Shown: positions 1 through 64,000 of the stretch, in pieces
Layout: every line of letters starts with the position of its first letter
How positions within the stretch are numbered: position 1 is the first letter of the stretch
Assembly (NCBI GenBank): GCA_019055375.1
Contig: JAHQIW010004635.1
Coordinates: forward strand, 124,001 to 188,000
Direction of reading: 5' to 3'
From: Parelaphostrongylus tenuis
Lineage: Eukaryota > Nematoda > Chromadorea > Rhabditida > Metastrongylidae
Length of the DNA stretch: 64,000 nucleotides
Notes under the pieces: model-generated
What the model was told of the DNA's origin: nothing
The model's input: the letters and a program-made list of their open reading frames with translations, nothing else
Database searches by the model: none
Made by a program: the position numbers and the translations under genes

Positions 1-54
1 GACGAAAAAGAGCGTGCTCCAACACGTTGCTAGTATTTTCAGCCCTCTATGATT

Positions 55-1645
55 GATATTCTTTAGTCACTTCGGAGAGTCCCCGTGAAATAGGGCGAGG
101 CATTATCACGGGATAAATGTACTCAAAGGCGTTGAACCCTCTCCTCCTGTCGTTTACAGTGAAGCTACCTCAAATATTATTTCCCACAAGAAACACTTCA
201 TTGTGTGAACATGACCTTGAACTCTTCACTGACAATTCGACGTTTCTCTTAATTGTGCAGTCGCTTATATCGTTCGGCAATTAGAGCGTGGAAATACGAT
301 GGCAACACTTCTCATGTTCAGATCCAGACTCGCTTCAATAAAATACTAAGATTACTGTCTCAAAAATGAAATTAATGGTGCTGGTAATTGCAACAAAACT
401 TCTCACTTTCATCATAAATCAATCACAGATGTGCATATCTCGAAAGCTTTTAAGGACAGATAACAGGGTTACGTTGGATTGGACTCGCTCCGCTTGTCAA
501 TACGTCTCCGTTCAAATACAAAACTGTGCCAACGTTACTCCCAACAATGTAGCAACACTGTTATTCGTCACCTACCCAATTAACATAATCCTGCAGCCAT
601 AGGGACCAGAGGATCAACGCTAAGTAGTTCATTGAACGACGATGTTTGATGGTTCAGCTCATGGGATGGTCATACATAGCCATCCTTTGATGCTCTCAGA
701 ATGATTTTCATCTCTATTTTGGCACAAAGCGACTTCTTCGACTTATTGACCTGGCTATCTCTCTCAATATTTCGATAACGTGTGATTAAGATCACCTCTA
801 GTAAAGGTATCCATATCAAGTTCCGTGTTAAAATTAGTCAAAACACTAAGGTACGTGTTGTTGTTCTAATTTCTGTTGTTACTCTCAAAACACTAAGGTA
901 CGTACTATTCTGTCACTCTAAAGTCGGCAGCGGCCCAAGACACTTCGGAGGTACCAAAGCCGCTTTTTCGAGCAGAGCAGAGAGATTATATTGCTTCGTA
1001 TTGCTCAAGTCCTTTTTCCTCCTCCTCCAAAGTGCGACGAAAACTGGATAAGTTTCCTCTGCAATGAAATCTTGCTCTGGAAGTGTAGAGGAAGCATTGA
1101 GAACGCAATGTTGTCAGTAAATGCAATCACGCCTATTGCTCTTACACAGAAGGACATATCACCACACTTTTTTACCTGCACATCCATCGGATTAATAATC
1201 ATTGTGGCGTAACTCATGCACTCATACTCGTATGACAATCCGCATGGATTCCTAAGAGAAGATCGGAAATAAAGAAGACTATCCGCCGAACCTTTCATTG
1301 CAAACACCATCAAGCTAAAGTGTTTGTTCTACCACCATTTCTTCCCCACACTCAGCGCCGAGTCACACCTCAACTATATCCCTTTGAGAATGTGGAAATG
1401 CACTTCTGCGGTCCTCTTCTGTATCGGACTAACACCGACATTTCCAACAACTGGCTCATCCTCCTCATTTCGTAACCGTCATGCCACTCATTTAAACGTT
1501 GTATTCGTTATGACGGCGCGTGCAGTCTCCATATATTACAACGCTTTGTAGCAACTTATGGTTGCACAAGGTGGATCTTATGTGACAACAGTCAGTTTTT
1601 CAAAGCAGATGTTACTTCTCCTTACCCGACCCTGATATCGATTAG
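55..1645. repeat. Left arm of a large inverted duplication
   Basis: This stretch recurs, diverged and in reverse orientation, at about 5945-7175. Matching landmarks include the start of both arms (a CCCCGTGA-type segment near 90 and near 7150), the T-rich block near 1010-1060 matching 6480-6530, and the GACGGCGCGTG segment near 1514 matching 6022. The left arm carries about 260 bp (about 475-735) absent from the right arm, and a short tandem duplication (AAAACACTAAGGTACGT near 840 and 886). Apparent reading frames are mirrored in both arms and do not resemble a known protein. It could be a long terminal inverted repeat of a DNA element or two independent insertions of one repeat. Confidence 0.7.
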
Positions 1646-2009
1646 GATACCATCGTTTACTGAGCCCGCAAACGTATCCAGTTCAAGTTTATTCCTAGCT
1701 TTAGCCCTTGGCAAGGAGGCATCAGTAAAAAATGACTAATGTCTATGGAAACCCTATGCACATGCTTTAGCCAATTGTCTCTTGGAAATAAAGACATGAA
1801 GTTATCAGTAAATAGGCAGAAATGATCGTCAACGCGCAAGCTCTTCCATATTTCTCCGGCAAGCATGGTTGTACAGTTCCCGCTGCGTGCACCTCTTACG
1901 ACTCAGACGAGACCTTATAGTCTCTACCCAACTGCTCGAATCGGAGCTACCATTCGAAAAAATACTTGTACAACATAAAGCAACGGAAGTGCCAGCAACC
2001 AAGATTTGA

Positions 2010-2095
2010 CGGGCTTGTTATGGAAAGCACAATCGCGCCCACGGTACGGGTGAAACTCGGGTTCAACTTCCGCCTAAAGTCGAATGTTTCGCATA
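2010..2095 (+). repeat. Partial tRNA-derived SINE (family C)
   Basis: The segment contains a B-box-like GGGTTCAACTTCC at about 2058 preceded by GCCCACGGTACGGGTGAAAC, followed by the family tail AATGTTTCGCATATT. Both parts recur in the family C copies near 34.4, 50.4, 52.7, 53.0 and 60.2 kb. The A-box side is decayed. Confidence 0.5.
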
Positions 2096-2106
2096 TTGGA
2101 TTTTAG

Positions 2107-2201
2107 ATAAGATTAATCCAACTGCAGTGGAAGAATGGCTTCGGCGCTTATCTAGCCACACTGTTATCAGCGTTTGGCATGGTGGTTCGAAGAAACATTG
2201 A
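2107..2201 (+). CDS. Candidate exon of an unrecognised gene
   Basis: A T-rich acceptor (GGATTTTAG) is followed by an open frame of 30 codons beginning KINPTAVEEWLRRL and ending HGGSKKH, then TGA. The composition looks protein-like, but no family is recognised. A GTATAC donor-like site directly follows the TGA, so either this is a terminal exon or the TGA is a lesion. The next exon (2231-2293) would lie only 29 bp away, which is very short even for a nematode intron. Confidence 0.3.
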
Positions 2202-2230
2202 GTATACTTAGTTCTTTTGCTATTTTTCAG

Positions 2231-2293
2231 ATGACTGTTGATCTTGTAGGGCGAGGCGACTTTGAACAACCTCGACTGGAGAAATATCAATAG
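2231..2293 (+). CDS. Candidate terminal exon
   Basis: The strong acceptor CTATTTTTCAG ends at 2230 and opens a phase-0 frame of 20 codons (MTVDLVGRGDFEQPRLEKYQ) followed by TAG. No homologue is recognised. It probably belonged to the same transcript as the 2107-2201 exon. The partner exon ends in a stop, so the locus may be a gene remnant. Confidence 0.3.
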   Translation: MTVDLVGRGDFEQPRLEKYQ

Positions 2294-2637
2294 TGCGTCT
2301 CTATATCAATGCGAGGAAAACAAGAAGGTTACATCAGCACGAGATCAAGCAGGACTGTAGCCAAATAACAAAGCAATCAAGCAAGAACTGCGCCGAGGTA
2401 CATCCGGGCTCATTTGAACTTTTGTCATCCTTTGCCATTACTCCATTCAGTTTTCATTCATTTTGTTCATCTCTTACTCGTTTTCCAATCCGTTCATGCC
2501 ACTTCAAAATTGGATGAGATTGCATTTTCCGGTGTCACCGAATATTTCTGATCGACTGTGACTTGCTTTTCGTCTCGAATGTTTCTTTAGACCACGGTCA
2601 AATTTCAGCATGCCTGACAGTTATTTTTAAGCCTTGA

Positions 2638-3092
2638 ATGTGGTCTGTTATGGGCACTTATACAGTGCAATGCTCTTGTTTCGGCCCTGCAACCTCGCCG
2701 GTTGCACGGTGCCTTCCGCCTGAACCACTCCCTCTTGGAAGAAAACCTCCTCTTATTGAGGACTGGTTGACGGACGTTTCACACGCGCAAATAAGTGATA
2801 AAATCACCGAACGGGCATGCTGAATTTGAGCGTGATCTTAAGAAACACTTCGAACTAAAGGTATGATGTATTAAACGCTACCAGCCAAGAGCAATCGAGT
2901 GTACAACACTGCCCGCTCGGTGATTTTATCACTTATCGGCGCATGCAAAACACCCGTTGACGAGTCCTTAATGTGAGACGGTTCTCTCCGAGAGGGAGTG
3001 GCTCAGACGAAGAGCACCGTACAATTGACGAGGGTGCAAAGCCAAACAAATGTATTGCACTGTATAAGTGCCCATAACAGACCACACGCAAT
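2638..3092. repeat. Foldback element of hammerhead family H1 (decayed ribozymes in both arms)
   Basis: Arms at about 2638-2820 (reverse) and 2900-3092 (forward) are inverted copies. Both carry a segment reading outward to TGTATAAGTGCCCATAACAG. In the left arm, read on the minus strand, GUGCAA and UUGCAC still form a perfect 6-bp hammerhead stem I around CCGGCGA and GAAACA, so the core is mutated. In the right arm GUACAA (3019-3024) and UUGCAC (3055-3060) pair at five of six positions around UUGACGA. Both are decayed relatives of the intact H1 ribozyme at 32119-32161. Confidence 0.6.
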
Positions 3093-3259
3093 GTTCAGAA
3101 ATAGACCACCAGGCTCTGGCTTGCTCGTGCTTTATTGTGGAACACGGTCGGATAGATTCTATGGGGCGAAGAGGTGCACAGCCACGCTCGTCTGGAGAAT
3201 ATGTAAGAGGTCGCGCGTTGACGATAACCTCTACCTAATTACTGACGTACTTGATGTCC

Positions 3260-3720
3260 CTAATATCCAATAGGCAAACAGCTAAAGCTTGCTAATAGGA
3301 TTTCCACAGTTATTATTCTTTTTTCACGCATGTGGACTGAAGTTAGCAGTAAACTTGAATTGAATGCGTTTGTTGGCACAGTAATCGATCTCTCTTTAGT
3401 AAGTGGTACCATATATTCAAAATCTCCTTCCGAGAACGTGAATAGTATTGGACGGGTCAATTTCGGGATGGAGAAGATGAAAACACATTCTCAAAAAAAT
3501 TTTGCCGTTATCAGGGTAAATGCCTATTTGATACTCATTACATCGTATTCTCATAAGGTCATCTGTACCAAAAGTGGACAATTGTATATCTTCACTTTTT
3601 GAGAAGAGAAATGTAAATTTTTTCAGCAACGTTGCCGATGATGTAAGACTTACTGGATTCCGAATCAAAGAAGGCCATTACTTGAGGTGTTTAGAAGTAT
3701 CCATTAGATTAAAAAGAGTT
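3260..3720 (-). pseudogene. BEL/Pao retrotransposon aspartic protease remnant
   Basis: Reading the minus strand, a decayed FFDSxSSxSYI segment (BEL/Pao protease active site normally D-S/T-G-S/A, here DSES) is followed by KSEDIQLSTFGTDDLMRI and NEYQIGIYPDNG. The latter matches the downstream part of Pao-type peptidases (DUF1758). The frame is broken several times. It directly follows the gag remnant in the order expected for a BEL/Pao polyprotein. The pol part that should follow is missing where the H1 foldback at 2638-3092 begins. The protease would have matured the retrotransposon polyprotein, but this copy cannot function. Confidence 0.6.
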
Positions 3721-3959
3721 ACTGATGTACACATGAACAAGGCTGATGGGCCACGAGAGACTTGTGGTTCAGTGTGATAGAGAAATCTGGTGCCAGTGTG
3801 TCCTGTTGAGTGGAATTTTGAGTCGATCTACTTGCAGCCGGAGTGCCTGCAGGTGATGTTGACGACTGCTCGGTTTGATAGATAGATGCGGAAAAGGTGG
3901 TGTGTTCTTGTTGATAGTTACGTTGAGGCTGTGGAAACTTATGAGATGTCTCGGGAGAT

Positions 3960-5340
3960 GGCGATTTAACTAGCGGTAGACTTGCCTTCTGTTCAAATAC
4001 GGTTTTTCAGAAAGTTGGCGGTAACATAAGGAAGAATGATGCTTCTTGGAACAAAATGTGCATACTTGTTTCAAAGTGCAGCTTTGTATTGCATGCTGAA
4101 AGATAAACTGTTCCAGCATAGGTGTAGTTTTCTTGCTTGAATATCACAATATCACGTTGTGGCGTACTGCAATCATTACACGTCATTGCTATATGTAATG
4201 TGAAGCGGCAATTAGGATTTCGTTCAGCCGTTACTATTGTTGCGATTCAGTACTAAGAAGAGGCTTTTGTGAAGTAGTAAGCAGGGTTGCTGGGTTCTCA
4301 ACGACGGAGTATTCATGAGAAGTGTTGTTCAAGGGTTGCCGAGGAATAACTTTCATTTCATTTATGGCGGATTCTTTGCGAACAATACTGGTGAGAAGGT
4401 GAAGAAGTTCGATGGGGGTGACATTACCATTATGAGAGGTATTATCATACATTTTGCTGTGCATGCGAGCAGGTATCTTATTCACTCCCAGAGCTGTCTC
4501 GTGGGGTCGTCATGTTCACTTTCATAGGAAAGTTGACGCACTAGAGAAAATATTGATTGTATAGGATTGCTAATTGCCGCTCCTGTGGATCACACGGAGG
4601 AAATTGTGCAGCTTTGTGCAAATGATGTGCTTAAAGGTAAATTTATCATCATAGAGAGTTTTTAGAATATCTTTTTGTTATGTGATAGTCATCTGGAGTG
4701 ATAGAGAATCTTTGAATGGATAGAAGAGCTTTTCCTCGCCAACATGATTTGAGTAGAAAGCATTTTGTAGTCTCGTCCAGCTGCTTCTTATCATCAATTA
4801 GAGTGGCAAAGCGTGCAGAGAATTTTGGATAGTCTAGTAGATTATCATCAAATGTAGGTAGTTCAAGTTTATGCGGAATAAAGCGTCGACGAAATTGAGT
4901 AGGGAAGGGTCCGAGGCAACTGCGTGAACAGCGAAATTATGATTAGGCTGAGTAACAGTCAGATCCTTCTTGTCAGAGGTTTTGTCAGAGTAATCAGACG
5001 GAACGTGTAGAGCCGCGGCTGAGGAATTCAGAGTCGACAGAGTTTAGTAAGGAATCCAGATTTTCCGACTGGAGGACTGAATCAGAGATAGATTCACGTT
5101 AGCCGACATATTTGGCAATACACTCTTCAATAACATCACTTTGCTACTGTTGCTATTCTGGAGAGTCAACCACTCACTGCGACTCTTGATAATTTTTGTG
5201 TACGCATGAAGAAGATTTGATTTCACTGTGCTTAGTTCGAAACGAAGGGATTCCATTCGAGAGTCATGAAGATGACTGAAGTCGGTTTGTCCACTGTGGA
5301 CTTTGTACTCGTTGAGAGTTTGATTTACTGATGACACATT
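3960..5340 (-). pseudogene. BEL/Pao retrotransposon gag remnant
   Basis: The minus strand encodes, in several broken frames, an N-terminal coiled-coil-like gag segment (5337-5044, with MESLRFELSTVKSNLLHAY), a region near 4640-4900, a segment typical of BEL/Pao gag (4485-4234, ELLHLLTSIVRKESAINEMK) and a degenerate Cys/His zinc-knuckle area (about 4200-4000, with CTLKQVCTFCSKKHHSSLC). The order matches BEL/Pao gag followed by protease. Multiple stops and frameshifts mark it as dead. Confidence 0.65.
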
Positions 5341-5344
5341 TCAC

Positions 5345-5940
5345 TGAAGAAGCTTTTTGAGGAATCCGATTTACCTTCCGATCACCACACTGTCTGCCGT
5401 AGACATGGCCGAGAAAGCGGGAACAGAGAAACACTAAGAATTGTCCGTGGTCGTCAACTTTTTGGGATTGACTATGAATACTTGTGTCTGGACGTAGAAC
5501 ACAGTCTATGAAGATAGATTTATTCAATAAAGTGTAATGGCAAAGAAACAAAAGTTAGGGTTTGGATTCCTAAGGGGCGAAAGATAGGGTTAGAGACGCT
5601 GGAAGGACTCTGGCAACGCAGTTTCTGGCACGGTTCATAAACGGACTTGAGAGAAAGGAATTTTGCCTGCTCAGTTGCTATTTCTCTACTTCTCGCTATT
5701 TCTCTACAACAAGAATTTTCTCAGATGTACAGATAAGTGTTGCCGGGGAAATGATGCTTGAGTATAATGTCTACCAAAGCACTATTTTGTCACATTGAAT
5801 CTGTTTCTCATGAGATTAGAACTGAGATTTGGTGAGAATGAGAACAGCTTACTATGACTAATCAGCTCAGGAATTTCATATTCTATACAATCACGGAAAT
5901 GTACAATCACAGAAATATCATATTCTGTACAGTTGCAGGA
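5345..5940. other. No gene seen; possible LTR/leader remnant of the BEL/Pao copy
   Basis: This lies upstream of the gag start on the minus strand, where a leader and LTR would be expected. I could not identify matching LTR ends. Confidence 0.3.
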
Positions 5941-5944
5941 AGGT

Positions 5945-7175
5945 GTCTAGATGGATATTAGGGCCGGGCAAGGAAGAGTAACATCTGCCTCGAAAGACTG
6001 AGCATTTCCCCCGCACGCGCCGTCATATATAATACAACGTAGCATGAATGTCATGACGGTTGAGACAAATGAGGAGGATGAGCGAGTATCAATTGAAAAT
6101 GTCGGTGTTGGTCCGGTACAGAAGAGGATCGAAGAAGTGGGTTCCTACGTTTCTAAATGGATATAGTGGAGGTATGACTCGTCGTTGAATGTGGGGAAGA
6201 AGTGGTGCTAGAAAAAACGGTTTGGCTAGATGGTGTTTGCAGTGAAGGCTTAGGTGGATAATCTTCATTATTACCGATCGCTCCTTAAGGATCCATACGG
6301 ATTGCCATGCGAGTGTGAGTATATGGGTTAACGCCACAATGATGATCAATCCGATGGATGTGCAGGATGAAAAGTGTGATGATATGGCTTCACCGCGGAA
6401 GGACAATAGGCGTGGTTGCAATTACTGGCAACATTGCGTTCTCAGTGCTTCCTCTAGACTTCCAGAGTAAGATTTCATTGAGGAGAAAACTTACTCAGTT
6501 TTCGTCGCACTTTGGTGAAAGGAGAAGAAAGGACATGTGCAGTACGAGACTATACAATCTCTGCTCTGCTCAAAAAGGCCTCTATGGTACCTCCGAAGTG
6601 TCGTCGGGCCGCTGTCGACTTCAGAGTGAGAAACAACAGCACGTACTTTATTGTTTTTACTGATTTTAACTAGGAACTAAGTCTTTGTACCTTTACAGGA
6701 GTTGGAAAGTGACCTGAATCGCACAGTGTCGAAATATTAAGAGAGAAGTCCAGATGTGATAACTTGGAGCCCTGTTATCTGTGTAAAAAAGCTTTTGAGA
6801 TATGCACACTGATGATTGATTTATGATAAACGTGAGAAGTTTCACTGCAATTACCAGCACCGTGAATTTCAACTTTGAAATAGCAATCTTGTATTTTATT
6901 GGAGCTAGTCTGGATTTGAACATAAGAAGTGCTGCCATCGGATTTCCACGCTCTAATTGCCGAACTATATAAGCGACTGCACAATAGAGAAATGTCGAAT
7001 TATCAGTGAGGAGTTGGAGGTCATATTCACACGATGAAGCGGTGTTCGTGTAAAAGAATATTCGAGGCAGTTTCATTATGAACGACAGGAAGAGAGGGTT
7101 CAACGCCTCTGGGTACATTTATCCTGTGATAATGGTTCGCCCTATATCACGGGGACTTTCCAAAGTGACTGGAGG
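5945..7175. repeat. Right arm of the large inverted duplication
   Basis: Reverse-complement counterpart of 55-1645 (see that entry). It is shorter because it lacks the roughly 260-bp block present in the left arm. Open frames here mirror those of the left arm and are not convincing genes. Confidence 0.7.
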
Positions 7176-7524
7176 AAAAGTTTTCTCGAAGGTTCTGGCG
7201 ATTGGGTATAGGCATATTTGTAGTGCCTTTTTTGTGTCTCATTGAAGATCGAGAGGTATTTGAATAATTGAAAACAGGACCAATTTTTTTAAGAAATATC
7301 AGTTGAGGGGGTTTAATTACTAACATACGCTCGTAAATTTATACAAGCGTCAAGGAGAAGTTGCTTGGGATTTAATGCAATGGGTATTGCCTTCTTGAAT
7401 AGGGCTGACCTCAAAAAAAATTATCCACTTATATTTTGCTAAAAATTTCCTGAGAAAGTTGAGTGTCCATCTAGGTGAGGTGATGTTCAATGGTATCAGT
7501 TGAGAGGAAAGAAAAGCTCACTCA

Positions 7525-7692
7525 TGCGAATGGTATACGAACAAATTTATAAGCGACAATATATTACCAGAATAAATGTTCTTCGAAGCTTTAAGCCGAA
7601 ACCAACGAGTGAATTCGTTATATTCTGAGTGAAAACCGACCATTAGGAAAGCGTTCTCAGTGTTCCTGCAAAGGAAGATTGTATGGAAGCGG
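7525..7692. repeat. Dispersed repeat, also at 27405-27575
   Basis: The segment starting GCGAATGGTATACGAACAAA and ending GAAGATTGTATGGAAGCGG has a clearly related direct copy near 27405-27575. It contains no recognised coding content. The preceding 7176-7524 holds nothing I can identify. Confidence 0.6.
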
Positions 7693-8158
7693 ACCACTGA
7701 CCTCCTTCTTTGAAGGATCCCGCTCGCTTAGTCCCAGATGGTGAATAGGGAAATAAACGCGAAACAAAAGCGACCGTGTGCTTCCCAGAGGCTCACATGG
7801 ATTCAGGGGTTAGCTATCTGCTTCTGCAGCGCCGATTTGGCAGAACTATATTTCTACGAGTCAAGTCGGCAAAAAGCGTGCAATTAAGCGGCTGGGAAGT
7901 ACACGGGAAGCGGTCAGGAGTCCCCTCCAACAAACTACAAATAATAACAAACAACGCTGAATTGGATAATTAATCGAATTATTATAAGAAGTGTACGAAA
8001 AACAGTTCCATGTGCTAAATATATCACTAAAGAGAAAATGAAACATGTGGGTGTCATACTGGCCACTTGTGTCACATCGTAATGACACCTGTAGCCATCG
8101 CTCTACCGAGGCTGCTAAATAGTCCTGATAATATCGAGTACATAAGATTTCTCAACAG

Positions 8159-8282
8159 TGATCAACGCTGACTCAACTTTTCTTAGCCCACTTTTTAAGA
8201 TTCACTCAATGGATATACTGAGAGTTTTGATTCTACGACTTTCGCACACAGCGAACTTCAATCATCCGAAGGGGGAGCTCTG
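8159..8282 (+). CDS. Penultimate exon of an unrecognised gene
   Basis: The acceptor TTTCTCAACAG ends at 8158. Frame: two bases, then 40 codons beginning INADSTFLSPLFKIH and ending NHPKGEL, then TG before a GTGGCT donor. The two trailing bases join the first base of the next exon to make TGG (Trp), so phases agree. A possible first exon lies at about 8046-8092 (MWVSYWPLVSHRNDT, donor GTAGCC), also phase compatible. No homologue is recognised. Confidence 0.5.
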
Positions 8283-8329
8283 GTGGCTGCTCATAAGAGA
8301 AAACTCTAGTGTAATGTGATTATTTCCAG

Positions 8330-8462
8330 GATGAATTCAACGACTAAGAGTAAAGTTTCATTAACAAGAATACAAGAATACACGGAAAAGCAGAGCGGAG
8401 CCAGATTTTATTTCGTAAAGCGTTTATTCGGAAACTCCACGAGAAATCTACGAAACAAGTGA
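8330..8462 (+). CDS. Terminal exon of the same unrecognised gene, with poly(A) signal
   Basis: Acceptor GATTATTTCCAG ends at 8329. After one base completing TGG there are 43 codons (MNSTTKSKVSLTRIQ ... GNSTRNLRNK) and TGA. The intron from 8283 is 47 bp, typical of nematodes. AATAAA follows at about 8498, 36 bp past the stop. This is one of the best-supported host gene ends in the window. The basic, polar sequence suggests an intracellular C-terminus, but its function is unknown. Confidence 0.55.
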
Positions 8463-9404
8463 ATGTTCCTGACAAATCCTTGCTCAATATCCCAAACAAT
8501 AAACATTATAACATTCGGAACATGTTTTTTTGAACTAAACTTTGATCGCTTATAGAGTTATGAATGTAGCACAAATTCAGTGCTCCAGAACATTCGTGAT
8601 ACTTTTACTATGGTTTAGAGGGCTTTTAGGACGCTGAGTAGTTCTACATCTTCCTACACAAACATCATCGTTTACATGCGACTGTCATATACTATACTGA
8701 AAATAAATTTCTGCCATTTTACTCTTTGAATCACTTGTCCATACTCTCTGGGAGCAATCCTTTACTCTAATAATAGCTCCCATATCTAGAAATTTCCCAC
8801 CAAATATTCAACGTGATCAGCTCAACAGGCTCCATTCTCAAAACTAGGCGCATCTTAGTAAGATTTTCAGAATTTCCAGCTTTTGGTTACTACGGTCGTC
8901 AGCGAGCACTATATCAATATTGCCATCTTAGCGAACTACATGAATATCACTTCATTATCTCTTAAGCTGTGACTCTAATTTCTAGCTCCTAACGAGGTAA
9001 AGAATGCAGTAGTGCAACCCTTTGCTACTTTGTTTTTGCAGTACGAAAAACATGATTTTTTGATCCATAGGAACCAACTTGCTGTTAATTTCATTATATT
9101 TATCCATACAATCCATAGTTACATTCGTTTCAGATGATCCATTCAAGTGATAGGTGAATTCATAATTTTCTTCATCTATTTCTTTTCACTAGTCAAACCT
9201 CCTATTGAATGTAGGAAATTCCTCGAAGAAAAACCAAAAATTATAAAGCAAAATTATAAGAAATTATAAATTATAAAATAAAGTTTTTGTATGGCTTTAT
9301 TGAAGCTGATCTCTATAATCAATATGTGTTACACAAAGCAAACAATCAGAGTAACCGCTCAGACGACAACAAACGACAAAGTTTCGAGACATTTTTATTT
9401 ACAG

Positions 9405-9523
9405 CTAAACAGCGTTTAGGTTGTTGAAATTCTCAACTGGGCGCAACTCGGCAGAGGGCAGTCGATGCAGAGATTCGATGGAGTCGACCACTCTAATACC
9501 GCTCACATAAAGTGCTGGTGGTG
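9405..9523 (-). CDS. Terminal exon of an unrecognised minus-strand gene, with poly(A) signal
   Basis: Acceptor AACTTGTTCTAG precedes a 38-codon frame (PPALYVSGIRVVDSIE ... FNNLNAV) ending TAG. AATAAA on the minus strand at 9399-9394 lies just after the stop. The first two bases join the preceding exon's last base to give CCA, so the 55-bp intron (9524-9578) is phase consistent. No family is recognised. Confidence 0.55.
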
Positions 9524-9578
9524 CTAGAACAAGTTTGATTAGTAACTTTCTAGAAACCAATGTGGACATCATACATAC

Positions 9579-9621
9579 GTTCGACTTCAGTCTCTGAACG
9601 AGGCATGCTGTACACGAAACA
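9579..9621 (-). CDS. Internal exon of the 9.4-9.9 kb minus-strand gene
   Basis: Acceptor ATTTCTGGTAG, 14 codons (CFVYSMPRSETEVE) plus one base, donor GTATGT. It is phase compatible with exons on both sides (9832-9932 ends in phase 0). The protein cannot be identified from this short stretch. Confidence 0.45.
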
Positions 9622-9831
9622 CTACCAGAAATTGCAGTACTAAGAGGAAAAGCTTCGTAATCATTGGTTTTGGTCTAAGTCAAATTAAGTTTGGAAAATT
9701 CTTCATTTTCGCGTTCAATTTGCCGAGGTGCCAACGTACCTCATTGATTTCTTGGTAAAGCTTTTATCTGTCAAAATTCTGAAAGTGGGAGTTCGCGAAT
9801 CATGAGATGATTGAGCGTTGCAGAAACTCAC

Positions 9832-9932
9832 CACTGAGTTAGGCGTTATACTATACAAATGCGAATCCGTTGGCTTCCTGGTTGTCCTATAGAATTCCCT
9901 GATCCGGTCCTCGTTGTATGTTCCCGACTTAT
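9832..9932 (-). CDS. Internal exon of the 9.4-9.9 kb minus-strand gene
   Basis: Two bases plus 33 codons (KSGTYNEDRIREFYRTT ... YSITPNSV) end exactly at a GTGAGT donor. The acceptor TTTTTTTCTGAG is unusual (GAG rather than CAG). The 210-bp intron to the next exon is phase 0. The run of charged residues and clean donor favour real coding sequence. The upstream exon is not certain; 10791-10925 is a candidate. Confidence 0.45.
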
Positions 9933-10585
9933 CTCAGAAAAAAAATTTCTTTTCCTCCAGTGAGAAAGGCGATTCTAATTTTCCATAAAGCACAAAAAAC
10001 TCTGACACGCGTGGGTGGTGGTGAGTTTGTTTCATATAGAGTAATAACAATTTCTCTGCTGAACGTGGATAAAAGGTGCGCAATGAAATTCTTGGTAGTT
10101 ATTAATTTAACAACTGATGGCAACATTTCTGGCAGGTTGCACCAAAATCAATATTTCCTATTTCATGCTGAGCAGAGATAATTGCTGAGAGTTCCCTAAG
10201 TGAATCCTCGAAAAACTTACTCTCTTCAAAAGGCTCAAATTCTTTTACTCATTCACTCTCTTCGGCACTTGCGCTCTTCCGTGAGAGCGTGGGCTATCTA
10301 TAGGTACTCATTTCACTCGCAAACAAGATGTATTGAAAAAGCCATTTTTTCAAAGATTGGCAAGTTTTTATGCTTTTCATATCTGTATACACTCTTTCCA
10401 ACAGAACATGACCAGCCTTAGATCAGAGACAAATAGATGTTATGGAGTTTTTAAAACAAATCAATTTCTAAATTTGCCTTATAAGAAAGTTTTCAGTAAA
10501 TTCTCACTACATTCGAGTCTCTTTCTATTCTCGAATCCTCTACTGGCTAATTAGTTAATACTCACAATGTCTTGACTTTTTTCAG

Positions 10586-10675
10586 ACTGTCTCTTTGTTG
10601 GTAGACTACAATGTGGTTCACTACCATAAGAATGCTAAGACGCGAACGAAACTCGACAACCCGGAAGAGTTTTAA
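10586..10675 (+). CDS. Candidate terminal exon, plus strand
   Basis: Strong acceptor GACTTTTTTCAG ends at 10585. The phase-0 frame of 29 codons (TVSLLVDYNVVHYHKN ... NPEEF) ends in TAA. It is not recognised. It sits between minus-strand exon candidates at 9.9 and 10.8 kb, so either two genes overlap or one call is wrong. Confidence 0.35.
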   Translation, partial: TVSLLVDYNVVHYHKNAKTRTKLDNPEEF

Positions 10676-10790
10676 ATCGCTGATTGTCCTTTACAGGAGC
10701 TCAGGTTTAATTCACTTCTTCACTGAGATTCTGGTTCTATCTTTCTCTCAGCGCTCTTTGATTTTATGATTATTATTAGCCATCACTTAC

Positions 10791-10925
10791 CAAGTGGAAT
10801 GCCTGAGTGATAGGCAGGGCGCAGGCCTTCAATGTACATGAGTGCGTAACGCGTGAGACTCAAGAAAGGGTAGTCACGAGTCCGAGGTCCAATATGTGTT
10901 TTGTTCCTGTCTCTGTATTCTTGTG
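10791..10925 (-). CDS. Candidate exon of a minus-strand gene
   Basis: The minus strand is open from about 10925 to a consensus GTAAGT donor at 10790. It encodes GPRTRDYPFLSLTRYALMY followed by IEGLRPAYHSGIPLG. The protein-like composition and clean donor support coding. The acceptor is not clear, so the 5' end given is only the limit of the open frame. It may belong to the gene whose 3' exons are at 9405-9932. Confidence 0.4.
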
Positions 10926-11414
10926 ATTATATTTAGCAATCATCCAACTTCCATTTGAGTGATCTATCAGTTTTCAACGAGAAATATTAGCAAGCTTTAT
11001 CAGTCTGCTTTTTACAAGCTTTTTGATTCATAACTGCTTCAGAGAGCTGGTGGCAATAACCTATTCATAAGTATTCGCTGCATAATTTCTTAGATTTGAC
11101 TAGTGCTAATCATTTTATGCAACACTATTTTCTTCTAGCAATGTATAAATGAACAATTTTAAAACGATTGGTGTGGAATATAGTGCTGACGGTGGACACT
11201 ATACATAATTTGTTGGTGACCGCTGGTGTTCTTCAGGGTAAAAAACCATCATTCGAATCGTGTCCTTAAACCCTTTAAGATAATCACAACATAACAGGTC
11301 ACCTTATTGAGCTCAGTAGTTTATGCCTAATCAGTGATCCTAAGCAATGACGAATTGATTTCTTAACATCGTCGTTCTATTCTTTGATTCACAAAGTGGT
11401 ATTGCTCCCAAAAG

Positions 11415-11770
11415 GACTGCAAAAATGGTTTCAACCACTAAAATTGAAGGAACGAATCTGTCAAGATCTACAACCACGGCCACAGAAGAGTTAAGCGATT
11501 TCTATGTGCATCTACATAAATATTCATTTAGAAAGCAGTGATCAATAAATCCGTAGTGACGTGGCTTATGTGCATCGTTCTATTGTTCAACTCGGGCTTT
11601 TTGTGCCCTTCAAAAATAAGTGTAGGGAAGAAAAGGTAGAATTTGAGGACGAAATTTTAGAATTCATCGCTGCTCATTCACCAAATCGTGTAGACGTTGC
11701 TATAAAAGATCCAGACCGCTTTAAGCACTATAATGTCCATGCGGTTGCGAATGATTTGAAAATCAAGTGA
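11415..11770 (+). CDS. Candidate coding stretch, unrecognised
   Basis: Two open plus-strand segments occur. About 11400-11540 includes MVSTTKIEGTNLSRSTT. 11546-11770 contains FVPFKNKCREEKVEFEDEI and IKDPDRFKHYNVHAV before TGA. The second is charged and protein-like, but splice sites are weak. A different frame of the first segment is also open, so this call is tentative. Confidence 0.25.
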
Positions 11771-12084
11771 ATGATGTAACAGTGTGGTCAGAAAAGCAAC
11801 TAACATTTGTAGAAGATATATGTATGCAGTATCACATCATAAGATAAGCATTAAAAACCGTGATGTTCAGCTAGTTTCAGGAAGGACGGCAAAGCCTGTA
11901 TAAGCAATTTACTTTTATTTTGAAGTAGTTTGGATAGATAATGAAGTGATTATGTCCTTTCGCAGTGCAGTGAATCTAATTTACAGTATTGAACATCAAG
12001 TAGTAATAAAATAATTTCATAGACTCCATAGCATCAAGTGCTATTAAATCTCACAATAAACTTTTGATAAAATTCCCAGGAATG

Positions 12085-12280
12085 TTTTGAAGCCTTACCG
12101 AGGTTATTACACCAGAGCAGTGCACTGTTTCGAAGGTCTCACGCTCTTTGTCAGTGGCCCACGCTCCACATTAAGCTCTGAATTATAGCAAGCAGGGATA
12201 CCTCCGAAACAGCGGTATGGCTCTGGCCTAATAAGCCCGGTAAGGATTTATACATTCCCAAGACTGTACTGAATGTTTAT
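12085..12280. repeat. Foldback pair of hammerhead family H2, decayed
   Basis: The left half, read on the minus strand, carries GGCCACUGACAA and the right half (plus) carries CCGAAACAGCGGTATGGCTC. These are the two halves of the H2 ribozyme seen intact at 25.3 and 25.6 kb, facing outward. The minus core has CUGACAA instead of CUGACGA, and the plus half lacks its CUGANGA. Neither should cleave. Confidence 0.45.
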
Positions 12281-12324
12281 TACGAGTCGATTCTATGGGT
12301 CATTTTGTATCTACGAGCCACAAA

Positions 12325-13030
12325 GATGACCAATTTCAATGGCTAAGAAACAGTATACACGCTCAAGGGAACGACCATTTCCAAAATCTCCAGTTACGTC
12401 TATCTAGGTCGTGAAATCAACATAATGAACGACCCAGCTCCAGAGTAGAGCAGGAGGAAACGAGCGGTTGAGGGAACGTTTAAGAGCGTCGAAGATTTAG
12501 TAAAGAGGACAAAGAACATCCAACTCCGTGCCCACCTTTTCGACTCGACGATTACCCATGCCCTAACGTATGCAGCAGAAACGTGGTCGCTACGTAAGCA
12601 GGATGAAAGATCACTTGGCGTTGTACGCGCGGTCGAAAGGTCGATGCTAGGAGTATACCGCATCTCGCAAATGAGAGAAAGGATCCGGAGTTTTGACCTA
12701 CGTCAACGATCAAAAATTAGAGACGCCGTTCTACACACCAGGATATCGAAAATAAGGTCGGCCGACACGTGATGCACTTTAACGGCAACCGATGGACGAG
12801 AGCCGTTACCGACTGTGTTTCTCGAGATCCAAGCGCTCTACAGGAAGACCGTCGACCCGTTGGTCCGATTTCTTCACGAAAGCTATGGAAGAAAGATATG
12901 ATGCTCAGCGAATCCCTAGAGAGAGGAAGGTTCACTGGGCTACTTTTGCACGCGATAGAGAAGAATGGAAGTGTTGCTAGTAACGGCTCCAGTCACTCGA
13001 CGATCAACGGGGCGACAGGTGATATAGGTG
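12325..13030 (+). pseudogene. RTE-type non-LTR retrotransposon, C-terminal fragment
   Basis: Translated pieces in three frames match the region downstream of the RTE reverse transcriptase palm: YVYLGREINIMND, LRAHLFDSTITHALTYA, ETWSLRKQDERSLG, NRWTRAVTDC, WSDFFTKAMEERYDA and WATFARDREEWK. Frameshifts and stops are frequent and the 5' part is missing. The end GGTGATATAGGTGATC at about 13020 resembles the short tandem 3' ends of RTE elements and recurs at 15.27 and 55.69 kb. Confidence 0.85.
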
Positions 13031-13326
13031 ATCCCAAAAATTCCTCTTCTTTAAAAGGTGTCTACCTGGAAAAGCAAAGCCTTTTAGCTGTTCTTTTCTC
13101 TTTGTCTCGAAAACTTTGCAAACGTAGATCTAAAAGCCTATTTTCTGCATCTTCATCACTAAATTTCCTATTCATTGACGTCGTGAATATTTTGATAAAA
13201 TACCAATTAAACGGCCAAAAACTTGGGCAATCACACTCATCAAAAACATGTTAAAAACTCTCCACTCAAGCGCTTGTACCCTTTTTCACAACACTACTCT
13301 ACAGTCTTATTCGATCCAGCTCTCTT

Positions 13327-13569
13327 CTATTCGTCACACATATTTGCCTGCCCTTCAATCCACTCGTTATGATTGGTCGGGGACAATTCACAAAAGTTGG
13401 CTAGCTCCTTGCATGTGAGCATTAGGCCGCTTTGAACACCTTTTGTCGTCATCAAAGGACAAGGCTTGGGTGAGAGAGCATCAAATGACTCAGTATCTGC
13501 GACAGATGCACTGTCTTCCATGCTATCATCAGTTTCATCACCGAACTCACCTTCGGCACTGCGAGCATT
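13327..13569 (-). CDS. Candidate terminal exon with acidic stretch
   Basis: The minus-strand acceptor TTCTGCATAG is followed by 80 codons and TAG. The protein starts NARSAEGEFGDETDDSMEDS, continues with SVADTESFDALSPKP and ends EWIEGQANMCDE. The disordered acidic serine-rich start followed by a more ordered tail is typical of a real C-terminus. No family is recognised. The opposite strand is also open for 100 codons (13466-13768), but with no acceptor and less convincing composition. Confidence 0.4.
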   Translation of the reverse strand, partial: NARSAEGEFGDETDDSMEDSASVADTESFDALSPKPCPLMTTKGVQSGLMLTCKELANFCELSPTNHNEWIEGQANMCDE

Positions 13570-13854
13570 CTATGCAGAACATAGATTACGCATATGGGTA
13601 AGCAGGAATGATATCCATCGAGAGCAGATAGCAGATCAAGTCTCTCATGCAATTATGGGCAGCTGTAACCGGCTACAGATAATTTTGTTGAAGTTATTTG
13701 AAGAAATTGGTACCCGACAAAGTACTATAGTTCGTCTTGAAACTAATCAAGCTAAAAGGAACGCATAGAACACCTGAATCAGCGCCCTCGTCCGATGACA
13801 AATGCTGCCTTGATAAGTGTGTTTATAGCGCGATACAAGATGATAAAAATACTC

Positions 13855-14190
13855 ATAGCTCTCAAAGGATAAAAGGATAAAGGATGAAGCTCTTAGTATT
13901 GATCAATGCTCAATGCCTGAAGGGTAGTTCATGTATTCGTCTTTAATTCTTGACCCGGGTGAGGTGATTGAATACACATCTGGCCTTTTCGAAGACTCGC
14001 GTTGGCCTCTCGCTGAATCGAGTCAGTGCTGCTTAGCCTCACGGACAAGTCAGCGACCAGTCCGGAACCAATCTACCGATCACGGAGGGATGGACGGCTT
14101 GGTGACCCATGAGCACGAGATCGAACCAACAACCTTGTGTACGGCGCAGAGCACCTATTACACTGCGCCACCTGCTCTCTCGCTGAAAGG
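13855..14190 (-). repeat. tRNA-derived SINE, family A
   Basis: On the minus strand a tRNA-like head (GCGCAGTGTAATAGGTGCTCTG, then a B box around GGTTGGTTCGATCTCG) is followed by the body shared with copies at 24.0, 24.5, 47.6, 49.9, 50.9, 54.9 and 56.6 kb. It ends in a tail with ATTGATCAATACTAAGAGC and repeated TCCTTTATCC. Confidence 0.7.
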
Positions 14191-14199
14191 ATAGAACAA

Positions 14200-15010
14200 A
14201 CTAACTATATTATATAAAAGTCCCAAGTCCTGAAACATGCTGATAATGAAAAATCGGAGGAAGTTTTTTATTTAGTGGAATCGCATTTATTATTTGGTGA
14301 TCGCATGCAGTGTACAAAACTATTCTCGACAAACTATCCATTGCCCTGTAACTTACCATCGTAATGATGATTTTGAGGCATATGTCATGAGACCATACCA
14401 AAATTGGAAGATTTATCTCATGATATTTCATTCGGAAGTGAATGCCTAGCGTAATTTATAATTTTACCGTATTATTTTGAATTGATTACGGACGCCTGTT
14501 CGTAGCAATGAATAGAGGTGATTGATCTTAATATAGGAAATGAATGATGAACGTGAGTGAAATGTGGATAACTGTAAATGAGAAAGCCTGGTATCGTTCC
14601 ATAAGAGTCCAAACTATGATTTTTTCGTTAATATCTTGGTTTCCCTCCCAAAAAAAAAAGCCGCGCACAAATTTAACGTGGTAAGACGGGATGGCTTATC
14701 ACAATGAGCGATTCGTCACAGCATATCTATCAGATCGCCTTTCGATGAGAGAGGTACATTGGCAGTCTATGTGATCTCTCTACGGTTGGTTTTAACGCGC
14801 AATATTCAGTAAAGACTTTCGAAAAGCGGTGAGTATGTGGAAAACTTGGGTCGTCCTTGGAGCGATTAGAATCAGAGTTGGGTGACTTCTCTGCTGAAGT
14901 AAATGAGGGGCTACAATGCAGTCAACCCGATCATTTTAGGCTGTGATGAAGGCGAAATCTGTATTAACAATCTCGTATTCCGCTCATCACGAAAACAGTG
15001 ATTCATCGAT
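14200..15010. other. No gene identified
   Basis: AT-rich sequence. I see no convincing exon, RNA gene or known element. Confidence 0.4.
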
Positions 15011-15019
15011 AATTAATTG

Positions 15020-15285
15020 TAAAGTGCACACAATGCGTCGCAACAGCAGTCGATGGACGGGAGCCAATTTTTACTGGAATTCACAAGATGTTGAATGCCC
15101 ACAAGAAGACTATCGGCCGAGTAGTTTGATTTTTTTTCGCAAAAATCTTGGAAGAAAGATATAATGCTCGCGTTGTTCATAAAGTAAGGAGATCTCACCG
15201 TACTACTCTTGCAAGTGACGAGAGAAATGGAAAGTTTAGATTTTCTTCTCTCGATCATCAGAGCGGGGTACTGTAGGTGATAATC
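15020..15285 (+). pseudogene. RTE retrotransposon 3' fragment
   Basis: A decayed version of the last part of the RTE protein (SRWTGANFYW, RPSSLIFFRKNLGRKI, then a tail) ends at ACTGTAGGTGATAATC. It aligns with 12.78-13.03 kb and with the minus-strand copy at 55.6-55.95 kb. Confidence 0.6.
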
Positions 15286-15299
15286 ACGCAACTCAATTC

Positions 15300-15510
15300 A
15301 AGTTATGAAGTGTTTTGCTTGCTCTAACAAATTGGTTGGACTTTGCTTGATAAACTTTTGACACTTTGTTGATTCGGATCAGAATTTTTTTCATTTTGCG
15401 GATCCCACAATTTATAGCATTTAAGTCGCTTTTTTGTTTTCTTCTTGATATTCGTAGAGTACTGGTTGAGCACGTCTCACTGCAATCTCGACTATCACCA
15501 CGCAATAACT
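15300..15510. repeat. Dispersed repeat, also at 55385-55585
   Basis: The block ending in TTGAGCACGTCTCACTGCAATCTCGAC is repeated as TTGAGCGCGTCTCTTTGCAATCTCGAC near 55535. Both copies sit next to an RTE 3' end, in opposite orientation relative to it. Confidence 0.5.
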
Positions 15511-15754
15511 TCTTGAATTCAGAGAACTAAATCGCTACATTGATGAAAATGGTGGGTTCGTCATAGAATTTCTCGCAAAGGGCATTTGGAAATATGTATT
15601 AAATATGACAAATATGCCATTTTACATGCCGGTCTTCCTTCCAGTGTCTGTATCGGATCACGAACAGCAACTTCGCAGGCACGGACTAAAGCATATACAG
15701 AATGCGCAACAGTCCTGATATTATTTTCAAATATTTCAGCAGTAAAAAATTAGT

Positions 15755-16560
15755 GCATAACCGTCCGGCTTCCACAGACTCAAATATGCGTCTCTAGCTT
15801 GCGAAAGTACCTGCTCTCTGCCACTCTCGCCCCCCGTGTGATATTGGCTCCACCTCCTCCTCTGCGATGCAATACCCAACGTAGGAATTACTGTCTGTCT
15901 CACTCCTCCCTGCCACTCGACACCCATCCATCGGGAAAAAGGTTTCTGGTCCAATACTCTACCACAACACTTTACCCCGATTTTTTTTCTGGTATTATCT
16001 TCTTGTTTTCAATGCAATATACTCGAATCTTTGGCATACAAAACCACACCATATCTTGCGTAGTAAATTCGTAGCACATGCGATCAATGTGTACAGTTTA
16101 TTTGTCACTTTTTGTTATGTAATAGTATGGTAAATATAGTATATTGCTCTAAGTAGCAGATTGGTGGAACTAATTCTTATAAGTTGCAGACTGTTGAATA
16201 AATATGATAAATAATTATACACATTGATTATTTGTGTTACGATGTTACTATATGAGATATGTTATGATATGGTGTGTCAGCGATTCAGGCATGTAATGGT
16301 AAAAACAAAAAGATGACACCAAAATGAACTGCAGCGAAGTGTTAAGGCAATGAATCTAACCAGCAACCTTCTTCCTGATAGACGGGTGTCGAGTGGCGGA
16401 GAAGGGTGCAAGAAACAGTGATTTCCACGCTGGAGGTTACAGTCGCAGAGGAGGAAGTGGAGCCGTTCTCACGCTGAGGCTGAGAATGGCAGAGAGCAGA
16501 CAATCAAGCCTTCCCAGCTAGAGACGCGGATATGGGTCTGTGGAAGCCACACGGATAAAC
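15755..16560. repeat. Long foldback element with AT-rich centre
   Basis: Left arm 15755-16040 and right arm about 16290-16560 are diverged inverted copies, for example GGCTTCCACAGAC near 15768 against GTCTGTGGAAGCC near 16532, and CCACTCGACACCC against GGGTGTCGAGTGG. The spacer (about 16040-16290) is AT-rich. No transposase is encoded; it looks like a non-autonomous DNA element or two insertions of one repeat. Confidence 0.7.
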
Positions 16561-16659
16561 AAATGAATTCATTCAGCTGAAGGGACAGTTACGTTAATTA
16601 TGGATATTTAAAACAATAAAATAAATAAAAAATTGGAAGGTGCGCTGGTACAGATAGGC

Positions 16660-16815
16660 ACGCTGTAGCGTAGAAAGAGCGATCTCAAAAAATGGGCGTC
16701 AGTAGTGTAACGTATAGAGCACGCCTTCCCTGCAAAGAGTGAGGTGCGGATTCTAGTCTCGCCTGACGCGAAAGTTTTGCAAATCGCTCTACATCAGTGA
16801 GTATATACTTATAAA
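16660..16815 (+). repeat. tRNA-like element, family B
   Basis: The core GCGTCAG ... CTGACGC (16684-16770) has an acceptor-like 7-bp closure and a B box around GGATTCTAGTC. It is followed by the family tail GTTTTGCAAATCGCTCTACA. An inverted trace of that tail (GTAGAAAGAGCGATCTCAAA) precedes the core, as in the 53.27 kb copy. Confidence 0.6.
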
Positions 16816-16894
16816 AAATTGGACTAAAAATTATGTCAGTAAACTAAAAAGCTCATATGAAATCCGAAAAATAGCTTTCTTTGGTCTCTAAACA

Positions 16895-17830
16895 TCTCAA
16901 AGTCGCTTGCAAAAATTTTCAACGATTCTCGCACACGTTTCCTTCGTAATTCGTGCCAAGCGCATGTCAAAGTCGCTTTGAGCACGTCTATGGTTGTGAA
17001 GCGAGTAGGTAACCGAGACTTTTTCCTTTAGTATGGACCACACGGAGCAATCGATACGATTGAGATCAGACAAGTTTGACAGCCAAATGTCTTGCACAAA
17101 CAGTGGAAGCAACGCTTGACAGATGGCAATCGCTGAACGGGCCGAATGCGCAGGAGCCCAGTCCTGCTGCTGCTTAATCCCGTCGCCGCCAAAGTGTTGA
17201 GTAGTCCAAAGCTCCAGTACTCCTCGCAAAACTTGCTGCTAAGAGTTCGCAGCATTGGCTTTGGCGGTTTTGTCGATGAAGACCAACAGCGTCTTTCCGA
17301 TGGCGCAAATGCCGGCCCTAGACCGTCACAGAGGTCGAAAAATGGCTATGGCCTATGATTTTTGCTACCATAGACTTGTACTGACCCTTTTTGAGAAGTT
17401 AAAGTCGATTCTTGCTATTATAGAGTGGTTCGAATATGAACATCTAAGAACTCTACAAAGCACCTTCGACATACGAGCACCATTTATCAAGTGAATCATT
17501 TGGCGATCCTTTGAAATGGCATTTTATTTCAACTTTTGTCCGGAAAATGAACACGAGAGATCTTGTAACTAGGCAGCTTCTGCTCAATTTTGACACTGTT
17601 TCGAAGCCTCACCTCACTGATCCCGAGCTTCTTTGCCATGTTGCGTATTGAGCGCTCTGCCTTTCCTTGAATCTGACAACAGATCTTTTGAATGCTTTGC
17701 GGATGGACGCTTACGTAAGGTGACCTTTTGGAAGACGGTCCTCAATCCCTACAGTATCCTTGAAACGTTTGCAGCTTTGCAGACACTTCTTGGCTTGCAG
17801 CCAGTTATTCTGACACAAGCACTGTGATTG
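16895..17830 (-). pseudogene. Tc1/mariner-superfamily (Tc1-like) transposase remnant
   Basis: Minus-strand frames encode an N-terminal DNA-binding region with traces of a serial-repression-type segment (about 17760-17560). A long gap without recognisable catalytic Asp follows, then a C-terminal catalytic half: QQQDWAPAHSARSA (QQDxAPxH box, second catalytic Asp), SDLNRIDCSVWSILKEKV (normally SPDLNPxDYxxW), and a tail ending ENFCKRL. Multiple frameshifts. A functional enzyme would cut and paste the element via its terminal repeats; this copy is dead. Confidence 0.75.
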
Positions 17831-17834
17831 TTAG

Positions 17835-18290
17835 GTCTTAGGATCCATAAGGAGAACCAGAGTTGATGGGCAGGTGGTGTCGCACCGTCTCCTCTACGGA
17901 ATTCGCTGGGGCGGCATTCGCGTGTCTGTGCAAGGATGTCAAGCTATCTGCATCTGCGTTCCCACGTGCGCCTTCATTCCCACGATACGAGACGCGCCGT
18001 CACAGTTGCTGGTTGAGATCGTGAGAAAACTGCGAGTGGGAAAAAAGCAAGAGTAGAGTGCGCTCTGGGTATGGTGTGGACAGTCAATTCCTGGGAAGCA
18101 GCCAAAGGCCGTGATTTAAGGAGAATGGTAAGGTTATACGAAAACTAACACAAAGTAGGACTTATTTGTCAAAAATGACCTTGCAGATTGGAATATAATG
18201 TCACTGCAACAACCACTCTCGATAATTTTTTGATCGACCTCAACTATGACCATTATGTACTGCTTCAATCTTTGTCATTTCACGTGTTCC
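17835..18290. other. No gene identified
   Basis: GC-richer than its surroundings near 17870-18060. There is one open 60-codon frame with no support from motifs or splice sites. Confidence 0.4.
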
Positions 18291-18296
18291 ACTTAC

Positions 18297-18358
18297 TCCT
18301 TTAGCTATAGCATAAATGGGTTTACCAGCAAATACCTTACGTGCCATTTTAGAAAACG
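18297..18358 (-). CDS. Candidate internal exon, unrecognised
   Basis: Acceptor CCTGCTTTTAG, two bases, 20 codons (FSKMARKVFAGKPIYAIAKG), and a consensus GTAAGT donor. The frame also continues another 18 codons to a stop if unspliced. The sequence is too short to assign. Confidence 0.35.
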
Positions 18359-18439
18359 CTAAAAGCAGGTTAAGTGGAGTAGACATCCGTAACAACAACA
18401 CAAACCTTGTGCTATCACCATAACATTTCCCCATCACTG

Positions 18440-18560
18440 CTATAATGTAGTGATCAGTTTGGAGCGTGTAGGTCTAATGAAGCGGGCAATACTGCCGAAA
18501 CGTATTTAAGCCACTGACGTACCAGCTTCGAAAGGCTTTCAACATTCTCGCAGACAAAGG
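18440..18560 (+). repeat. Decayed copy of hammerhead family H2
   Basis: GGUCUAAUGAAGCGGGC ... CUGCCGAAACGUAUUU keeps stem II and the GAAACGUA segment of H2, but the core is CUAAUGA and stem I no longer pairs. The downstream part (CCAGCTTCGAAAGGCTTTCAA ... TTCTCGCAGAC) matches the end of the 52.5 kb copy. Confidence 0.5.
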
Positions 18561-18564
18561 AGAG

Positions 18565-19410
18565 TTCTGCTTTTAACCAGCCGACTTAGTAGGCGTTTAA
18601 AAAGAAGAGCACATTTGCAGCTAGATATAATTCTCAGATCCTTATAATGTGTAAGGTAACATTCATGAAGTATCACACTCGCTCAAACATGCATTGTACG
18701 ACCATTCAAATTAGTGCTCAACAAAATACTCAAAAAAGATGGTTTCTGAGTCATCGTTCTCGTTAGAAGTCTCAAATCTTTTAAAACTCCACATGACTGT
18801 CTTTGTACCTCATGCCGATCTTAACACATCTTCCAGTCGCTTTGTCGTCGTCTATCGATGTCGTTAAGTTCGTGGGTTTGCTTGACTTCTTGAAGATCCA
18901 TCTACTCGACAGCTCGATGAAACCGATCAGTTGTGGTTTTGTTCGAAAGTATTAGAGAGATGTTAAAAAGCCCCGCAAAATCATAAAAGCAGCTCTAGTC
19001 TCTCGTTGTTGTTTATGAGGCGAATAACAACCAATCATTGTCTAAACATAACTGGCAAAAAGCCTACATGCGCTATAAGAATAACGTCTTGATTTTCCAC
19101 AACCAGCGAAATGTGTGTTTCGTGCGATATCATGTTTCGGATGATGAATGTTGACACAAGTGCAAAGAGAAGATATTCTTTTGTCGGTTGAGGACCGTCA
19201 AGCCTGTGTATGATGCTATATATTTCATACATATGACCTTTCGCTAATATCATCAGAAAACCAAATTTCTGACACATATTATATAAGTGCATGCTTGTAC
19301 TTCCAAAGTCTTTTCAATAGACTAGCTAAAGCGCTATTGTTTTAGGTTTTTCTTGTAACCTGATAATCGAAATCTAGGGTTGACATGAATATGCTGAATG
19401 CTCAAGAGTA
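18565..19410. other. No gene identified
   Basis: I found no convincing exon, RNA gene or element here. Confidence 0.35.
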
Positions 19411-19417
19411 TTACCCT

Positions 19418-19918
19418 TCACCTTTCTACAATGTCTAGGCGAACTGTCATAAAACACAACTTTGTCAAAATGAAAAATTTCCATTTATGATTACGAACAA
19501 CGCAATGCGCAGGGTCTGATGGTTCTGCCTCATCTAAAGACGGATTGAACCTAGTCACTGTGTACGTGCACAGCGAGCCAAGAAACAATGGAACTCCACG
19601 TGTGATAGTTAAGTCACTCTTCATAGGAGTTAAACCGATTTCTAAGACTTTTACTATATTTTTCAAAGTGAACGAAGATCCGCTCGACTTCAAAATCACC
19701 GTTATAATTGTGCTCCTCCGAAAAGTGAAACCCGTGCTAATGACAATCCTCAACATTTTCGCATACCTAAATTGTACCAAAATAAAGGTTATACACCCGA
19801 TGGACTGGGAACTGGACTCGACTTCGGCGTAATGTACGACAAGTACCCCGTCATGGTTTCGTTCGAAATCAAAAGAGCCAATCGAGACCCGATGTGAGTT
19901 CTGAGCTTTTCTGTACAT
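19418..19918 (-). CDS. Longest open frame in the window (166 codons), strand uncertain
   Basis: The minus strand is open for 166 codons with several hydrophobic stretches. The plus strand is open in two other frames over the same DNA (95 codons from 19545; 86 codons ending IKRANRDPM just before a GTGAGT donor at about 19893). The plus frame ending YPVMVSFEIKRANRD with a following donor is arguably the most protein-like. No family is recognised in any frame. I report it as a probable coding or formerly coding stretch of unknown strand. Confidence 0.25.
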   Translation of the reverse strand: MYRKAQNSHRVSIGSFDFERNHDGVLVVHYAEVESSSQSIGCITFILVQFRYAKMLRIVISTGFTFRRSTIITVILKSSGSSFTLKNIVKVLEIGLTPMKSDLTITRGVPLFLGSLCTYTVTRFNPSLDEAEPSDPAHCVVRNHKWKFFILTKLCFMTVRLDIVER

Positions 19919-19924
19919 TTATAA

Positions 19925-20065
19925 TAACTGCTTGATTATATACATAGATAAATACAACATAATATATAATATACCTTCATATTATGCACATTAGTAAATA
20001 TAAGTACTTCTAATACTCTTATATATATATTCTTACTAATATATATATATATATATATATACAAT
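19925..20065. repeat. AT-rich region with (TA)n microsatellite
   Basis: TATATA runs at about 20020-20060 directly precede the 5'-truncated RTE fragment. Confidence 0.7.
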
Positions 20066-20077
20066 ACTCCTTATATT

Positions 20078-21853
20078 ACTTAATCAACTGATACGTCAAC
20101 GTGGAATCGCACGAGCTACAGGCAACCGAAACCTTACGTCCGAGCTTACGAAACGCTGCAGAGAAGCGATAAGAATAAGCTTCACCATTTACAACACCAA
20201 GATGATTACACTCCGACGCCTTGACGGGACACTTACAGCTTCCACAAAGGCAATGGGGAAAGTCGTCCACTAGTACTACTGCGGTTTCTTTGCTACCCAT
20301 GTCCTCTTGCCGCCATATAAATTGAAAGAAGATGAATCTGTCATTCCACCGGTCCTTCCTTCGAAAATCCGACATGCATATATCATCGATGAAGAACAGA
20401 CAACAATCAGTCCAGACAGCGATCAGATCAGAACACCTAAAGAGCCTCCCTCCAGTTCTCGTCAACACCCTGGCTCTGCTCATTACTCGCTGCATGTCAT
20501 AGTGCAAGGTTCCCAATTAATGGAAAACCAGCAAGACCGTGTTGTTGTTTGAAAAGAGAGACCAACATGGCATAGGCAATTAACGCAAAATCTGCTTGCT
20601 GTCCGCTGTTTATAAACTTTTCACTTGACTCATCCTAAAAAGCAATGACATAACACTGGACGAAGGACAGTCATGCGAACAAGCAGGATTTTGAGAAAGA
20701 TTTAGTACCATACACCACATCTACACGATTACAAGACTCATTGAAGTTTTACGAGAACGGAAACTACCGCTCTGTTCGATTTTCATCGATTTGAAGAAAG
20801 CCTTTGAGATTCAGTGAAAACAGAAGCGGGTATAGAGGTTCTGGATGATCAGGGTGCCCCTACACGGTACACAATGATCCTTCGTGAGCTATATAAAGAT
20901 TTCATGACCAAAATGTCAACATTCAACAACAATATTACCATCGACGTGAGAAGAGGTTCTTGACAAGATGATACAATTTTGCTGAAATTGTTCACTGCCA
21001 CCCTTCAAAATGTCATGCGAACATTTGAATGGGCGATATGGGAGTGAAAATTGACGGTCGACAAGTGAACCATCTTCGCTTTGATGATAATATCGTCCTC
21101 ATAACACCAAGCACCAGCTCGGCGAAGCGAGTGTTGCCCGATTTCTACAACGCCTGTGAAAGTATGTCATTCAGTTAAATTCAGCAAAAACGATGTTCAT
21201 GAGGAACGGATGGGTTTTGAATGCCCCTTTCATGCTCACCGAAAAGACAATCTCCGAATGTTTCAGTTATGTCTATCTAGGTCGTGAAAGCAACATGATG
21301 AACGACCTAGCTCCAGAGTTTAGCAGGAGGAAACGAGCGGCATGGGGAACGTTTGAGAGCATCGAAGATTAGTGAGGAGGACATAAACATCCGACTCCGT
21401 GCCCACCTTTTCGACTCGACAATTATCCCTGCCCTAACGTATGCAGCAGAAATCTGGTCGCTACGTAAGCACGATGAAAGATCACTTGGCGTTATTGAAC
21501 GCGCAGTCGAAACGTTTATGCTAGGAGTATACCGTATCTCACAAATGAGAGAAAGGATCCGAAGTTCCGACCTACGTCAACGATCGAAAATCCGAGACGC
21601 CGTTCTACACGCCAGGATATCGAAAATAAGGTGGGCCGACACGTGATGCACTTCAACGACAACCGATGGGCGAGAGCCGTTACCGACTGGATTCCTCGGG
21701 ATATCAAACGCACTACAGGACCACCGATCCGATAGTCCGATTTTTACGCGAAAATCATAGAAAAAGGATATGATGTTCAACGAAGCCCTAGGGCGAAGAG
21801 GACCCACTTGGCCACTCTTGCACGCCATAGGGAAAAATGGAAGTGTTGTCGCG
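20078..21853 (+). pseudogene. RTE-type non-LTR retrotransposon, 5'-truncated reverse transcriptase
   Basis: Frameshifted plus-strand pieces cover the RTE reverse transcriptase in order: RGIARATGNRNLTSELTKRC, DGTLTASTKAM, IPPVLPSKIRHA (pre-palm), FIDLKKAFE (RT motif A), HLRFDDNIVLIT (position of the FADD catalytic box, here mutated), KTMFMRNGWV, YVYLGRE, LRAHLFDSTIIPALTYA, and NRWARAVTDW near the C-terminus. The endonuclease domain and 5' end are absent, as in typical truncated insertions. The 3' end is cut at about 21853, where a half copy of hammerhead family H4 begins. Confidence 0.9.
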
Positions 21854-21895
21854 AGTTCGCCTTCTTCAGAGCCTGGACATAACTTGTATTCAAAT
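21853..21895 (-). repeat. 5' half of a hammerhead family H4 repeat
   Basis: The minus strand reads CAGGCUCUGAAGAAGGCGA, identical to the 5' half of the H4 motif at 35509 (stem I, CUGAAGA, start of stem II). It then joins unrelated sequence where GAAACGUUAGCC should follow. Truncated, so not a ribozyme. Confidence 0.5.
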
Positions 21896-22141
21896 ATTTG
21901 AATCGTTCAGGCTCAGTCGAAGACGAACACATTGGGCGTTAGTAGTTTGCTGATAATTCCACTACGGATCTAGCGGCTGTTAATCAGGATAAGTCTTGAT
22001 AATTTACATATATCAATCAATAATACGAAGGTTTACAGGAAGTCGCTTTTTGAATTACTACCAAATAAATTTTGGGACACTAAATCGCCTAAGCGAATGA
22101 AGAAAAGTAGTTCTGAATTTTGAACCACTCATATTTCTGCA

Positions 22142-22488
22142 GAAATTACCCTGGCACTAAAGATTATTGGGCTACTTCAATATGGATGGCGAACGAGGGC
22201 ATGTATGCAAACAAAAACCGAGATGTCAATTCCGTTATCTCAGTCCATTTTCCGACACTTGGAAGCGACACCTTATCCGCTTTTCAAACTTTCAAAGGCC
22301 ATTCGTTAGCTCAAACCTACGCCATCTTGATCCTGAGGTTTTTGCACGGAAAAGCTCTTTCAATGAGCTGTAGCAGTGAAAATAAAATTGAGTTTCACAT
22401 TCTGCGCTCAGCATCCGCAATAAACGGCACCGAGGCAGGTGGGGCATGTGAATGGTCTACGACTCTCAATGAGTACTTTATGGCTTAA
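22142..22488 (+). CDS. Candidate exon, 115 codons, unrecognised
   Basis: A consensus acceptor CATATTTCTGCAG precedes an open frame reading NYPGTKDYWATSIWMANEG ... ACEWSTTLNEYFMA and TAA. There are no recognised motifs. The length without stops and the acceptor support coding, but a second frame is also open for 54 codons. Confidence 0.3.
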
Positions 22489-22893
22489 ATTAAGGGATTT
22501 TGAATCTCGATTTGGTTTTGAAAAGGCCTTCAATAGCACTGGGAGAACGAGAAGAAGATTATGTTTTACAGTGGCTCTCAGCTAAGGCTTAGATGGGGTT
22601 AATCTGGCAATATAGAATAAAAATAGAAGCCTTTGCTCACGAAACGACACAACAAGTTTCTTCAACAAACGTATTACGGAAACCTAAAATTTACGAAGTA
22701 AATAAATCAGTTTCGCTCCTACAACAGATTAAGAAGGCCTTTTTTAGGAAGTTTACACCAAATTTGCTGATATTTGAACTATTGAGTGACAACTAAAAGT
22801 TTGAAGGAAATTTATAAAAGTTCTAGCAGTGGATTGTAATAACGGAAAAGTACCAACTAAATTATGTAACTACGTAGAATGAAATTATCTTAC

Positions 22894-23747
22894 CTAGATC
22901 GCCACGGTCATTAGCAGCTTTGCGTTTTTTGCTCAGCAAGATGGGCGCCATTGGGTCCCTTCTTATGAATAATCTCTTTCAACAGCTTATTCATTTGTTC
23001 GCCGTCTACCATCCGTGCTACTGGTTCGGCTACCACACGTGCTTTCAGTTGTTGTTCACGCTTAAATTATTTTTAGGGTAAAATCTTTTTGAATCCTGCA
23101 TTTCCTGTGCATTCTAGCAATGTTTGTGATGTTATAAATACACATCTGAAGGTACTGAATGATATGCAAAACATGCGATTTCGGGCGAGAGTTGAACCCG
23201 CGTTTCACCCATGACGGAGGCAATAAAAACGCGGATTCCACTTCCTACTGATGTCGAATATTTTGCATAGCTCTCATATTTTGGATACTCAAATAAATCT
23301 TTAGGCTTAGTCCATTGAGCCTTTAACAATAAACTTAAACAAGCAGCCAACCATCTCAATTTGAGCCATGCCTTTATTCCAAAGATGATGCTTTTCTTGT
23401 AGTTTAGCTTGCTTCTTGACTTCCCGTTCCTTTCTCTCTTTGTCTTTTAGTTTATCCTTCCATATAGAAACAAAAAGAATTCAAGTGCATTGGTAGAGCA
23501 CAATCTAGTTGTACGACAAGGAAGTGATTGTATGAAACATTTACCTTTTTGCACTGTTCTTGCCTCAAAGTGCTGGCTGCATCTCCTCCACTTACAGAGA
23601 CGTCCAGTTTTTCGAACATCCTAAATAAAAATGCAAAAATGAAAAAGAGATGATATTACGTTGAGTGAATGTCGCTTACCCTATCTTCCTTTCTTATGGA
23701 AATTTTTTAGATTCCATTTCGAGGTCATCAGCACACTGGAGTTCAGC
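22894..23747 (-). pseudogene. bud13: BUD13-like gene remnant (RES splicing complex), intron-bearing and frameshifted
   Basis: Minus-strand exons: about 23747-23682 (ELQCADDLEMESKKFP, then a stop in frame), 23620-23545 (MFEKLDVSVSGGDAASTLRQ plus EQCKK), 23456-23352 (DKLKDKERKEREVKKQAKLQ, then EKHHLWNKGMAQIE) and 23060-22894 (REQQLKARVVAEPVARMVDG, then EQMNKLLKEIIHKK, a +1 shift, DPMAPILL). The WNKGxAQ motif, the xxEPxARxxDxExxN segment and DPM are hallmarks of the BUD13 C-terminal domain. BUD13 acts in the nucleus with the spliceosome as part of the RES complex. Splice sites are good (GTAAAT, GTAAGA, TTTATTTAG). The +1 shift in the last exon, the stop near 23690 and no visible following NRF-type exon indicate a decayed partial copy. 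Assembly errors in a live gene remain possible. Confidence 0.7.
23150..23250 (-). repeat. tRNA-derived SINE, family C, inside a BUD13 intron
   Basis: The minus strand reads CGCGGGTTCAACTCTCGCCC (B box) followed by the family tail GTTTTGCATATCATTCA. It lies between the 23352 and 23060 exon edges. Confidence 0.6.
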
Positions 23748-24004
23748 TATCTAGAACAAAATCAAAGAGGTGAATATCATCTTCTCTACACAAGTCTATC
23801 TGTAATTTCCACGTTTCGGGACTGATTGTTCTACCAACCACGTGATGTCTGTACAGTCTCTGTCTATAGCCCAGAAGTCGTTTGTAGTAGATGAAAAGCT
23901 CATAAAGCTCACTGCTGACGCGTTTCTGAGAGATGTGCATTCATTCGTCTTCATCCGGCTCCGTGTTACTAAATGCATATCTGGCCTGCGCAATGATCCA
24001 TGGT

Positions 24005-24182
24005 GGCCTACTGACGTATCATGTCAGTGCCTATAATCCCAGTCAAGTCTGCTAGCAATTCACCGAACCCAGCTGGGATGAGGTTTGGTGGACCTTGAGC
24101 GCGGGATAAAACCATGCACATCAATGAGTCGATCATATACGTCGCCGAGCAACTCTAACCAGTGCGCCATACGCGCTCTTAT
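24005..24182 (-). repeat. tRNA-derived SINE, family A
   Basis: The minus strand reads GCGCACTGGTTAGAGTTGCTC (A box) and GGTTTTATCCCGCGCTCAAG (B-box region), followed by the shared body down to GACATGATACGTCAGTAGGC. Confidence 0.65.
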
Positions 24183-24519
24183 TATAGATTACTGCACATA
24201 AAATACAAAAAGTTGGCTGGAATGTATACAAGTCAGGGCATTATGGCGCGTATGGTGGCTATAAATCTTTTGCGGGTAATCTATTTTAACAAACAGTATT
24301 TTCCTGCTACGTTTTTGGCACTATAACAATCAATCGATAGCTATCGAGCATATGCTATAGCGCCTGTCCTCTATGGAAAGGTGTACTCTAAGCTTGGAAA
24401 TTTCGAAAAATCCCTTCTTTAGGCAGATTAAAATGGATGGAAGGTTAAGGCTCACGGCGTTGATTAATCCTTTAGTTATACGTCATGCACTCGATTTCAT
24501 CAAGTGCCGTTTGAGGTGA

Positions 24520-24720
24520 ATGGATGCAAATCTAGCCTTTACAATAACTTGAATTGGTGGCCTACCAATGTACAATGTTAGTGATGCTATTCGCTTAGAG
24601 AAGTCTGATAGCAACGTGCCGATTGCGGAAAGATGGAAGGATGATAAACTTTGGACGTCGGATCGAACAAATGACGACATCTGTATCACAGAGCACCTCG
24701 AAGCGCTGTGCTACACGCGA
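24520..24720 (-). repeat. tRNA-derived SINE, family A (older copy)
   Basis: Diverged copy of the same element as at 24005-24182. The minus strand has GTAGCACAGCGCTTCGAGG, GTTCGATCCGACG and the TTGTACATTGGTAGGCCACC end. The remaining sequence up to 25160 holds nothing I can identify. Confidence 0.55.
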
Positions 24721-25285
24721 GTCGTTTATAGATACATGTGAAGTGACATCGTGTCTACTACGCATGTCCTCAAAATGATGTCTCTTCTCTTATATTGTAG
24801 CTTTCAGGATCTCTCAAGTTCTTTGATTATTGAGAAATTCGTCGTCTGTTATTGTAAAACCAGCCGGTCTGTGATGACATGATACTAGGCGTCATCCTCT
24901 AAGTGCCAATTGCGTAGATATCTTAAATCGTCCTATTAAGATTGGAAGCCTCGGATTTCTTCAATTCCTTGGCTTTCTTATTACGCAGATCGATTACTCT
25001 AAAGTCTTTCGTTCAGACTCCGACTTCGCATTAATCTTGATCGAGTCGTACTGCTGGCTGCCAGTACTAGGAGCATCTACGACTTCTGTGTATCATTTTG
25101 CATGGATTTTTCTGTAACTGTCTCCTATCCTTAGTTTGAATTTCGAAACATTTCTGATTAATTCAAAATATAACTGGATAGACCAAAACTAATCCATTTA
25201 ATCGACTGTTTCTAAAGCCTCGTAATAAACATTCAAAATATTTCCAAAAAAAAGAATGTTTTAGCCTAAACGAGGTTGGTACGCA

Positions 25286-25333
25286 GGGCCATACGCCGGT
25301 GTTTCGGAGGTTCGTCCACCTCGTCAGTGACCC
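25286..25333 (-). ncRNA. Hammerhead-type ribozyme, family H2
   Basis: On the minus strand: stem I GGGUCA, core CUGACGA, stem II GGUGG-ACGAA-CCUCC (one U-U mismatch), GAA, stem III segment ACACCGGCGU, A as the cleavable base, then UGGCCC. GGGUCA pairs with UGGCCC over all six positions (one G-U). All invariant core bases of the hammerhead family are present. Stem III is too short to be stable alone, but the segment is largely self-complementary, so a dimeric ribozyme is plausible. Predicted cleavage is between the bases at 25292 and 25291. Confidence 0.65.
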
Positions 25334-25621
25334 CCGCCCCACATTAAGCCCTGCATTGTAGCAAGGAGGGAGGCGTATGTGGTATGTGGTGATGGCATAG
25401 TGTACAATGCACTGGTCCATCACCATCAGTCGATGGTTTCGGCTGATAGACGAAATGTTTATTACGAGGTTTCAGAAACAGTCGATTTAATGGATTAGTT
25501 TTGGTCTACCAGCCGAAACCATCGACTGATGGTGATGGACCAGTGCATTGTACACTATGCCATCACCACATACCACATACGCCTCCCTCCTTGCTACAAT
25601 GCAGGGCTTAATGTGAGGCGG

Positions 25622-25669
25622 GGGTCACTGACGAGGAGGACGAACCTCCGAAACACCGCCGTATGGCCC
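25622..25669 (+). ncRNA. Hammerhead-type ribozyme, family H2
   Basis: Plus-strand mirror of the motif at 25286-25333: GGGUCA (25622-25627), CUGACGA (25628-25634), stem II GGAGG-ACGAA-CCUCC with five perfect pairs, GAA (25650-25652), ACACCGCCGU, A (25663), UGGCCC (25664-25669). The stem II change U to A, relative to the minus copy, restores pairing. Predicted cleavage is after 25663. Confidence 0.7.
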
Positions 25670-25749
25670 TGCGTACCAACCTCGTTTAAGCTAAAACATT
25701 CATTTTTTTGGAATTATTTTAGATATAACTGGATAGTCGTGTGCCTTCT

Positions 25750-26410
25750 TTTGATCTGACGTTTTGATGTTTTCTAAGAAGGTTCAATCCTAGCACAACC
25801 TTTCGTCTCCTGTGTGCAATAGGATTAAGTCCCCACCTTTTTCATGTAGCTGTGGAATTTGCATACCGTTCATTGTTGAAATAAAAATGTCATTGAATTA
25901 TATCGAACATTATTTGCAGATTGTTCCATAATTCTTTGTCAGGAAAGGGCATTGACGGAAAGTGATGCCGTCCTGAACGTCCAACTGCTCATCCTAGAAA
26001 TATCGTTTTGGCTACGAGTACGGAGTACAGTCTGGGTTTTTGAAACGTCTTAAATGATTTGAAATGCTCACAGTTTGGAAGCTATGCATTGTTCTCAAAT
26101 CTTCTCAGGAAAGTTAAGTCCAGAATTCAGCCAAAGATGCATTATCAAATGGGAAAGAGAATAATCACAAAGCCCCTCTTGATTCCAGAGTTCGCGAGTG
26201 ATAAATACGTGAGATGAAAAGCGCAGCAAATAGCTGAGGATTGATGTGAATTGGGCGATTCGAATTAGGAACCTACATATAGCTATCGGTGTTGGCTTTT
26301 CAATAGCTTACAATATGTTTCCGATTACCGATCTATTTGAAGAGAGTTGAGAACTTCACACATGTAGAGATTCTGTGACAATTTCCATGCCGACTATCAC
26401 CTAACATTTA
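25750..26410. other. No gene identified
   Basis: AT-rich sequence with no convincing exon or known element. Confidence 0.4.
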
Positions 26411-26412
26411 AG

Positions 26413-26908
26413 GATAATAAATGTTTTGATCATTGTTGACTCTCTCCGATAGTATTGTGTGTGTCAATGTCAATACGTGTGTGACAAGTGTCAATGCGTA
26501 GCTTGTACAATTCTCCGAGACCATACCTCTGCTATCGACCGCTCTTTTACAGACCCGCTCAAAATAATTTAATCTGATAAGGATATTACTTGTATTATAT
26601 TTGTAAAAGAGCGGTTGATAGCAGAGGTATGGTTCATTCTAAAAGCCGCAAGCTCGACTGCCGGTCACCACAAAGTCAGGTAATACCATCATCCTACTTT
26701 GGGTGCTTAGTTTTTACTCGGCGCCGATTCCTTTAGAGGATTATTTTACCTCAAGGGATCGACGTAACCGAGGGAGGGTGCTACTGATGAGTCCCAATGG
26801 GACGAAATAGGCACCTATATAGCACTAGAGACCTATCAGCTCAAAACATGTAATATCCTTATCAGATAATAAATGTTTTGATCATTGTTGACTCTCTCCG
26901 ATAGTATT
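26413..26908 (+). repeat. Retrozyme-like element (family H3): 44-bp direct repeats around a hammerhead
   Basis: A 44-bp sequence ending CTCTCCGATAGTATT is identical at 26413-26456 and 26865-26908, 452 bp apart. Between them lie a 32-bp inverted repeat (26520-26551 with 26602-26633, one mismatch), a 17-bp perfect inverted repeat (26572-26590 region with 26850-26866) and a hammerhead ribozyme at 26776-26826. No protein is encoded. Direct terminal repeats plus a hammerhead in a non-coding unit of a few hundred bp resemble retrozymes and the non-coding ends of Penelope-like elements. Confidence 0.65.
26776..26826 (+). ncRNA. Hammerhead-type ribozyme, family H3
   Basis: GUGCUA (26778-26783) pairs perfectly with UAGCAC (26820-26825), extendable by one G-U pair. 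Between them: CUGAUGA (26784-26790), stem II GUCCC-AAU-GGGAC (26791-26803, five perfect pairs), GAA (26804-26806), stem III AUAG-GCAC-CUAU (26807-26818), and A at 26819 as the cleavable base. Every invariant hammerhead core position is present and G10.1-C11.1 is canonical. It is a type I arrangement with open stem I. Predicted cleavage is between 26819 and 26820. This is the best single ribozyme in the window. Confidence 0.85.
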
Positions 26909-27109
26909 CGACTTTAGTGGTGATTGAACCATCTTTCGTGGCGAAAAAAAATTTGCATTTCTGACAGCATATTCTAAGACTTTTGTGAGCTCTCTTATGG
27001 CACTTACACAGTGCTAGACACGTGTTACGACCTTTCAGCTTCATCACTAGCACGGTACATTCACGTTAGTCACCCTCTTTCAGAAAACATGGACTCAAAA
27101 CAGACCTCA

Positions 27110-27372
27110 TACTAGGTTGAAAAGAAAGTTTCAATCGTTTGATGAAACTTTCAAAATTTATGCATGTATTCAGACAAAAAACAACAACAACTATTCTTCA
27201 AAATTGCCATCATTATCCACCACTTTTTGCCATCGGTCCGCCAGGTTTCGATCTGAAAGAAGTACCACTCCTTCGGATTTGAATCAAGAACTCTTGACAT
27301 GCTGCTTCAACCTCATCGAAAGATACAAATCGGCGACAAGGTGGAGCAACGTCCGTACTACAAGGTGGATGC
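27110..27372 (-). pseudogene. mariner transposase C-terminal fragment
   Basis: Broken minus-strand frames end in LADRWQKVVDNDGNFEE and a stop, matching the conserved mariner C-terminus (xRWQKCxxxxGxYFE). Upstream pieces (VADLYLSMRLKQHVKSS) are frame-shifted remains of the preceding helix. Neither catalytic Asp is retained. Confidence 0.65.
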
Positions 27373-27404
27373 GGTAGAATCTCAACTCCGTTCAGCTTAG
27401 CTCA

Positions 27405-27575
27405 GTGCGAATGTTATACGAACAAATTTATAATCGGCATTATATTATCAGAATAAATATTTTTCGGATTTTCAAGCCAAAACCAACCAGTGAAGTCGTC
27501 AGATTCTGAATGATAACAAACCATGAGGAAAGCCTATTCAATGTTTCTGCAAAAGAAGATTGTTTGAAAGCGGAT
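27405..27575. repeat. Dispersed repeat, also at 7525-7692
   Basis: Direct, diverged copy of the 7525-7692 block, from GCGAATGTTATACGAACAAA to GAAGATTGTTTGAAAGCGG. Confidence 0.6.
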
Positions 27576-27936
27576 ATGAATAAGAATTTCAATATGATCA
27601 GGATGTAATACATAACTTCGATATAGGACATCATTGAGACTGCACTTTCCCTTTATTTTATCGGAACAAACTCGTCCAATTTTATAAGTAGAGTCGCTCT
27701 TTTTGAAGACTGTGTAATTAGATAGATAATGGTGCTGTTTGCCACGCAGCGGTGATGCACGCTCTATTGTTCTTTGCTTCAAGTAAATCGTCATTCAAAG
27801 CGATAAAATTCCATGAGATAAGGTTTGCTACTGAGTGATTTGTGAATGGCGCAAATACGACAAAACGCAATTTCTATATTACAGTGTAAGGTGGCGACAT
27901 TACATCTGAAAGATGGTTGAACTACCTACCTTTTGC

Positions 27937-28281
27937 TTAGTCTGCCGTAGGAGATTGTGCTATAAAAAGTCTGAAGCACTCATCGTCATCATCGCTGGTC
28001 GGATTATCCATAATTTTAACAGCTTCCAGCTTCCAGAACATGCTTACTAAAGTAGATAATGGGTCATGGTGAGCTGGATCGGAAAGACTTCCACTTATGA
28101 CAGCCATGACGGTCAACTCCTTGATATGTGGTGTATGGCCGGTAATTATATCTCCAATGAAGGCATGAAGAAAGCAATTAGCGTTCGGAAGTTGGTTGTA
28201 ATAGAAATTATCAGCTAGGACATTATCCGAAAATAATCGATGCCAATGAGAAGGGTTGATTTGCCAGTAGTCGATAGTCAT
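27937..28281 (-). CDS. Candidate coding frame, 114 codons, unrecognised
   Basis: The minus strand is open for 114 codons with SHWHRLFSDNVLADNF, TPHIKELTVMAVISGSLS and LVSMFWKLEAVKIMDN. The alternating leucines and PHIKELxxxA-like spacing are reminiscent of leucine-rich or F-box-associated regions, but that is only an impression. No clear splice sites flank it. Confidence 0.25.
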   Translation of the reverse strand: MTIDYWQINPSHWHRLFSDNVLADNFYYNQLPNANCFLHAFIGDIITGHTPHIKELTVMAVISGSLSDPAHHDPLSTLVSMFWKLEAVKIMDNPTSDDDDECFRLFIAQSPTAD

Positions 28282-28284
28282 GAT

Positions 28285-29325
28285 TCATAACAGAGTACAT
28301 TTGTGACTGTGATGATGGACGAGTTAACTTTGGGACATCAAAAAAACATTAGAATTCCCTAAGAGAAGCAGAGCGGAAGCAGCGCCTTAATGCACTACGA
28401 AAACGACTGCCGCTGGCTATGATCAGCCTTGAATCCTCCATAAACACGGTACAAGTCGTACAGAACTAATATATCAGTCAAGATACTCCGTACTCTCTTT
28501 CCTATCAAAGTGCGCACTTGCTATTTTTTAGCTGTGGACATTCTTTCTGATCGATTGTGCGCTCGCGATCCTTTGTGCTCATACGTTTTTTATCGGCCAT
28601 ACGGCTTGTGATTTTCAGTTAATGTATATCGTTTCACTAGACAAAACCTTTGTCATCGGTTCCTATAAGAGTCTTGACTCTAATACTCTCCTTCAAAATC
28701 ACGCCCACAGCTGTGCCATTCACCTAGAGTCCAACATCTAGGCGACTTTCCATTCTATAGATTTTGAGTTCGGGGTATCATTCACTTAGGCTCACATCTA
28801 TTTCACCATCATGTACCGTAATCGTCGCGTTATACGTCGCTACTGCTTTTTACTTTGGTATTGTGTTAATTGCATATTATAGGTTGTTCGCTGCGACAGT
28901 GATATTATTCGTTAAACTGATCAATGTTGTTCGTTAGTGATATGAATATAACATCATTCACGAGGCTTGTTCCAGCTCATAAAGATCCGCATGACAGGAC
29001 AATCAGTACAATAGCTCAGCCAAACATCACAGAAGGCCATTCATTCGCAAGCATCACCAAAGCCTAGTTATTCTGATAGAATTGCCAAGAAAGCTAGATC
29101 ATTACTGTGCATTCTCCACTGATGCCATCCCAATCTTCCACATCATGCGGTCGTTGAAAATAATTACGATGCATTAGCGTCCAGAAACGAAGCACCATCA
29201 TCAAACGAGGCACTTTATCAAAGATCAACATTCTCGCCACAATGCGAATTCCCACTACTCTTCCTCGGAAACCATCAATAACAGAAGACGTCAACAGAGT
29301 AACTTGACTCCTATGGACGCGTGAT
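28285..29325. other. No gene identified; possibly further BEL/Pao decay
   Basis: I cannot recognise coding motifs here. It lies just upstream of the BEL/Pao pol fragment, so degraded pol sequence is possible. Confidence 0.3.
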
Positions 29326-29329
29326 TACT

Positions 29330-30115
29330 TCAGATAACTCGAACCAAACAATATAGCCGTTTATGGATTCGCACAAGCCACCTTAGGCTCAAAGTGCTCA
29401 CTATTTCTCCTAGCGAGAACAATTAAGTACCATCTTAAGAGCTGCAAAAACTCCGAAAATAGTTAGAACTCTAGGATAAAATGCATTCGAGAATAGCATC
29501 ATCCTCACAGCCGCATCAAGGCAAGGAGAACTAGTGATATACAAGGAGTCCAAAGAAATATCCAGCGATATGAGCATGGATTTGTGAGAGTTTCTACCAA
29601 TCAAGCAGGAACTTATGAAGTAAATACCTACAGAGGATGTGTCTCCAAACATAGAACAAAAGGTTCTTGACATAACATGGCATTCTCGCAAGGATAAACT
29701 CGTGCTATCTTGCAGATACCCAGACACACACAATTTAACAAAGCGCTCAGTAGCCGAACAGGTTGCAGCCATTTACGACTCAGGTGGGACAGCTGACACC
29801 ATTGGCTCACGAGAGCAATGATATCTCAAAAACACATAGAACCTCAGCTATAAATAGAATTGCCCATTGTAAAACGAACACATTTATGAATGGAAAGGGG
29901 CAGCCGACGACCTCAACGGTTTCGCAGCCCACATGCTGCTAGGAGTCACCCAACTTGGGACCTCCAGCAAACTGATTCTTTTTGTGGACGCCAGCAAACG
30001 GTGCATGGCAGCTTGCGCCTATCCCGTGACAAGCAACGATTATCGACAAGTCGATGATATAATACTAATATATAAAAGGATATGCCGACGAAATAGAATG
30101 TTGAATTGGCTGGAT
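29330..30115 (+). pseudogene. BEL/Pao retrotransposon pol fragment (RT to RNase H)
   Basis: Plus-strand pieces in shifting frames: NIAVYGFAQATLGSKCSLFLL followed by a basic segment (RT palm area), VSPNIEQKVLDITWHS, KDKLVLSCRYPDTHNLTKRS, VAEQVAAIYDSGG (the conserved connector of BEL/Pao pol) and KLILFVDASKRCMAACAYP (RNase H-like domain, DASK motif). The RT catalytic YVDD box is not recognisable. The copy is dead. Confidence 0.8.
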
Positions 30116-30535
30116 CGTAACAAGTCTCAGCAGACTGACCGTATCTTATCAAAGGTATGTCAAGCGCAATTGGTTTACCAAGCCACGCTAGATCACGCCT
30201 AACCGACGTCCCATATCAAACCACAAGCAGTGTACATCACGGTCATTTAGAGCTCAAAAAGGAGACTGATAACAGCGGAAGAAATCGTCATCAGCCTTCT
30301 TCTTCTCTCTACTTGATCGTGATATATTTTGTTTTCACGTTTTAATGTTTGGTAACTAGCTTAATGTATGACAGCGTAACCCTAACAACATATCGTTATT
30401 CTTGTATTATTTTTCTTGTATATAGTTTGATTGTTGTCCTTTTCTCCTTCTTCTATAATTTGATATATTAGCCTGTATATAATTCAGTGTTATCCTTTGT
30501 TCGTGAAAGGTAGTAGAACGTGGTGAAATTTTGTC

Positions 30536-31296
30536 TCATTTCTCTAATAACTGTAGAATAAGTTCTTCTGGGTTGCCGTACTTAGATAAAAGTAGATCAA
30601 TGGTTTTCCGGTAGTTTCTTCCATTGATTTGAAATTCCTTTATTGCCTGTAAAGGCTCCCCTTTCAGAGAACTAATAAGGTAGTTGAATTTCTGTGAGTC
30701 ACTGACCTTTTGTGAATGCACGTTAGTGTTGAAAAGTTCCCAAAAGTTGTACCATTCCCGTATATCCCCGTTTAAAGTGGAGATGGGTATCGTGGGCAGT
30801 TCCATTTGTTTGACGATTGTAGTGTCTTCTGTGTCGTCTTTTACATTTGTTAGGATGGTGGTATTTGGGCAATCGATATGTGTTTTGAAGCCTTTCAATC
30901 GAGCTTTAAGAATACTGGCGCACTGGAAAGCATCGGTTACAGCATGTTCCGGTTGTTCTACTACTTGTTCAAATTTTTTTGAATGTTTAATAGATTTGGG
31001 CTGTGCTCCACTTTACTGGCCAAATCTTGCATTTCTTGTTCTACTTTCGTTCTTGTGTTCTCAAGAACACTTAGAGCTTTTCGAGATGTTGTAGACTTTC
31101 TTGTACTGAGCTGAACTTGTTTGTCATTCGTTGTTTCTATACATAGTTGCTCTATTCGACTTTCTTTGTATATTGTTAACGTCGTTTCGTGTTGAGTGGC
31201 GTATCCTGAGAGCACGCGTATCTGCCTGGTTGGAAGCAGTGTTTGAAGCATGATGAAAAAACTTTGAAAGAGATTTGAACGTACCTGCTTTCCCAA
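30536..31296 (-). pseudogene. BEL/Pao retrotransposon gag (capsid region, DUF1759-like)
   Basis: The minus strand encodes an N-terminal coiled-coil-like segment (31296-30961, with RKALSVLENTRTKVEQEMQD), one stop, then 120 codons (30898-30536) with LPTIPISTLNGDIREWYNFW, ELFNTNVHSQKVSDSQKFN and YLISSLKGEPLQAI. The latter is characteristic of the BEL/Pao gag core. It is preserved much better than the 3.9-5.3 kb copy. It lies in opposite orientation to the pol fragment at 29.3-30.1 kb, so the two are not one intact element. Confidence 0.8.
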
Positions 31297-31299
31297 GTG

Positions 31300-32040
31300 A
31301 GGTTTTGCTATAATAAGGTGGATAGTGAATGATTGTTAGTGGTCAAGTGCCACAAGAGTAACGATTGCTATATAGTAGCAGAATAGAATGGGAGTTATCG
31401 TGCACGTAGGTACGATAAATGTCCGACGCAAATTAGATCTTGCTGCTGATTTGCAACAGTATATATGAGAGAATATCAGCTCTAAATGTACGTTGAAGTG
31501 CAAGTTAGCGGTAGAAATTGGAAACTTAGTGGTGTCGTGAAATATGACTTGCGACCCTTTTCAATTATAAATCAGCCAGATACACCATATAAGTAAGAAA
31601 TTGAAGAAATATGTAATTAGTGTTATCTTGTGATGTGTAGGCTGTAGTGCCTTATTAACTTGAACACCACTCGAAATCTGCCACGCGGGTTCTAACCTGA
31701 TCTCTCATTTACTGAAAGGTATGATGGCGTTAGAAGTAGGCATGATGTCATTGGGGCTAGAGATTTTCCAAAATGGACTGCTTGAAATTTAGACCGTGAG
31801 ATTTTTAACATGGATTGGAGTCCTCAATGTTTGACTGGTCTCGGAGGATTGTACAAGCTACGCATTGACACTAAAGGAGGGACATCAACCATCCCTACTA
31901 GTGATACAGTGCTAATAATCAGCGATCACCGACACGTAGATGCACGACCACTTAAGGGGAAAAAAAACAACACCACATCAGCAGCAGGAAAACTTCGACG
32001 GCGAGATAAGTTCACGTTTATTACATATGAATTTCGTTTC
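31300..32040. other. No gene identified; possible leader/LTR of the BEL/Pao gag copy
   Basis: The position upstream of gag on the minus strand would fit an LTR, but I could not define its ends. Confidence 0.3.
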
Positions 32041-32044
32041 GTAC

Positions 32045-32715
32045 CTCAGCGTACTTCAAGATAATGATTATTATTATTTGAGCCAACATGTCATGTGGTC
32101 TGGTAAGGGCTCTGTACAGCCCGATAAACGTCTTTCGATCTTACACTCTCGTCAGTCGGGCAAAACCCGTCATCTTTCAGTCTTTGTGATGTACGCTCGA
32201 TTGCTCTTTGGCTGGTAATTTAACATTGTGGGATCAGTGATATTTTCACTTGACATACGCCGTTAACCGTTCGTCTTCGATGTCTCTCTGTAGGGAAAGC
32301 ACTCTCTTGAGAGGATTGGCTCATAAAACGATGGAAAGACGACGGGTTCTGCCTGACTGACGAGACTGTGAAGTCGAAATTGGCCACATGACATGTTGGC
32401 TCAAATAATAATGAAAAGATCTATTGAAATTTGAACGTGGTCTTAAGGAAACACTCGAAATGAAGGTATAATATGATGAAAATACCAGCCAAAGAGCAGC
32501 TGAACGCACAGCACTGTGAGTTCCGTGATGTTTTCACTTGACATGCAATGTAAGTTGTTCGTCTTCGATACCACTCTGTAGGAAAAGCAGGTTCCCGAGA
32601 CGATTGGCTCATAAAAAGATTGAAAGAGGACGGGTTCTGCCCGACTGACGAGACTGTGAAGTCGAAATTGGCCACATGACATGTTGGCTCAAATACTAAT
32701 AAAGGATCTATTGTC
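32045..32715. repeat. Cluster of three hammerhead family H1 units (one reverse, two forward)
   Basis: One unit reads outward on the minus strand (32045-32215). Two direct copies of about 180 bp follow on the plus strand (32220-32400 and 32515-32715). All share CATGACATGTTGGCTCAAAT(A) ends with TAATA runs. The minus unit contains an intact hammerhead. The two plus units keep CUGACGA, a perfect stem II hairpin (GACU-GUGA-AGUC) and GAAA, but have lost the 3' strand of stem I through a shared deletion. Confidence 0.7.
32119..32161 (-). ncRNA. Hammerhead-type ribozyme, family H1
   Basis: On the minus strand: GCCCGA, CUGACGA, stem II GAGUGUAAGAUC (two pairs plus mismatches), GAA, AGACGUUU, A, UCGGGC. 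GCCCGA and UCGGGC form a perfect 6-bp stem I. AGACGUUU is fully self-complementary allowing G-U, suggesting a shared stem III in a dimer. The weak stem II lowers confidence; the forward copies preserve a perfect stem II in the same place. Predicted cleavage is between the bases at 32125 and 32124. Confidence 0.6.
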
Positions 32716-32921
32716 TTTATTCATTCATTCAGGATTTCAGTAGCGTATTCCATCTTTTATAAAAAAATCACGGACAACTTAGAGAACACACGCGCACGTC
32801 CGACGACCGCCTCATGCGATGGAAGGATCGCTGCGAGTCGGGAGTATGGCAAATTTTCCACTGAACACTGCAGTATTTTCCATTGCATTGCATGAGTAAG
32901 TGATCATATTAATCGTTGCAG

Positions 32922-33124
32922 GTATCGCAGGGGAGATGGGAAAGTTGGTAAAGAGTCGAACACTGATGACAGGACCGAGAACCATGAACATGTCGGCGCC
33001 GGCCAAGCCATCGCGGCGACGCGGTATAACATTCGGCCGCAGCCGCTACCCATCATCCTTTATGAGCAGTCGGGCCTCTAAAATCTTCCATATTACGGCT
33101 AGTTCTAGTGCACTGACAGTATAA
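32922..33124 (+). CDS. Candidate terminal exon rich in Arg and Ser
   Basis: Acceptor TTAATCGTTGCAG, two bases, 66 codons (IAGEMGKLVKSRTLMTGPR ... RSRYPSSFMSS ...) and TAA. It is locally GC-richer than its surroundings. The reverse strand is also open for 64 codons (33006-32812). No homologue is recognised. Confidence 0.25.
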
Positions 33125-33129
33125 GTCGT

Positions 33130-34350
33130 TTACTATTTAAACTCTTCTCCTCTTCGTATCTTGAGTGTTGCGCCATAGACATATTGTGTTTGTGACATTG
33201 TACAACCGGAGCCATTGACTCCCCGGTGGAGCACTCTAGTATGGGCTATGCCTGGTTCGCCACCGGAGGCAAGGTAGCCAGCCCTTTACCTCCAATCTAA
33301 AGCACGTTATAGTGAGAATCAGTCGCTTGGCGACAATTTCAACGTAATTGTATATCAGACCTCAACGGCCCTTACATATTATACATAATCACCTACTAGC
33401 TACCACCTCAGGGGTAAACTTTCACGGCGCACGTATGGCATCATCCGGAGCTCCACGGCGTAGTCAGGTTTCGTGTGAAAAATTTAGGTTTTTCTAGATC
33501 AGTCGTTACATGCTTCTCACTTTTGCGCCTCCCAACCAGAAAGTTGCAAATTTTGATGTCCGTTGCATAGTAATGTAATATGACCGTTCTTGACATGTCG
33601 CTATTATGTAATTTCGTACTCTTAATGTGTTCATATTATTATGATATTAGTCCTACAATTTTTGTGACTTATAGATTTGTTATTGGTATGAACTTGTGGA
33701 GATTCAACGTTTTTGTAGACGGATAGCGCAAACTGTCTCAACACGGAGACCCGCGTGGCATTTGGAGTCGGCACAATCAGTCGAGCGAACGGACTTCATT
33801 GATCACACACGCATCTGACACCGAGCTCCTACGATCAGTGGCGCACCGTTGTAGGCAAGTAAACTACCGGACCACTACAGTACTTCTAAATTCCACATTC
33901 ACCACCTTTTAGAGTTTCTTCTAAAGACTTACTAACCAACAGTGGCTAGAGAATGTCCTACGCTGCGGATTTTAAGCGTACAAGGAGGACAATGGTGTTC
34001 GTACTAGCTGTGGCATGCAAATCGGATGGATAAAGAACAAAAATAATACTTTTTGAAAAATCGAGTTCAAAACATAAGTCTTTCGGGAAATCACTCTCCA
34101 TATGCTGCATATAAGTTGTCAAGTGGTATAATAATTGAAAAAATTTATGTGCACCAGAACAAACGACTACAATGGTAATCTACAAATCGTAGTGGTTAGT
34201 TTGTTGCAAAAGGCGTAGTTTATATAAAGAGCTAATTTATTGAAAGGTGTTACATGAATCAACTTCCATTCACAAATCTACTAATGCAAACACGGATGTA
34301 TTAGGCATATCAATATGAATCATTGGCACTGAAAAGAATGGAGTGGCAAG
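33130..34350. other. No gene identified
   Basis: Mixed AT-rich sequence without recognisable exons or known elements. Confidence 0.35.
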
Positions 34351-34354
34351 AGAA

Positions 34355-34432
34355 AAATCCGACCTCAGACGGGAGTTGAACCCGTGTTTCAACCATAGGG
34401 GCGCGTGCTACCACTACACCACTGAGGTCATC
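34355..34432 (-). repeat. tRNA-derived SINE, family C
   Basis: The minus strand reads CCTCAGTGGTGTAGTGGTAG (A box), GGTTGAAACACGGGTTCAAC (B box) and CTGAGGTC. It resembles a tRNA-Gly-type head closed by a GACCTCAG/CTGAGGTC stem. Confidence 0.65.
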
Positions 34433-34439
34433 TTAAGAA

Positions 34440-35500
34440 TCGCATATAAATCAGCATTGGTTTATTCCTCGTCTTTAAAATCTTTATAATTACTTACTGA
34501 AGGGAAAAACAGAGTTATTAATTGTTAATTATTGATGACGAAACAAATGATGATGGTCACAATTGTGCATTCAGTAGGATGAAGGACGAATTTAGCTCTA
34601 GTTAATTACCCTAATTTCAACTAGCTATCACCTTGCCTTTTCTAGAGGATATCACTTTCAGGGTTAGGCTAAACTCCACCGCTGTTTCAATGCCCTGATG
34701 CCTCGAACAGCTGCCATTTTTATCGTGGACTTTTGCTCATTCCCATCGCCGTTCGATGCGGTCTGCTTTTCTTTATCACCCTAATTTCCATCAACTTTTA
34801 CCGCTGGGATTTTTTTCTTTTGCGAGACGACTTTCTCAAAGATTTTTTTCTTCCTTTTGGGAACAAATGGCTCCTCTACAATGCTGAACAAGCAGCCTCT
34901 CTAGAACAATGAGTTTTCAGAAGCACACAAACAAACTTTAAAAACATATTTTGTGAAATGGCTTTTACCAAGTTATTAGCGCTGAAGCATACACTAAGAC
35001 GTTTCCCCAAATAAGTATTGTAAATTGTGAGACAGATGCGCATAGTTGAAAATACCCTCCAATACGCACATGGTCGTTCGTACAATCGCGTAAGGAGAAT
35101 TAATTCTATTAGCACTTAGCTATGCTCGTGGAGACTACAAACTACAAATAGACGCCGAAACCACAGGCAAATATGAGGAATGACGGATAGGAATGAAAGG
35201 AGTACAAGCACGCGCTCAATATGTGAACAAAGGCCCAAAAATGAATCGAAAAGAGGAGTGCCTCGTAATCACGCGTCATCTCGAACCATACCTTAGGCTG
35301 ATCTTTCCGGGCCTGAGTTCAAGCGCAGCCCACTGATGCACAGACCCTAAGCGTTTGGTCTTCAGTGAACAATTCTTAGACCCAAACATCAAAACGGTGA
35401 GTGTTTTCGAAATGGAGTTTTTACTATGCAATTAAAAATTCATTTCTAACGTTTTCTGCTAGGGTTATGGAGGTTTTGGCTTAGTGGATTGTAGATCACT
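34440..35500. other. No gene identified
   Basis: AT-rich, with one 79-codon minus frame (35115-34876) that has no motif or splice-site support. Confidence 0.35.
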
Positions 35501-35508
35501 ATCTCTTC

Positions 35509-35546
35509 AGGCTCTGAAGAAGGCGACCTGCCGAAACGTTAGCCAC
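35509..35546 (+). ncRNA. Hammerhead-type motif, family H4
   Basis: GGCU (35510-35513), CUGAAGA (35514-35520), stem II A-GGC-GACCU-GCC, GAA (35533-35535), ACGU, U (35540), AGCC (35541-35544). Stem I GGCU/AGCC is a perfect 4-bp pairing. The unpaired A opening stem II and the short stem I weaken it. ACGU is a palindrome, so stem III could only form between two molecules. Confidence 0.45.
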
Positions 35547-35846
35547 CTCAAATATTGTGTACTCACGCTGCATTACTAACTGTATTGTTGTATGCTTCTC
35601 TAGTATTCAATAAATGATATCAATAACACCTCGGAACGGCTCAACAAAAGAAAATACTCATTTACGTTGGACATCTGTCGTAGCTATCTCTAAGAGCATG
35701 CCCTGTGATTAGTCCTGATGAACATAAGTGGGATCACAGCCGTAACCCGCTATTCCTATGGATTCAACTATAGGAAATTCTGCCACAACCTTTTCGTTTT
35801 ACACACTATGTTATGGACGAGAAAATCCCGCTAAAGAAAAAAGCGA

Positions 35847-35906
35847 TCATGACCCTTCCACTTTTCGAGCTACGAGTTGCGATGGAACGCATGAAAAAAG
35901 GTACTT
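35847..35906 (-). CDS. Candidate terminal exon
   Basis: Acceptor AAGTTTTCTAG, phase 0, 19 codons (KYLFSCVPSQLVARKVEGS) and TGA. It follows the 35962-36004 exon in phase. Short and unrecognised. Confidence 0.3.
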   Translation of the reverse strand, partial: KYLFSCVPSQLVARKVEGS

Positions 35907-35961
35907 CTAGAAAACTTGAAAGTATCAGAACCGATTTTCTTTGAATTGAAGGTTTTCTTAC

Positions 35962-36004
35962 CACTTTTCTATTTTGCTTCGAAAACCCAGACATCATTTT
36001 AGCC
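35962..36004 (-). CDS. Candidate internal exon
   Basis: Strong acceptor TTTTTTCCTTTTAG, one base, 14 codons (AKMMSGFSKQNRKV) and GTAAGA donor in phase 0. The excellent splice sites on a 43-bp exon with a 55-bp intron to the next candidate fit nematode gene structure. No identity. Confidence 0.35.
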
Positions 36005-36009
36005 CTAAA

Positions 36010-36955
36010 AGGAAAAAATTAGAAACCAGTGAAGGACAATATGCACACAGTGCCGCTCTACTCGAGAAAGTTGACTAAAGAGATCGTCGTTACCATTGCA
36101 CGACATGCTATTTGAGCGCACTCGTTGAACTGTTCGCGAAAATTATCATATTACGCATATCAAGAACTTTCTGTCAACTCAATCGGTCTATAACGAAACA
36201 CTATGGTAAGCATAAACCACGTTCAAAGTGCACCCTGGTATTAAGAAGACTGTCGCAAATGCCACCTATCTTCTATCCTCACCTCTTCCGACTATGAACA
36301 GCGAAGCAAAAAAGCTTAGTATGCTCAATTAGGTACAGGCCGAATACATTAGCATGAGCACAATCAAAGAGAAAGCAGAGTCTACACATCCAATGATTCG
36401 AAGGTGAAAATTTGGGCTGGAAAACTTTTTAATGATAGATGACAATTTGTACGTGAACCCAGGGCATAAAGCAACCGTGAAACAAGGAGACAGGAACTAT
36501 GATGATTGGAGAGAACAGTATAGGCCGCTTTTGGGCCCTCAAAGAAGCGACTGACCAACTAGACGGACACGAAATTCCGCGTTCATCGTTTCGACATCGG
36601 TCATACAAGAGCTGCGCTACGCAGTAGAGAGTGAGGTTTATAAACAAGTGGAATACTGTGCACATCACCATAGAATGCTTAAACAATGTCTTCTAGAACT
36701 TATCAAATCAACACACACACGTCTAATCTGTAAGAGCGCTCAGATCGTTCTAATGTTCAATCTTTGAGACATAGGAGATTACACCTTGACAGCGAAATGC
36801 AGATGGGCTTACGATATAATATGAAGATACAGACGGCAAATACCAAAGTAGTCCCTAGACTAGATTGCACGGTGAGTGGTTTTTCCCAGAATCAACTATC
36901 GCTTATTAGCTCCCTAGATTTCCATTATTTCACAGTACATATTAATGTAAATAAC
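36010..36955. other. No gene identified
   Basis: Scattered short frames only. No motif or splice-site support. Confidence 0.35.
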
Positions 36956-36974
36956 GTTTGAATGCATATTTTGT

Positions 36975-37015
36975 TCAGACTTTGAAGAAAGCGTATTGCC
37001 GAAGCGTCAGTCACA
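36975..37015 (+). repeat. Decayed hammerhead family H4 copy
   Basis: GACU, UUGAAGA, AAGCGUAUUGCC, GAA, GCGU, C, AGUC. The stem I strands GACU/AGUC still pair although their sequence differs from the GGCU/AGCC of the 35.5 kb copy. The core has C3 changed to U and A15.1 changed to G, so it should be inactive. Confidence 0.45.
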
Positions 37016-37506
37016 GGCAATCAAGAAGACACTCGACCGAAAAGAACATTCGATCGAGAAAACGATACCAACCTCGTGAAACTCCAAATGAAGATTAGTT
37101 CTCAAGCTTTTCTTCTCATTTTACAGTTTTATATTTTCAATATGCCGAGGTTTAAAGAAAGTCGATCTTTCAGACGACAAACAGCCGAAATCAATTAACA
37201 CAGTGTACTTCAACTGTATACAAGCGTCTTCTAGAGCAAATACAGGCAAAATGAACAAGTTTTTCTGCGGCTTGAGCCAATCACTTGATCACATAGCTGC
37301 GAAGCTTTGCAACTCATAGTATGATAACCACACACGTTACCATGTTTGAGCCAACCCGCGCTATGAATAACACCTATGCGAGAAGGAAAAGAGTGGAGAA
37401 TGTGCTGGGGCACACACTAAGCGTAAAGACAGATCGTTCAAGTATTCAGCTAACAAATCCAACGTTTCTTTTGAACTGAGATAAAGGGAAAAATCAACAA
37501 ACTTAC

Positions 37507-37595
37507 CAAATAGTTATGCCTTATCGAAGGCTCTTTAAACTTCACATATTCGTTCCTACTTCGCCTCTTTGTCGGAGTGACGCTCGCGGAGTTGT
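37507..37595 (-). CDS. Candidate internal exon
   Basis: Acceptor ACATGTTTCCAG, two bases, 29 codons (NSASVTPTKRRSRNEYVKFK ... SIRHNYL) and a consensus GTAAGT donor in phase 0. Basic, disordered-looking sequence. No family is recognised. The upstream exon is not certain; phases do not match 38011-38076. Confidence 0.35.
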
Positions 37596-38010
37596 CTGGA
37601 AACATGTTCGTCAAAATGTTCATGTTTGTGAATTTTTTTTTTTGAATACCGTGAAAGGCGAAACTTGAAAAATTACATACCACAAAGATTGATCATAGTA
37701 CGAATGGAGTTACCGAACAGGACATCTCTGGTGTAAGAACAAACTTATCACGTCGCTGTAACTCGCGCAGTTCGTTCATTGGATCAAGGATAATCCTTGA
37801 AAATCACTCGCATATTTTACATGTTAACGACTTACAAGGATTTTCGTACATTTTAATAATACGTAAAAATTGGAATGAGGCGGACAAAGCTTTGAAACCG
37901 GGGTATTTGCTTCTAAAAAGAAAACAAAGACCAAGATGAAGGGTGCACTTTGAGATTCTCACACAAAAAAAAACTTACGGTATTGTTGGCATATCGACGA
38001 GCTTCACTTT

Positions 38011-38076
38011 TCATTCGTAAACATCCAGTGCTACTTCAGCGGTCATCTGAACATCGTAGTCCGTACCGCTATCCTC
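38011..38076 (-). CDS. Candidate terminal exon of a Cys-rich gene
   Basis: Acceptor TTATGATTTTTAG, phase 0, 21 codons (EDSGTDYDVQMTAEVALDVYE) and TGA. Continues the 38133-38209 exon across a 56-bp intron. A GTAAGT also lies downstream at about 37976, so an alternative structure is possible. Confidence 0.4.
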   Translation of the reverse strand, partial: EDSGTDYDVQMTAEVALDVYE

Positions 38077-38132
38077 CTAAAAATCATAAAACAAATATTC
38101 CATTTCTTTTTCTCTTCACACACAATATTTAC

Positions 38133-38209
38133 TATCCATTTACATGACCAGTCGTCACGTCTAGTGCACGAATCCCAGCACTTCTCGCAATCATCGTTCA
38201 GAAAGATCT
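38133..38209 (-). CDS. Candidate internal exon encoding a Cys-rich segment
   Basis: Acceptor CGAAATATTTCAG, two bases, 25 codons (IFLNDDCEKCWDSCTRRDDW, then SCKWI), donor GTAAAT. Four closely spaced cysteines suggest a secreted or zinc-binding segment, but I cannot name the family. Two GTAAAT donors are available; only the one at 38132 keeps the next exon open. Confidence 0.4.
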
Positions 38210-38349
38210 CTGAAATATTTCGCGTTTTGTTTTGGTAGCGGCATAAGATTTCCATCATCTCGGTAAAATTTGCAGAATTCTGATTGAGTAGTCTTTCTGC
38301 GGTCGTGAAGATAGCCGAACTAAAGCGTCTCCTCGTAAATTACAATAGA

Positions 38350-38425
38350 GCGTTAGGAAGGGGGTCGAACCAGCACCTTGTCTCACAATAAGAGTGCATC
38401 GTTGATTACTCCGCAAACCTACGAC
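38350..38425 (-). repeat. tRNA-like SINE head
   Basis: The minus strand reads GGAGTAATCAACGATGCACTC (A-box-like) and GGTGCTGGTTCGACCCCCTT (B box), resembling family A heads, without a clear body. Confidence 0.4.
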
Positions 38426-38699
38426 GGCTTGTTTCACAAATATAAATTTCAAATATGCAAATAATCTCTTATGGGCAACTTCTGTCGATTCTCTAGAAAT
38501 AACATCTTCAACCATAACAAAAAAGGATAGTCCATCGTTCACAAGAAAGAGATTCGCAGACCCAATCAAGATTAGATGAACATCTTTTCCCGTGTTCATT
38601 TATATCAAGTTTACAAGTTAGGTTTAACATCTCAGAAGTATAAACTGACTGAATTCTCTGGAATGTTATATCGTAAATAAAATATAAAATATTGAGAAT

Positions 38700-38935
38700 A
38701 GTTGAATGCACAACACTGCCGACCCAGTGATTTATCTCACTTGATGCCAGAGGAAATCGTTCATTGTCACCTACTCGAAGTGGAGGACCGGACCACTCCT
38801 AGAGGATTGGTTAAAGACGAAGGGCCTATCCCTAATGATGAGGCGGGCTGCAAGGCCGAAACACCTGTATCATTTTGTACAAGAGCCTATAACAGACCAC
38901 ATGACGTATGGGCTCAAATACTAATTATGAGATAT
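38700..38935 (+). repeat. Hammerhead family H1 copy, core mutated
   Basis: Contains AUGAUGA (for CUGAUGA), a stem II that still pairs (GGC ... GCC), GAAACACCUGUA and the family end TATAACAGACCACATGA ... GGCTCAAATACTAATTA. Loss of C3 and of stem I pairing should abolish cleavage. Confidence 0.55.
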
Positions 38936-38939
38936 GAGC

Positions 38940-41075
38940 TAACTGTTTTCGCTTGTTCTCGGACATTTGATCTTTATTGCACAAAATTTCCCAGCCTCAT
39001 ATTATGTATTGAAAATTTTGAATAAATCAACGAATTCGTTACTTCAGATATTGTAGCCATCGTTGTTTGAGAGAAAAGCCATTTCATAATTTTGTTAGCA
39101 TTCATGAGTCTCTTACACATCATGTAAGTGAAATATCATAGAGGCTATTGTTAATAAAAGTACACCCAAATGTTATCGCTACAAAAAAATTTACAGCCAT
39201 ATTACACGTCCCACATGCCGAAAACAACGTAAACTATCTTTTATTGCGCAGCTGTTATATGGGACGACGCTCAATCTTATATTGGTTGTGGACTGCTGGC
39301 TTTCCTTAGATCACACGATGAATTTTCCAGAACTAAAGCACTTAGGAGGTTGAACACATCACAATGTTATGAACAGAGCTTGCTATATGTGTATGCATGA
39401 TACTACATTTTATTCGCTACTATGTTCCTTCGTACAAACACATCGCTCTCAACATTAGAAAGTGTGTTGCAGCTTATGTGCGGCTTATTATAAATTTTCT
39501 GACTAATTTATCCTAAATGTACCTATGATTTATTATAGTGAATAGTAAGGTAAAGTATTCAATCAACACTCAGATTACTCAAGTCAGTAAACACAAAAAA
39601 GAAGTTCCTTTTGTGAATTATGAAATTTTGAGTGCAGCTTTCCAATGTTCGGACCTGACATGATGCCAATGTTTGATTGAAGACCAATCGATTGAATAGA
39701 AGAAGTGCAGGAAAACACGTGATTCCATGTCCTCTATAGGGATTATACCGATCACAGTCCACCTAAGTATGACTCCCGTAGATTGATGCCCTCATTAACA
39801 TGCGAAAATTTTGAGATAATTGTTGTCCTCTGCATAATTTTTGTTTAGTCGGTACATTCCTAGCACTGTTTTTGCTTTACCTCTTCTTAAGTCCCGATAA
39901 TGTATTCCGTCATCATGAAGATGATGCATTTGCAATACGAGGATTAGGAAGCAAGTCAATTTTCATATTAAACAAAGAACCATAACAATGGCGGAGAAAA
40001 ACTTTTGAGATTGAAAACGCACTTAACATCCGAATAAAACTTGTTTTCAAAAAATGAGTTAGCCACTCCTGGATATCGAAAGCACAACAGAACGATAAGT
40101 CCAGATCTATTATATTCCTCAGGACAAAGAAACTGGCTTGCTTGATATCAGTATAAATTAGCATACCACAATAAAACCCCTTCATTATTTCCGTAAAAAA
40201 ATTGGAGTTAGACATTTACTCAGTCACCTCATAACTTCAGATAACAACAAACTAGACAAATAGACGATTTACAGCTGATTCTATTCGCAGACTATTTCAC
40301 TAATGAGTTGTATACGAAATTTTTCATAATCCGTGGCATAAACTATGCGTTGATTTCTTAAATGATCTCTGACCAAGGTATACATCATAATTTTTGCCAG
40401 TGATTTACTGCTTTACGATTGTCAAAGGATGTTTCTGGATGTCGGACTGTGATGGACAGCAGGACTTTCATCACCAAAATAGAATATTATAGGCTGAGGA
40501 CACGGAAAGTGGCCAATTAGACAATGAGACGAATCGCTGCCGTCCTGATAGCCATTATCAATCAGACAATCGCACAAATGCAGCTCCCGTTCCTATCCAC
40601 CAACGCCGGTGATCGGTAGTGAGGACGACTTAAGAATTCATATCTGAAGACTGAAGATGAAAAATCTTGCCTAACTAGCAAATTATTAATTAGTCAGAGG
40701 GAGGTTGCATGGCGGCATGCAACGCACCGTCCGTTGTGGATCCAAGTAACTAAGCCTCAGAAATCAGCTCCTTTTCTTTTGTTGGGAACGAGACAGAAAT
40801 GATCAACAGAGAAAACGAGCGATGTTCTAGCAAACTGTGGGAAAAAGACGTTATATAGCTCATACCAAGTCCTCATCAGACGATTTACGCTGTTCCATCC
40901 AAAAGGCTTCTCGTCGATAATCAATTTCCATTGTTGTTCTTATTACCAACTACGAGTCGGCAACCACTTGGTAAACTACCATGCGGTAGGTTGTAGCCGT
41001 CTCAAAAAGTACTCTGCAACCAAAAGTATGATCTACCTTTTCGGATTAAGATTCTCTAGTTATTCTTCAGGACTT
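38940..41075. other. No gene identified
   Basis: Mostly AT-rich. One 100-codon minus frame (40215-39913) with hydrophobic stretches has no splice-site or family support. Confidence 0.35.
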
Positions 41076-41080
41076 ATACT

Positions 41081-41116
41081 TCAGTTCAGGAAAGTTTGCT
41101 CAGCTTTTTTGTGATC
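41081..41116 (-). CDS. Terminal exon of a small minus-strand gene
   Basis: Acceptor CATTGCGTTTTCAG, phase 0, 11 codons (DHKKAEQTFLN) and TGA. It joins in phase to the exon ending REIDAQ, whose donor is GCAAGT, giving a GC-AG intron of 95 bp. GC donors are a known minor class. Confidence 0.45.
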   Translation of the reverse strand, partial: DHKKAEQTFLN

Positions 41117-41211
41117 CTGAAAACGCAATGAGCATTACTCTATCTTTCTAATGTAGTAGTTTTATCAGAGGAATGTTCAGTAAGAAAACACTCATCAAGA
41201 AGAGAACTTGC

Positions 41212-41291
41212 CTGTGCATCGATCTCACGACTCTTTTGAGCGCGGGTGACTTTAGCTTCGAATGGACATCGCCAAGCTTCATTGCATGTTC
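41212..41291 (-). CDS. Internal exon of the same gene
   Basis: After TATCATTTATTAG, two bases and 26 codons (TCNEAWRCPFEAKVTRAQKS, then REIDAQ) up to a GC donor. It may instead extend upstream in frame (MVKLFNLYHLLG) from an acceptor near 41336. The sequence looks like an ordinary cytosolic or secreted protein segment. No family is recognised. Confidence 0.45.
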
Positions 41292-41322
41292 CTAATAAAT
41301 GATACAGATTGAACAGTTTCAC

Positions 41323-41364
41323 CATCTCTCCATGGGCTCTCTGCTATTAGCGGATCCTTTTTTT
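41323..41364 (-). CDS. Alternative internal exon
   Basis: Acceptor CAGCTTTCAG, 13 codons (KKDPLIAESPWRD) framed by split codons, donor GTGAAA. Phases match both neighbours. However, the intron to 41291 would be only 31 bp, so this exon and the upstream extension of 41212-41291 are mutually exclusive guesses. Confidence 0.25.
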
Positions 41365-41459
41365 CTGAAAGCTGACTCGATTCAAGAATTAGATATAGCG
41401 CACTTCAATGAATTGCTTAAATGCGATATGCGACACTTCAGCAGGACGGATTTGTTTAC

Positions 41460-41491
41460 CCAAAACTATCCCTGTATCCACATCTAACCTC
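41460..41491 (-). CDS. Candidate upstream exon of the same gene
   Basis: Acceptor GAAGTCTTCAG, one base, 10 codons (RLDVDTGIVL) and one base before GTAAAC. Phase 1 matches 41291 or 41364. Further 5' exons were not resolved, though an open frame at about 41700-41550 is possible. Confidence 0.35.
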
Positions 41492-42394
41492 CTGAAGACT
41501 TCAGGTATTTCTAACAAACTTGTTCAAATTAATGCGCATTTTCACCGCACTTGCTAGACCATGCAAATAATATTCATCTGGACCAATGTAGATATGTGTT
41601 TTTCAAAAATATTCAAATTTCCGCAATGACACAAAAAATCGACCTTATTATTTTCGTTGCAATTCTTCCATTTCAGGCATAGATATAAAAGGAATCTGGA
41701 TATAGCATGTTTCGTAATCTGCACAAAGTTTATAAAAAAAAAAAAAAGATCTCATTCTTTTGTGTATCAAGTCTCCACTACGTTCCTGAACTTGTCCAAA
41801 AATGAAAATTTTCCCACAACACGATTTTTATTTACGTTTGGCTTATTTTTTGCACATTCTTGTCTAACATAGAGCCGTCCACGCGAAGTCATTCGCACTT
41901 AGTGTTTTACGAGTTTCAACTGGGCGCACACTTTCAAACTTCATCTTCAATATATCATTCGTGCAGAGGCGCCAAGTTGTTGTAGAACTACGGCGTATGA
42001 ATGGTTCACAAAGTTTCGCAATGGAGATACTGATTTGGCCCTCATCATGACCCAGAAGACGCGTGAAATGACGAGAAGCAATCACTGAATCTACTGACGA
42101 GATCGACTATGTCAACACGTCATTTGGCTTGATCTTCAGTGTTGGCAAAATGCATTAGGCAGAAGTAGAATTTCTTCAATTGAAGCTATTTGATACTTTC
42201 GATTAATTGAAAAAATAAATTTTTGAATTTTTGGACCAAGCTCTGAAACTTAGTTGGAGACTTGCGTATTTTTGGCAATAGTGTTTTTCAACGCTCCACT
42301 ACTGCATCTCCCAAGTTCCATCGTACTAGTTTTTTTATCACTGTTTTCTGATCAAGTCGGATTATTGCCAAATGCTGGAGCATGTTAAGGAATG

Positions 42395-42640
42395 TTCTAG
42401 TACTTGGGTAGCACTTAGATGAGGCTATGTACCATCGCTCGCAGCTAAAGGAAGTGGGCTACCGTAAAGTGGATGTCTCGATGGACACCCAGCACAGACC
42501 GACCCTCCTCATACTGCCAAGTCGGCTAACCACGTTTTGGTTAACTACGTCTGATCACGACACCGTATTCACCGTATAGCCTCTGATATCCACCGATCAT
42601 CATCTCTTCAGCGCGATACAGCAGTCAGCTCAGAAATGGA
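42395..42640 (+). pseudogene. Internally deleted mariner copy (non-autonomous)
   Basis: The start of a mariner transposase clamp region (TIARSQLKEVGYRKV) runs directly into the distal part (HRP ... AKSANHVL, then decayed PPxxxxxP and HHLFSA). The first catalytic Asp region is lost. The junction (GTGGATGTCTCGATGGACAC) is the same as in the 50.6 kb copy, so the deletion predates amplification. Confidence 0.55.
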
Positions 42641-43089
42641 TCCTATCAACCTCCTCAAACGCCAGCTCATTTTTTCCTGTGAGTATGGCGCCAGTCGTTG
42701 GTCCAGTCAAATGGTGCTTTTTTAACGGGTCAAGACAGGAGTATACTATTGATTACCTGATTCCGTCTAAATAAATAAGAAGTTGGCTGACAGGAGAAAA
42801 AATTATGGAACTACCCGTTATAATTATGATTGCCAAGCTGCTTGTGCCTTTTTCTCTCTGTAGAATTATTATTAAATAATAGTAATAGTAGCATTTCCTG
42901 ACAGAATATTACAGTAGGGAACAGTGAGGTGGCAACAGCAATTTTGACAAATTTGCATCCATGATTCAAGCTTTAACATAAGCACTGCCAACGCTTCGAA
43001 ATTAATGATGAGTATGTGGAAAATTGTCGAAAAGAAAAATGGTAGTGGATGCTGAGAAAATTTAGAATAGAAATTGTTGAAAAATTTGT

Positions 43090-43690
43090 ATTGTAACGAG
43101 CTTCGATAACCGACTCAGCAAATTCGACTCTTATGATGAGTGAAGTGGCGGAGGTTCAACTGCTATCGACAAGGATTAAATGAAAGCATCAGCTAAAGAA
43201 GATACAATCAAAACTTTGTACGAAAACGTGGTGTAGACAACTCAACTGTTTCGGTTGATCTGAAAAAATTTAAAAGTCAAAGATTCGTGAGTAGATGCTG
43301 CACCCATACAACGACAATCGAATAAATCGCCGTTCTGGAGAACAGTAGGCAATTCTTTTGCGTAAGCAGAACAATACACGTATCACTTGTCACTTGTGAC
43401 AGGAAATGGATCCCGTACGACAACCAACGATAATCCACTCAGTTGTATAATCACCATGAAGCGCTGTAGCATTTCCCGGAACCAAGACTGAATCGAGAGG
43501 TCGTACTGTTTGCTTGGTAGTTTGTTGCTCGATTGTTCCATTACAGCCTCCGTAACCCCAGTAAAACTATTCTGCCAGAAGAGTACGTCCAGTGCATCGA
43601 CAAGATTCAAAACGTCAATGTCTATGCACGCATTGGTCAACAGAAAACGATCAAAGCTTCTTCGTGGCTGACGAGCAGCTGCACCTCGCA
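43090..43690 (+). pseudogene. mariner transposase, central catalytic fragment
   Basis: Plus-strand pieces in shifting frames: SKFDSYDE, DNSTVSVDLKKF (linker), VTCDRKWIPYDNQR (first catalytic Asp in the TCDEKW-type motif), HEALQHFPEPRLN, ARLFHYS, NPSKTILPEEYVQCIDKI. These match mariner transposases of the D34D type, of which hookworm examples such as bandit are known. Stops and shifts make it inactive, and the second Asp region is not recovered. Confidence 0.8.
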
Positions 43691-43711
43691 CTAGCCGATG
43701 TTGAAAGGTCG

Positions 43712-44251
43712 TAATAGGTTGGGGAAAAATTTCTTAGAAAATGCTTGTAACTTTTTGGGTGTCGGCCGTTTTTTGAGTTTTGGGCTCATTTGATAAACGT
43801 CTTCTCCCGCGCTGATTGGCATATAATTTATCTACTTATTTCAAGTGGAGTTAACAAATGGACTGCTGAAATTAAATGTAACGGTGGCATTTAATCACAT
43901 CAATCTGGCTAAAGCGAACACAGTTGGCAAAAGCACGGTGCACAGGTGGTTCAAAATGTTTGACGAAGGTGAAGAAAGTTTAGAAGAAGGAGAGTCGTTC
44001 AGTGGGGCACTGATTGAGCGACAAAAAATTTGGTACCGATACTGTTGCACATTGCGGTCTTTCATTTCTTCAACAGCAAAAAATCGGAATTTTATGCTCG
44101 CGGAGTCGATATGCTGCCGGAGAGGTGACAGGAAGTGCATGAAGTTGAGGGGAGTTTTTTTGACTATTAGTTATGTCTTCGTTCGGGTGTAACAGGTGCA
44201 TGATTAGATATTTTACAAGCATTTTCGCAGAACTTTTTCCCCAACATAATA
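43712..44251 (+). mobile_element. Miniature mariner with both terminal inverted repeats
   Basis: Ends GGTTGGGGAAAAATTTC (43717 on) and GAACTTTTTCCCCAAC (to 44245) are inverted repeats flanked by TA. Inside, 43845-43990 encodes the N-terminal HTH of a mariner transposase (ANTVGKSTVHRWFKMFDEGE, then ESLEEGESFSG). The rest does not match, so this is an internally deleted, non-autonomous copy that a full-length mariner could mobilise in trans. Confidence 0.75.
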
Positions 44252-44254
44252 CCA

Positions 44255-45010
44255 GCTAGATTATGAAACCCAACGTATCTTATACACCATACTCACCGTT
44301 CTCTCGTTTACCGAGCATCTCGATAACATCCTGGCAAGAAATGCCCCACAATTATAATCGAGGCCAAAGCCACCTTGAAATAACTTGTCGTCAAAACTGT
44401 TTATAAGAAGTACATGGAAAATATGATAAGAACAGAACAGAAACGGACAGTGAGTTGTGAAGTCAGGCAAAAAATCATTATCGTACCGATTTTGCGATGT
44501 CAATCATTTCTATAAATCAGTCAGTGCCAAAAATCACAGCCAGTTTCTCTCAGACTCACCATCATCCTGCCCGACTATTCGGCTTGTTTTTTCGCCTCAA
44601 CTTTGCTGACAAATCGTAGCATAGTTGTCTCCCTGATCGGACGACTAACAAACGTCTTCACTCTTCGTACAGCACGCTCACTCAGTTGCCGAATTCGAGC
44701 TAAAACGCCGCACTTCAGTATCGCATACGAATAATCGACAAGGAGAAATACCGTACTCATACTCGACTTCGATTCCTCCGTGAAAAGATCACTGAAAAGA
44801 AAATGAATCGAAAATATTTCCGCAAACTGGAGGGCCTTTGCTCTGATAATTCACTGAGTAATGAGTAGGCAAAAAAATAAACACCGAAATGAGAAACCCC
44901 AGTGTGATGAAGGAACAGACGTCTTCAGTTTATCTACATGTTACCGATGACTAAAATGCTAATATACATATTAGAATTTTTTTCTCATTCAACTGCTTCT
45001 AGCGCTGGTA
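44255..45010. other. No gene identified
   Basis: No convincing exon or known element. Confidence 0.35.
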
Positions 45011-45015
45011 CGACG

Positions 45016-45400
45016 TTATAGTATACCCAGTGATGTAGAGTGATGTACATTTGCGTCAGGCGAGATCTGAACCCGTATTTCACTCTATCCAGAGGCGTGT
45101 GTTCTGTTCCTCGCACCACCGAACCGACGTCTATTTTGTCACCGCTCTTTTTACGCTGCAATCACATCTATTTGTCAACAATCAACCGTCAACGGCCTGG
45201 CCCAAGTAGTCGTTATCGACATTGAATCCAGTCGTACTGACAGATATTGGGTATCGGATGATCAAACACAAGTCTTTCGTATTTGAGAGCTTTTAGAGGT
45301 GGTGTGCTGTCATGGTGCACCCAGTGAAATGCGGGTTCAAGTCCCTACTGACGTAAATGTTTTGCATATCACTCTACATCACTTGGTACAGAATAATAAC
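45016..45400. repeat. Foldback of two outward-facing tRNA-like family B units
   Basis: The left unit (minus) and right unit (plus) each have tRNA-like B boxes (GAAATACGGGTTCAGATCTC on the minus strand; ATGCGGGTTCAAGTCCCTAC on the plus) and end in inverted tails: CAGTGATGTAGAGTGATGT near 45030 and ACATCACTCTATATGC-type sequence read inversely near 45365. The middle carries the ATCAACCGTCAACGGCC segment shared with the 52.8, 60.0 and 61.4 kb elements. Confidence 0.6.
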
Positions 45401-45409
45401 TTGAATAAA

Positions 45410-45870
45410 CTTCTTGTGATAGATATGATCGGTTGCACTCCGACGACCATGGATCGCAGAGGTACGATATGTGCAGTTTGAGGAGCCTTAGAATCAAATA
45501 AATCGCGTTTTGTACACCAACAAAAAAGGTTTTATGGTACGGAAACTTTTCGACCTTTGAACTCCTTCTGCATAGCGGCCAAAAGTGTTCCTTTTCTTTT
45601 GCTTGAAGAAATCTCGTCAGGTCTCTCGCGATTCGTTGGCGTCTCTACTTTCGATTTGAATTCGATAGTGCTCTTTCGTAGACTTCCTATAAAGTGTATT
45701 GAATTACTGTGGCAGTCTCATCATCTCAGTTCTTGGAATCTAAAAATTAAACTCCACATTGATTGAAGTTGCGTCCTTTTGGACTTAGCTGCTGCTGCTT
45801 CGTGTTTCAACTTGTGCGCTTTCTGATAGGTGTTTTCGTTGCACGCTAATGTTTAGCATTTAATCGGATA
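45410..45870. other. No gene identified
   Basis: One 69-codon plus frame without support. Confidence 0.35.
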
Positions 45871-45876
45871 AGCTCT

Positions 45877-45902
45877 AGTGTGACGTCATATGACGTCACA
45901 CT
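45877..45902. promoter_or_regulatory. 26-bp perfect palindrome with two CRE octamers
   Basis: The sequence reads AGTGTGACGTCATATGACGT followed by CACACT. It is perfectly palindromic over 26 bp and contains TGACGTCA twice, the consensus cAMP-response element bound by CREB/ATF bZIP dimers. No transcription start or gene is clearly assigned next to it, so a regulatory role is inference. It could also be the tip of a decayed hairpin. Confidence 0.4.
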
Positions 45903-46324
45903 GGCAATGTTCAGAAACTTCCCCACTTTCGTCACAGGTCCAGTAGGTTTGAGAACACTTGTTTTTTCTTGCTCATCCTCTTCATCATCCGAAAAACCTT
46001 GTCTAACTCTTCGAAATAGCGCTAAAACAACTGAAGTAGGAAATGTTGAATATATATCAGAAGAATATCACATAACGAAAGATCAGTAGCACGTACATTG
46101 CTTGAACGATTGCATGTCGAGTAGAATCCGACCATCCGACGTGAGTTCAAACGGGAAAAATGACGAGAATTTGCCTACCGCGACTTTTTCTATAACCAGC
46201 ATGATTGATACGGACAGATGTCACTCTAACACCTTTTTATCCGAACCGTTTTCGAGACCTCGATTAGAAATTCGCTACAATTTGATAGCATATTCCAAGC
46301 CTTTCGGAGGTCAGGCATGGTACT

Positions 46325-46675
46325 TTCTAGTGCTAGATGTCCGTTTCGCCTTTCTAGCAAGCCTCATCAGTGTAAAGGGACCATCTCGGTTCAGCCGAGC
46401 CTCCTTCAACTAATGGCATCAGCGTCGAACATGTTACACTGTATGTCAAGTTAAAAATCATTTGCTGTCTTTACCACTCAACCATTTACACTTCAACAGC
46501 CATCGAGCAACTGACTTCAAATCATTGCAATGTCAAGTGATCTTTTTACTTGACGCGCACTGTAGCACGTCTGGCTTCGATACTCTTAGTTGTGACGCCT
46601 TGGCTGGACCGAAAATCATCGTGCTATTGATGAGACTTTCTAGAAAGCCGACACGCACGTCTATCACTAGAAGTT
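46325..46675. repeat. Outward-facing pair of hammerhead family H5 units
   Basis: The minus-strand unit (about 46376-46330) and plus-strand unit (46621-46667) are inverted copies sharing a stem II palindrome GGCUUUCUAGAAAGCC-type, a GAAACGGACGUC-type segment and UAGCACUAGAA. The minus unit has a perfect CUGAUGA ... GAAAC core but a damaged 5' stem I. The plus unit keeps stem I GUGCUA/UAUCAC (five of six) but has UUGAUGA and GAC. Their consensus is a good hammerhead. Confidence 0.55.
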
Positions 46676-46679
46676 AGAG

Positions 46680-47040
46680 ATCACACCTTTGAAGGGCTCA
46701 AAATAGTCTATCACACTATCTCACTCTAATAACTTTGTAGAATATGTAATGACGATGGTGACTGGACGAGGTGTTCCAAAATAGTTATATATGTCTTAGC
46801 ACAACATCTCACTCAAGTTTCATGCTAATTCCTTCCGCGTTACTACAACTTAGGCCATGTACATCAACTTCTCGAGAACGTATGTAAAAAGCTTTACTGA
46901 TGGCGACAACATTAAAAGTAGCCTAAGGAAGAACATCGACCTTCAATATAATCAGAGGAATAAGTAGTAAGCAGTACAATATTTACAACGAGGTAACAAT
47001 GTAGGAAACATCTAAACAATAAGCAAAAGTTCTAAATGAC
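46680..47040. other. No gene identified
   Basis: Nothing recognisable. Confidence 0.4.
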
Positions 47041-47047
47041 GACGACG

Positions 47048-47117
47048 TCACTGGCTGAAGTCTCGGAAGGGTATATTCACCACTGGATTTTTGCAATCTC
47101 TAACTGGAGACGGTGGC
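47048..47117 (-). CDS. Candidate terminal exon
   Basis: Acceptor CTTTTGTCTTTCAG, one base, 22 codons (PPSPVRDCKNPVVNIPFRDF, then SQ) and TGA. The proline-rich start and clean acceptor favour coding. A competing plus-strand candidate (47173-47238, TAFMEVLRIIKVKGTQKPSG after TTCTCTATTTTCAG) lies where this gene's upstream intron would be; at most one is likely real. Confidence 0.35.
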
Positions 47118-47569
47118 CTGAAAGACAAAAGTAACATCAATGCCACTTCAACTATCGATTCTCTATTTTCAGACAGCATTCATGGAAGTTTTAAGAATAA
47201 TAAAAGTGAAAGGAACGCAAAAGCCATCTGGTTTCTGAAAGCCTAAGCGCTATACCTCAAACGTTATCGTTAAGAGACAAAGAACCTATCTGTCGCTTGA
47301 AATTTTGGCCAGATAATCATGTATCACTAAGCTTGCGTAGATGAAGCGCACAGTGAGCTTTCTAATAACAAGGGAGAAGCAGAAGAGAGGGAGCTCGTTT
47401 GTGAGTGAAGAATGAAAACAAGATGAAATCAGTTTTCTGGCGCTGGAAGCGGTAGGAATTTTTGGAAATACGACAAAAGCAGTCTCAGGTAAGAGTAGCG
47501 ATGAAAAACTCGAGTGTCTAAGCGAAAAAGTAAATGTAGTGAGATCTATAAAGGACAAAGAACAATGTT

Positions 47570-47840
47570 CACGGCACTGATCAATCCGTGAAGGATGCGC
47601 CATACATACAACTCCACCAAGCATAGCTTGAGGTAACTTGATGCATTTCTGGCCTTTACGGTGATTGGCGGTGGCCTACTTATGTATCAAGTCACTTCTA
47701 TTCCGACAGGTCCAGCACCAGTTCTAGACTCGAGGGTAAAAGAAGGCTTGGTAAGCCTTCAACACCAGATCGACCATCGCTTATCAACTGCGCGTACAAT
47801 GCAGAGCACCTCTGACCTCTGCGCCAGACGAGTTCTCGTG
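47570..47840 (-). repeat. tRNA-derived SINE, family A
   Basis: The minus strand reads GGTGCTCTGCATTGTACGC (head), through ACTTGATACATAAGTAGGCC to GCGCATCCTTCACGGATTGA (tail), as in the 55.3 and 56.8 kb copies. Confidence 0.6.
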
Positions 47841-48132
47841 AAAATCAGGTATTTTGAAGAGCGATCACCTGTACTTCGGACCAACAGGAGGAGCAGAGGT
47901 AGGCCAAGCTACAACCGTGTTGGGCACAGTAGGACGAAGACCTATTGAAGTATGAGGCGTGGTATTAACGTGATGGAAGAATTGCGGGGTTTACACTAAA
48001 AACAACGATGTCTTTGCTCTTTCATCATCACAATTTTGTTAAAGAAATAACTAATGTTAAAGTGCTTCTTGGTGGCGACAATGCACAAAGTTCTGATTCC
48101 AAATAGATGTATTCATAGATTTCCGACCGAAT

Positions 48133-48155
48133 TTATAGTGTACTTGAAAAGCCCC
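48133..48155 (-). CDS. Candidate terminal exon of the 48-49 kb gene
   Basis: After GTAACACAAG, two bases and six codons (GFSSTL) then TAA. Phase agrees with the 48204-48269 exon (a split GGG codon). The intron would be 48 bp. Short, so tentative. Confidence 0.35.
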
Positions 48156-48203
48156 CTTGTGTTACAAAAATTTCTCGTAAATGAAGAAAAAAAATGTACG
48201 AAC

Positions 48204-48269
48204 CAATGTTATGATGAAACTGTGGTGTAGTAGTCACAAGAAGCTTTGATTGATCCGTTAATTCGCCAA
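48204..48269 (-). CDS. Internal exon of the 48-49 kb gene
   Basis: Acceptor CTTGTTTCATACAG, two bases, 21 codons (GELTDQSKLLVTTTPQFHHN, then I), one base, donor GTTCGT (weak). The two leading bases join the previous exon's G to make GTT (Val). Confidence 0.5.
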
Positions 48270-48312
48270 CTGTATGAAACAAGATAGTTAGCATATAAAT
48301 GATCAAGCCAAC

Positions 48313-48380
48313 CTTTTTCTTGGTTTTGAACAATCAAAAATGTCTGCATTTCAAATCTTTCAGAAAATATTAGCTTCAAC
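48313..48380 (-). CDS. Internal exon of the 48-49 kb gene
   Basis: Acceptor GCAGTTCTTTCTTAG, one base, 22 codons (LKLIFSERFEMQTFLIVQNQ, then EK), one base, donor GTTGGC (weak). It is followed by a 43-bp intron. The joined peptide with the next exon reads smoothly and looks like a folded domain, but I do not recognise it. Confidence 0.5.
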
Positions 48381-48429
48381 CTAAGAAAGAACTGCAATAC
48401 CATGTAGTCAGAGCGAATGTTTCAAGCCA

Positions 48430-48745
48430 TTTCAAGGTTGGTACACTAGTGCCTAACGTACGCTTCGGCGGCATCACTTGCCTTGTCAGAGCTGCACGCC
48501 TCGCAGGTTCCCCTACTGTGAGTAGCAACAAGGAAACGCTGTTGGCGCTAAACAACGTAAAAATGCGATTTTCACGTTTTCACCATTCTATTCCAGTCGA
48601 TAGCAGACAGCTGTTATTCAGATAACGCACTTTAGTCGTAACGTTCCCCGCCTCTACAAGATGTAAGGAGACCAGCGGGGTGTGGGGCTTTAATGGGGTG
48701 GGCTAGACTAGCGCAACGTACTTAAGCCATTAATGTGTCTACCTC
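48430..48745. repeat. Foldback pair of hammerhead family H2 inside an intron
   Basis: Left unit (minus): GCAGCUCUGACAAGGC ... GCCGCCGAAGCGUACGUU, with core CUGACAA and GAAG. Right unit (plus): GGGCTAGACTAGCGCAACGTACTTAAGCC. Both are decayed H2 copies facing outward. They lie between the 48380 and 48910 exon edges of a minus-strand gene candidate. Confidence 0.45.
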
Positions 48746-48909
48746 GAAATGTCTTGAAAGATTCTCTTTGACTATGTTGAATGTGTATAATGAGGTTTCA
48801 TGAATCAGCCAAATACAAAGCGAAAGTCGATAGTTTTTAATGATAGGAAAAAACTATTGTTAATAAAATGCAAAATAGTAGCCAAAATAAAATGAAACCT
48901 ACGCTGTAC

Positions 48910-49016
48910 CTTTCTGAAATTCTCAGTAACACATGGGAGGAAAGTGTTATCCTTCATGTGAACTGTTACCAAAGCCATGAGAAATTCCATAGGTAGAACA
49001 TCATCTAATAATTGTC
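48910..49016 (-). CDS. Internal exon of the 48-49 kb gene
   Basis: Acceptor TTTAATATTCTAG, two bases, 35 codons (QLLDDVLPMEFLMALVTVHM, then KDNTFLPCVTENFRK), donor GTACAG in phase 0. This is the most protein-like exon of the locus, with a helical hydrophobic pattern. A missing exon must lie between here and 48380, because phases do not join directly. Function unknown. Confidence 0.5.
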
Positions 49017-49089
49017 CTAGAATATTAAAGGAAGATGTCATTCTCACACTTCATATTTGACTCATTTAGAGCACTTTTTTGTTATAAGG

Positions 49090-49870
49090 AACACATGGAA
49101 ATTTTCATATGAGGGTTAATAATCAATGGAAAGCTTAGTCTTCTAGCGACAGGCTCACGTCGCCGGATTTGAAAAAGCCTTTTTTTAACGTTGTTACATC
49201 AGGAAACTTCTTGCGTTACGGACGCGCATATCTCTCGCCGGAGAGAACTCTTTCGAGGGACTATTAATAATCACTCGATAGCGTAATGCTTACTGATTCC
49301 AAGGCTGTGCTTATATACTAAAAAGACCGTTTCTCTTAAACGCAGGAGATGAAATAAGTTGAATTCGCAAGTGCGGCCAAGGTGGTCTTTGGCCAATGCA
49401 CATGCCGCCGGGCATGGCGCCCATGTGCGCCGATGCGATGATCAATCGACCTTGGCCTTACGACATCAAATCGGCACACGTGGTCGCCTTATCCAGCGGC
49501 ATGTGAATTGGCCAAAGACCGCTTTGTTCACACATACAAATTCAATACATTTTACCTGCAGCGGTGCTGAGAAACGATCTTTTCAGGATATAAGCACAGC
49601 GTTGGAATCAGTAAGCATTACGCTATCGGAGGATTACTAATAGTCCTTAGAAAGAGCTCCGTCCGGCAAGAACTGCGCGCGACTGAGAAAGTTCTGTGCT
49701 ACAAACACAGCGTTACAAGAGGGTCTCTTCGAAAACCGGCGACTTGGGCTGTAGCCTCAGATTTCAGCTTTCGAATGACTGATAACACTCCCATGAAAAG
49801 TTCCGATCCAGCAAATAAGATCGGCTTTTCACTTGTCCCTTTGTAACGAAAAAGCACTTCACTTAAATTG
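49090..49870. mobile_element. Large foldback (MITE-like) element
   Basis: Left arm about 49090-49400 and right arm about 49500-49870 are inverted copies. Examples are GATAGCGTAATGCTTACTGA near 49278 against TCAGTAAGCATTACGCTATC near 49608, and GGTCTTTGGCCAAT near 49383 against ATTGGCCAAAGACC near 49508. The outer end (AGCTTTCGAATGA ... AAAAGTTCC) recurs at 56.4, 57.45 and 62.3 kb, so this is part of a dispersed family. No transposase inside. Confidence 0.8.
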
Positions 49871-49892
49871 ACAAGGGAGCACGTAGCAGTAG

Positions 49893-50165
49893 TCAGAGGT
49901 GCCCTACGATAAGCACGTGGTTGATGGCTCCGATTCGCTGCCCATGGGTTCGCCAAGGTTCCCGTTCCCCGAAAGTCGGGGAACTGTTCCCAGACGGAGA
50001 TGGATAGCAGCACTGACTTGATACACCGGTAAGCCACCGCGAGTTATTGTAACGGCTAAATGTGCATTAAAGTCACCCCAGACGATGCTAGATTCAGATG
50101 AATGCATGCCGTATTCTTCAAAGATTGATCAACGCCGAGAGTTTTACCTTTTCCCTTTTGAGAGT
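49893..50165 (+). repeat. tRNA-derived SINE, family A (head damaged)
   Basis: The body includes TAGCAGCACTGACTTGATAC near 50010 and AAGCCACCGCGAGTTATTGT, with a tail AGATTGATCAACGCCGAGAG as in other copies. Confidence 0.55.
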
Positions 50166-50424
50166 GATAGTACTCGCTCCTCCAGTGCTACTCTCGCCGT
50201 CTAGTAGAATATACCAGTATGACTATCAATAGATAAATTCGCAAAAAAGGAACGAAACGTTGACAGTTCGGTGATGCACTAGAGAGGGAAAAATGAAACC
50301 TCACCAAAAATCGAACTGCTTGATGAGTAAGACCGTTGGCACTTCCACGCAGCAGCCGCAAGTAAAGTACTATTTTTGAAAAAGCACTAAAATTCAGTAA
50401 TGCTGATATGATATGCGGAACATT

Positions 50425-50503
50425 CAAACCTCGGTAGCAGTTGAACCCGCGTTTCACCCATACGGGGAGCGCGTGCTACCACTACACTACTGGAACCATC
50501 GCT
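50425..50503 (-). repeat. tRNA-derived SINE, family C
   Basis: The minus strand reads GTAGTGTAGTGGTAGCACGC (A box), GGTGAAACGCGGGTTCAACT (B box). A close relative of the 34.4 and 53.0 kb copies. Confidence 0.65.
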
Positions 50504-50574
50504 TTGATACCACTGTTTCATCGACAAAATGGGTTTCCCCTCGACACTTTGGTTAACTGGCGACTAAAAAAGCC

Positions 50575-50865
50575 GGTGAAGTCACTTTCGAGTTACTTGC
50601 AGTCTTGAAACTTTTGCCCCGTAGATGTGGCTTCAGAGCGCGACAGAGATGATAATCCGATGGAGCCATACCGGGGCTATACGCGGTGGACGTGGCACCG
50701 TGGTCCAGCCCAGTTTCTCTAAAACGTGGTGAGCTGACTTTGCAATGTGAGATGGTCGGTGAAAGTATGTGTCCATCGAGACATCACTTTACAGTGGCCC
50801 AATTCATTTAGATGACGAGCGATGGTGCTACGGCCGGTGTGTGCTCGAAATCGTAGACTAAAACC
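50575..50865 (-). pseudogene. Internally deleted mariner copy (non-autonomous)
   Basis: The minus strand encodes STIARHLNELGHCKVMSRW (clamp/linker region), then jumps to HRPSHxAKSAHHVLE-like, LGWT and SDYHLxRALKPHLRG pieces around the third catalytic position, lacking the first Asp region. The junction GTGATGTCTCGATGGACAC matches the 42.4 kb copy. Confidence 0.6.
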
Positions 50866-50869
50866 GATA

Positions 50870-51155
50870 AAGGATAAAAGAGTAGAGCTCTCGGTGCTAG
50901 TCAATCTCTAACAAATAAGCCCTGAATTTTTCAACCAAGTATCGTTTGAGATGACTGAATACACATCTGCTTTTGCGGTGGCCTACCGACATATCAATTC
51001 AGTGCTGCTATCCTAACAGAGAAGCCTGGTACCAACTCACTGACTCCGGAATGATAGACGGCTCAGTGAGCCTTGAGCATGGGATCAAACCATCGACAAT
51101 CAATTGATGGATCATTGTCTCGTATGATATTTCTAACTATCGCGCTATACGTGGT
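50870..51155 (-). repeat. tRNA-derived SINE, family A
   Basis: The minus strand reads GCGCGATAGTTAGAAATATC (head), GGTTTGATCCCATGCTCAAG (B-box region), ATTGATATGTCGGTAGGCCA and a tail with GATTGACTAGCACCGAGAGC. Confidence 0.65.
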
Positions 51156-51298
51156 TTAAAACCGATAGAATGCTGAATAAATCCAAAAGTATCACAATAT
51201 CAAACCCGATAACAACACTGCAACACATCGCTACATCGACCGGATTGGTATTAATGACTAATAACGTGTCTGAATGTGAAGCTTTCGAACTTGCTTAC

Positions 51299-51377
51299 CG
51301 AGGATTGAGTCGACATTCGCTGGACCAGCTATAGCCGAAGAGGCTTCCGACTGAACAAGGGCAGCAACTTTCGCTTT
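51299..51377 (-). CDS. Candidate internal exon
   Basis: Acceptor ATATTGTTTCAAG, 26 codons (KAKVAALVQSEASSAIAGPA, then NVDSIL) plus one base, consensus GTAAGC donor. Alanine- and serine-rich helical sequence. No family is recognised, and no partner exon was found. The remaining 51380-51915 contains nothing I can identify. Confidence 0.45.
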
Positions 51378-51916
51378 CTTGAAACAATATATGGTCAAAC
51401 TGACCAAAATTGGAATCAAGCGGCTGGGAAGAACATGAGACGTGGTTAAGAGTCGCCTTCAATGAGTACGTTCTTTCCTGTCCCACCGGGAGAGGAGAAA
51501 ATGGCTAGCTATCCGTGAGTATTGGCCTCTCCTCCCCTCATATAAAAAGAACTGGGATGAAAACAGTAATAATATGCTACCAGTGGAGAATACCGTTTGA
51601 CAAGCATGTCGTTTAATAATAGATGAATAAATAATTGAGTAAACGGATAAACCCACTTCTCAAAGACTTCTTTTTCCCATTACAGAAATTGCTGCACGTA
51701 CTTACCGTACGATTCAGTGCCTACTTGTCGGCTGAAACGAGACTATGAAAATTAACAACCTGGAGGTGACTGAATTATGAATTCCTTGGAAAACACAAAG
51801 ATGCCGTAGAGCCGATAGATACTAAACGCTCGATTATTTTTCACTTAGTCAATAATCCCTACTTTTCACCTTAGAGACTGATAAAATAAAATCCCCCACA
51901 AGATACTAAGGAGATG

Positions 51917-51962
51917 CTACTGCTACCACTTACTACTACTACTACCACTACTATCTCTACCC
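51917..51962. repeat. (TAC)n-type microsatellite
   Basis: Imperfect run of CTACTACTAC/CCACTACTA trinucleotides. Confidence 0.7.
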
Positions 51963-52074
51963 TCGCGCCGGCTGAATCAAGATGTCCCTATGATTCACAC
52001 ACATCAATGATACTAAAGAGAGCTTGGATTCACCATGTCGACTGCTTATAAACCTCGCTCTAACCATTCAGCAT

Positions 52075-52605
52075 AGTTCGTGAGAATGCTTGAAGTCTTT
52101 TCGAAGATGATCCGTCAGAGGCATGCGTGCGATTCGGCGGTGTCACCCGCTTCGTCAGTGGTCTACGTCCACACTGGAGCCTACTTCATGGCAAAGTTGG
52201 AGAGACTTTATTTAAGGTGATAGCAAGTAATATTGTGTTAATACCATTTTCTTCATTCGATGGAATATGACTGGTATTGAATATGTATAGATCCATCTCA
52301 TCAACTATTTTCAACCCTTTAAACACGCTCACACACACACTATATTGAATGTTCATAGCGAGGTTTAAAAACAGTTGATAATATGCATTTCTACAAAATC
52401 ACGACCAGCCGTAATCCAGCGACTGAAAAAAGTGGTGATAACACAGTATCACCTGTTATCACCATGAATAACGTCTCCGCATCCCCTTCATAAAGTTCAG
52501 TGTGTGGCGAGTGCCACTGATGAAGCGGGCGACACCTCAGAAACGTATGGCTCTGAAGCACCAACCTCGAAAAGGCTCTAAACGTTCTCGCAGACTATAT
52601 AGAAT
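52075..52605. repeat. Foldback pair of hammerhead family H2
   Basis: The left unit (minus, about 52200-52115) has GACCA CUGACGA AGCGGGUGACACCGCC but GAAUCG in place of GAAACG. The right unit (plus) carries the motif at 52509-52554. Both face outward, with (AC)n near 52330 and AT-rich sequence between them. Confidence 0.55.
52509..52554 (+). ncRNA. Hammerhead-type motif, family H2
   Basis: GCCA (52513-52516), CUGAUGA (52517-52523), AGCGGGCGACACCUCA, GAA (52540-52542), ACGU, A (52547), UGGC (52548-52551). Stem I GCCA/UGGC is perfect and continues past one U-U mismatch with two more pairs. Stem II is damaged (A opposite A at its base). The palindromic ACGU can only act as stem III between two RNAs. 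Confidence 0.45.
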
Positions 52606-52664
52606 TTGAATTTTTTACTTATAGTGTATTTAAGCAGGCTATGATGTAATAAATAGACATCTAT

Positions 52665-53040
52665 CAGCAATGAGTGGTATGCAAAACACTCGACCTTCCG
52701 TGGGAATCGAACCCGCATGTCATCCACACCGCAGGCGTGTGCCATCACTATACTACCTATGCCGCCACTCTGCTACCACTCTTTCCTAGATATACCCTAG
52801 CGCAACAGTCAACAATCAACCTTCATCGGATTTGATCGGGTAAGCACACAACGACATCGAACCCAGTTAAGCTGACAACTATTCGGGATGTATAGTTCAT
52901 TTGAATTTTTTATTTTTACTTCTTTTAAGTACAGAGTGACTTAGGAGCGGTGGCATCGGTGGTATAATGGTAGCACGCGCTCACGGTACGTGTGGAACGC
53001 GGGTTCAACTCTGGCACTCGCGAGCAATTTCAATTGCAAA
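52665..53040. repeat. Foldback of two outward-facing tRNA-like family C units
   Basis: The left unit (minus) has GGTATAATGATGGCACACGCC-type A box read inversely near 52730, GGGTTCGATTCCCACGG and tail GTTTTGCATACCACTCATTG. The right unit (plus, about 52955-53030) reads GCATCGGTGGTATAATGGTA and ACGCGGGTTCAACTCTGGC. The head closely resembles a tRNA-Gly(GCC)-type 5' half. Confidence 0.6.
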
Positions 53041-53234
53041 TATAAACAGTAGTAGACTCTCCGCATACATAAGAGGTGGTTTTAATGCTCAATTTTATAG
53101 TTCTTCACACCAGTTTTATGAATTTAAGACTCGTAATCTTCAAAATTAGGAGGTTTTTCACTTCATAAGATTTAGTTTCAACGTAAATTAGCGCGGATCA
53201 TTTAGTTGCAAAGCAATTAAAACCCTATAGTATA

Positions 53235-53375
53235 CTCAATAATGTGGAGTGCTGTGCAAAACGAGCGTCAGTGGTGCAACGGTTAGCATACGCTCCCGCA
53301 AAGAGTGAGATCTGGGTTCAAATCCCGGCTGACGCAAATGTTTTCGCACAGCACTCCATGTTATTAGGTATACGA
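53235..53375 (+). repeat. tRNA-like element, family B, with cloverleaf inside a long hairpin
   Basis: Core 53268-53336: GCGTCAG closes perfectly with CTGACGC. The D stem is GTGC/GCAT, the anticodon stem CGCTC/GAGTG with loop CCGCAAA, and the T arm CTGGG-TTCAAAT-CCCGG. Outside the core the flanks are inverted (GTGGAGTGCTGTGCAAAAC before; GTTTTCGCACAGCACTCCAT after), extending the acceptor stem by some 20 bp. Position 33 is C rather than the universal U and related copies are dispersed, so a repeat rather than a working tRNA gene. Confidence 0.65.
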
Positions 53376-53499
53376 TAACATCGTACCACTGCAAGTGGCA
53401 GTCAAATAAAAAGGATACTGACTGATTAAAACCCTATACTTCAACAGAACATGAAAGAGATACAAAAGAGACGTGGCTGATCGAAATGCAAGCTTCGTG

Positions 53500-54480
53500 C
53501 ATAGTTCAAAAATGAGTGAAAAGGAAGCGAAAAGGGAAAAGGAAAGAAAAAAAGGAACACCCCATTAGGTCAACTTCCTTTCGCAAAACGTATAGATCTA
53601 CTAAAACACTTTACTTTCACGGGTCCACGGTTGTCTACAAAAGAATCAAAAAGAAAGAAAGCGAGAGGAAAAAGGGGAAAAAAAAACGAAGAAAAGAAAA
53701 AGAAAGCTCCAAAAAGTCAACTTTTACCTCCAAAATGGATCGGGTTCATAGAAACGCTATGATTTCCCTTTCTATAGAAAATATAGAACAACGACAGTAA
53801 TCGAGAACCAGAAGGAAAAGAAGAGAAAGAAAGAAAAACGAAGGAAAAAAGCCGCGTGGGTTGAATGCTCCCCCCCCCCCCCCCGCCCTCCATATAAAAA
53901 AAGCGGATAAACACTCTGAAACACTAGCTCAAAAATCCGACTATCTCTAAACCTCAGCATGACTGAAGAAACGCAAAATTTCGCACGAACTGTCCTTTTC
54001 TCTATTCAAAACTTGAACGAATTTAGTACTTCCTTTTCCACAAAGCCTTTTCTTTTCCAAAGCCTTCTTTTCCCATAGCCATCGGGTTTTGAGGAAAAGG
54101 AAGTACCAACCTCGGGCAAGTTCTGAATATAGAAAAGGCACAGCTCTATGACACTATGAGTTCACAGATTGCCAGGGAGGCAACAAACAAATCTAGTGAC
54201 CGATATCAGTGTGAAGCTCATGAAAGAATCAAAAGAAAGGAGAAAAAAAGAAAAGAGAAAAGGAAAGAGAGGAAAGAAAAAGAAAGCCGCGATGGGTCAA
54301 TTTCAACGCTCAAAACGGATAAACCCTCTAAGACACTACAAGTTCAGAGATCAGCTGGAAAAAAAAGAGAATAAATGCACTGGCCGAAATAGTGTATAGT
54401 CCTTGAGAGCGTCAAGAAAAAGAAAAGAACAAAGAAGAAAAAAATAAGAGGATAAAAGAGAAAAAGAAGCCCCTCTGAGG
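53500..54480. repeat. Polypurine-rich array with degenerate tandem units and a poly(C) run
   Basis: GA-rich tracts (GAAAAGGAAAGAAAA-like) alternate with a degenerate unit containing AACGGATAAACxCTCTxAxACAC at about 53590, 53735, 53905 and 54315. A 15-base C run lies at 53870-53884. An inverted repeat joins about 53990-54040 and 54093-54144 (AGTACTTCCTTTTCC and GGAAAAGGAAGTAC). Apparent Lys/Arg-rich frames are artefacts of the purine bias. Confidence 0.6.
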
Positions 54481-54929
54481 GGGTTTGATCTACACTCAAC
54501 ACAAAATCGATACTTGTTATCGATTTTCCACTTTTCAAATTTCGCTTTTTGTTCAGCATATTGTCGTTCCATCGACGAGATGACCTCGGCATTACTCTGA
54601 AAGAGATCCTATCGTAGCTGACTATTAGAAAAGAAACGACGGTGAGTTCGCCATCCGTGCACTACTAGCAACTCTCCGGACAGATCCAGTCACCAATCAA
54701 ACGACTTTGGACGACCAGAGATAACCACCTGTGCGGTAGTCATTCTCGCTATGACGATGCCGGACGCAGGGTTTAAATGCAAAACAGGCAGCGTAATTGA
54801 GGACCTACGGGGGAAAGTGCTGATAAGGTGTCACAGGAGACCCTCAGTCCGATAGAATACAACGGCGCTCCAAAGCTGTAATTGCGCTCCGTGGCCAGTT
54901 GTATTGGAGCGCACAATGGACGCATTCGT

Positions 54930-55345
54930 TGCCACGATCACCTGGCGCATGTGCTTAATGGTTAAATGTGCCTTGCAGCAAACGAAGTTGTTGGTTCGTT
55001 CCGCTCCTAGGCTGACGAAGCTTTCCACTCCTGGGTTGTCAGGAAATCGCCAAGCCTTTTCTGGCTGGGCGGTAACACACTTGATTCACTGACAGGCCAC
55101 CGCACGCCATGTAAAGGCATATATGTAGTCAGTCATCCCTAACCTTTGTGGTACCATGGACCCAACCTCTGCGTGTCTAACCTCCACCTACACAGCACGC
55201 TGGAGTGAGACGTCATTGTTAGACCCAACACACTGGGGGTTAGGCATGCAGAGGGTTGGGTCCGTGGTCGCTTAAGGGTTTATGGTGTTTGAAGAATCGA
55301 ATACATGGCGTATCCCTCAGAAATTGATCAACGCCGGAAGAGTGA
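54930..55345 (+). repeat. tRNA-derived SINE, family A, interrupted by a small MITE
   Basis: Head GCATGTGCTTAATGGTTAAA and GTTGGTTCGTTCCGCTCCTA, body TTGATTCACTGACAGGCCAC, tail ACATGGCGTATCCCTCAGAA followed by TTGATCAACGCCGG. The body is split at about 55130-55285 by an unrelated foldback. Confidence 0.6.
55130..55285. mobile_element. Small foldback MITE inside a SINE
   Basis: Ends CCCTAACCTTTGTGGTACCA and, read inversely, ACCCTTAAGCGACCACGG are inverted copies over about 50 bp. They share GGACCCAACC and CTAACCxCC segments. It interrupts a recognisable SINE, so it is the younger insertion. Confidence 0.6.
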
Positions 55346-55384
55346 GAGTGCGAGAGAGAGAAAGAGAGGTGGAGGATGTCAACA

Positions 55385-55585
55385 CTACAAAATAGACATG
55401 GTAATATTCCTTGCACTCTTTGGCACTTTATTATTCGTCTTCATAATGTTTTTTCTTACTCTGCAGATTCCAAGTACTTCTGGCATTAAATCGTATTTTC
55501 GTTTCCTTCTTGAAGGTCGTAGGAAACTGCTTGAGCGCGTCTCTTTGCAATCTCGACGACAGCCTGGCTGTGGCGTTCCACAGGC
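55385..55585. repeat. Dispersed repeat, also at 15300-15510
   Basis: Direct diverged copy of the 15300-15510 block (see there). It lies immediately beside the RTE 3' end at 55610. Confidence 0.5.
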
Positions 55586-55609
55586 CGTCCATTTTTGATT
55601 AACGGAGAG

Positions 55610-55950
55610 TGTTTGAGGGAGGGTTCTGCCTTACGAGCGTCGCGACGAGCATCACAGCCACTCGACCACGGCGCTCAATATTCCTTGCAACACCTCTATC
55701 ACCTGTCGTCCCGTAGATCGGACGAGTGACTCGAGCGGTACCACCAATGCTTCCATTTTTCCTCATCGCGTGCAAGAGTAGCCCAGTAAGTCCTCCTCGC
55801 TCTAGGTATTCGTTGAGCATCACATCTTCCTCTTAGTCTTTTCGTGAAAAAATCGGACCATCGGGTTGGTGGTCTTACTGTAGTGCGCTTGATGTCCCGA
55901 GGAATGCAGTCGGTAACGGCTCCCGCCTATCGGTTCCTTGCATAACTTAA
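55610..55950 (-). pseudogene. RTE retrotransposon 3' fragment
   Basis: Minus-strand pieces: RWAGAVTDCIPRDIKRT, RPPTRWSDFFTKRLRGRCDA, RIPRARRTYWATLARDEEKW, then the untranslated end with GACAGGTGATAGAGGTG. It matches the 12.8-13.0 kb copy. Frameshifted and 5'-truncated. Confidence 0.8.
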
Positions 55951-55959
55951 GCAAATTCA

Positions 55960-56330
55960 CTAAATGCTGGCAAGACTAAATCGCGTAATGGATGAGTGTT
56001 TTTCACCACGCGTAAGAAATAGGCGCGGTTTGAGGACAGAGCATGAGCTGAGGATCATGTCAGATATGTGGAACTCAAAAAGACTGAAAATATGTGCGAA
56101 AACCGAGGAGTAGGAGAATAATCTAAAAAAAGCACCACACCGCATCATCTTTGGCTCACAGCGGACCGTAATACGCGATCCGATGAGCTTACCACGCTGC
56201 AGTTTCAGCGGTCTCAACACTTTGGGTACGGCGGGATCACGACCCTAGCCCCACCCCCCATGTATGATGTCTGCCACCGCGAAGAAGGCTGTTGGTTCGA
56301 TCCCTCTAAGCAAACATTTTGGTGTTGATC
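55960..56330. other. No gene identified
   Basis: No convincing exon or known repeat apart from short frames. Confidence 0.35.
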
Positions 56331-56334
56331 AAAT

Positions 56335-56510
56335 TGAAGGTTCGTTACTTATATATTACATGGCGACAAATGAGAAACCTAATTCATTCGCTGAACTGAA
56401 ACTTTTCATAGGAGCGTTAGTAATCATTCGATACTTGAATCTTTGATTAGAGCCCACGTGGCTGGTTTTTGAAAAGACTCTTTTATGACGCTTAAAATTC
56501 AAAATAGTTA
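56335..56510. repeat. Fragment of the 49-kb foldback family
   Basis: CTGAACTGAAACTTTTCATA ... TAATCATTCGATACTTGAAT and GCTGGTTTTTGAAAAGACTC match the outer arm of the 49090-49870 element. Confidence 0.45.
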
Positions 56511-56559
56511 TGTTTCACAGCCTCCGCGCTCCTTCATTCCTCCCACGGGTGTGGTTCGC

Positions 56560-56880
56560 TGGTGGCCCATGTGACGCAGTGGTTAGAAGTGCTCTGCGTC
56601 GCACACGAGGTCAATGGTTCGATCTCGCGCTCATGGCTCACCAAGCCATCCATCGCTCCGGGTTCGGTAAATTGGTACCAGACAGGTATAAGACTTGTAT
56701 GGGAGGATAAGCAACACTGACTCGGTTCAGCGGGAGGCCATGGCGAGTCACTGTAATGGTCAGTTATGCATTTAATAACCTCAAACGAAGTTAGAAATTG
56801 AACGCGATTGCATGGTGCATCCCTCAGGGACTGATCAATGTCGAGAGCTTTATTCCTTTATCCTTCATAGTACGCTAGAA
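56560..56880 (+). repeat. tRNA-derived SINE, family A (best-preserved copy)
   Basis: Head GACGCAGTGGTTAGAAGTGC (A box) and GGTCAATGGTTCGATCTCGC (B box). Body GGTTCGGTAAATTGGTACCA, AACACTGACTCGGTTCAGCG and GGAGGCCATGGCGAGTCACT. Tail GCATCCCTCAGGGACTGATC then TTTATTCCTTTATCCTT. Confidence 0.75.
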
Positions 56881-57204
56881 GCACGAAAAGCATATCTACG
56901 CGTTGAGAAACTAACGTAGCGCCTAAGTCATCGTTTTGTCAGGAGTTCCCCTCAAAGCGGAGAAAAAACTCCCAATTAAATTTCACACTGCATCCCATAT
57001 ATCCAACGACCAGGCCCTCGATCAGTTGACCGCGACCCACGCACTAGACGATAAACAAGCTTGCCGAAAGTGTAAAATTCGATTTTAATCTCCCTGCTAG
57101 CGATATGTCCGGAAAATAACCACATCGTTAGAGTCATTCAAATTTACGCTATCGAATGGTTACCAATAATATTGAAAAAAGAGTTCTCTCCGGCGAGGAA
57201 TGAA

Positions 57205-59135
57205 GCGTGAAACTTTTTTCTGTACTACAGCGCTATCAAAAGAGCCTTTCAGAGAGCAAATACACTTTGTAGTTCTTCGAAACTTGTGCTACTGAATGAG
57301 TAGTAGCACTCTAAGGAAGGAGTTTTGTCCAGCAAAATATACGTGAGATAAGAAAATTAACACGTAGTCGTGTGAAACAAAGATTTACTTTAAATCTTAT
57401 TGAGTAGTAGAAGGGTGTTAAGAAAAATAGGCTAAGTGTGGCTTTAGCCAAAGATTTAAGCTTTCGAATGATTACTAACATTCCAATGAAAAGTTCCCAT
57501 TCAGCGGATGAGGTCGGATGTTCATTTGCCTCTTTATAACCGAGAACAATCCTTTCCCATAATCTGTTAAGTGCTCAAGAGAATCGTCCAATATTTGGAG
57601 GAACAACTGCTACTTTCTTCTCTCTTTTACGCTTATTCCGGTCGCATATGGTCAAATAATTAGTATTTTAATTATAGATAATAAAAAAGGTCAGGCAATG
57701 AGTCATAGCGCTGGTTAGCGAGTTGAGCCGACTGAGGTACATTTCTGTGTCTCGCAGCTGGCAGTTCGAACGGTCTCCAGACAAAAGGCGGACACAAAAA
57801 CTCGTGAGCGACGGCCAAGTGCACGCCTTGGATGACATTTCAGTCGCCTCAAATGGCTTTCAAGCAGTAGCCGACATCCGAACCCGTTGCTTACCTTCTT
57901 GGATAATCTTAGTAATTCACTTATTTCAATGGACACCTCTTGCCCATTTGAGAATGGGCAAAGTCTCTAATCATTCTAATAACACTTTTACGCTTCACAA
58001 GTCGCTGTCAACTTCTTAGAGTCACCCTATTGATTGCTTAAGTACCTCTCCAGCCACCTAACCTCATTTCCAAAAATTCATTTGCCTTAATGCTCTCCAA
58101 ACACGAGTCAGTAATCTGTTTTCAAGTTCTTCGTCCCCGTATCGATCCTCATTAATGTCTTGTCGCAGTCGACAGCACCGATCTTATTGCTTGCTCTCTT
58201 GCTTACACTTATTCTTCCAAATCAATATTGACAAGAGTAAACTAAATTGATGCTGAGCTCTCTTACTAAGTGATCTGCATAGGTCCCTACTAACATGTCA
58301 ATCCATTTCTTAGGGAGTATTAGGTTTAACCCCATTGACATAATCCTGTCCAACTGAATGATGTGAAACTTAGCCCGCTTCCCATTAAGCCACCCTCCAA
58401 AGTCGTCTCAATCGTCACTTTGCATTGTCTCATACGTAACTTTATATAATGCTCAGTTCAGGCTGTTTTTGACGCTATTGTATCCTACACCCGCACATCA
58501 CATCATACCAGCAGCCTTCCGATTAGCTGTCACCCTCAGGAGCCATTGTTACTCACCCTATCTTACATACATGATTTCATAGACCTGCTCCTCTCTAATG
58601 CTCTATTATTGATTGCATATATCCATTTAGCTTGTAGACACACATATCAATATCGTTAGTTGTTGACATTGTGCTATTATATCATATATAAAGTTTAATT
58701 ATCCACGTTTGAGGCTGTTCGATCTACGGTAGAAGGGAGCTAAAGTCTTGTATGGCAAGAATTACAAGGCGAGCAACTCCCAGCCGGTACATTCCTGTTT
58801 ATGGGCAAGATGTGATAAGAGTTTAGTGCGGTCCTTATGAAAAATCATTGTCCAAAAACATGGCGAGAGTAATAGAACACTGCTACAATGTCGTAATAAC
58901 TCGATCGTTAAAAGAAAAACACCTTACTTTTTCCATAAGTACACTGAGTTTATCCAAGCAAGGGATTACTTTCAATTCTGACGGTAGTATGGTGGTTGAT
59001 GATTTCTTTCCCGATGAATGTCCACGAGCATACTTATTCGTTGAGTCCACCTTGCCATTGATGAGTTTCTCCGAGTGTAAAAGAGAGCGATAAGTCCGGT
59101 CCAGATTTCATTTATGACTGTTAGCTCCGGTCAAT
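57205..59135. repeat. Long direct duplication, copy 1
   Basis: Matches 62070-64000 in the same orientation with a constant offset of about 4.86 kb and roughly 95% identity. It starts near CAGCGCTATCAAAAGAGCC. The first 400 bp belong to the 49-kb foldback family (GCTTTAGCCAAAGATTTAAG). The middle has no recognised coding content on either strand. The stretch 58813-59078 is identical in both copies and contains an 81-codon plus frame. Confidence 0.85.
58848..59093 (+). CDS. Possible small protein inside the duplicated unit
   Basis: 81 codons starting [20 protein letters not shown], with [20 protein letters not shown] and an end differing between copies only in the last codons (CKRER versus RKTER at 63714-63959). 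No family or signal peptide is recognised. The excess conservation relative to the rest of the unit is the only argument for coding. Confidence 0.3.
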   Translation: MSKNMARVIEHCYNVVITRSLKEKHLTFSISTLSLSKQGITFNSDGSMVVDDFFPDECPRAYLFVESTLPLMSFSECKRER

Positions 59136-59139
59136 CATA

Positions 59140-59880
59140 ACCGCTTTGGGAACATGGCGACCACTTCCGGTCTCACAGAAAAACGTTGAAAACGAGTCAT
59201 TGTAGCCATCGGGCAATTTATCCATTGACATTGGAACAGAAACCAAAAGTGAACAGAATAAAAAGCATCAGCGAATTCAGAGTTGGCCATATGCTCATCG
59301 ATCAATGGTTCATGAACCAATCTTCATGAAATAGTGTTTTGTCCTTCATAAAGATTCAAAACAGCGCAATCCACAATAAAATTTAACAATATATCCGTGT
59401 CAACTGACCACGGGCAAACAATCCAAGCACAATACTAAACCATCGATTAGACTACAGTTGCAGTGGATGAGACGTTAGTCTTTTCAGCGGATAATAATCA
59501 GTGGTTGAAACCCATCTGAGGTTCCAAGTTTTGCTCGCAACTCGACATTCTTGTGGTAGTTTATCACGTCGCACTCTCCTTTAAGTAAGAAAATAGGCAG
59601 TAGATGAAAATTAAGTATTAAAGCCACAGATGGTTTCTCGACGAACTTCTTGTATTGTATTAGTACGCGATTTTGTAGACTTCTTTGAAGTCAGTGTACT
59701 ATATTTGCAGATACAACATCCCAATGGTGTCATCAGGTCCAACATCGAGTAACGGATGAGTAAAGAACAGCAGTCCTTTTCGGCTGTTGACCTATAAAGG
59801 GTTCTGCTGAACTATAGAAACTAGGTTCAATCTCCAATTAACTGAGGCCATCAGTCTGACAAACTGGAAATCACCCAACA
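59140..59880. other. No gene identified
   Basis: Nothing recognisable. One 61-codon minus frame without support. Confidence 0.35.
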
Positions 59881-59884
59881 GTGT

Positions 59885-60000
59885 AGAGTGCTGTTAAAAA
59901 CTTTTGCGTCAGGCGGGATTCGAACCCAGCTCTCACTCTTTCCGGGAGCGTATGCTAGTCGTTGCACCACCAACGCTTGTTTTGCACATCATCTTTATAC
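59885..60000 (-). repeat. tRNA-like element, family B
   Basis: The minus strand reads GGTGGTGCAACGACTAGCAT (A box), GAGTGAGAGCTGGGTTCGAA (B box), TCCCGCCTGACGC, and tail AACAGCACTCTACACTG. Confidence 0.65.
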
Positions 60001-60174
60001 GCTACAACGCGTTATCTGTAAACAGCCAACCGTCAACAGCCAGTTGGAAAATCACACACATCTTTTCGTCACGCTATATTTCACAAGGTCACATAGGTTC
60101 AGCAGTCAAGATTTCTTATCTTAAGACTGCTCCTTTCGCAGTGGTATGTTTCAAATATAGGCAGGCGAATTAAG

Positions 60175-60265
60175 TGGTGAGCAAAAACGCGGACAGGAGC
60201 TGAACTCGCGTTTTAGCCAAACCGGGGACCCTTGCCGACTATACACCACCGAAGCCACCGTTTAC
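60175..60265 (-). repeat. tRNA-derived SINE, family C
   Basis: The minus strand reads GGCTTCGGTGGTGTATAGTC (A box) and AAACGCGAGTTCAGCTCCTG (B box). Confidence 0.6.
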
Positions 60266-60484
60266 CCGCCAATCATTCTTCAATATCTCACTATCATAGC
60301 TACCAGCCACCAACCGCTAATAGATTCGGTCAAGTTAAGAATAGTGTTTATTTTTCTTTGATCATTTGACTGATAACGTGATAACTTCGGAAAGAATGAC
60401 TATAAATATTGGAACTATGTGGGAGTTCAATCATTTTCTACTTATGCATGCACATCGATCAGTCACATTGCCACCGTTCTTTGC

Positions 60485-60503
60485 ATGAAATCAGTGAAGA
60501 ACT
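60485..60503 (+). CDS. Candidate exon upstream of 60559
   Basis: An ATG-initiated or in-frame stretch (MKSVKN plus one base) ends at a GTGAGT donor, followed by a 55-bp intron. It may be the 3' part of a longer exon. Confidence 0.3.
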
Positions 60504-60558
60504 GTGAGTTTCTTCCATTGAATATGTGCACTTACATTTCATCTTTTTATCTTTACAG

Positions 60559-60707
60559 TAAATGTTTCCAATTTTTCTGAAGATTCTCCGCCGATTAGCA
60601 AGGAACGACGACAACGAAGCCGCAAGTGTAAAACAGGTGACTGTGTCATCATTCCGGACGAAAGTGATGTACTATTGAGACTTCAGCAGCACACTGATCT
60701 AATATGA
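60559..60707 (+). CDS. Candidate terminal exon of a basic/acidic protein
   Basis: Strong acceptor CTTTTTATCTTTACAG ends at 60558. Two bases join the previous T to give Leu, followed by 48 codons (NVSNFSEDSPPISKERRQRS, RKCKTGDCVIIPDESDVLLR, then LQQHTDLI) and TGA. AATAAA lies about 145 bp downstream (near 60852). Charged, partly disordered C-terminus of unknown family. Confidence 0.45.
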
Positions 60708-61314
60708 TAAAACGTAGCTTTGTTCAACATGTCATATTCAAGTTGTTATGGTGTTTGTACTACTTGTTAATCAATATCAGGAGTGTGGTAGTCATATAAG
60801 CAAGCTTTTTAAAAACAGGTAATTTCCATGTAATACTGCCATCAACCGATGAATAAAAAGGCGAGGGATGACTCTGGTAACACTAGTCATTGTAGAGTCC
60901 GTGATAATATATGGCGACGAATTTTTTTGCTACCTTAATTAGCGCACGTACTGTCGCATGGTCTTTCACTTCCCTCAAATTCACCTTAGCTGCGACTATT
61001 CTTGTCAAATATTGTTACCACGTTATAATAGCTTATGTAGCCTTGCAACAAATTGCTTCTTTCAGTCACTATCACTACGGTTCTTTTTCGCCTCAATGCG
61101 AATAATATTAAGCGCATTTTATTATGCAAAATAACTTCAGGTATTCGCTGACACAGAAATTACTGCACAACTCCCATCAACTGTACGTTCTGTTCGTTTG
61201 AAAAATTTTGAAAAATTTCATGAACATGTAGGCCGATATTATCACAGCTCGCACTGCATTTTGAAATAGCATCGTTTTTGATTATATATCCGATGTAATT
61301 GAGTGGTATGCAAA

Positions 61315-61710
61315 ACTTCGAATCCCGAGAGGGAAAGTTGCCAGCATCTCACTCCTTCTGTACAGCTTGCTAGCGCCTGCACCTCCGGAGCTCCTGGTTT
61401 ACTACCAGCTTTTCTATGTCACAAAGGATTGATCTTATCATCAACCAACCGTCAACCTGTTGACTGGTAAGTCCATATCGGCATTTGATCCAACCTGATA
61501 TCATATACTTGATTGATACGTGACCTCAATCTCAACCCCTGGGAGAAACTGTTGACGGTTGGTTGCTGAGAGAATGGATAACTTGTATCGCAGAGTGATA
61601 ACAGAACAGAAATCCAGGTAGTGCAGTGATTAGCACGTGCACCGGAAAAAGCGAGACGCGAGTTCAACTCTCGTCTGATGTTCAACTTTTGCATGTAACT
61701 TAACATTTCA
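61315..61710. repeat. Foldback of two outward-facing tRNA-like units (family C)
   Basis: Left unit (minus, about 61320-61430) is decayed. The right unit (plus) reads GTAGTGCAGTGATTAGCACG and ACGCGAGTTCAACTCTCGTC with tail CTTTTGCATGTAACTTAACA. The inner parts ACCAACCGTCAACCTGTTGAC and AAACTGTTGACGGTTGGTTG are inverted. Confidence 0.6.
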
Positions 61711-61787
61711 ATATATAATTACAACATCATATCGCTGTTAAAAAAGGTATAAAGATTTTTTCAATATTTCAAATTCCAACTTTGCAG

Positions 61788-61973
61788 AGTGTTGCTGAAG
61801 AAAATTGTTCAAATAGAAAGAAATCTGCCGAACTCGTCAATGACAATGGCAATGCAGTAATCGTCAACGGCCTACCATTCTGGATAACCGCAGACGACCC
61901 ACTACTAATTGACTGGGTTTGTTTTCCACATCCATCACATAAGCTCAGCATTAATGAAAATGCTCTAAGTTGA
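61788..61973 (+). CDS. Candidate terminal exon
   Basis: Acceptor AAATTCCAACTTTGCAG, phase 0, 61 codons (SVAEENCSNRKKSAELVNDN, GNAVIVNGLPFWITADDPLL, IDWVCFPHPSHKLSINENAL, then S) and TGA. The composition is convincingly protein-like. It may belong to the same gene as 60559-60707 through alternative splicing across the SINE-filled intron, but phases of that exon's visible ends do not prove it. Confidence 0.45.
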   Translation, partial: SVAEENCSNRKKSAELVNDNGNAVIVNGLPFWITADDPLLIDWVCFPHPSHKLSINENALS

Positions 61974-62069
61974 AACTTTTGCTTTTACCAAAAATTTGCT
62001 TTATGAAATCTTGATTTGCTCCTCCAATATATAATGATAAAAACCGTAGCATTTCGTAAATTTTCTCTC

Positions 62070-64000
62070 TTTACTTCAGCGCTATCAAAAGAGCCTTTCA
62101 GGAAAAAAACAGGCTTTTGAGTTCCTTGAAACTTGTGCTACCGAATGAGTAGTAGCACTCTAAGGAATGAGGTTTGCCCAGCGAAATTTACGTGGGATAA
62201 GAAAATTAACATTTGGTCGTGTGAAACAAAGTTTTGTTATGGATCTTATAGCGTAATAGAAGGGTGTTTAGAAAAATAGGCTAAGTGGGGCTTTAGCCAA
62301 AGATTTAAGCTTTCGAATGATTACTAACACTCCAATGAAAAGTTCCTATTCAGCGGATGAGGTCGGATGTTCATTTGCCTCCTTATAACCGAGATCAACC
62401 CTCTTCTAGAACGTGTTAAGTGCTCAAGAGCATTGTCCAATATTCGGGGAAATAACTGCTACTTTCCTCTCTCTTCTACGCTTATTCCTGTCACCTAGTT
62501 ACCTGTCGCATATGGTCAAATAATTAGTATTCTAATTGTAGAGAATAAAAAAGGTCAGGCAATGAGTCATAGCGCTGATTAGCGAGTTGAGCCGACGGAT
62601 GGACATTTCTGTGTCTCGCAGCTGGCAGTTCGAACGGTTTCCAGACAAAAGGCGGACACAAAAACTCGTGAGCGGCGTCCAAGTGCACGCCTTGGATGAC
62701 ATTTCAGTCGCCTCAAATGGCTTCCAAGCAGTAGCCGACATCCAAACCCATTGCTTACCTTCTTTGATATTCTTAATTATTTACTTATCTCAATGGGCAC
62801 TTGCTGTCCATTTGAGAATGAGCATAGTCTCTAAATCATCTTAATAACACTTTAACCCTTCTCAAGTTGCTGTCAACTTCTTAGAGTCACCCTCTTGATT
62901 GCTTAAGTACCTCTCCAGCCACCTAACCACATTTCCAAAAAGTCATTTGCCTAAATGCTCTCCAAACACGACGCAGTAATCTGTCTTCAGGTTTTTGATC
63001 TCCCTTTCGATCCTCAATAATGACTCGTCGAAGTCGACAGCACCGATCCTATTGCTTGCTCTCATGCTTACACTTATTCTTACAACTCTACATTGACAGG
63101 AGTAAACTAAATTGATGCTAAGCTCTCTTAGTAAGTGATCTGCATAGGTCCATACTAACATGTCAATCCATTTCTTAGGCTGTATTAGGTTTAACCCAAT
63201 TGACATACTCCCGTCCAACTGAATTATGTGAAACTTATTCCGCTTTCCATTAAGCCACCCTCCAAAGTCGTCTCAATCGTCACTTTGCATTGTCTCGTAC
63301 GTAACTTTATATAATGCTCAGTTGAGGCTGTTTTTGATGCTACTGTATCCTACACCCGCACATCACATCATACCAGCAGCCTTCCGATTAGCTGTCACCC
63401 CTCAGGAGCCATTGTTACTCACCCTATCTTACATACATGATTTCATAGACCTGCTCCTCTCTAATGCTCTACTATTGATTGCATATATCCATTTAGCTTG
63501 TAGACATACATATCAATATCGTTAGTTGTTGACATTGTGCTATTATATCATATATAAAGATTGATTACCCAAGTTTGAGGCTGTTCGATCTACGGCAGAA
63601 GGGAGCTAAAGTCTTGTATGGCAAGAATTACAAGGCGAGCAACTCCCAGCCGGTACATTCCTGTTTATGGGGAAGATGTGATAAGAGTTTAGTGCGGTCC
63701 TTATGAAAAATCATTGTCCAAAAACATGGCGAGAGTAATAGAACACTGCTACAATGTCGTAATAACTCGATCGTTAAAAGAAAAACACCTTACTTTTTCC
63801 ATAAGTACACTGAGTTTATCCAAGCAAGGGATTACTTTCAATTCTGACGGTAGTATGGTGGTTGATGATTTCTTTCCCGATGAATGTCCACGAGCATACT
63901 TATTCGTTGAGTCCACCTTGCCATTGATGAGTTTCTCCGAGCGGAAAACCGAGCGATAAGTATCGGTCCGGAATTCATCTATGACTGTTAGTTCCGGGTC
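62070..64000. repeat. Long direct duplication, copy 2 (runs off the window)
   Basis: Same orientation as 57205-59135. See that entry. The identical block lies at 63679-63944 and the 81-codon frame at 63714-63959. Confidence 0.85.

Follow-up and report, generated by a model that had tools for sequence, protein, structure and literature searches.

Head-to-head hammerhead retrozymes of the nematode Parelaphostrongylus tenuis share a two-site insertion pattern with Penelope-like elements

An inverted pair of hammerhead motifs in the genome of the nematode Parelaphostrongylus tenuis (481.5 Mb, 5105 contigs) is, read from its sequence, a single insertion of a ~270-nt retrozyme, composed of two head-to-head units that each represent another rotation of one circle. 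The original prediction, made on the 64,000-nt stretch that we analyzed as a whole (the window), had described a foldback element. The inverted arms are present, but the element belongs to a multi-copy retrozyme family, and its inverted order is the trace of its insertion. Our best reading, to which we assign a probability of roughly 75%, is that the retrozyme is mobilised by the machinery of Penelope-like elements (PLEs), with priming on both strands. PLEs have been named strong candidates for the source of the enzyme that spreads animal retrozymes, on the basis of coexistence, tandem order and shared hammerheads (available sections of PMC7229834), and a curation guide repeats their candidacy (available sections of PMC8969392). 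The insertion sites described here carry a signature common to retrozymes and PLEs that can be measured in any genome, and this pattern, held in common with a larger Penelope-type retroelement, may point to the mover of parasitic RNA elements in animals. Among the titles and abstracts on retrozymes or hammerheads in nematodes that a search of freely accessible literature listed, none describes such an element. Elements of this kind are known; as far as the literature was searched, what is new is their occurrence as families in a nematode, their inverted form and the two-site rule in common with PLEs.

The window element and its hammerhead motifs

The element spans 25182-25722 and is flanked by a 14-bp target duplication (Table 1). 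Comparison of the window with itself showed arms of 221 nt that are 96% complementary, for which reason the plus and minus hammerhead copies are not independent of each other. Aligned to the retrozyme circle, the left arm covers 279 nt, from circle position 107 round to 115, with its last bases also belonging to the target, and the right arm covers 269 nt, from position 61 round to 59.

Table 1. Coordinates of retrozyme features in the window, numbered from its first nucleotide.
Feature	Position	Strand	Remarks
Left target-site duplication ATATAACTGGATAG	25168..25181	.	exact 14-nt repeat of 25723-25736
Left arm, a complete turn of the ~270-nt unit of the retrozyme	25182..25455	-	outer end at site 2
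CAGUCGAU motif, minus arm	25201..25208	-	immediately 5' of RT-start site 2; read from sequence
Hammerhead motif, minus copy	25286-25333 (read 25333-25286)	-	stem II U-U mismatch, stem III decayed; predicted cleavage between 25292 and 25291
Right arm, likewise a complete turn of this unit, other rotation	25454..25722	+	outer end at site 1
CAGUCGAU motif, plus arm	25479..25486	+	read from sequence
Hammerhead motif, plus copy	25622-25669	+	stem III decayed; predicted cleavage between 25663 and 25664
Right target-site duplication	25723..25736	.	exact 14-nt repeat of 25168-25181
Family-2 insertion (283-nt unit; plus arm preceded by a short minus arm)	26520..26881	.	neighbours main element
Family-2 type I hammerhead	26778..26825	+	predicted cleavage between 26819 and 26820; geometry scan
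Old diverged relative of family-1 hammerhead	52109..52171	-	family-1 model, E 0.0002
Old diverged relative of family-1 hammerhead	52504..52562	+	family-1 model, E 1e-7

The two outward-facing hammerhead motifs that had been predicted match the sequence in their parts and order. The plus copy reads GGGUCA-CUGACGA-GGAGG-ACGAA-CCUCC-GAA-ACACCGCCGU-A and, past the predicted cleavage point, UGGCCC. Stem I has six pairs on both arms, one of them G-U as claimed, and the same cleavage positions were predicted (25664 plus, 25291 minus). The difference reported between the copies at one stem II position (A-U in the plus copy, U-U in the minus copy) held, but a second one, at a single position of stem III (ACACCGCCGU vs ACACCGGCGU), had been overlooked. 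A pattern scan located the full hammerhead geometry at three sites in the 64-kb window, the two main copies and one at 26784, and in none of 300 dinucleotide shuffles.

The covariance-model check proposed along with the prediction went against it: no Rfam hammerhead model matched at its gathering threshold anywhere in the window, and at E≤10 both the window element and a consensus-like copy of its family still gave no match. The minimum-energy fold differed from the hammerhead fold in the window copies and in the 48-nt family consensus alike; the hammerhead fold was less stable than the minimum by 1.6 kcal/mol for the plus copy and by 2.5 kcal/mol for the consensus. Self-cleavage of transcripts from these two copies is a prediction, and a doubtful one, because one copy carries the U-U mismatch in stem II and both a weakened stem III, and because a transcript spanning both arms could instead form a 221-bp hairpin. 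Both copies depart from the stem III palindrome ACACCGGUGU found across the family and are therefore probably weaker; they look decayed.

Retention of the hammerhead in two retrozyme families

The genome search for this family (family 1) returned at least 197 matches, from the 40 scored among 2577 first-look candidates. Its query was an inverted dimer, which favours inverted dimers. Fifty loci were retrieved, ten of which repeated places already in the set, and removal of the duplicates L016 and L022 from the remaining 40 left 38 loci for counting. By pattern, the core (CUGANGA and GAA in order) was intact in 67 of 83 family-1 regions and broken in 16. Fifty-nine of the core-intact copies had a stem I of at least five pairs and a stem II of five pairs, in agreement with a type I hammerhead. 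The commonest stem I combinations were GGGUCA/UGGCCC (32 copies) and GGGUCA/UGACCC (18), paired at all positions in both cases. The palindrome forming stem III occurred in 53 of the 67 copies and, judged from its letters, might also join two RNA molecules by pairing. That the motif is kept across the family speaks for the hammerhead reading.

Pairing statistics within family 1 were weak. Among 74 of the 83 regions (six same-locus repeats and three partial or diverged rows were omitted), two stem pairs showed a double change (reached by 36/500 shuffles), 13 further pair types were seen (13/500), and 95.7% of positions were paired (96/500). Covariation was visible across families: both partners had changed in 88 cells, spread over 13 of 15 pairs, and controls with slid partners gave no more than 22 such cells. 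The alignment (116 matches from 48 sources) was fitted to the model, and a good part of its signal is that of family 1 against family 2. The family-1 covariance model also detected the second retrozyme family (26.8 kb) and older window copies at 52.1, 52.5, 18.5 and 12.1 kb and, more weakly, at 48.4 kb (E 0.022).

One alternative is that the hammerhead is an inactive relic in family 1 and that spreading depends on the reverse transcription (RT) start region alone. The broken cores would fit this, as would locus L004, where an identical core change in both arms suggests that an already altered hammerhead may have been inserted as such. A PLE with a dead hammerhead also inserts equally well in vitro (PMC11167929); cleavage is thus dispensable for PLE insertion in vitro, and the hammerhead may therefore act in the making of unit RNA rather than in insertion. 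We nevertheless regard a relic as unlikely, given the pairing preserved through double changes across families and the identity of the core in the old and young subfamily consensus sequences, which differ at 1/48 hammerhead positions compared with 32/220 elsewhere (Fisher p 0.014). The hammerhead block is not uniquely conserved, as 46 of 268 circular windows, itself included, are equally conserved and 36 of 268, again including itself, show as few subfamily differences; the stretch upstream of it is conserved to the same degree.

In family 2, whose copy neighbours the main element, the hammerhead is closer to known models. The window copy matched Rfam RF00163 with 26.2 bits (gathering 34, E 0.0004), and that of locus L095 matched the same model, Hammerhead_1, with 29.5 bits (E 2.7e-5), likewise under the gathering score of 34. 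This sub-gathering match supports the hammerhead reading of family 1, which has the same core and stem order; unlike family 2, family 1 has no match at E≤10. The cleavage triplet, which ends in A, is a further difference from RF00163. The units of 270 and 283 nt (GC 0.46 and 0.44) each contain one hammerhead and, judged by unit length, no ORF. Tandem copies occur in both families, with a 271-bp period at L027 (family 1) and five plus units at 283-284 bp at L095. The latter array (584-2364), five near-identical direct units following one inverted unit, is a candidate source locus of unit-length RNA.

In these respects both families resemble metazoan non-LTR retrozymes (Cervera and de la Peña 2020, available sections of PMC7229834), which combine a 170-400 nt unit, a type I hammerhead and the lack of an ORF with a unit GC below 50%, target duplications above 4 bp, tandem copies and coexistence with PLEs. 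A palindromic stem III region or loop is described there for amphibian retrozymes. By contrast, the host here is a nematode, a group without mention in PMC7229834, and family 1 is invisible to Rfam hammerhead models. Most of the family-1 insertions that we studied are head-to-head, whereas the word 'inverted' is absent from that paper, and the insertions described here, unlike those in its available sections, end at two internal sites.

The window copy of family 2 lies between 44-bp exact direct repeats (26413-26456 and 26865-26908), while the duplications of its relatives are far shorter. At its left, positions 26520-26633 contain a near-perfect 32-nt inverted repeat (97%) with its left half in the short minus arm. 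The 25 bases left of this insertion are identical at locus L083.

Insertion pattern

The 38 family-1 loci comprised 41 insertions: 34 with a minus arm followed by a plus arm (-+), one each of --+, -++ and -+-++, and four single minus arms, one of which was a 97-nt fragment with 71% identity. Hence 37 of 41 began minus and finished plus, a share that is biased because the query was itself an inverted dimer. A target duplication of 9-15 bp (shared words of 9 nt or more, most often 12 nt; A+T 0.75) was detected in 29 of the 36 insertions with both flanks, compared with 6 of 1260 mismatched flank pairs; duplications longer than 4 bp are characteristic of metazoan retrozymes.

The outer ends of two-arm insertions fell at two places. 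In 30 of 34, the near end was 44-77 nt beyond the cleavage site and the far end 93-129 nt beyond it (medians 60 and 104), and none of the 68 ends lay between 80 and 89. The two classes (+36-80 and +81-130) were delimited after the family-1 ends had been viewed, and the PLE and family-2 ends were measured after these limits were fixed. One end of each class was present in 30 of the 31 insertions with both ends inside the classes (binomial p 3e-8), with near and far ends in either order (15 and 15 of 30). The four exceptions were L015, L023 and L045, each with one end elsewhere, and a short fragment in L027; the few extreme end values are probably chance matches into the target. In family 2, ends at +39-58 and +80-111 were observed in six of the seven insertions with both arms (L082, L083, L084, L088, L090 and L095, with L027 as the exception at 210/38), although the same left flank in L082 and L083 may make these two non-independent, and under the family-1 limits the count is five of seven, since L088 reads 80 and 39. 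Loci L085 and L086 were excluded as duplicates of L084; L093 (split by script) reads 47/94 and stands outside the seven, and L092, L046 and a second place in L027 have one arm only.

Long inverted repeats with a target duplication could also be those of a MITE or foldback DNA transposon whose hammerheads were inherited or arose by accident. This is hardly credible, as constant terminal inverted repeats are missing, units are rotated from copy to copy, the duplications vary in length (9-15 bp), and tandem arrays occur in L027 and L095. Self-priming, in which a single cDNA folds back and copies itself into inverted order, has been proposed for Penelope inverted repeats, and head-to-head PLE repeats with junction palindromes have been described (both in the available sections of PMC3846280). 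It would fit the rare variants common to sister arms (39/198, 2.6 expected), which point to one template lineage per insertion. However, self-priming predicts the same outer end on both arms, which is at odds with the unlike ends of 30 of 34 insertions; the inner junctions, moreover, are scattered round the circle. We consider it very unlikely.

The cleavage site was crossed by 76 of 83 arms, and none ended within 3 nt of it; the templates would therefore be ligated circles or uncut concatemers. A peak in arm length at one turn was considered as proof of a circle and rejected (6/68 arms within 10 nt of 270); because arm lengths have no sharp peak there, the circle is not proven. Folded as a circle, the unit is more stable than its shuffles (z -4.2); imposing the hammerhead on this fold raises the energy by 2.5 kcal/mol.

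Penelope-like elements of the same genome

A search with the GIY-YIG protein family, a query neutral to orientation, placed all 150 scored matches above the cut-off, of 1723 candidates. Among these 150 of 1723, all 20 neighbouring opposite-strand pairs within 5 kb were minus-then-plus. Eleven pairs were retrieved, and in all ten that were measured (C4986, which fell outside the range of measurement, was left out) the outer ends lay at +56-70 and +104-121 from a hammerhead-like site, the far site of family 1 being at +93-129. This hammerhead-like site was identified by eye and has no Rfam hammerhead match. Pair C4162 has a 12-nt target duplication, looked for only outside the aligned ends. At L061, a minus arm and a plus arm accompany a frame of 892-893 codons with RVT_1 and GIY-YIG, which by its domains and length indicates an autonomous PLE in this genome. 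The nearest named relatives of its protein are from Necator, Ancylostoma and Haemonchus, and together with the BEL/Pao relatives given below they point to a strongylid host, probably a metastrongyloid.

The motif CAGUCGRU is common to both retrozymes and to PLE families A and B, with AAGUCGGU in family C; in PLEs, it is located at the ORF start. The longer arrangement CGAGGUU-(n)-ACAGUCGRU occupies +72-93 in retrozyme 1; in PLE family A its place is +77-97, within the start of the ORF (MPRLIDSRS). Likeness between retrozyme 1 and the PLE RT-start region was modest over the whole circle (reached by 44/3000 shuffles for family A and 49/3000 for family C, both figures leaving the matching position uncounted). 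A comparison of the whole PLE end with the doubled circle was set aside, as 11/500 shuffles reached its value; restricted to the 130 nt that follow the cleavage sites, the value was reached by 0/2000. For retrozyme family 2, the likeness to the PLE RT-start region was not above shuffles, the common part being the 8-nt motif only. In PLE family C, the hammerhead-like site lies farther from the RT-start region, so the hammerhead distance is not fixed across all PLEs.

The genomic ends would fit the biochemistry described for PLEs. A purified PLE protein is reported to cut and extend both target strands and to begin RT at two adjacent positions within the RNA, the sequence between them being the PLE 'tail' (PMC11167929). 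The PLE hammerhead there cuts at +26 of the ORF, with the main RT start at +111-118, that is, 85-92 nt downstream. In PLEs, a hammerhead precedes two RT-start sites, as it does the two putative ones of the retrozymes. The RT start site did not differ between target strands (PMC11167929), and because RT starts alike on both, the one-of-each rule is not predicted by that study. Genomic PLEs with pLTR, tail and hammerhead likewise share the head-to-head order, which is the most frequent one, and the one-sided tail, optional at one inverted end, as well as short target duplications (8-10 bp there, 9-15 bp here; available sections of PMC3846280, with PMC11167929). Retrozymes differ from them in lacking an ORF and in their unit of ~270-283 nt, compared with the ~890-codon frame of PLEs.

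Twin priming, known from L1, also yields minus-then-plus insertions with target duplications. An ordinary LINE-type (non-LTR) retrotransposon that uses twin priming might accordingly move the same retrozyme, and the A+T-rich duplications (0.75) would suit this too. We consider this quite unlikely, as inversion is the rule in the set that we studied and its paired end sites agree with those of PLE insertions in the same genome.

Proposed mechanism

The DNA itself shows the hammerhead motif and its family, the arrangement of the units with their target duplications, and two end sites that follow the PLE pattern of ends. From these we infer cleavage, circularity, the nicking and priming steps, and a PLE as the source of the enzyme. 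In the PLE-mediated reading that we prefer, the retrozyme would be a non-autonomous ~270-nt non-coding RNA, and its hammerhead would be expected to trim tandem transcripts to single units. Whether as a circle or as a concatemer, the unit RNA would be taken up by the PLE reverse transcriptase-endonuclease, and an A+T-rich target would be nicked on both strands at positions ~12 bp from each other. The 3' end at each nick would then prime RT, which would start at either of two sites within the RNA, located ~60 and ~105 nt beyond the hammerhead cut, and the two cDNAs would join mid-element, producing head-to-head units with outward hammerheads and a ~12-bp duplication.

We hypothesize further, at about even odds, that retrozymes are RNA parasites of PLEs that copy the PLE RNA handle (hammerhead, hairpin and CAGUCGRU). 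A PLE enzyme pair would hold two start sites ~45 nt apart, one per target strand; the head-to-head pair would be the primary product, and direct tandems would be multi-turn products of circular RNA. The two-site pattern offers a simple account of both the one-sided PLE 'tail' and the head-to-head order, and the two mapped RNA sites are targets for in vitro tests.

Other sequences in the window

Decayed older hammerhead-bearing copies were found at 12046-12257, 18461-18523, 48440-48502 (the E 0.022 match) and 52109-52588; the relatives at 52109 and 52504 together again show the minus-then-plus order. With the two main insertions, about six hammerhead-bearing places per 64 kb hint at tens of thousands genome-wide, if the window is typical. 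Rfam microRNA-precursor matches across the elements were rejected, since they fit long inverted repeats and scored below gathering. Fragments of BEL/Pao-type retrotransposons (Peptidase_A17, DUF1759) are located at 6696-7118 (-) and 30539-31012 (-), with the closest proteins to a BEL/Pao fragment of the window coming from Angiostrongylus and Parelaphostrongylus. The window also contains tRNA-like genes at 34361-34428 (-), 53265-53336 (+) and 59905-59976 (-), the first two identified by Rfam and the last two by ARAGORN.
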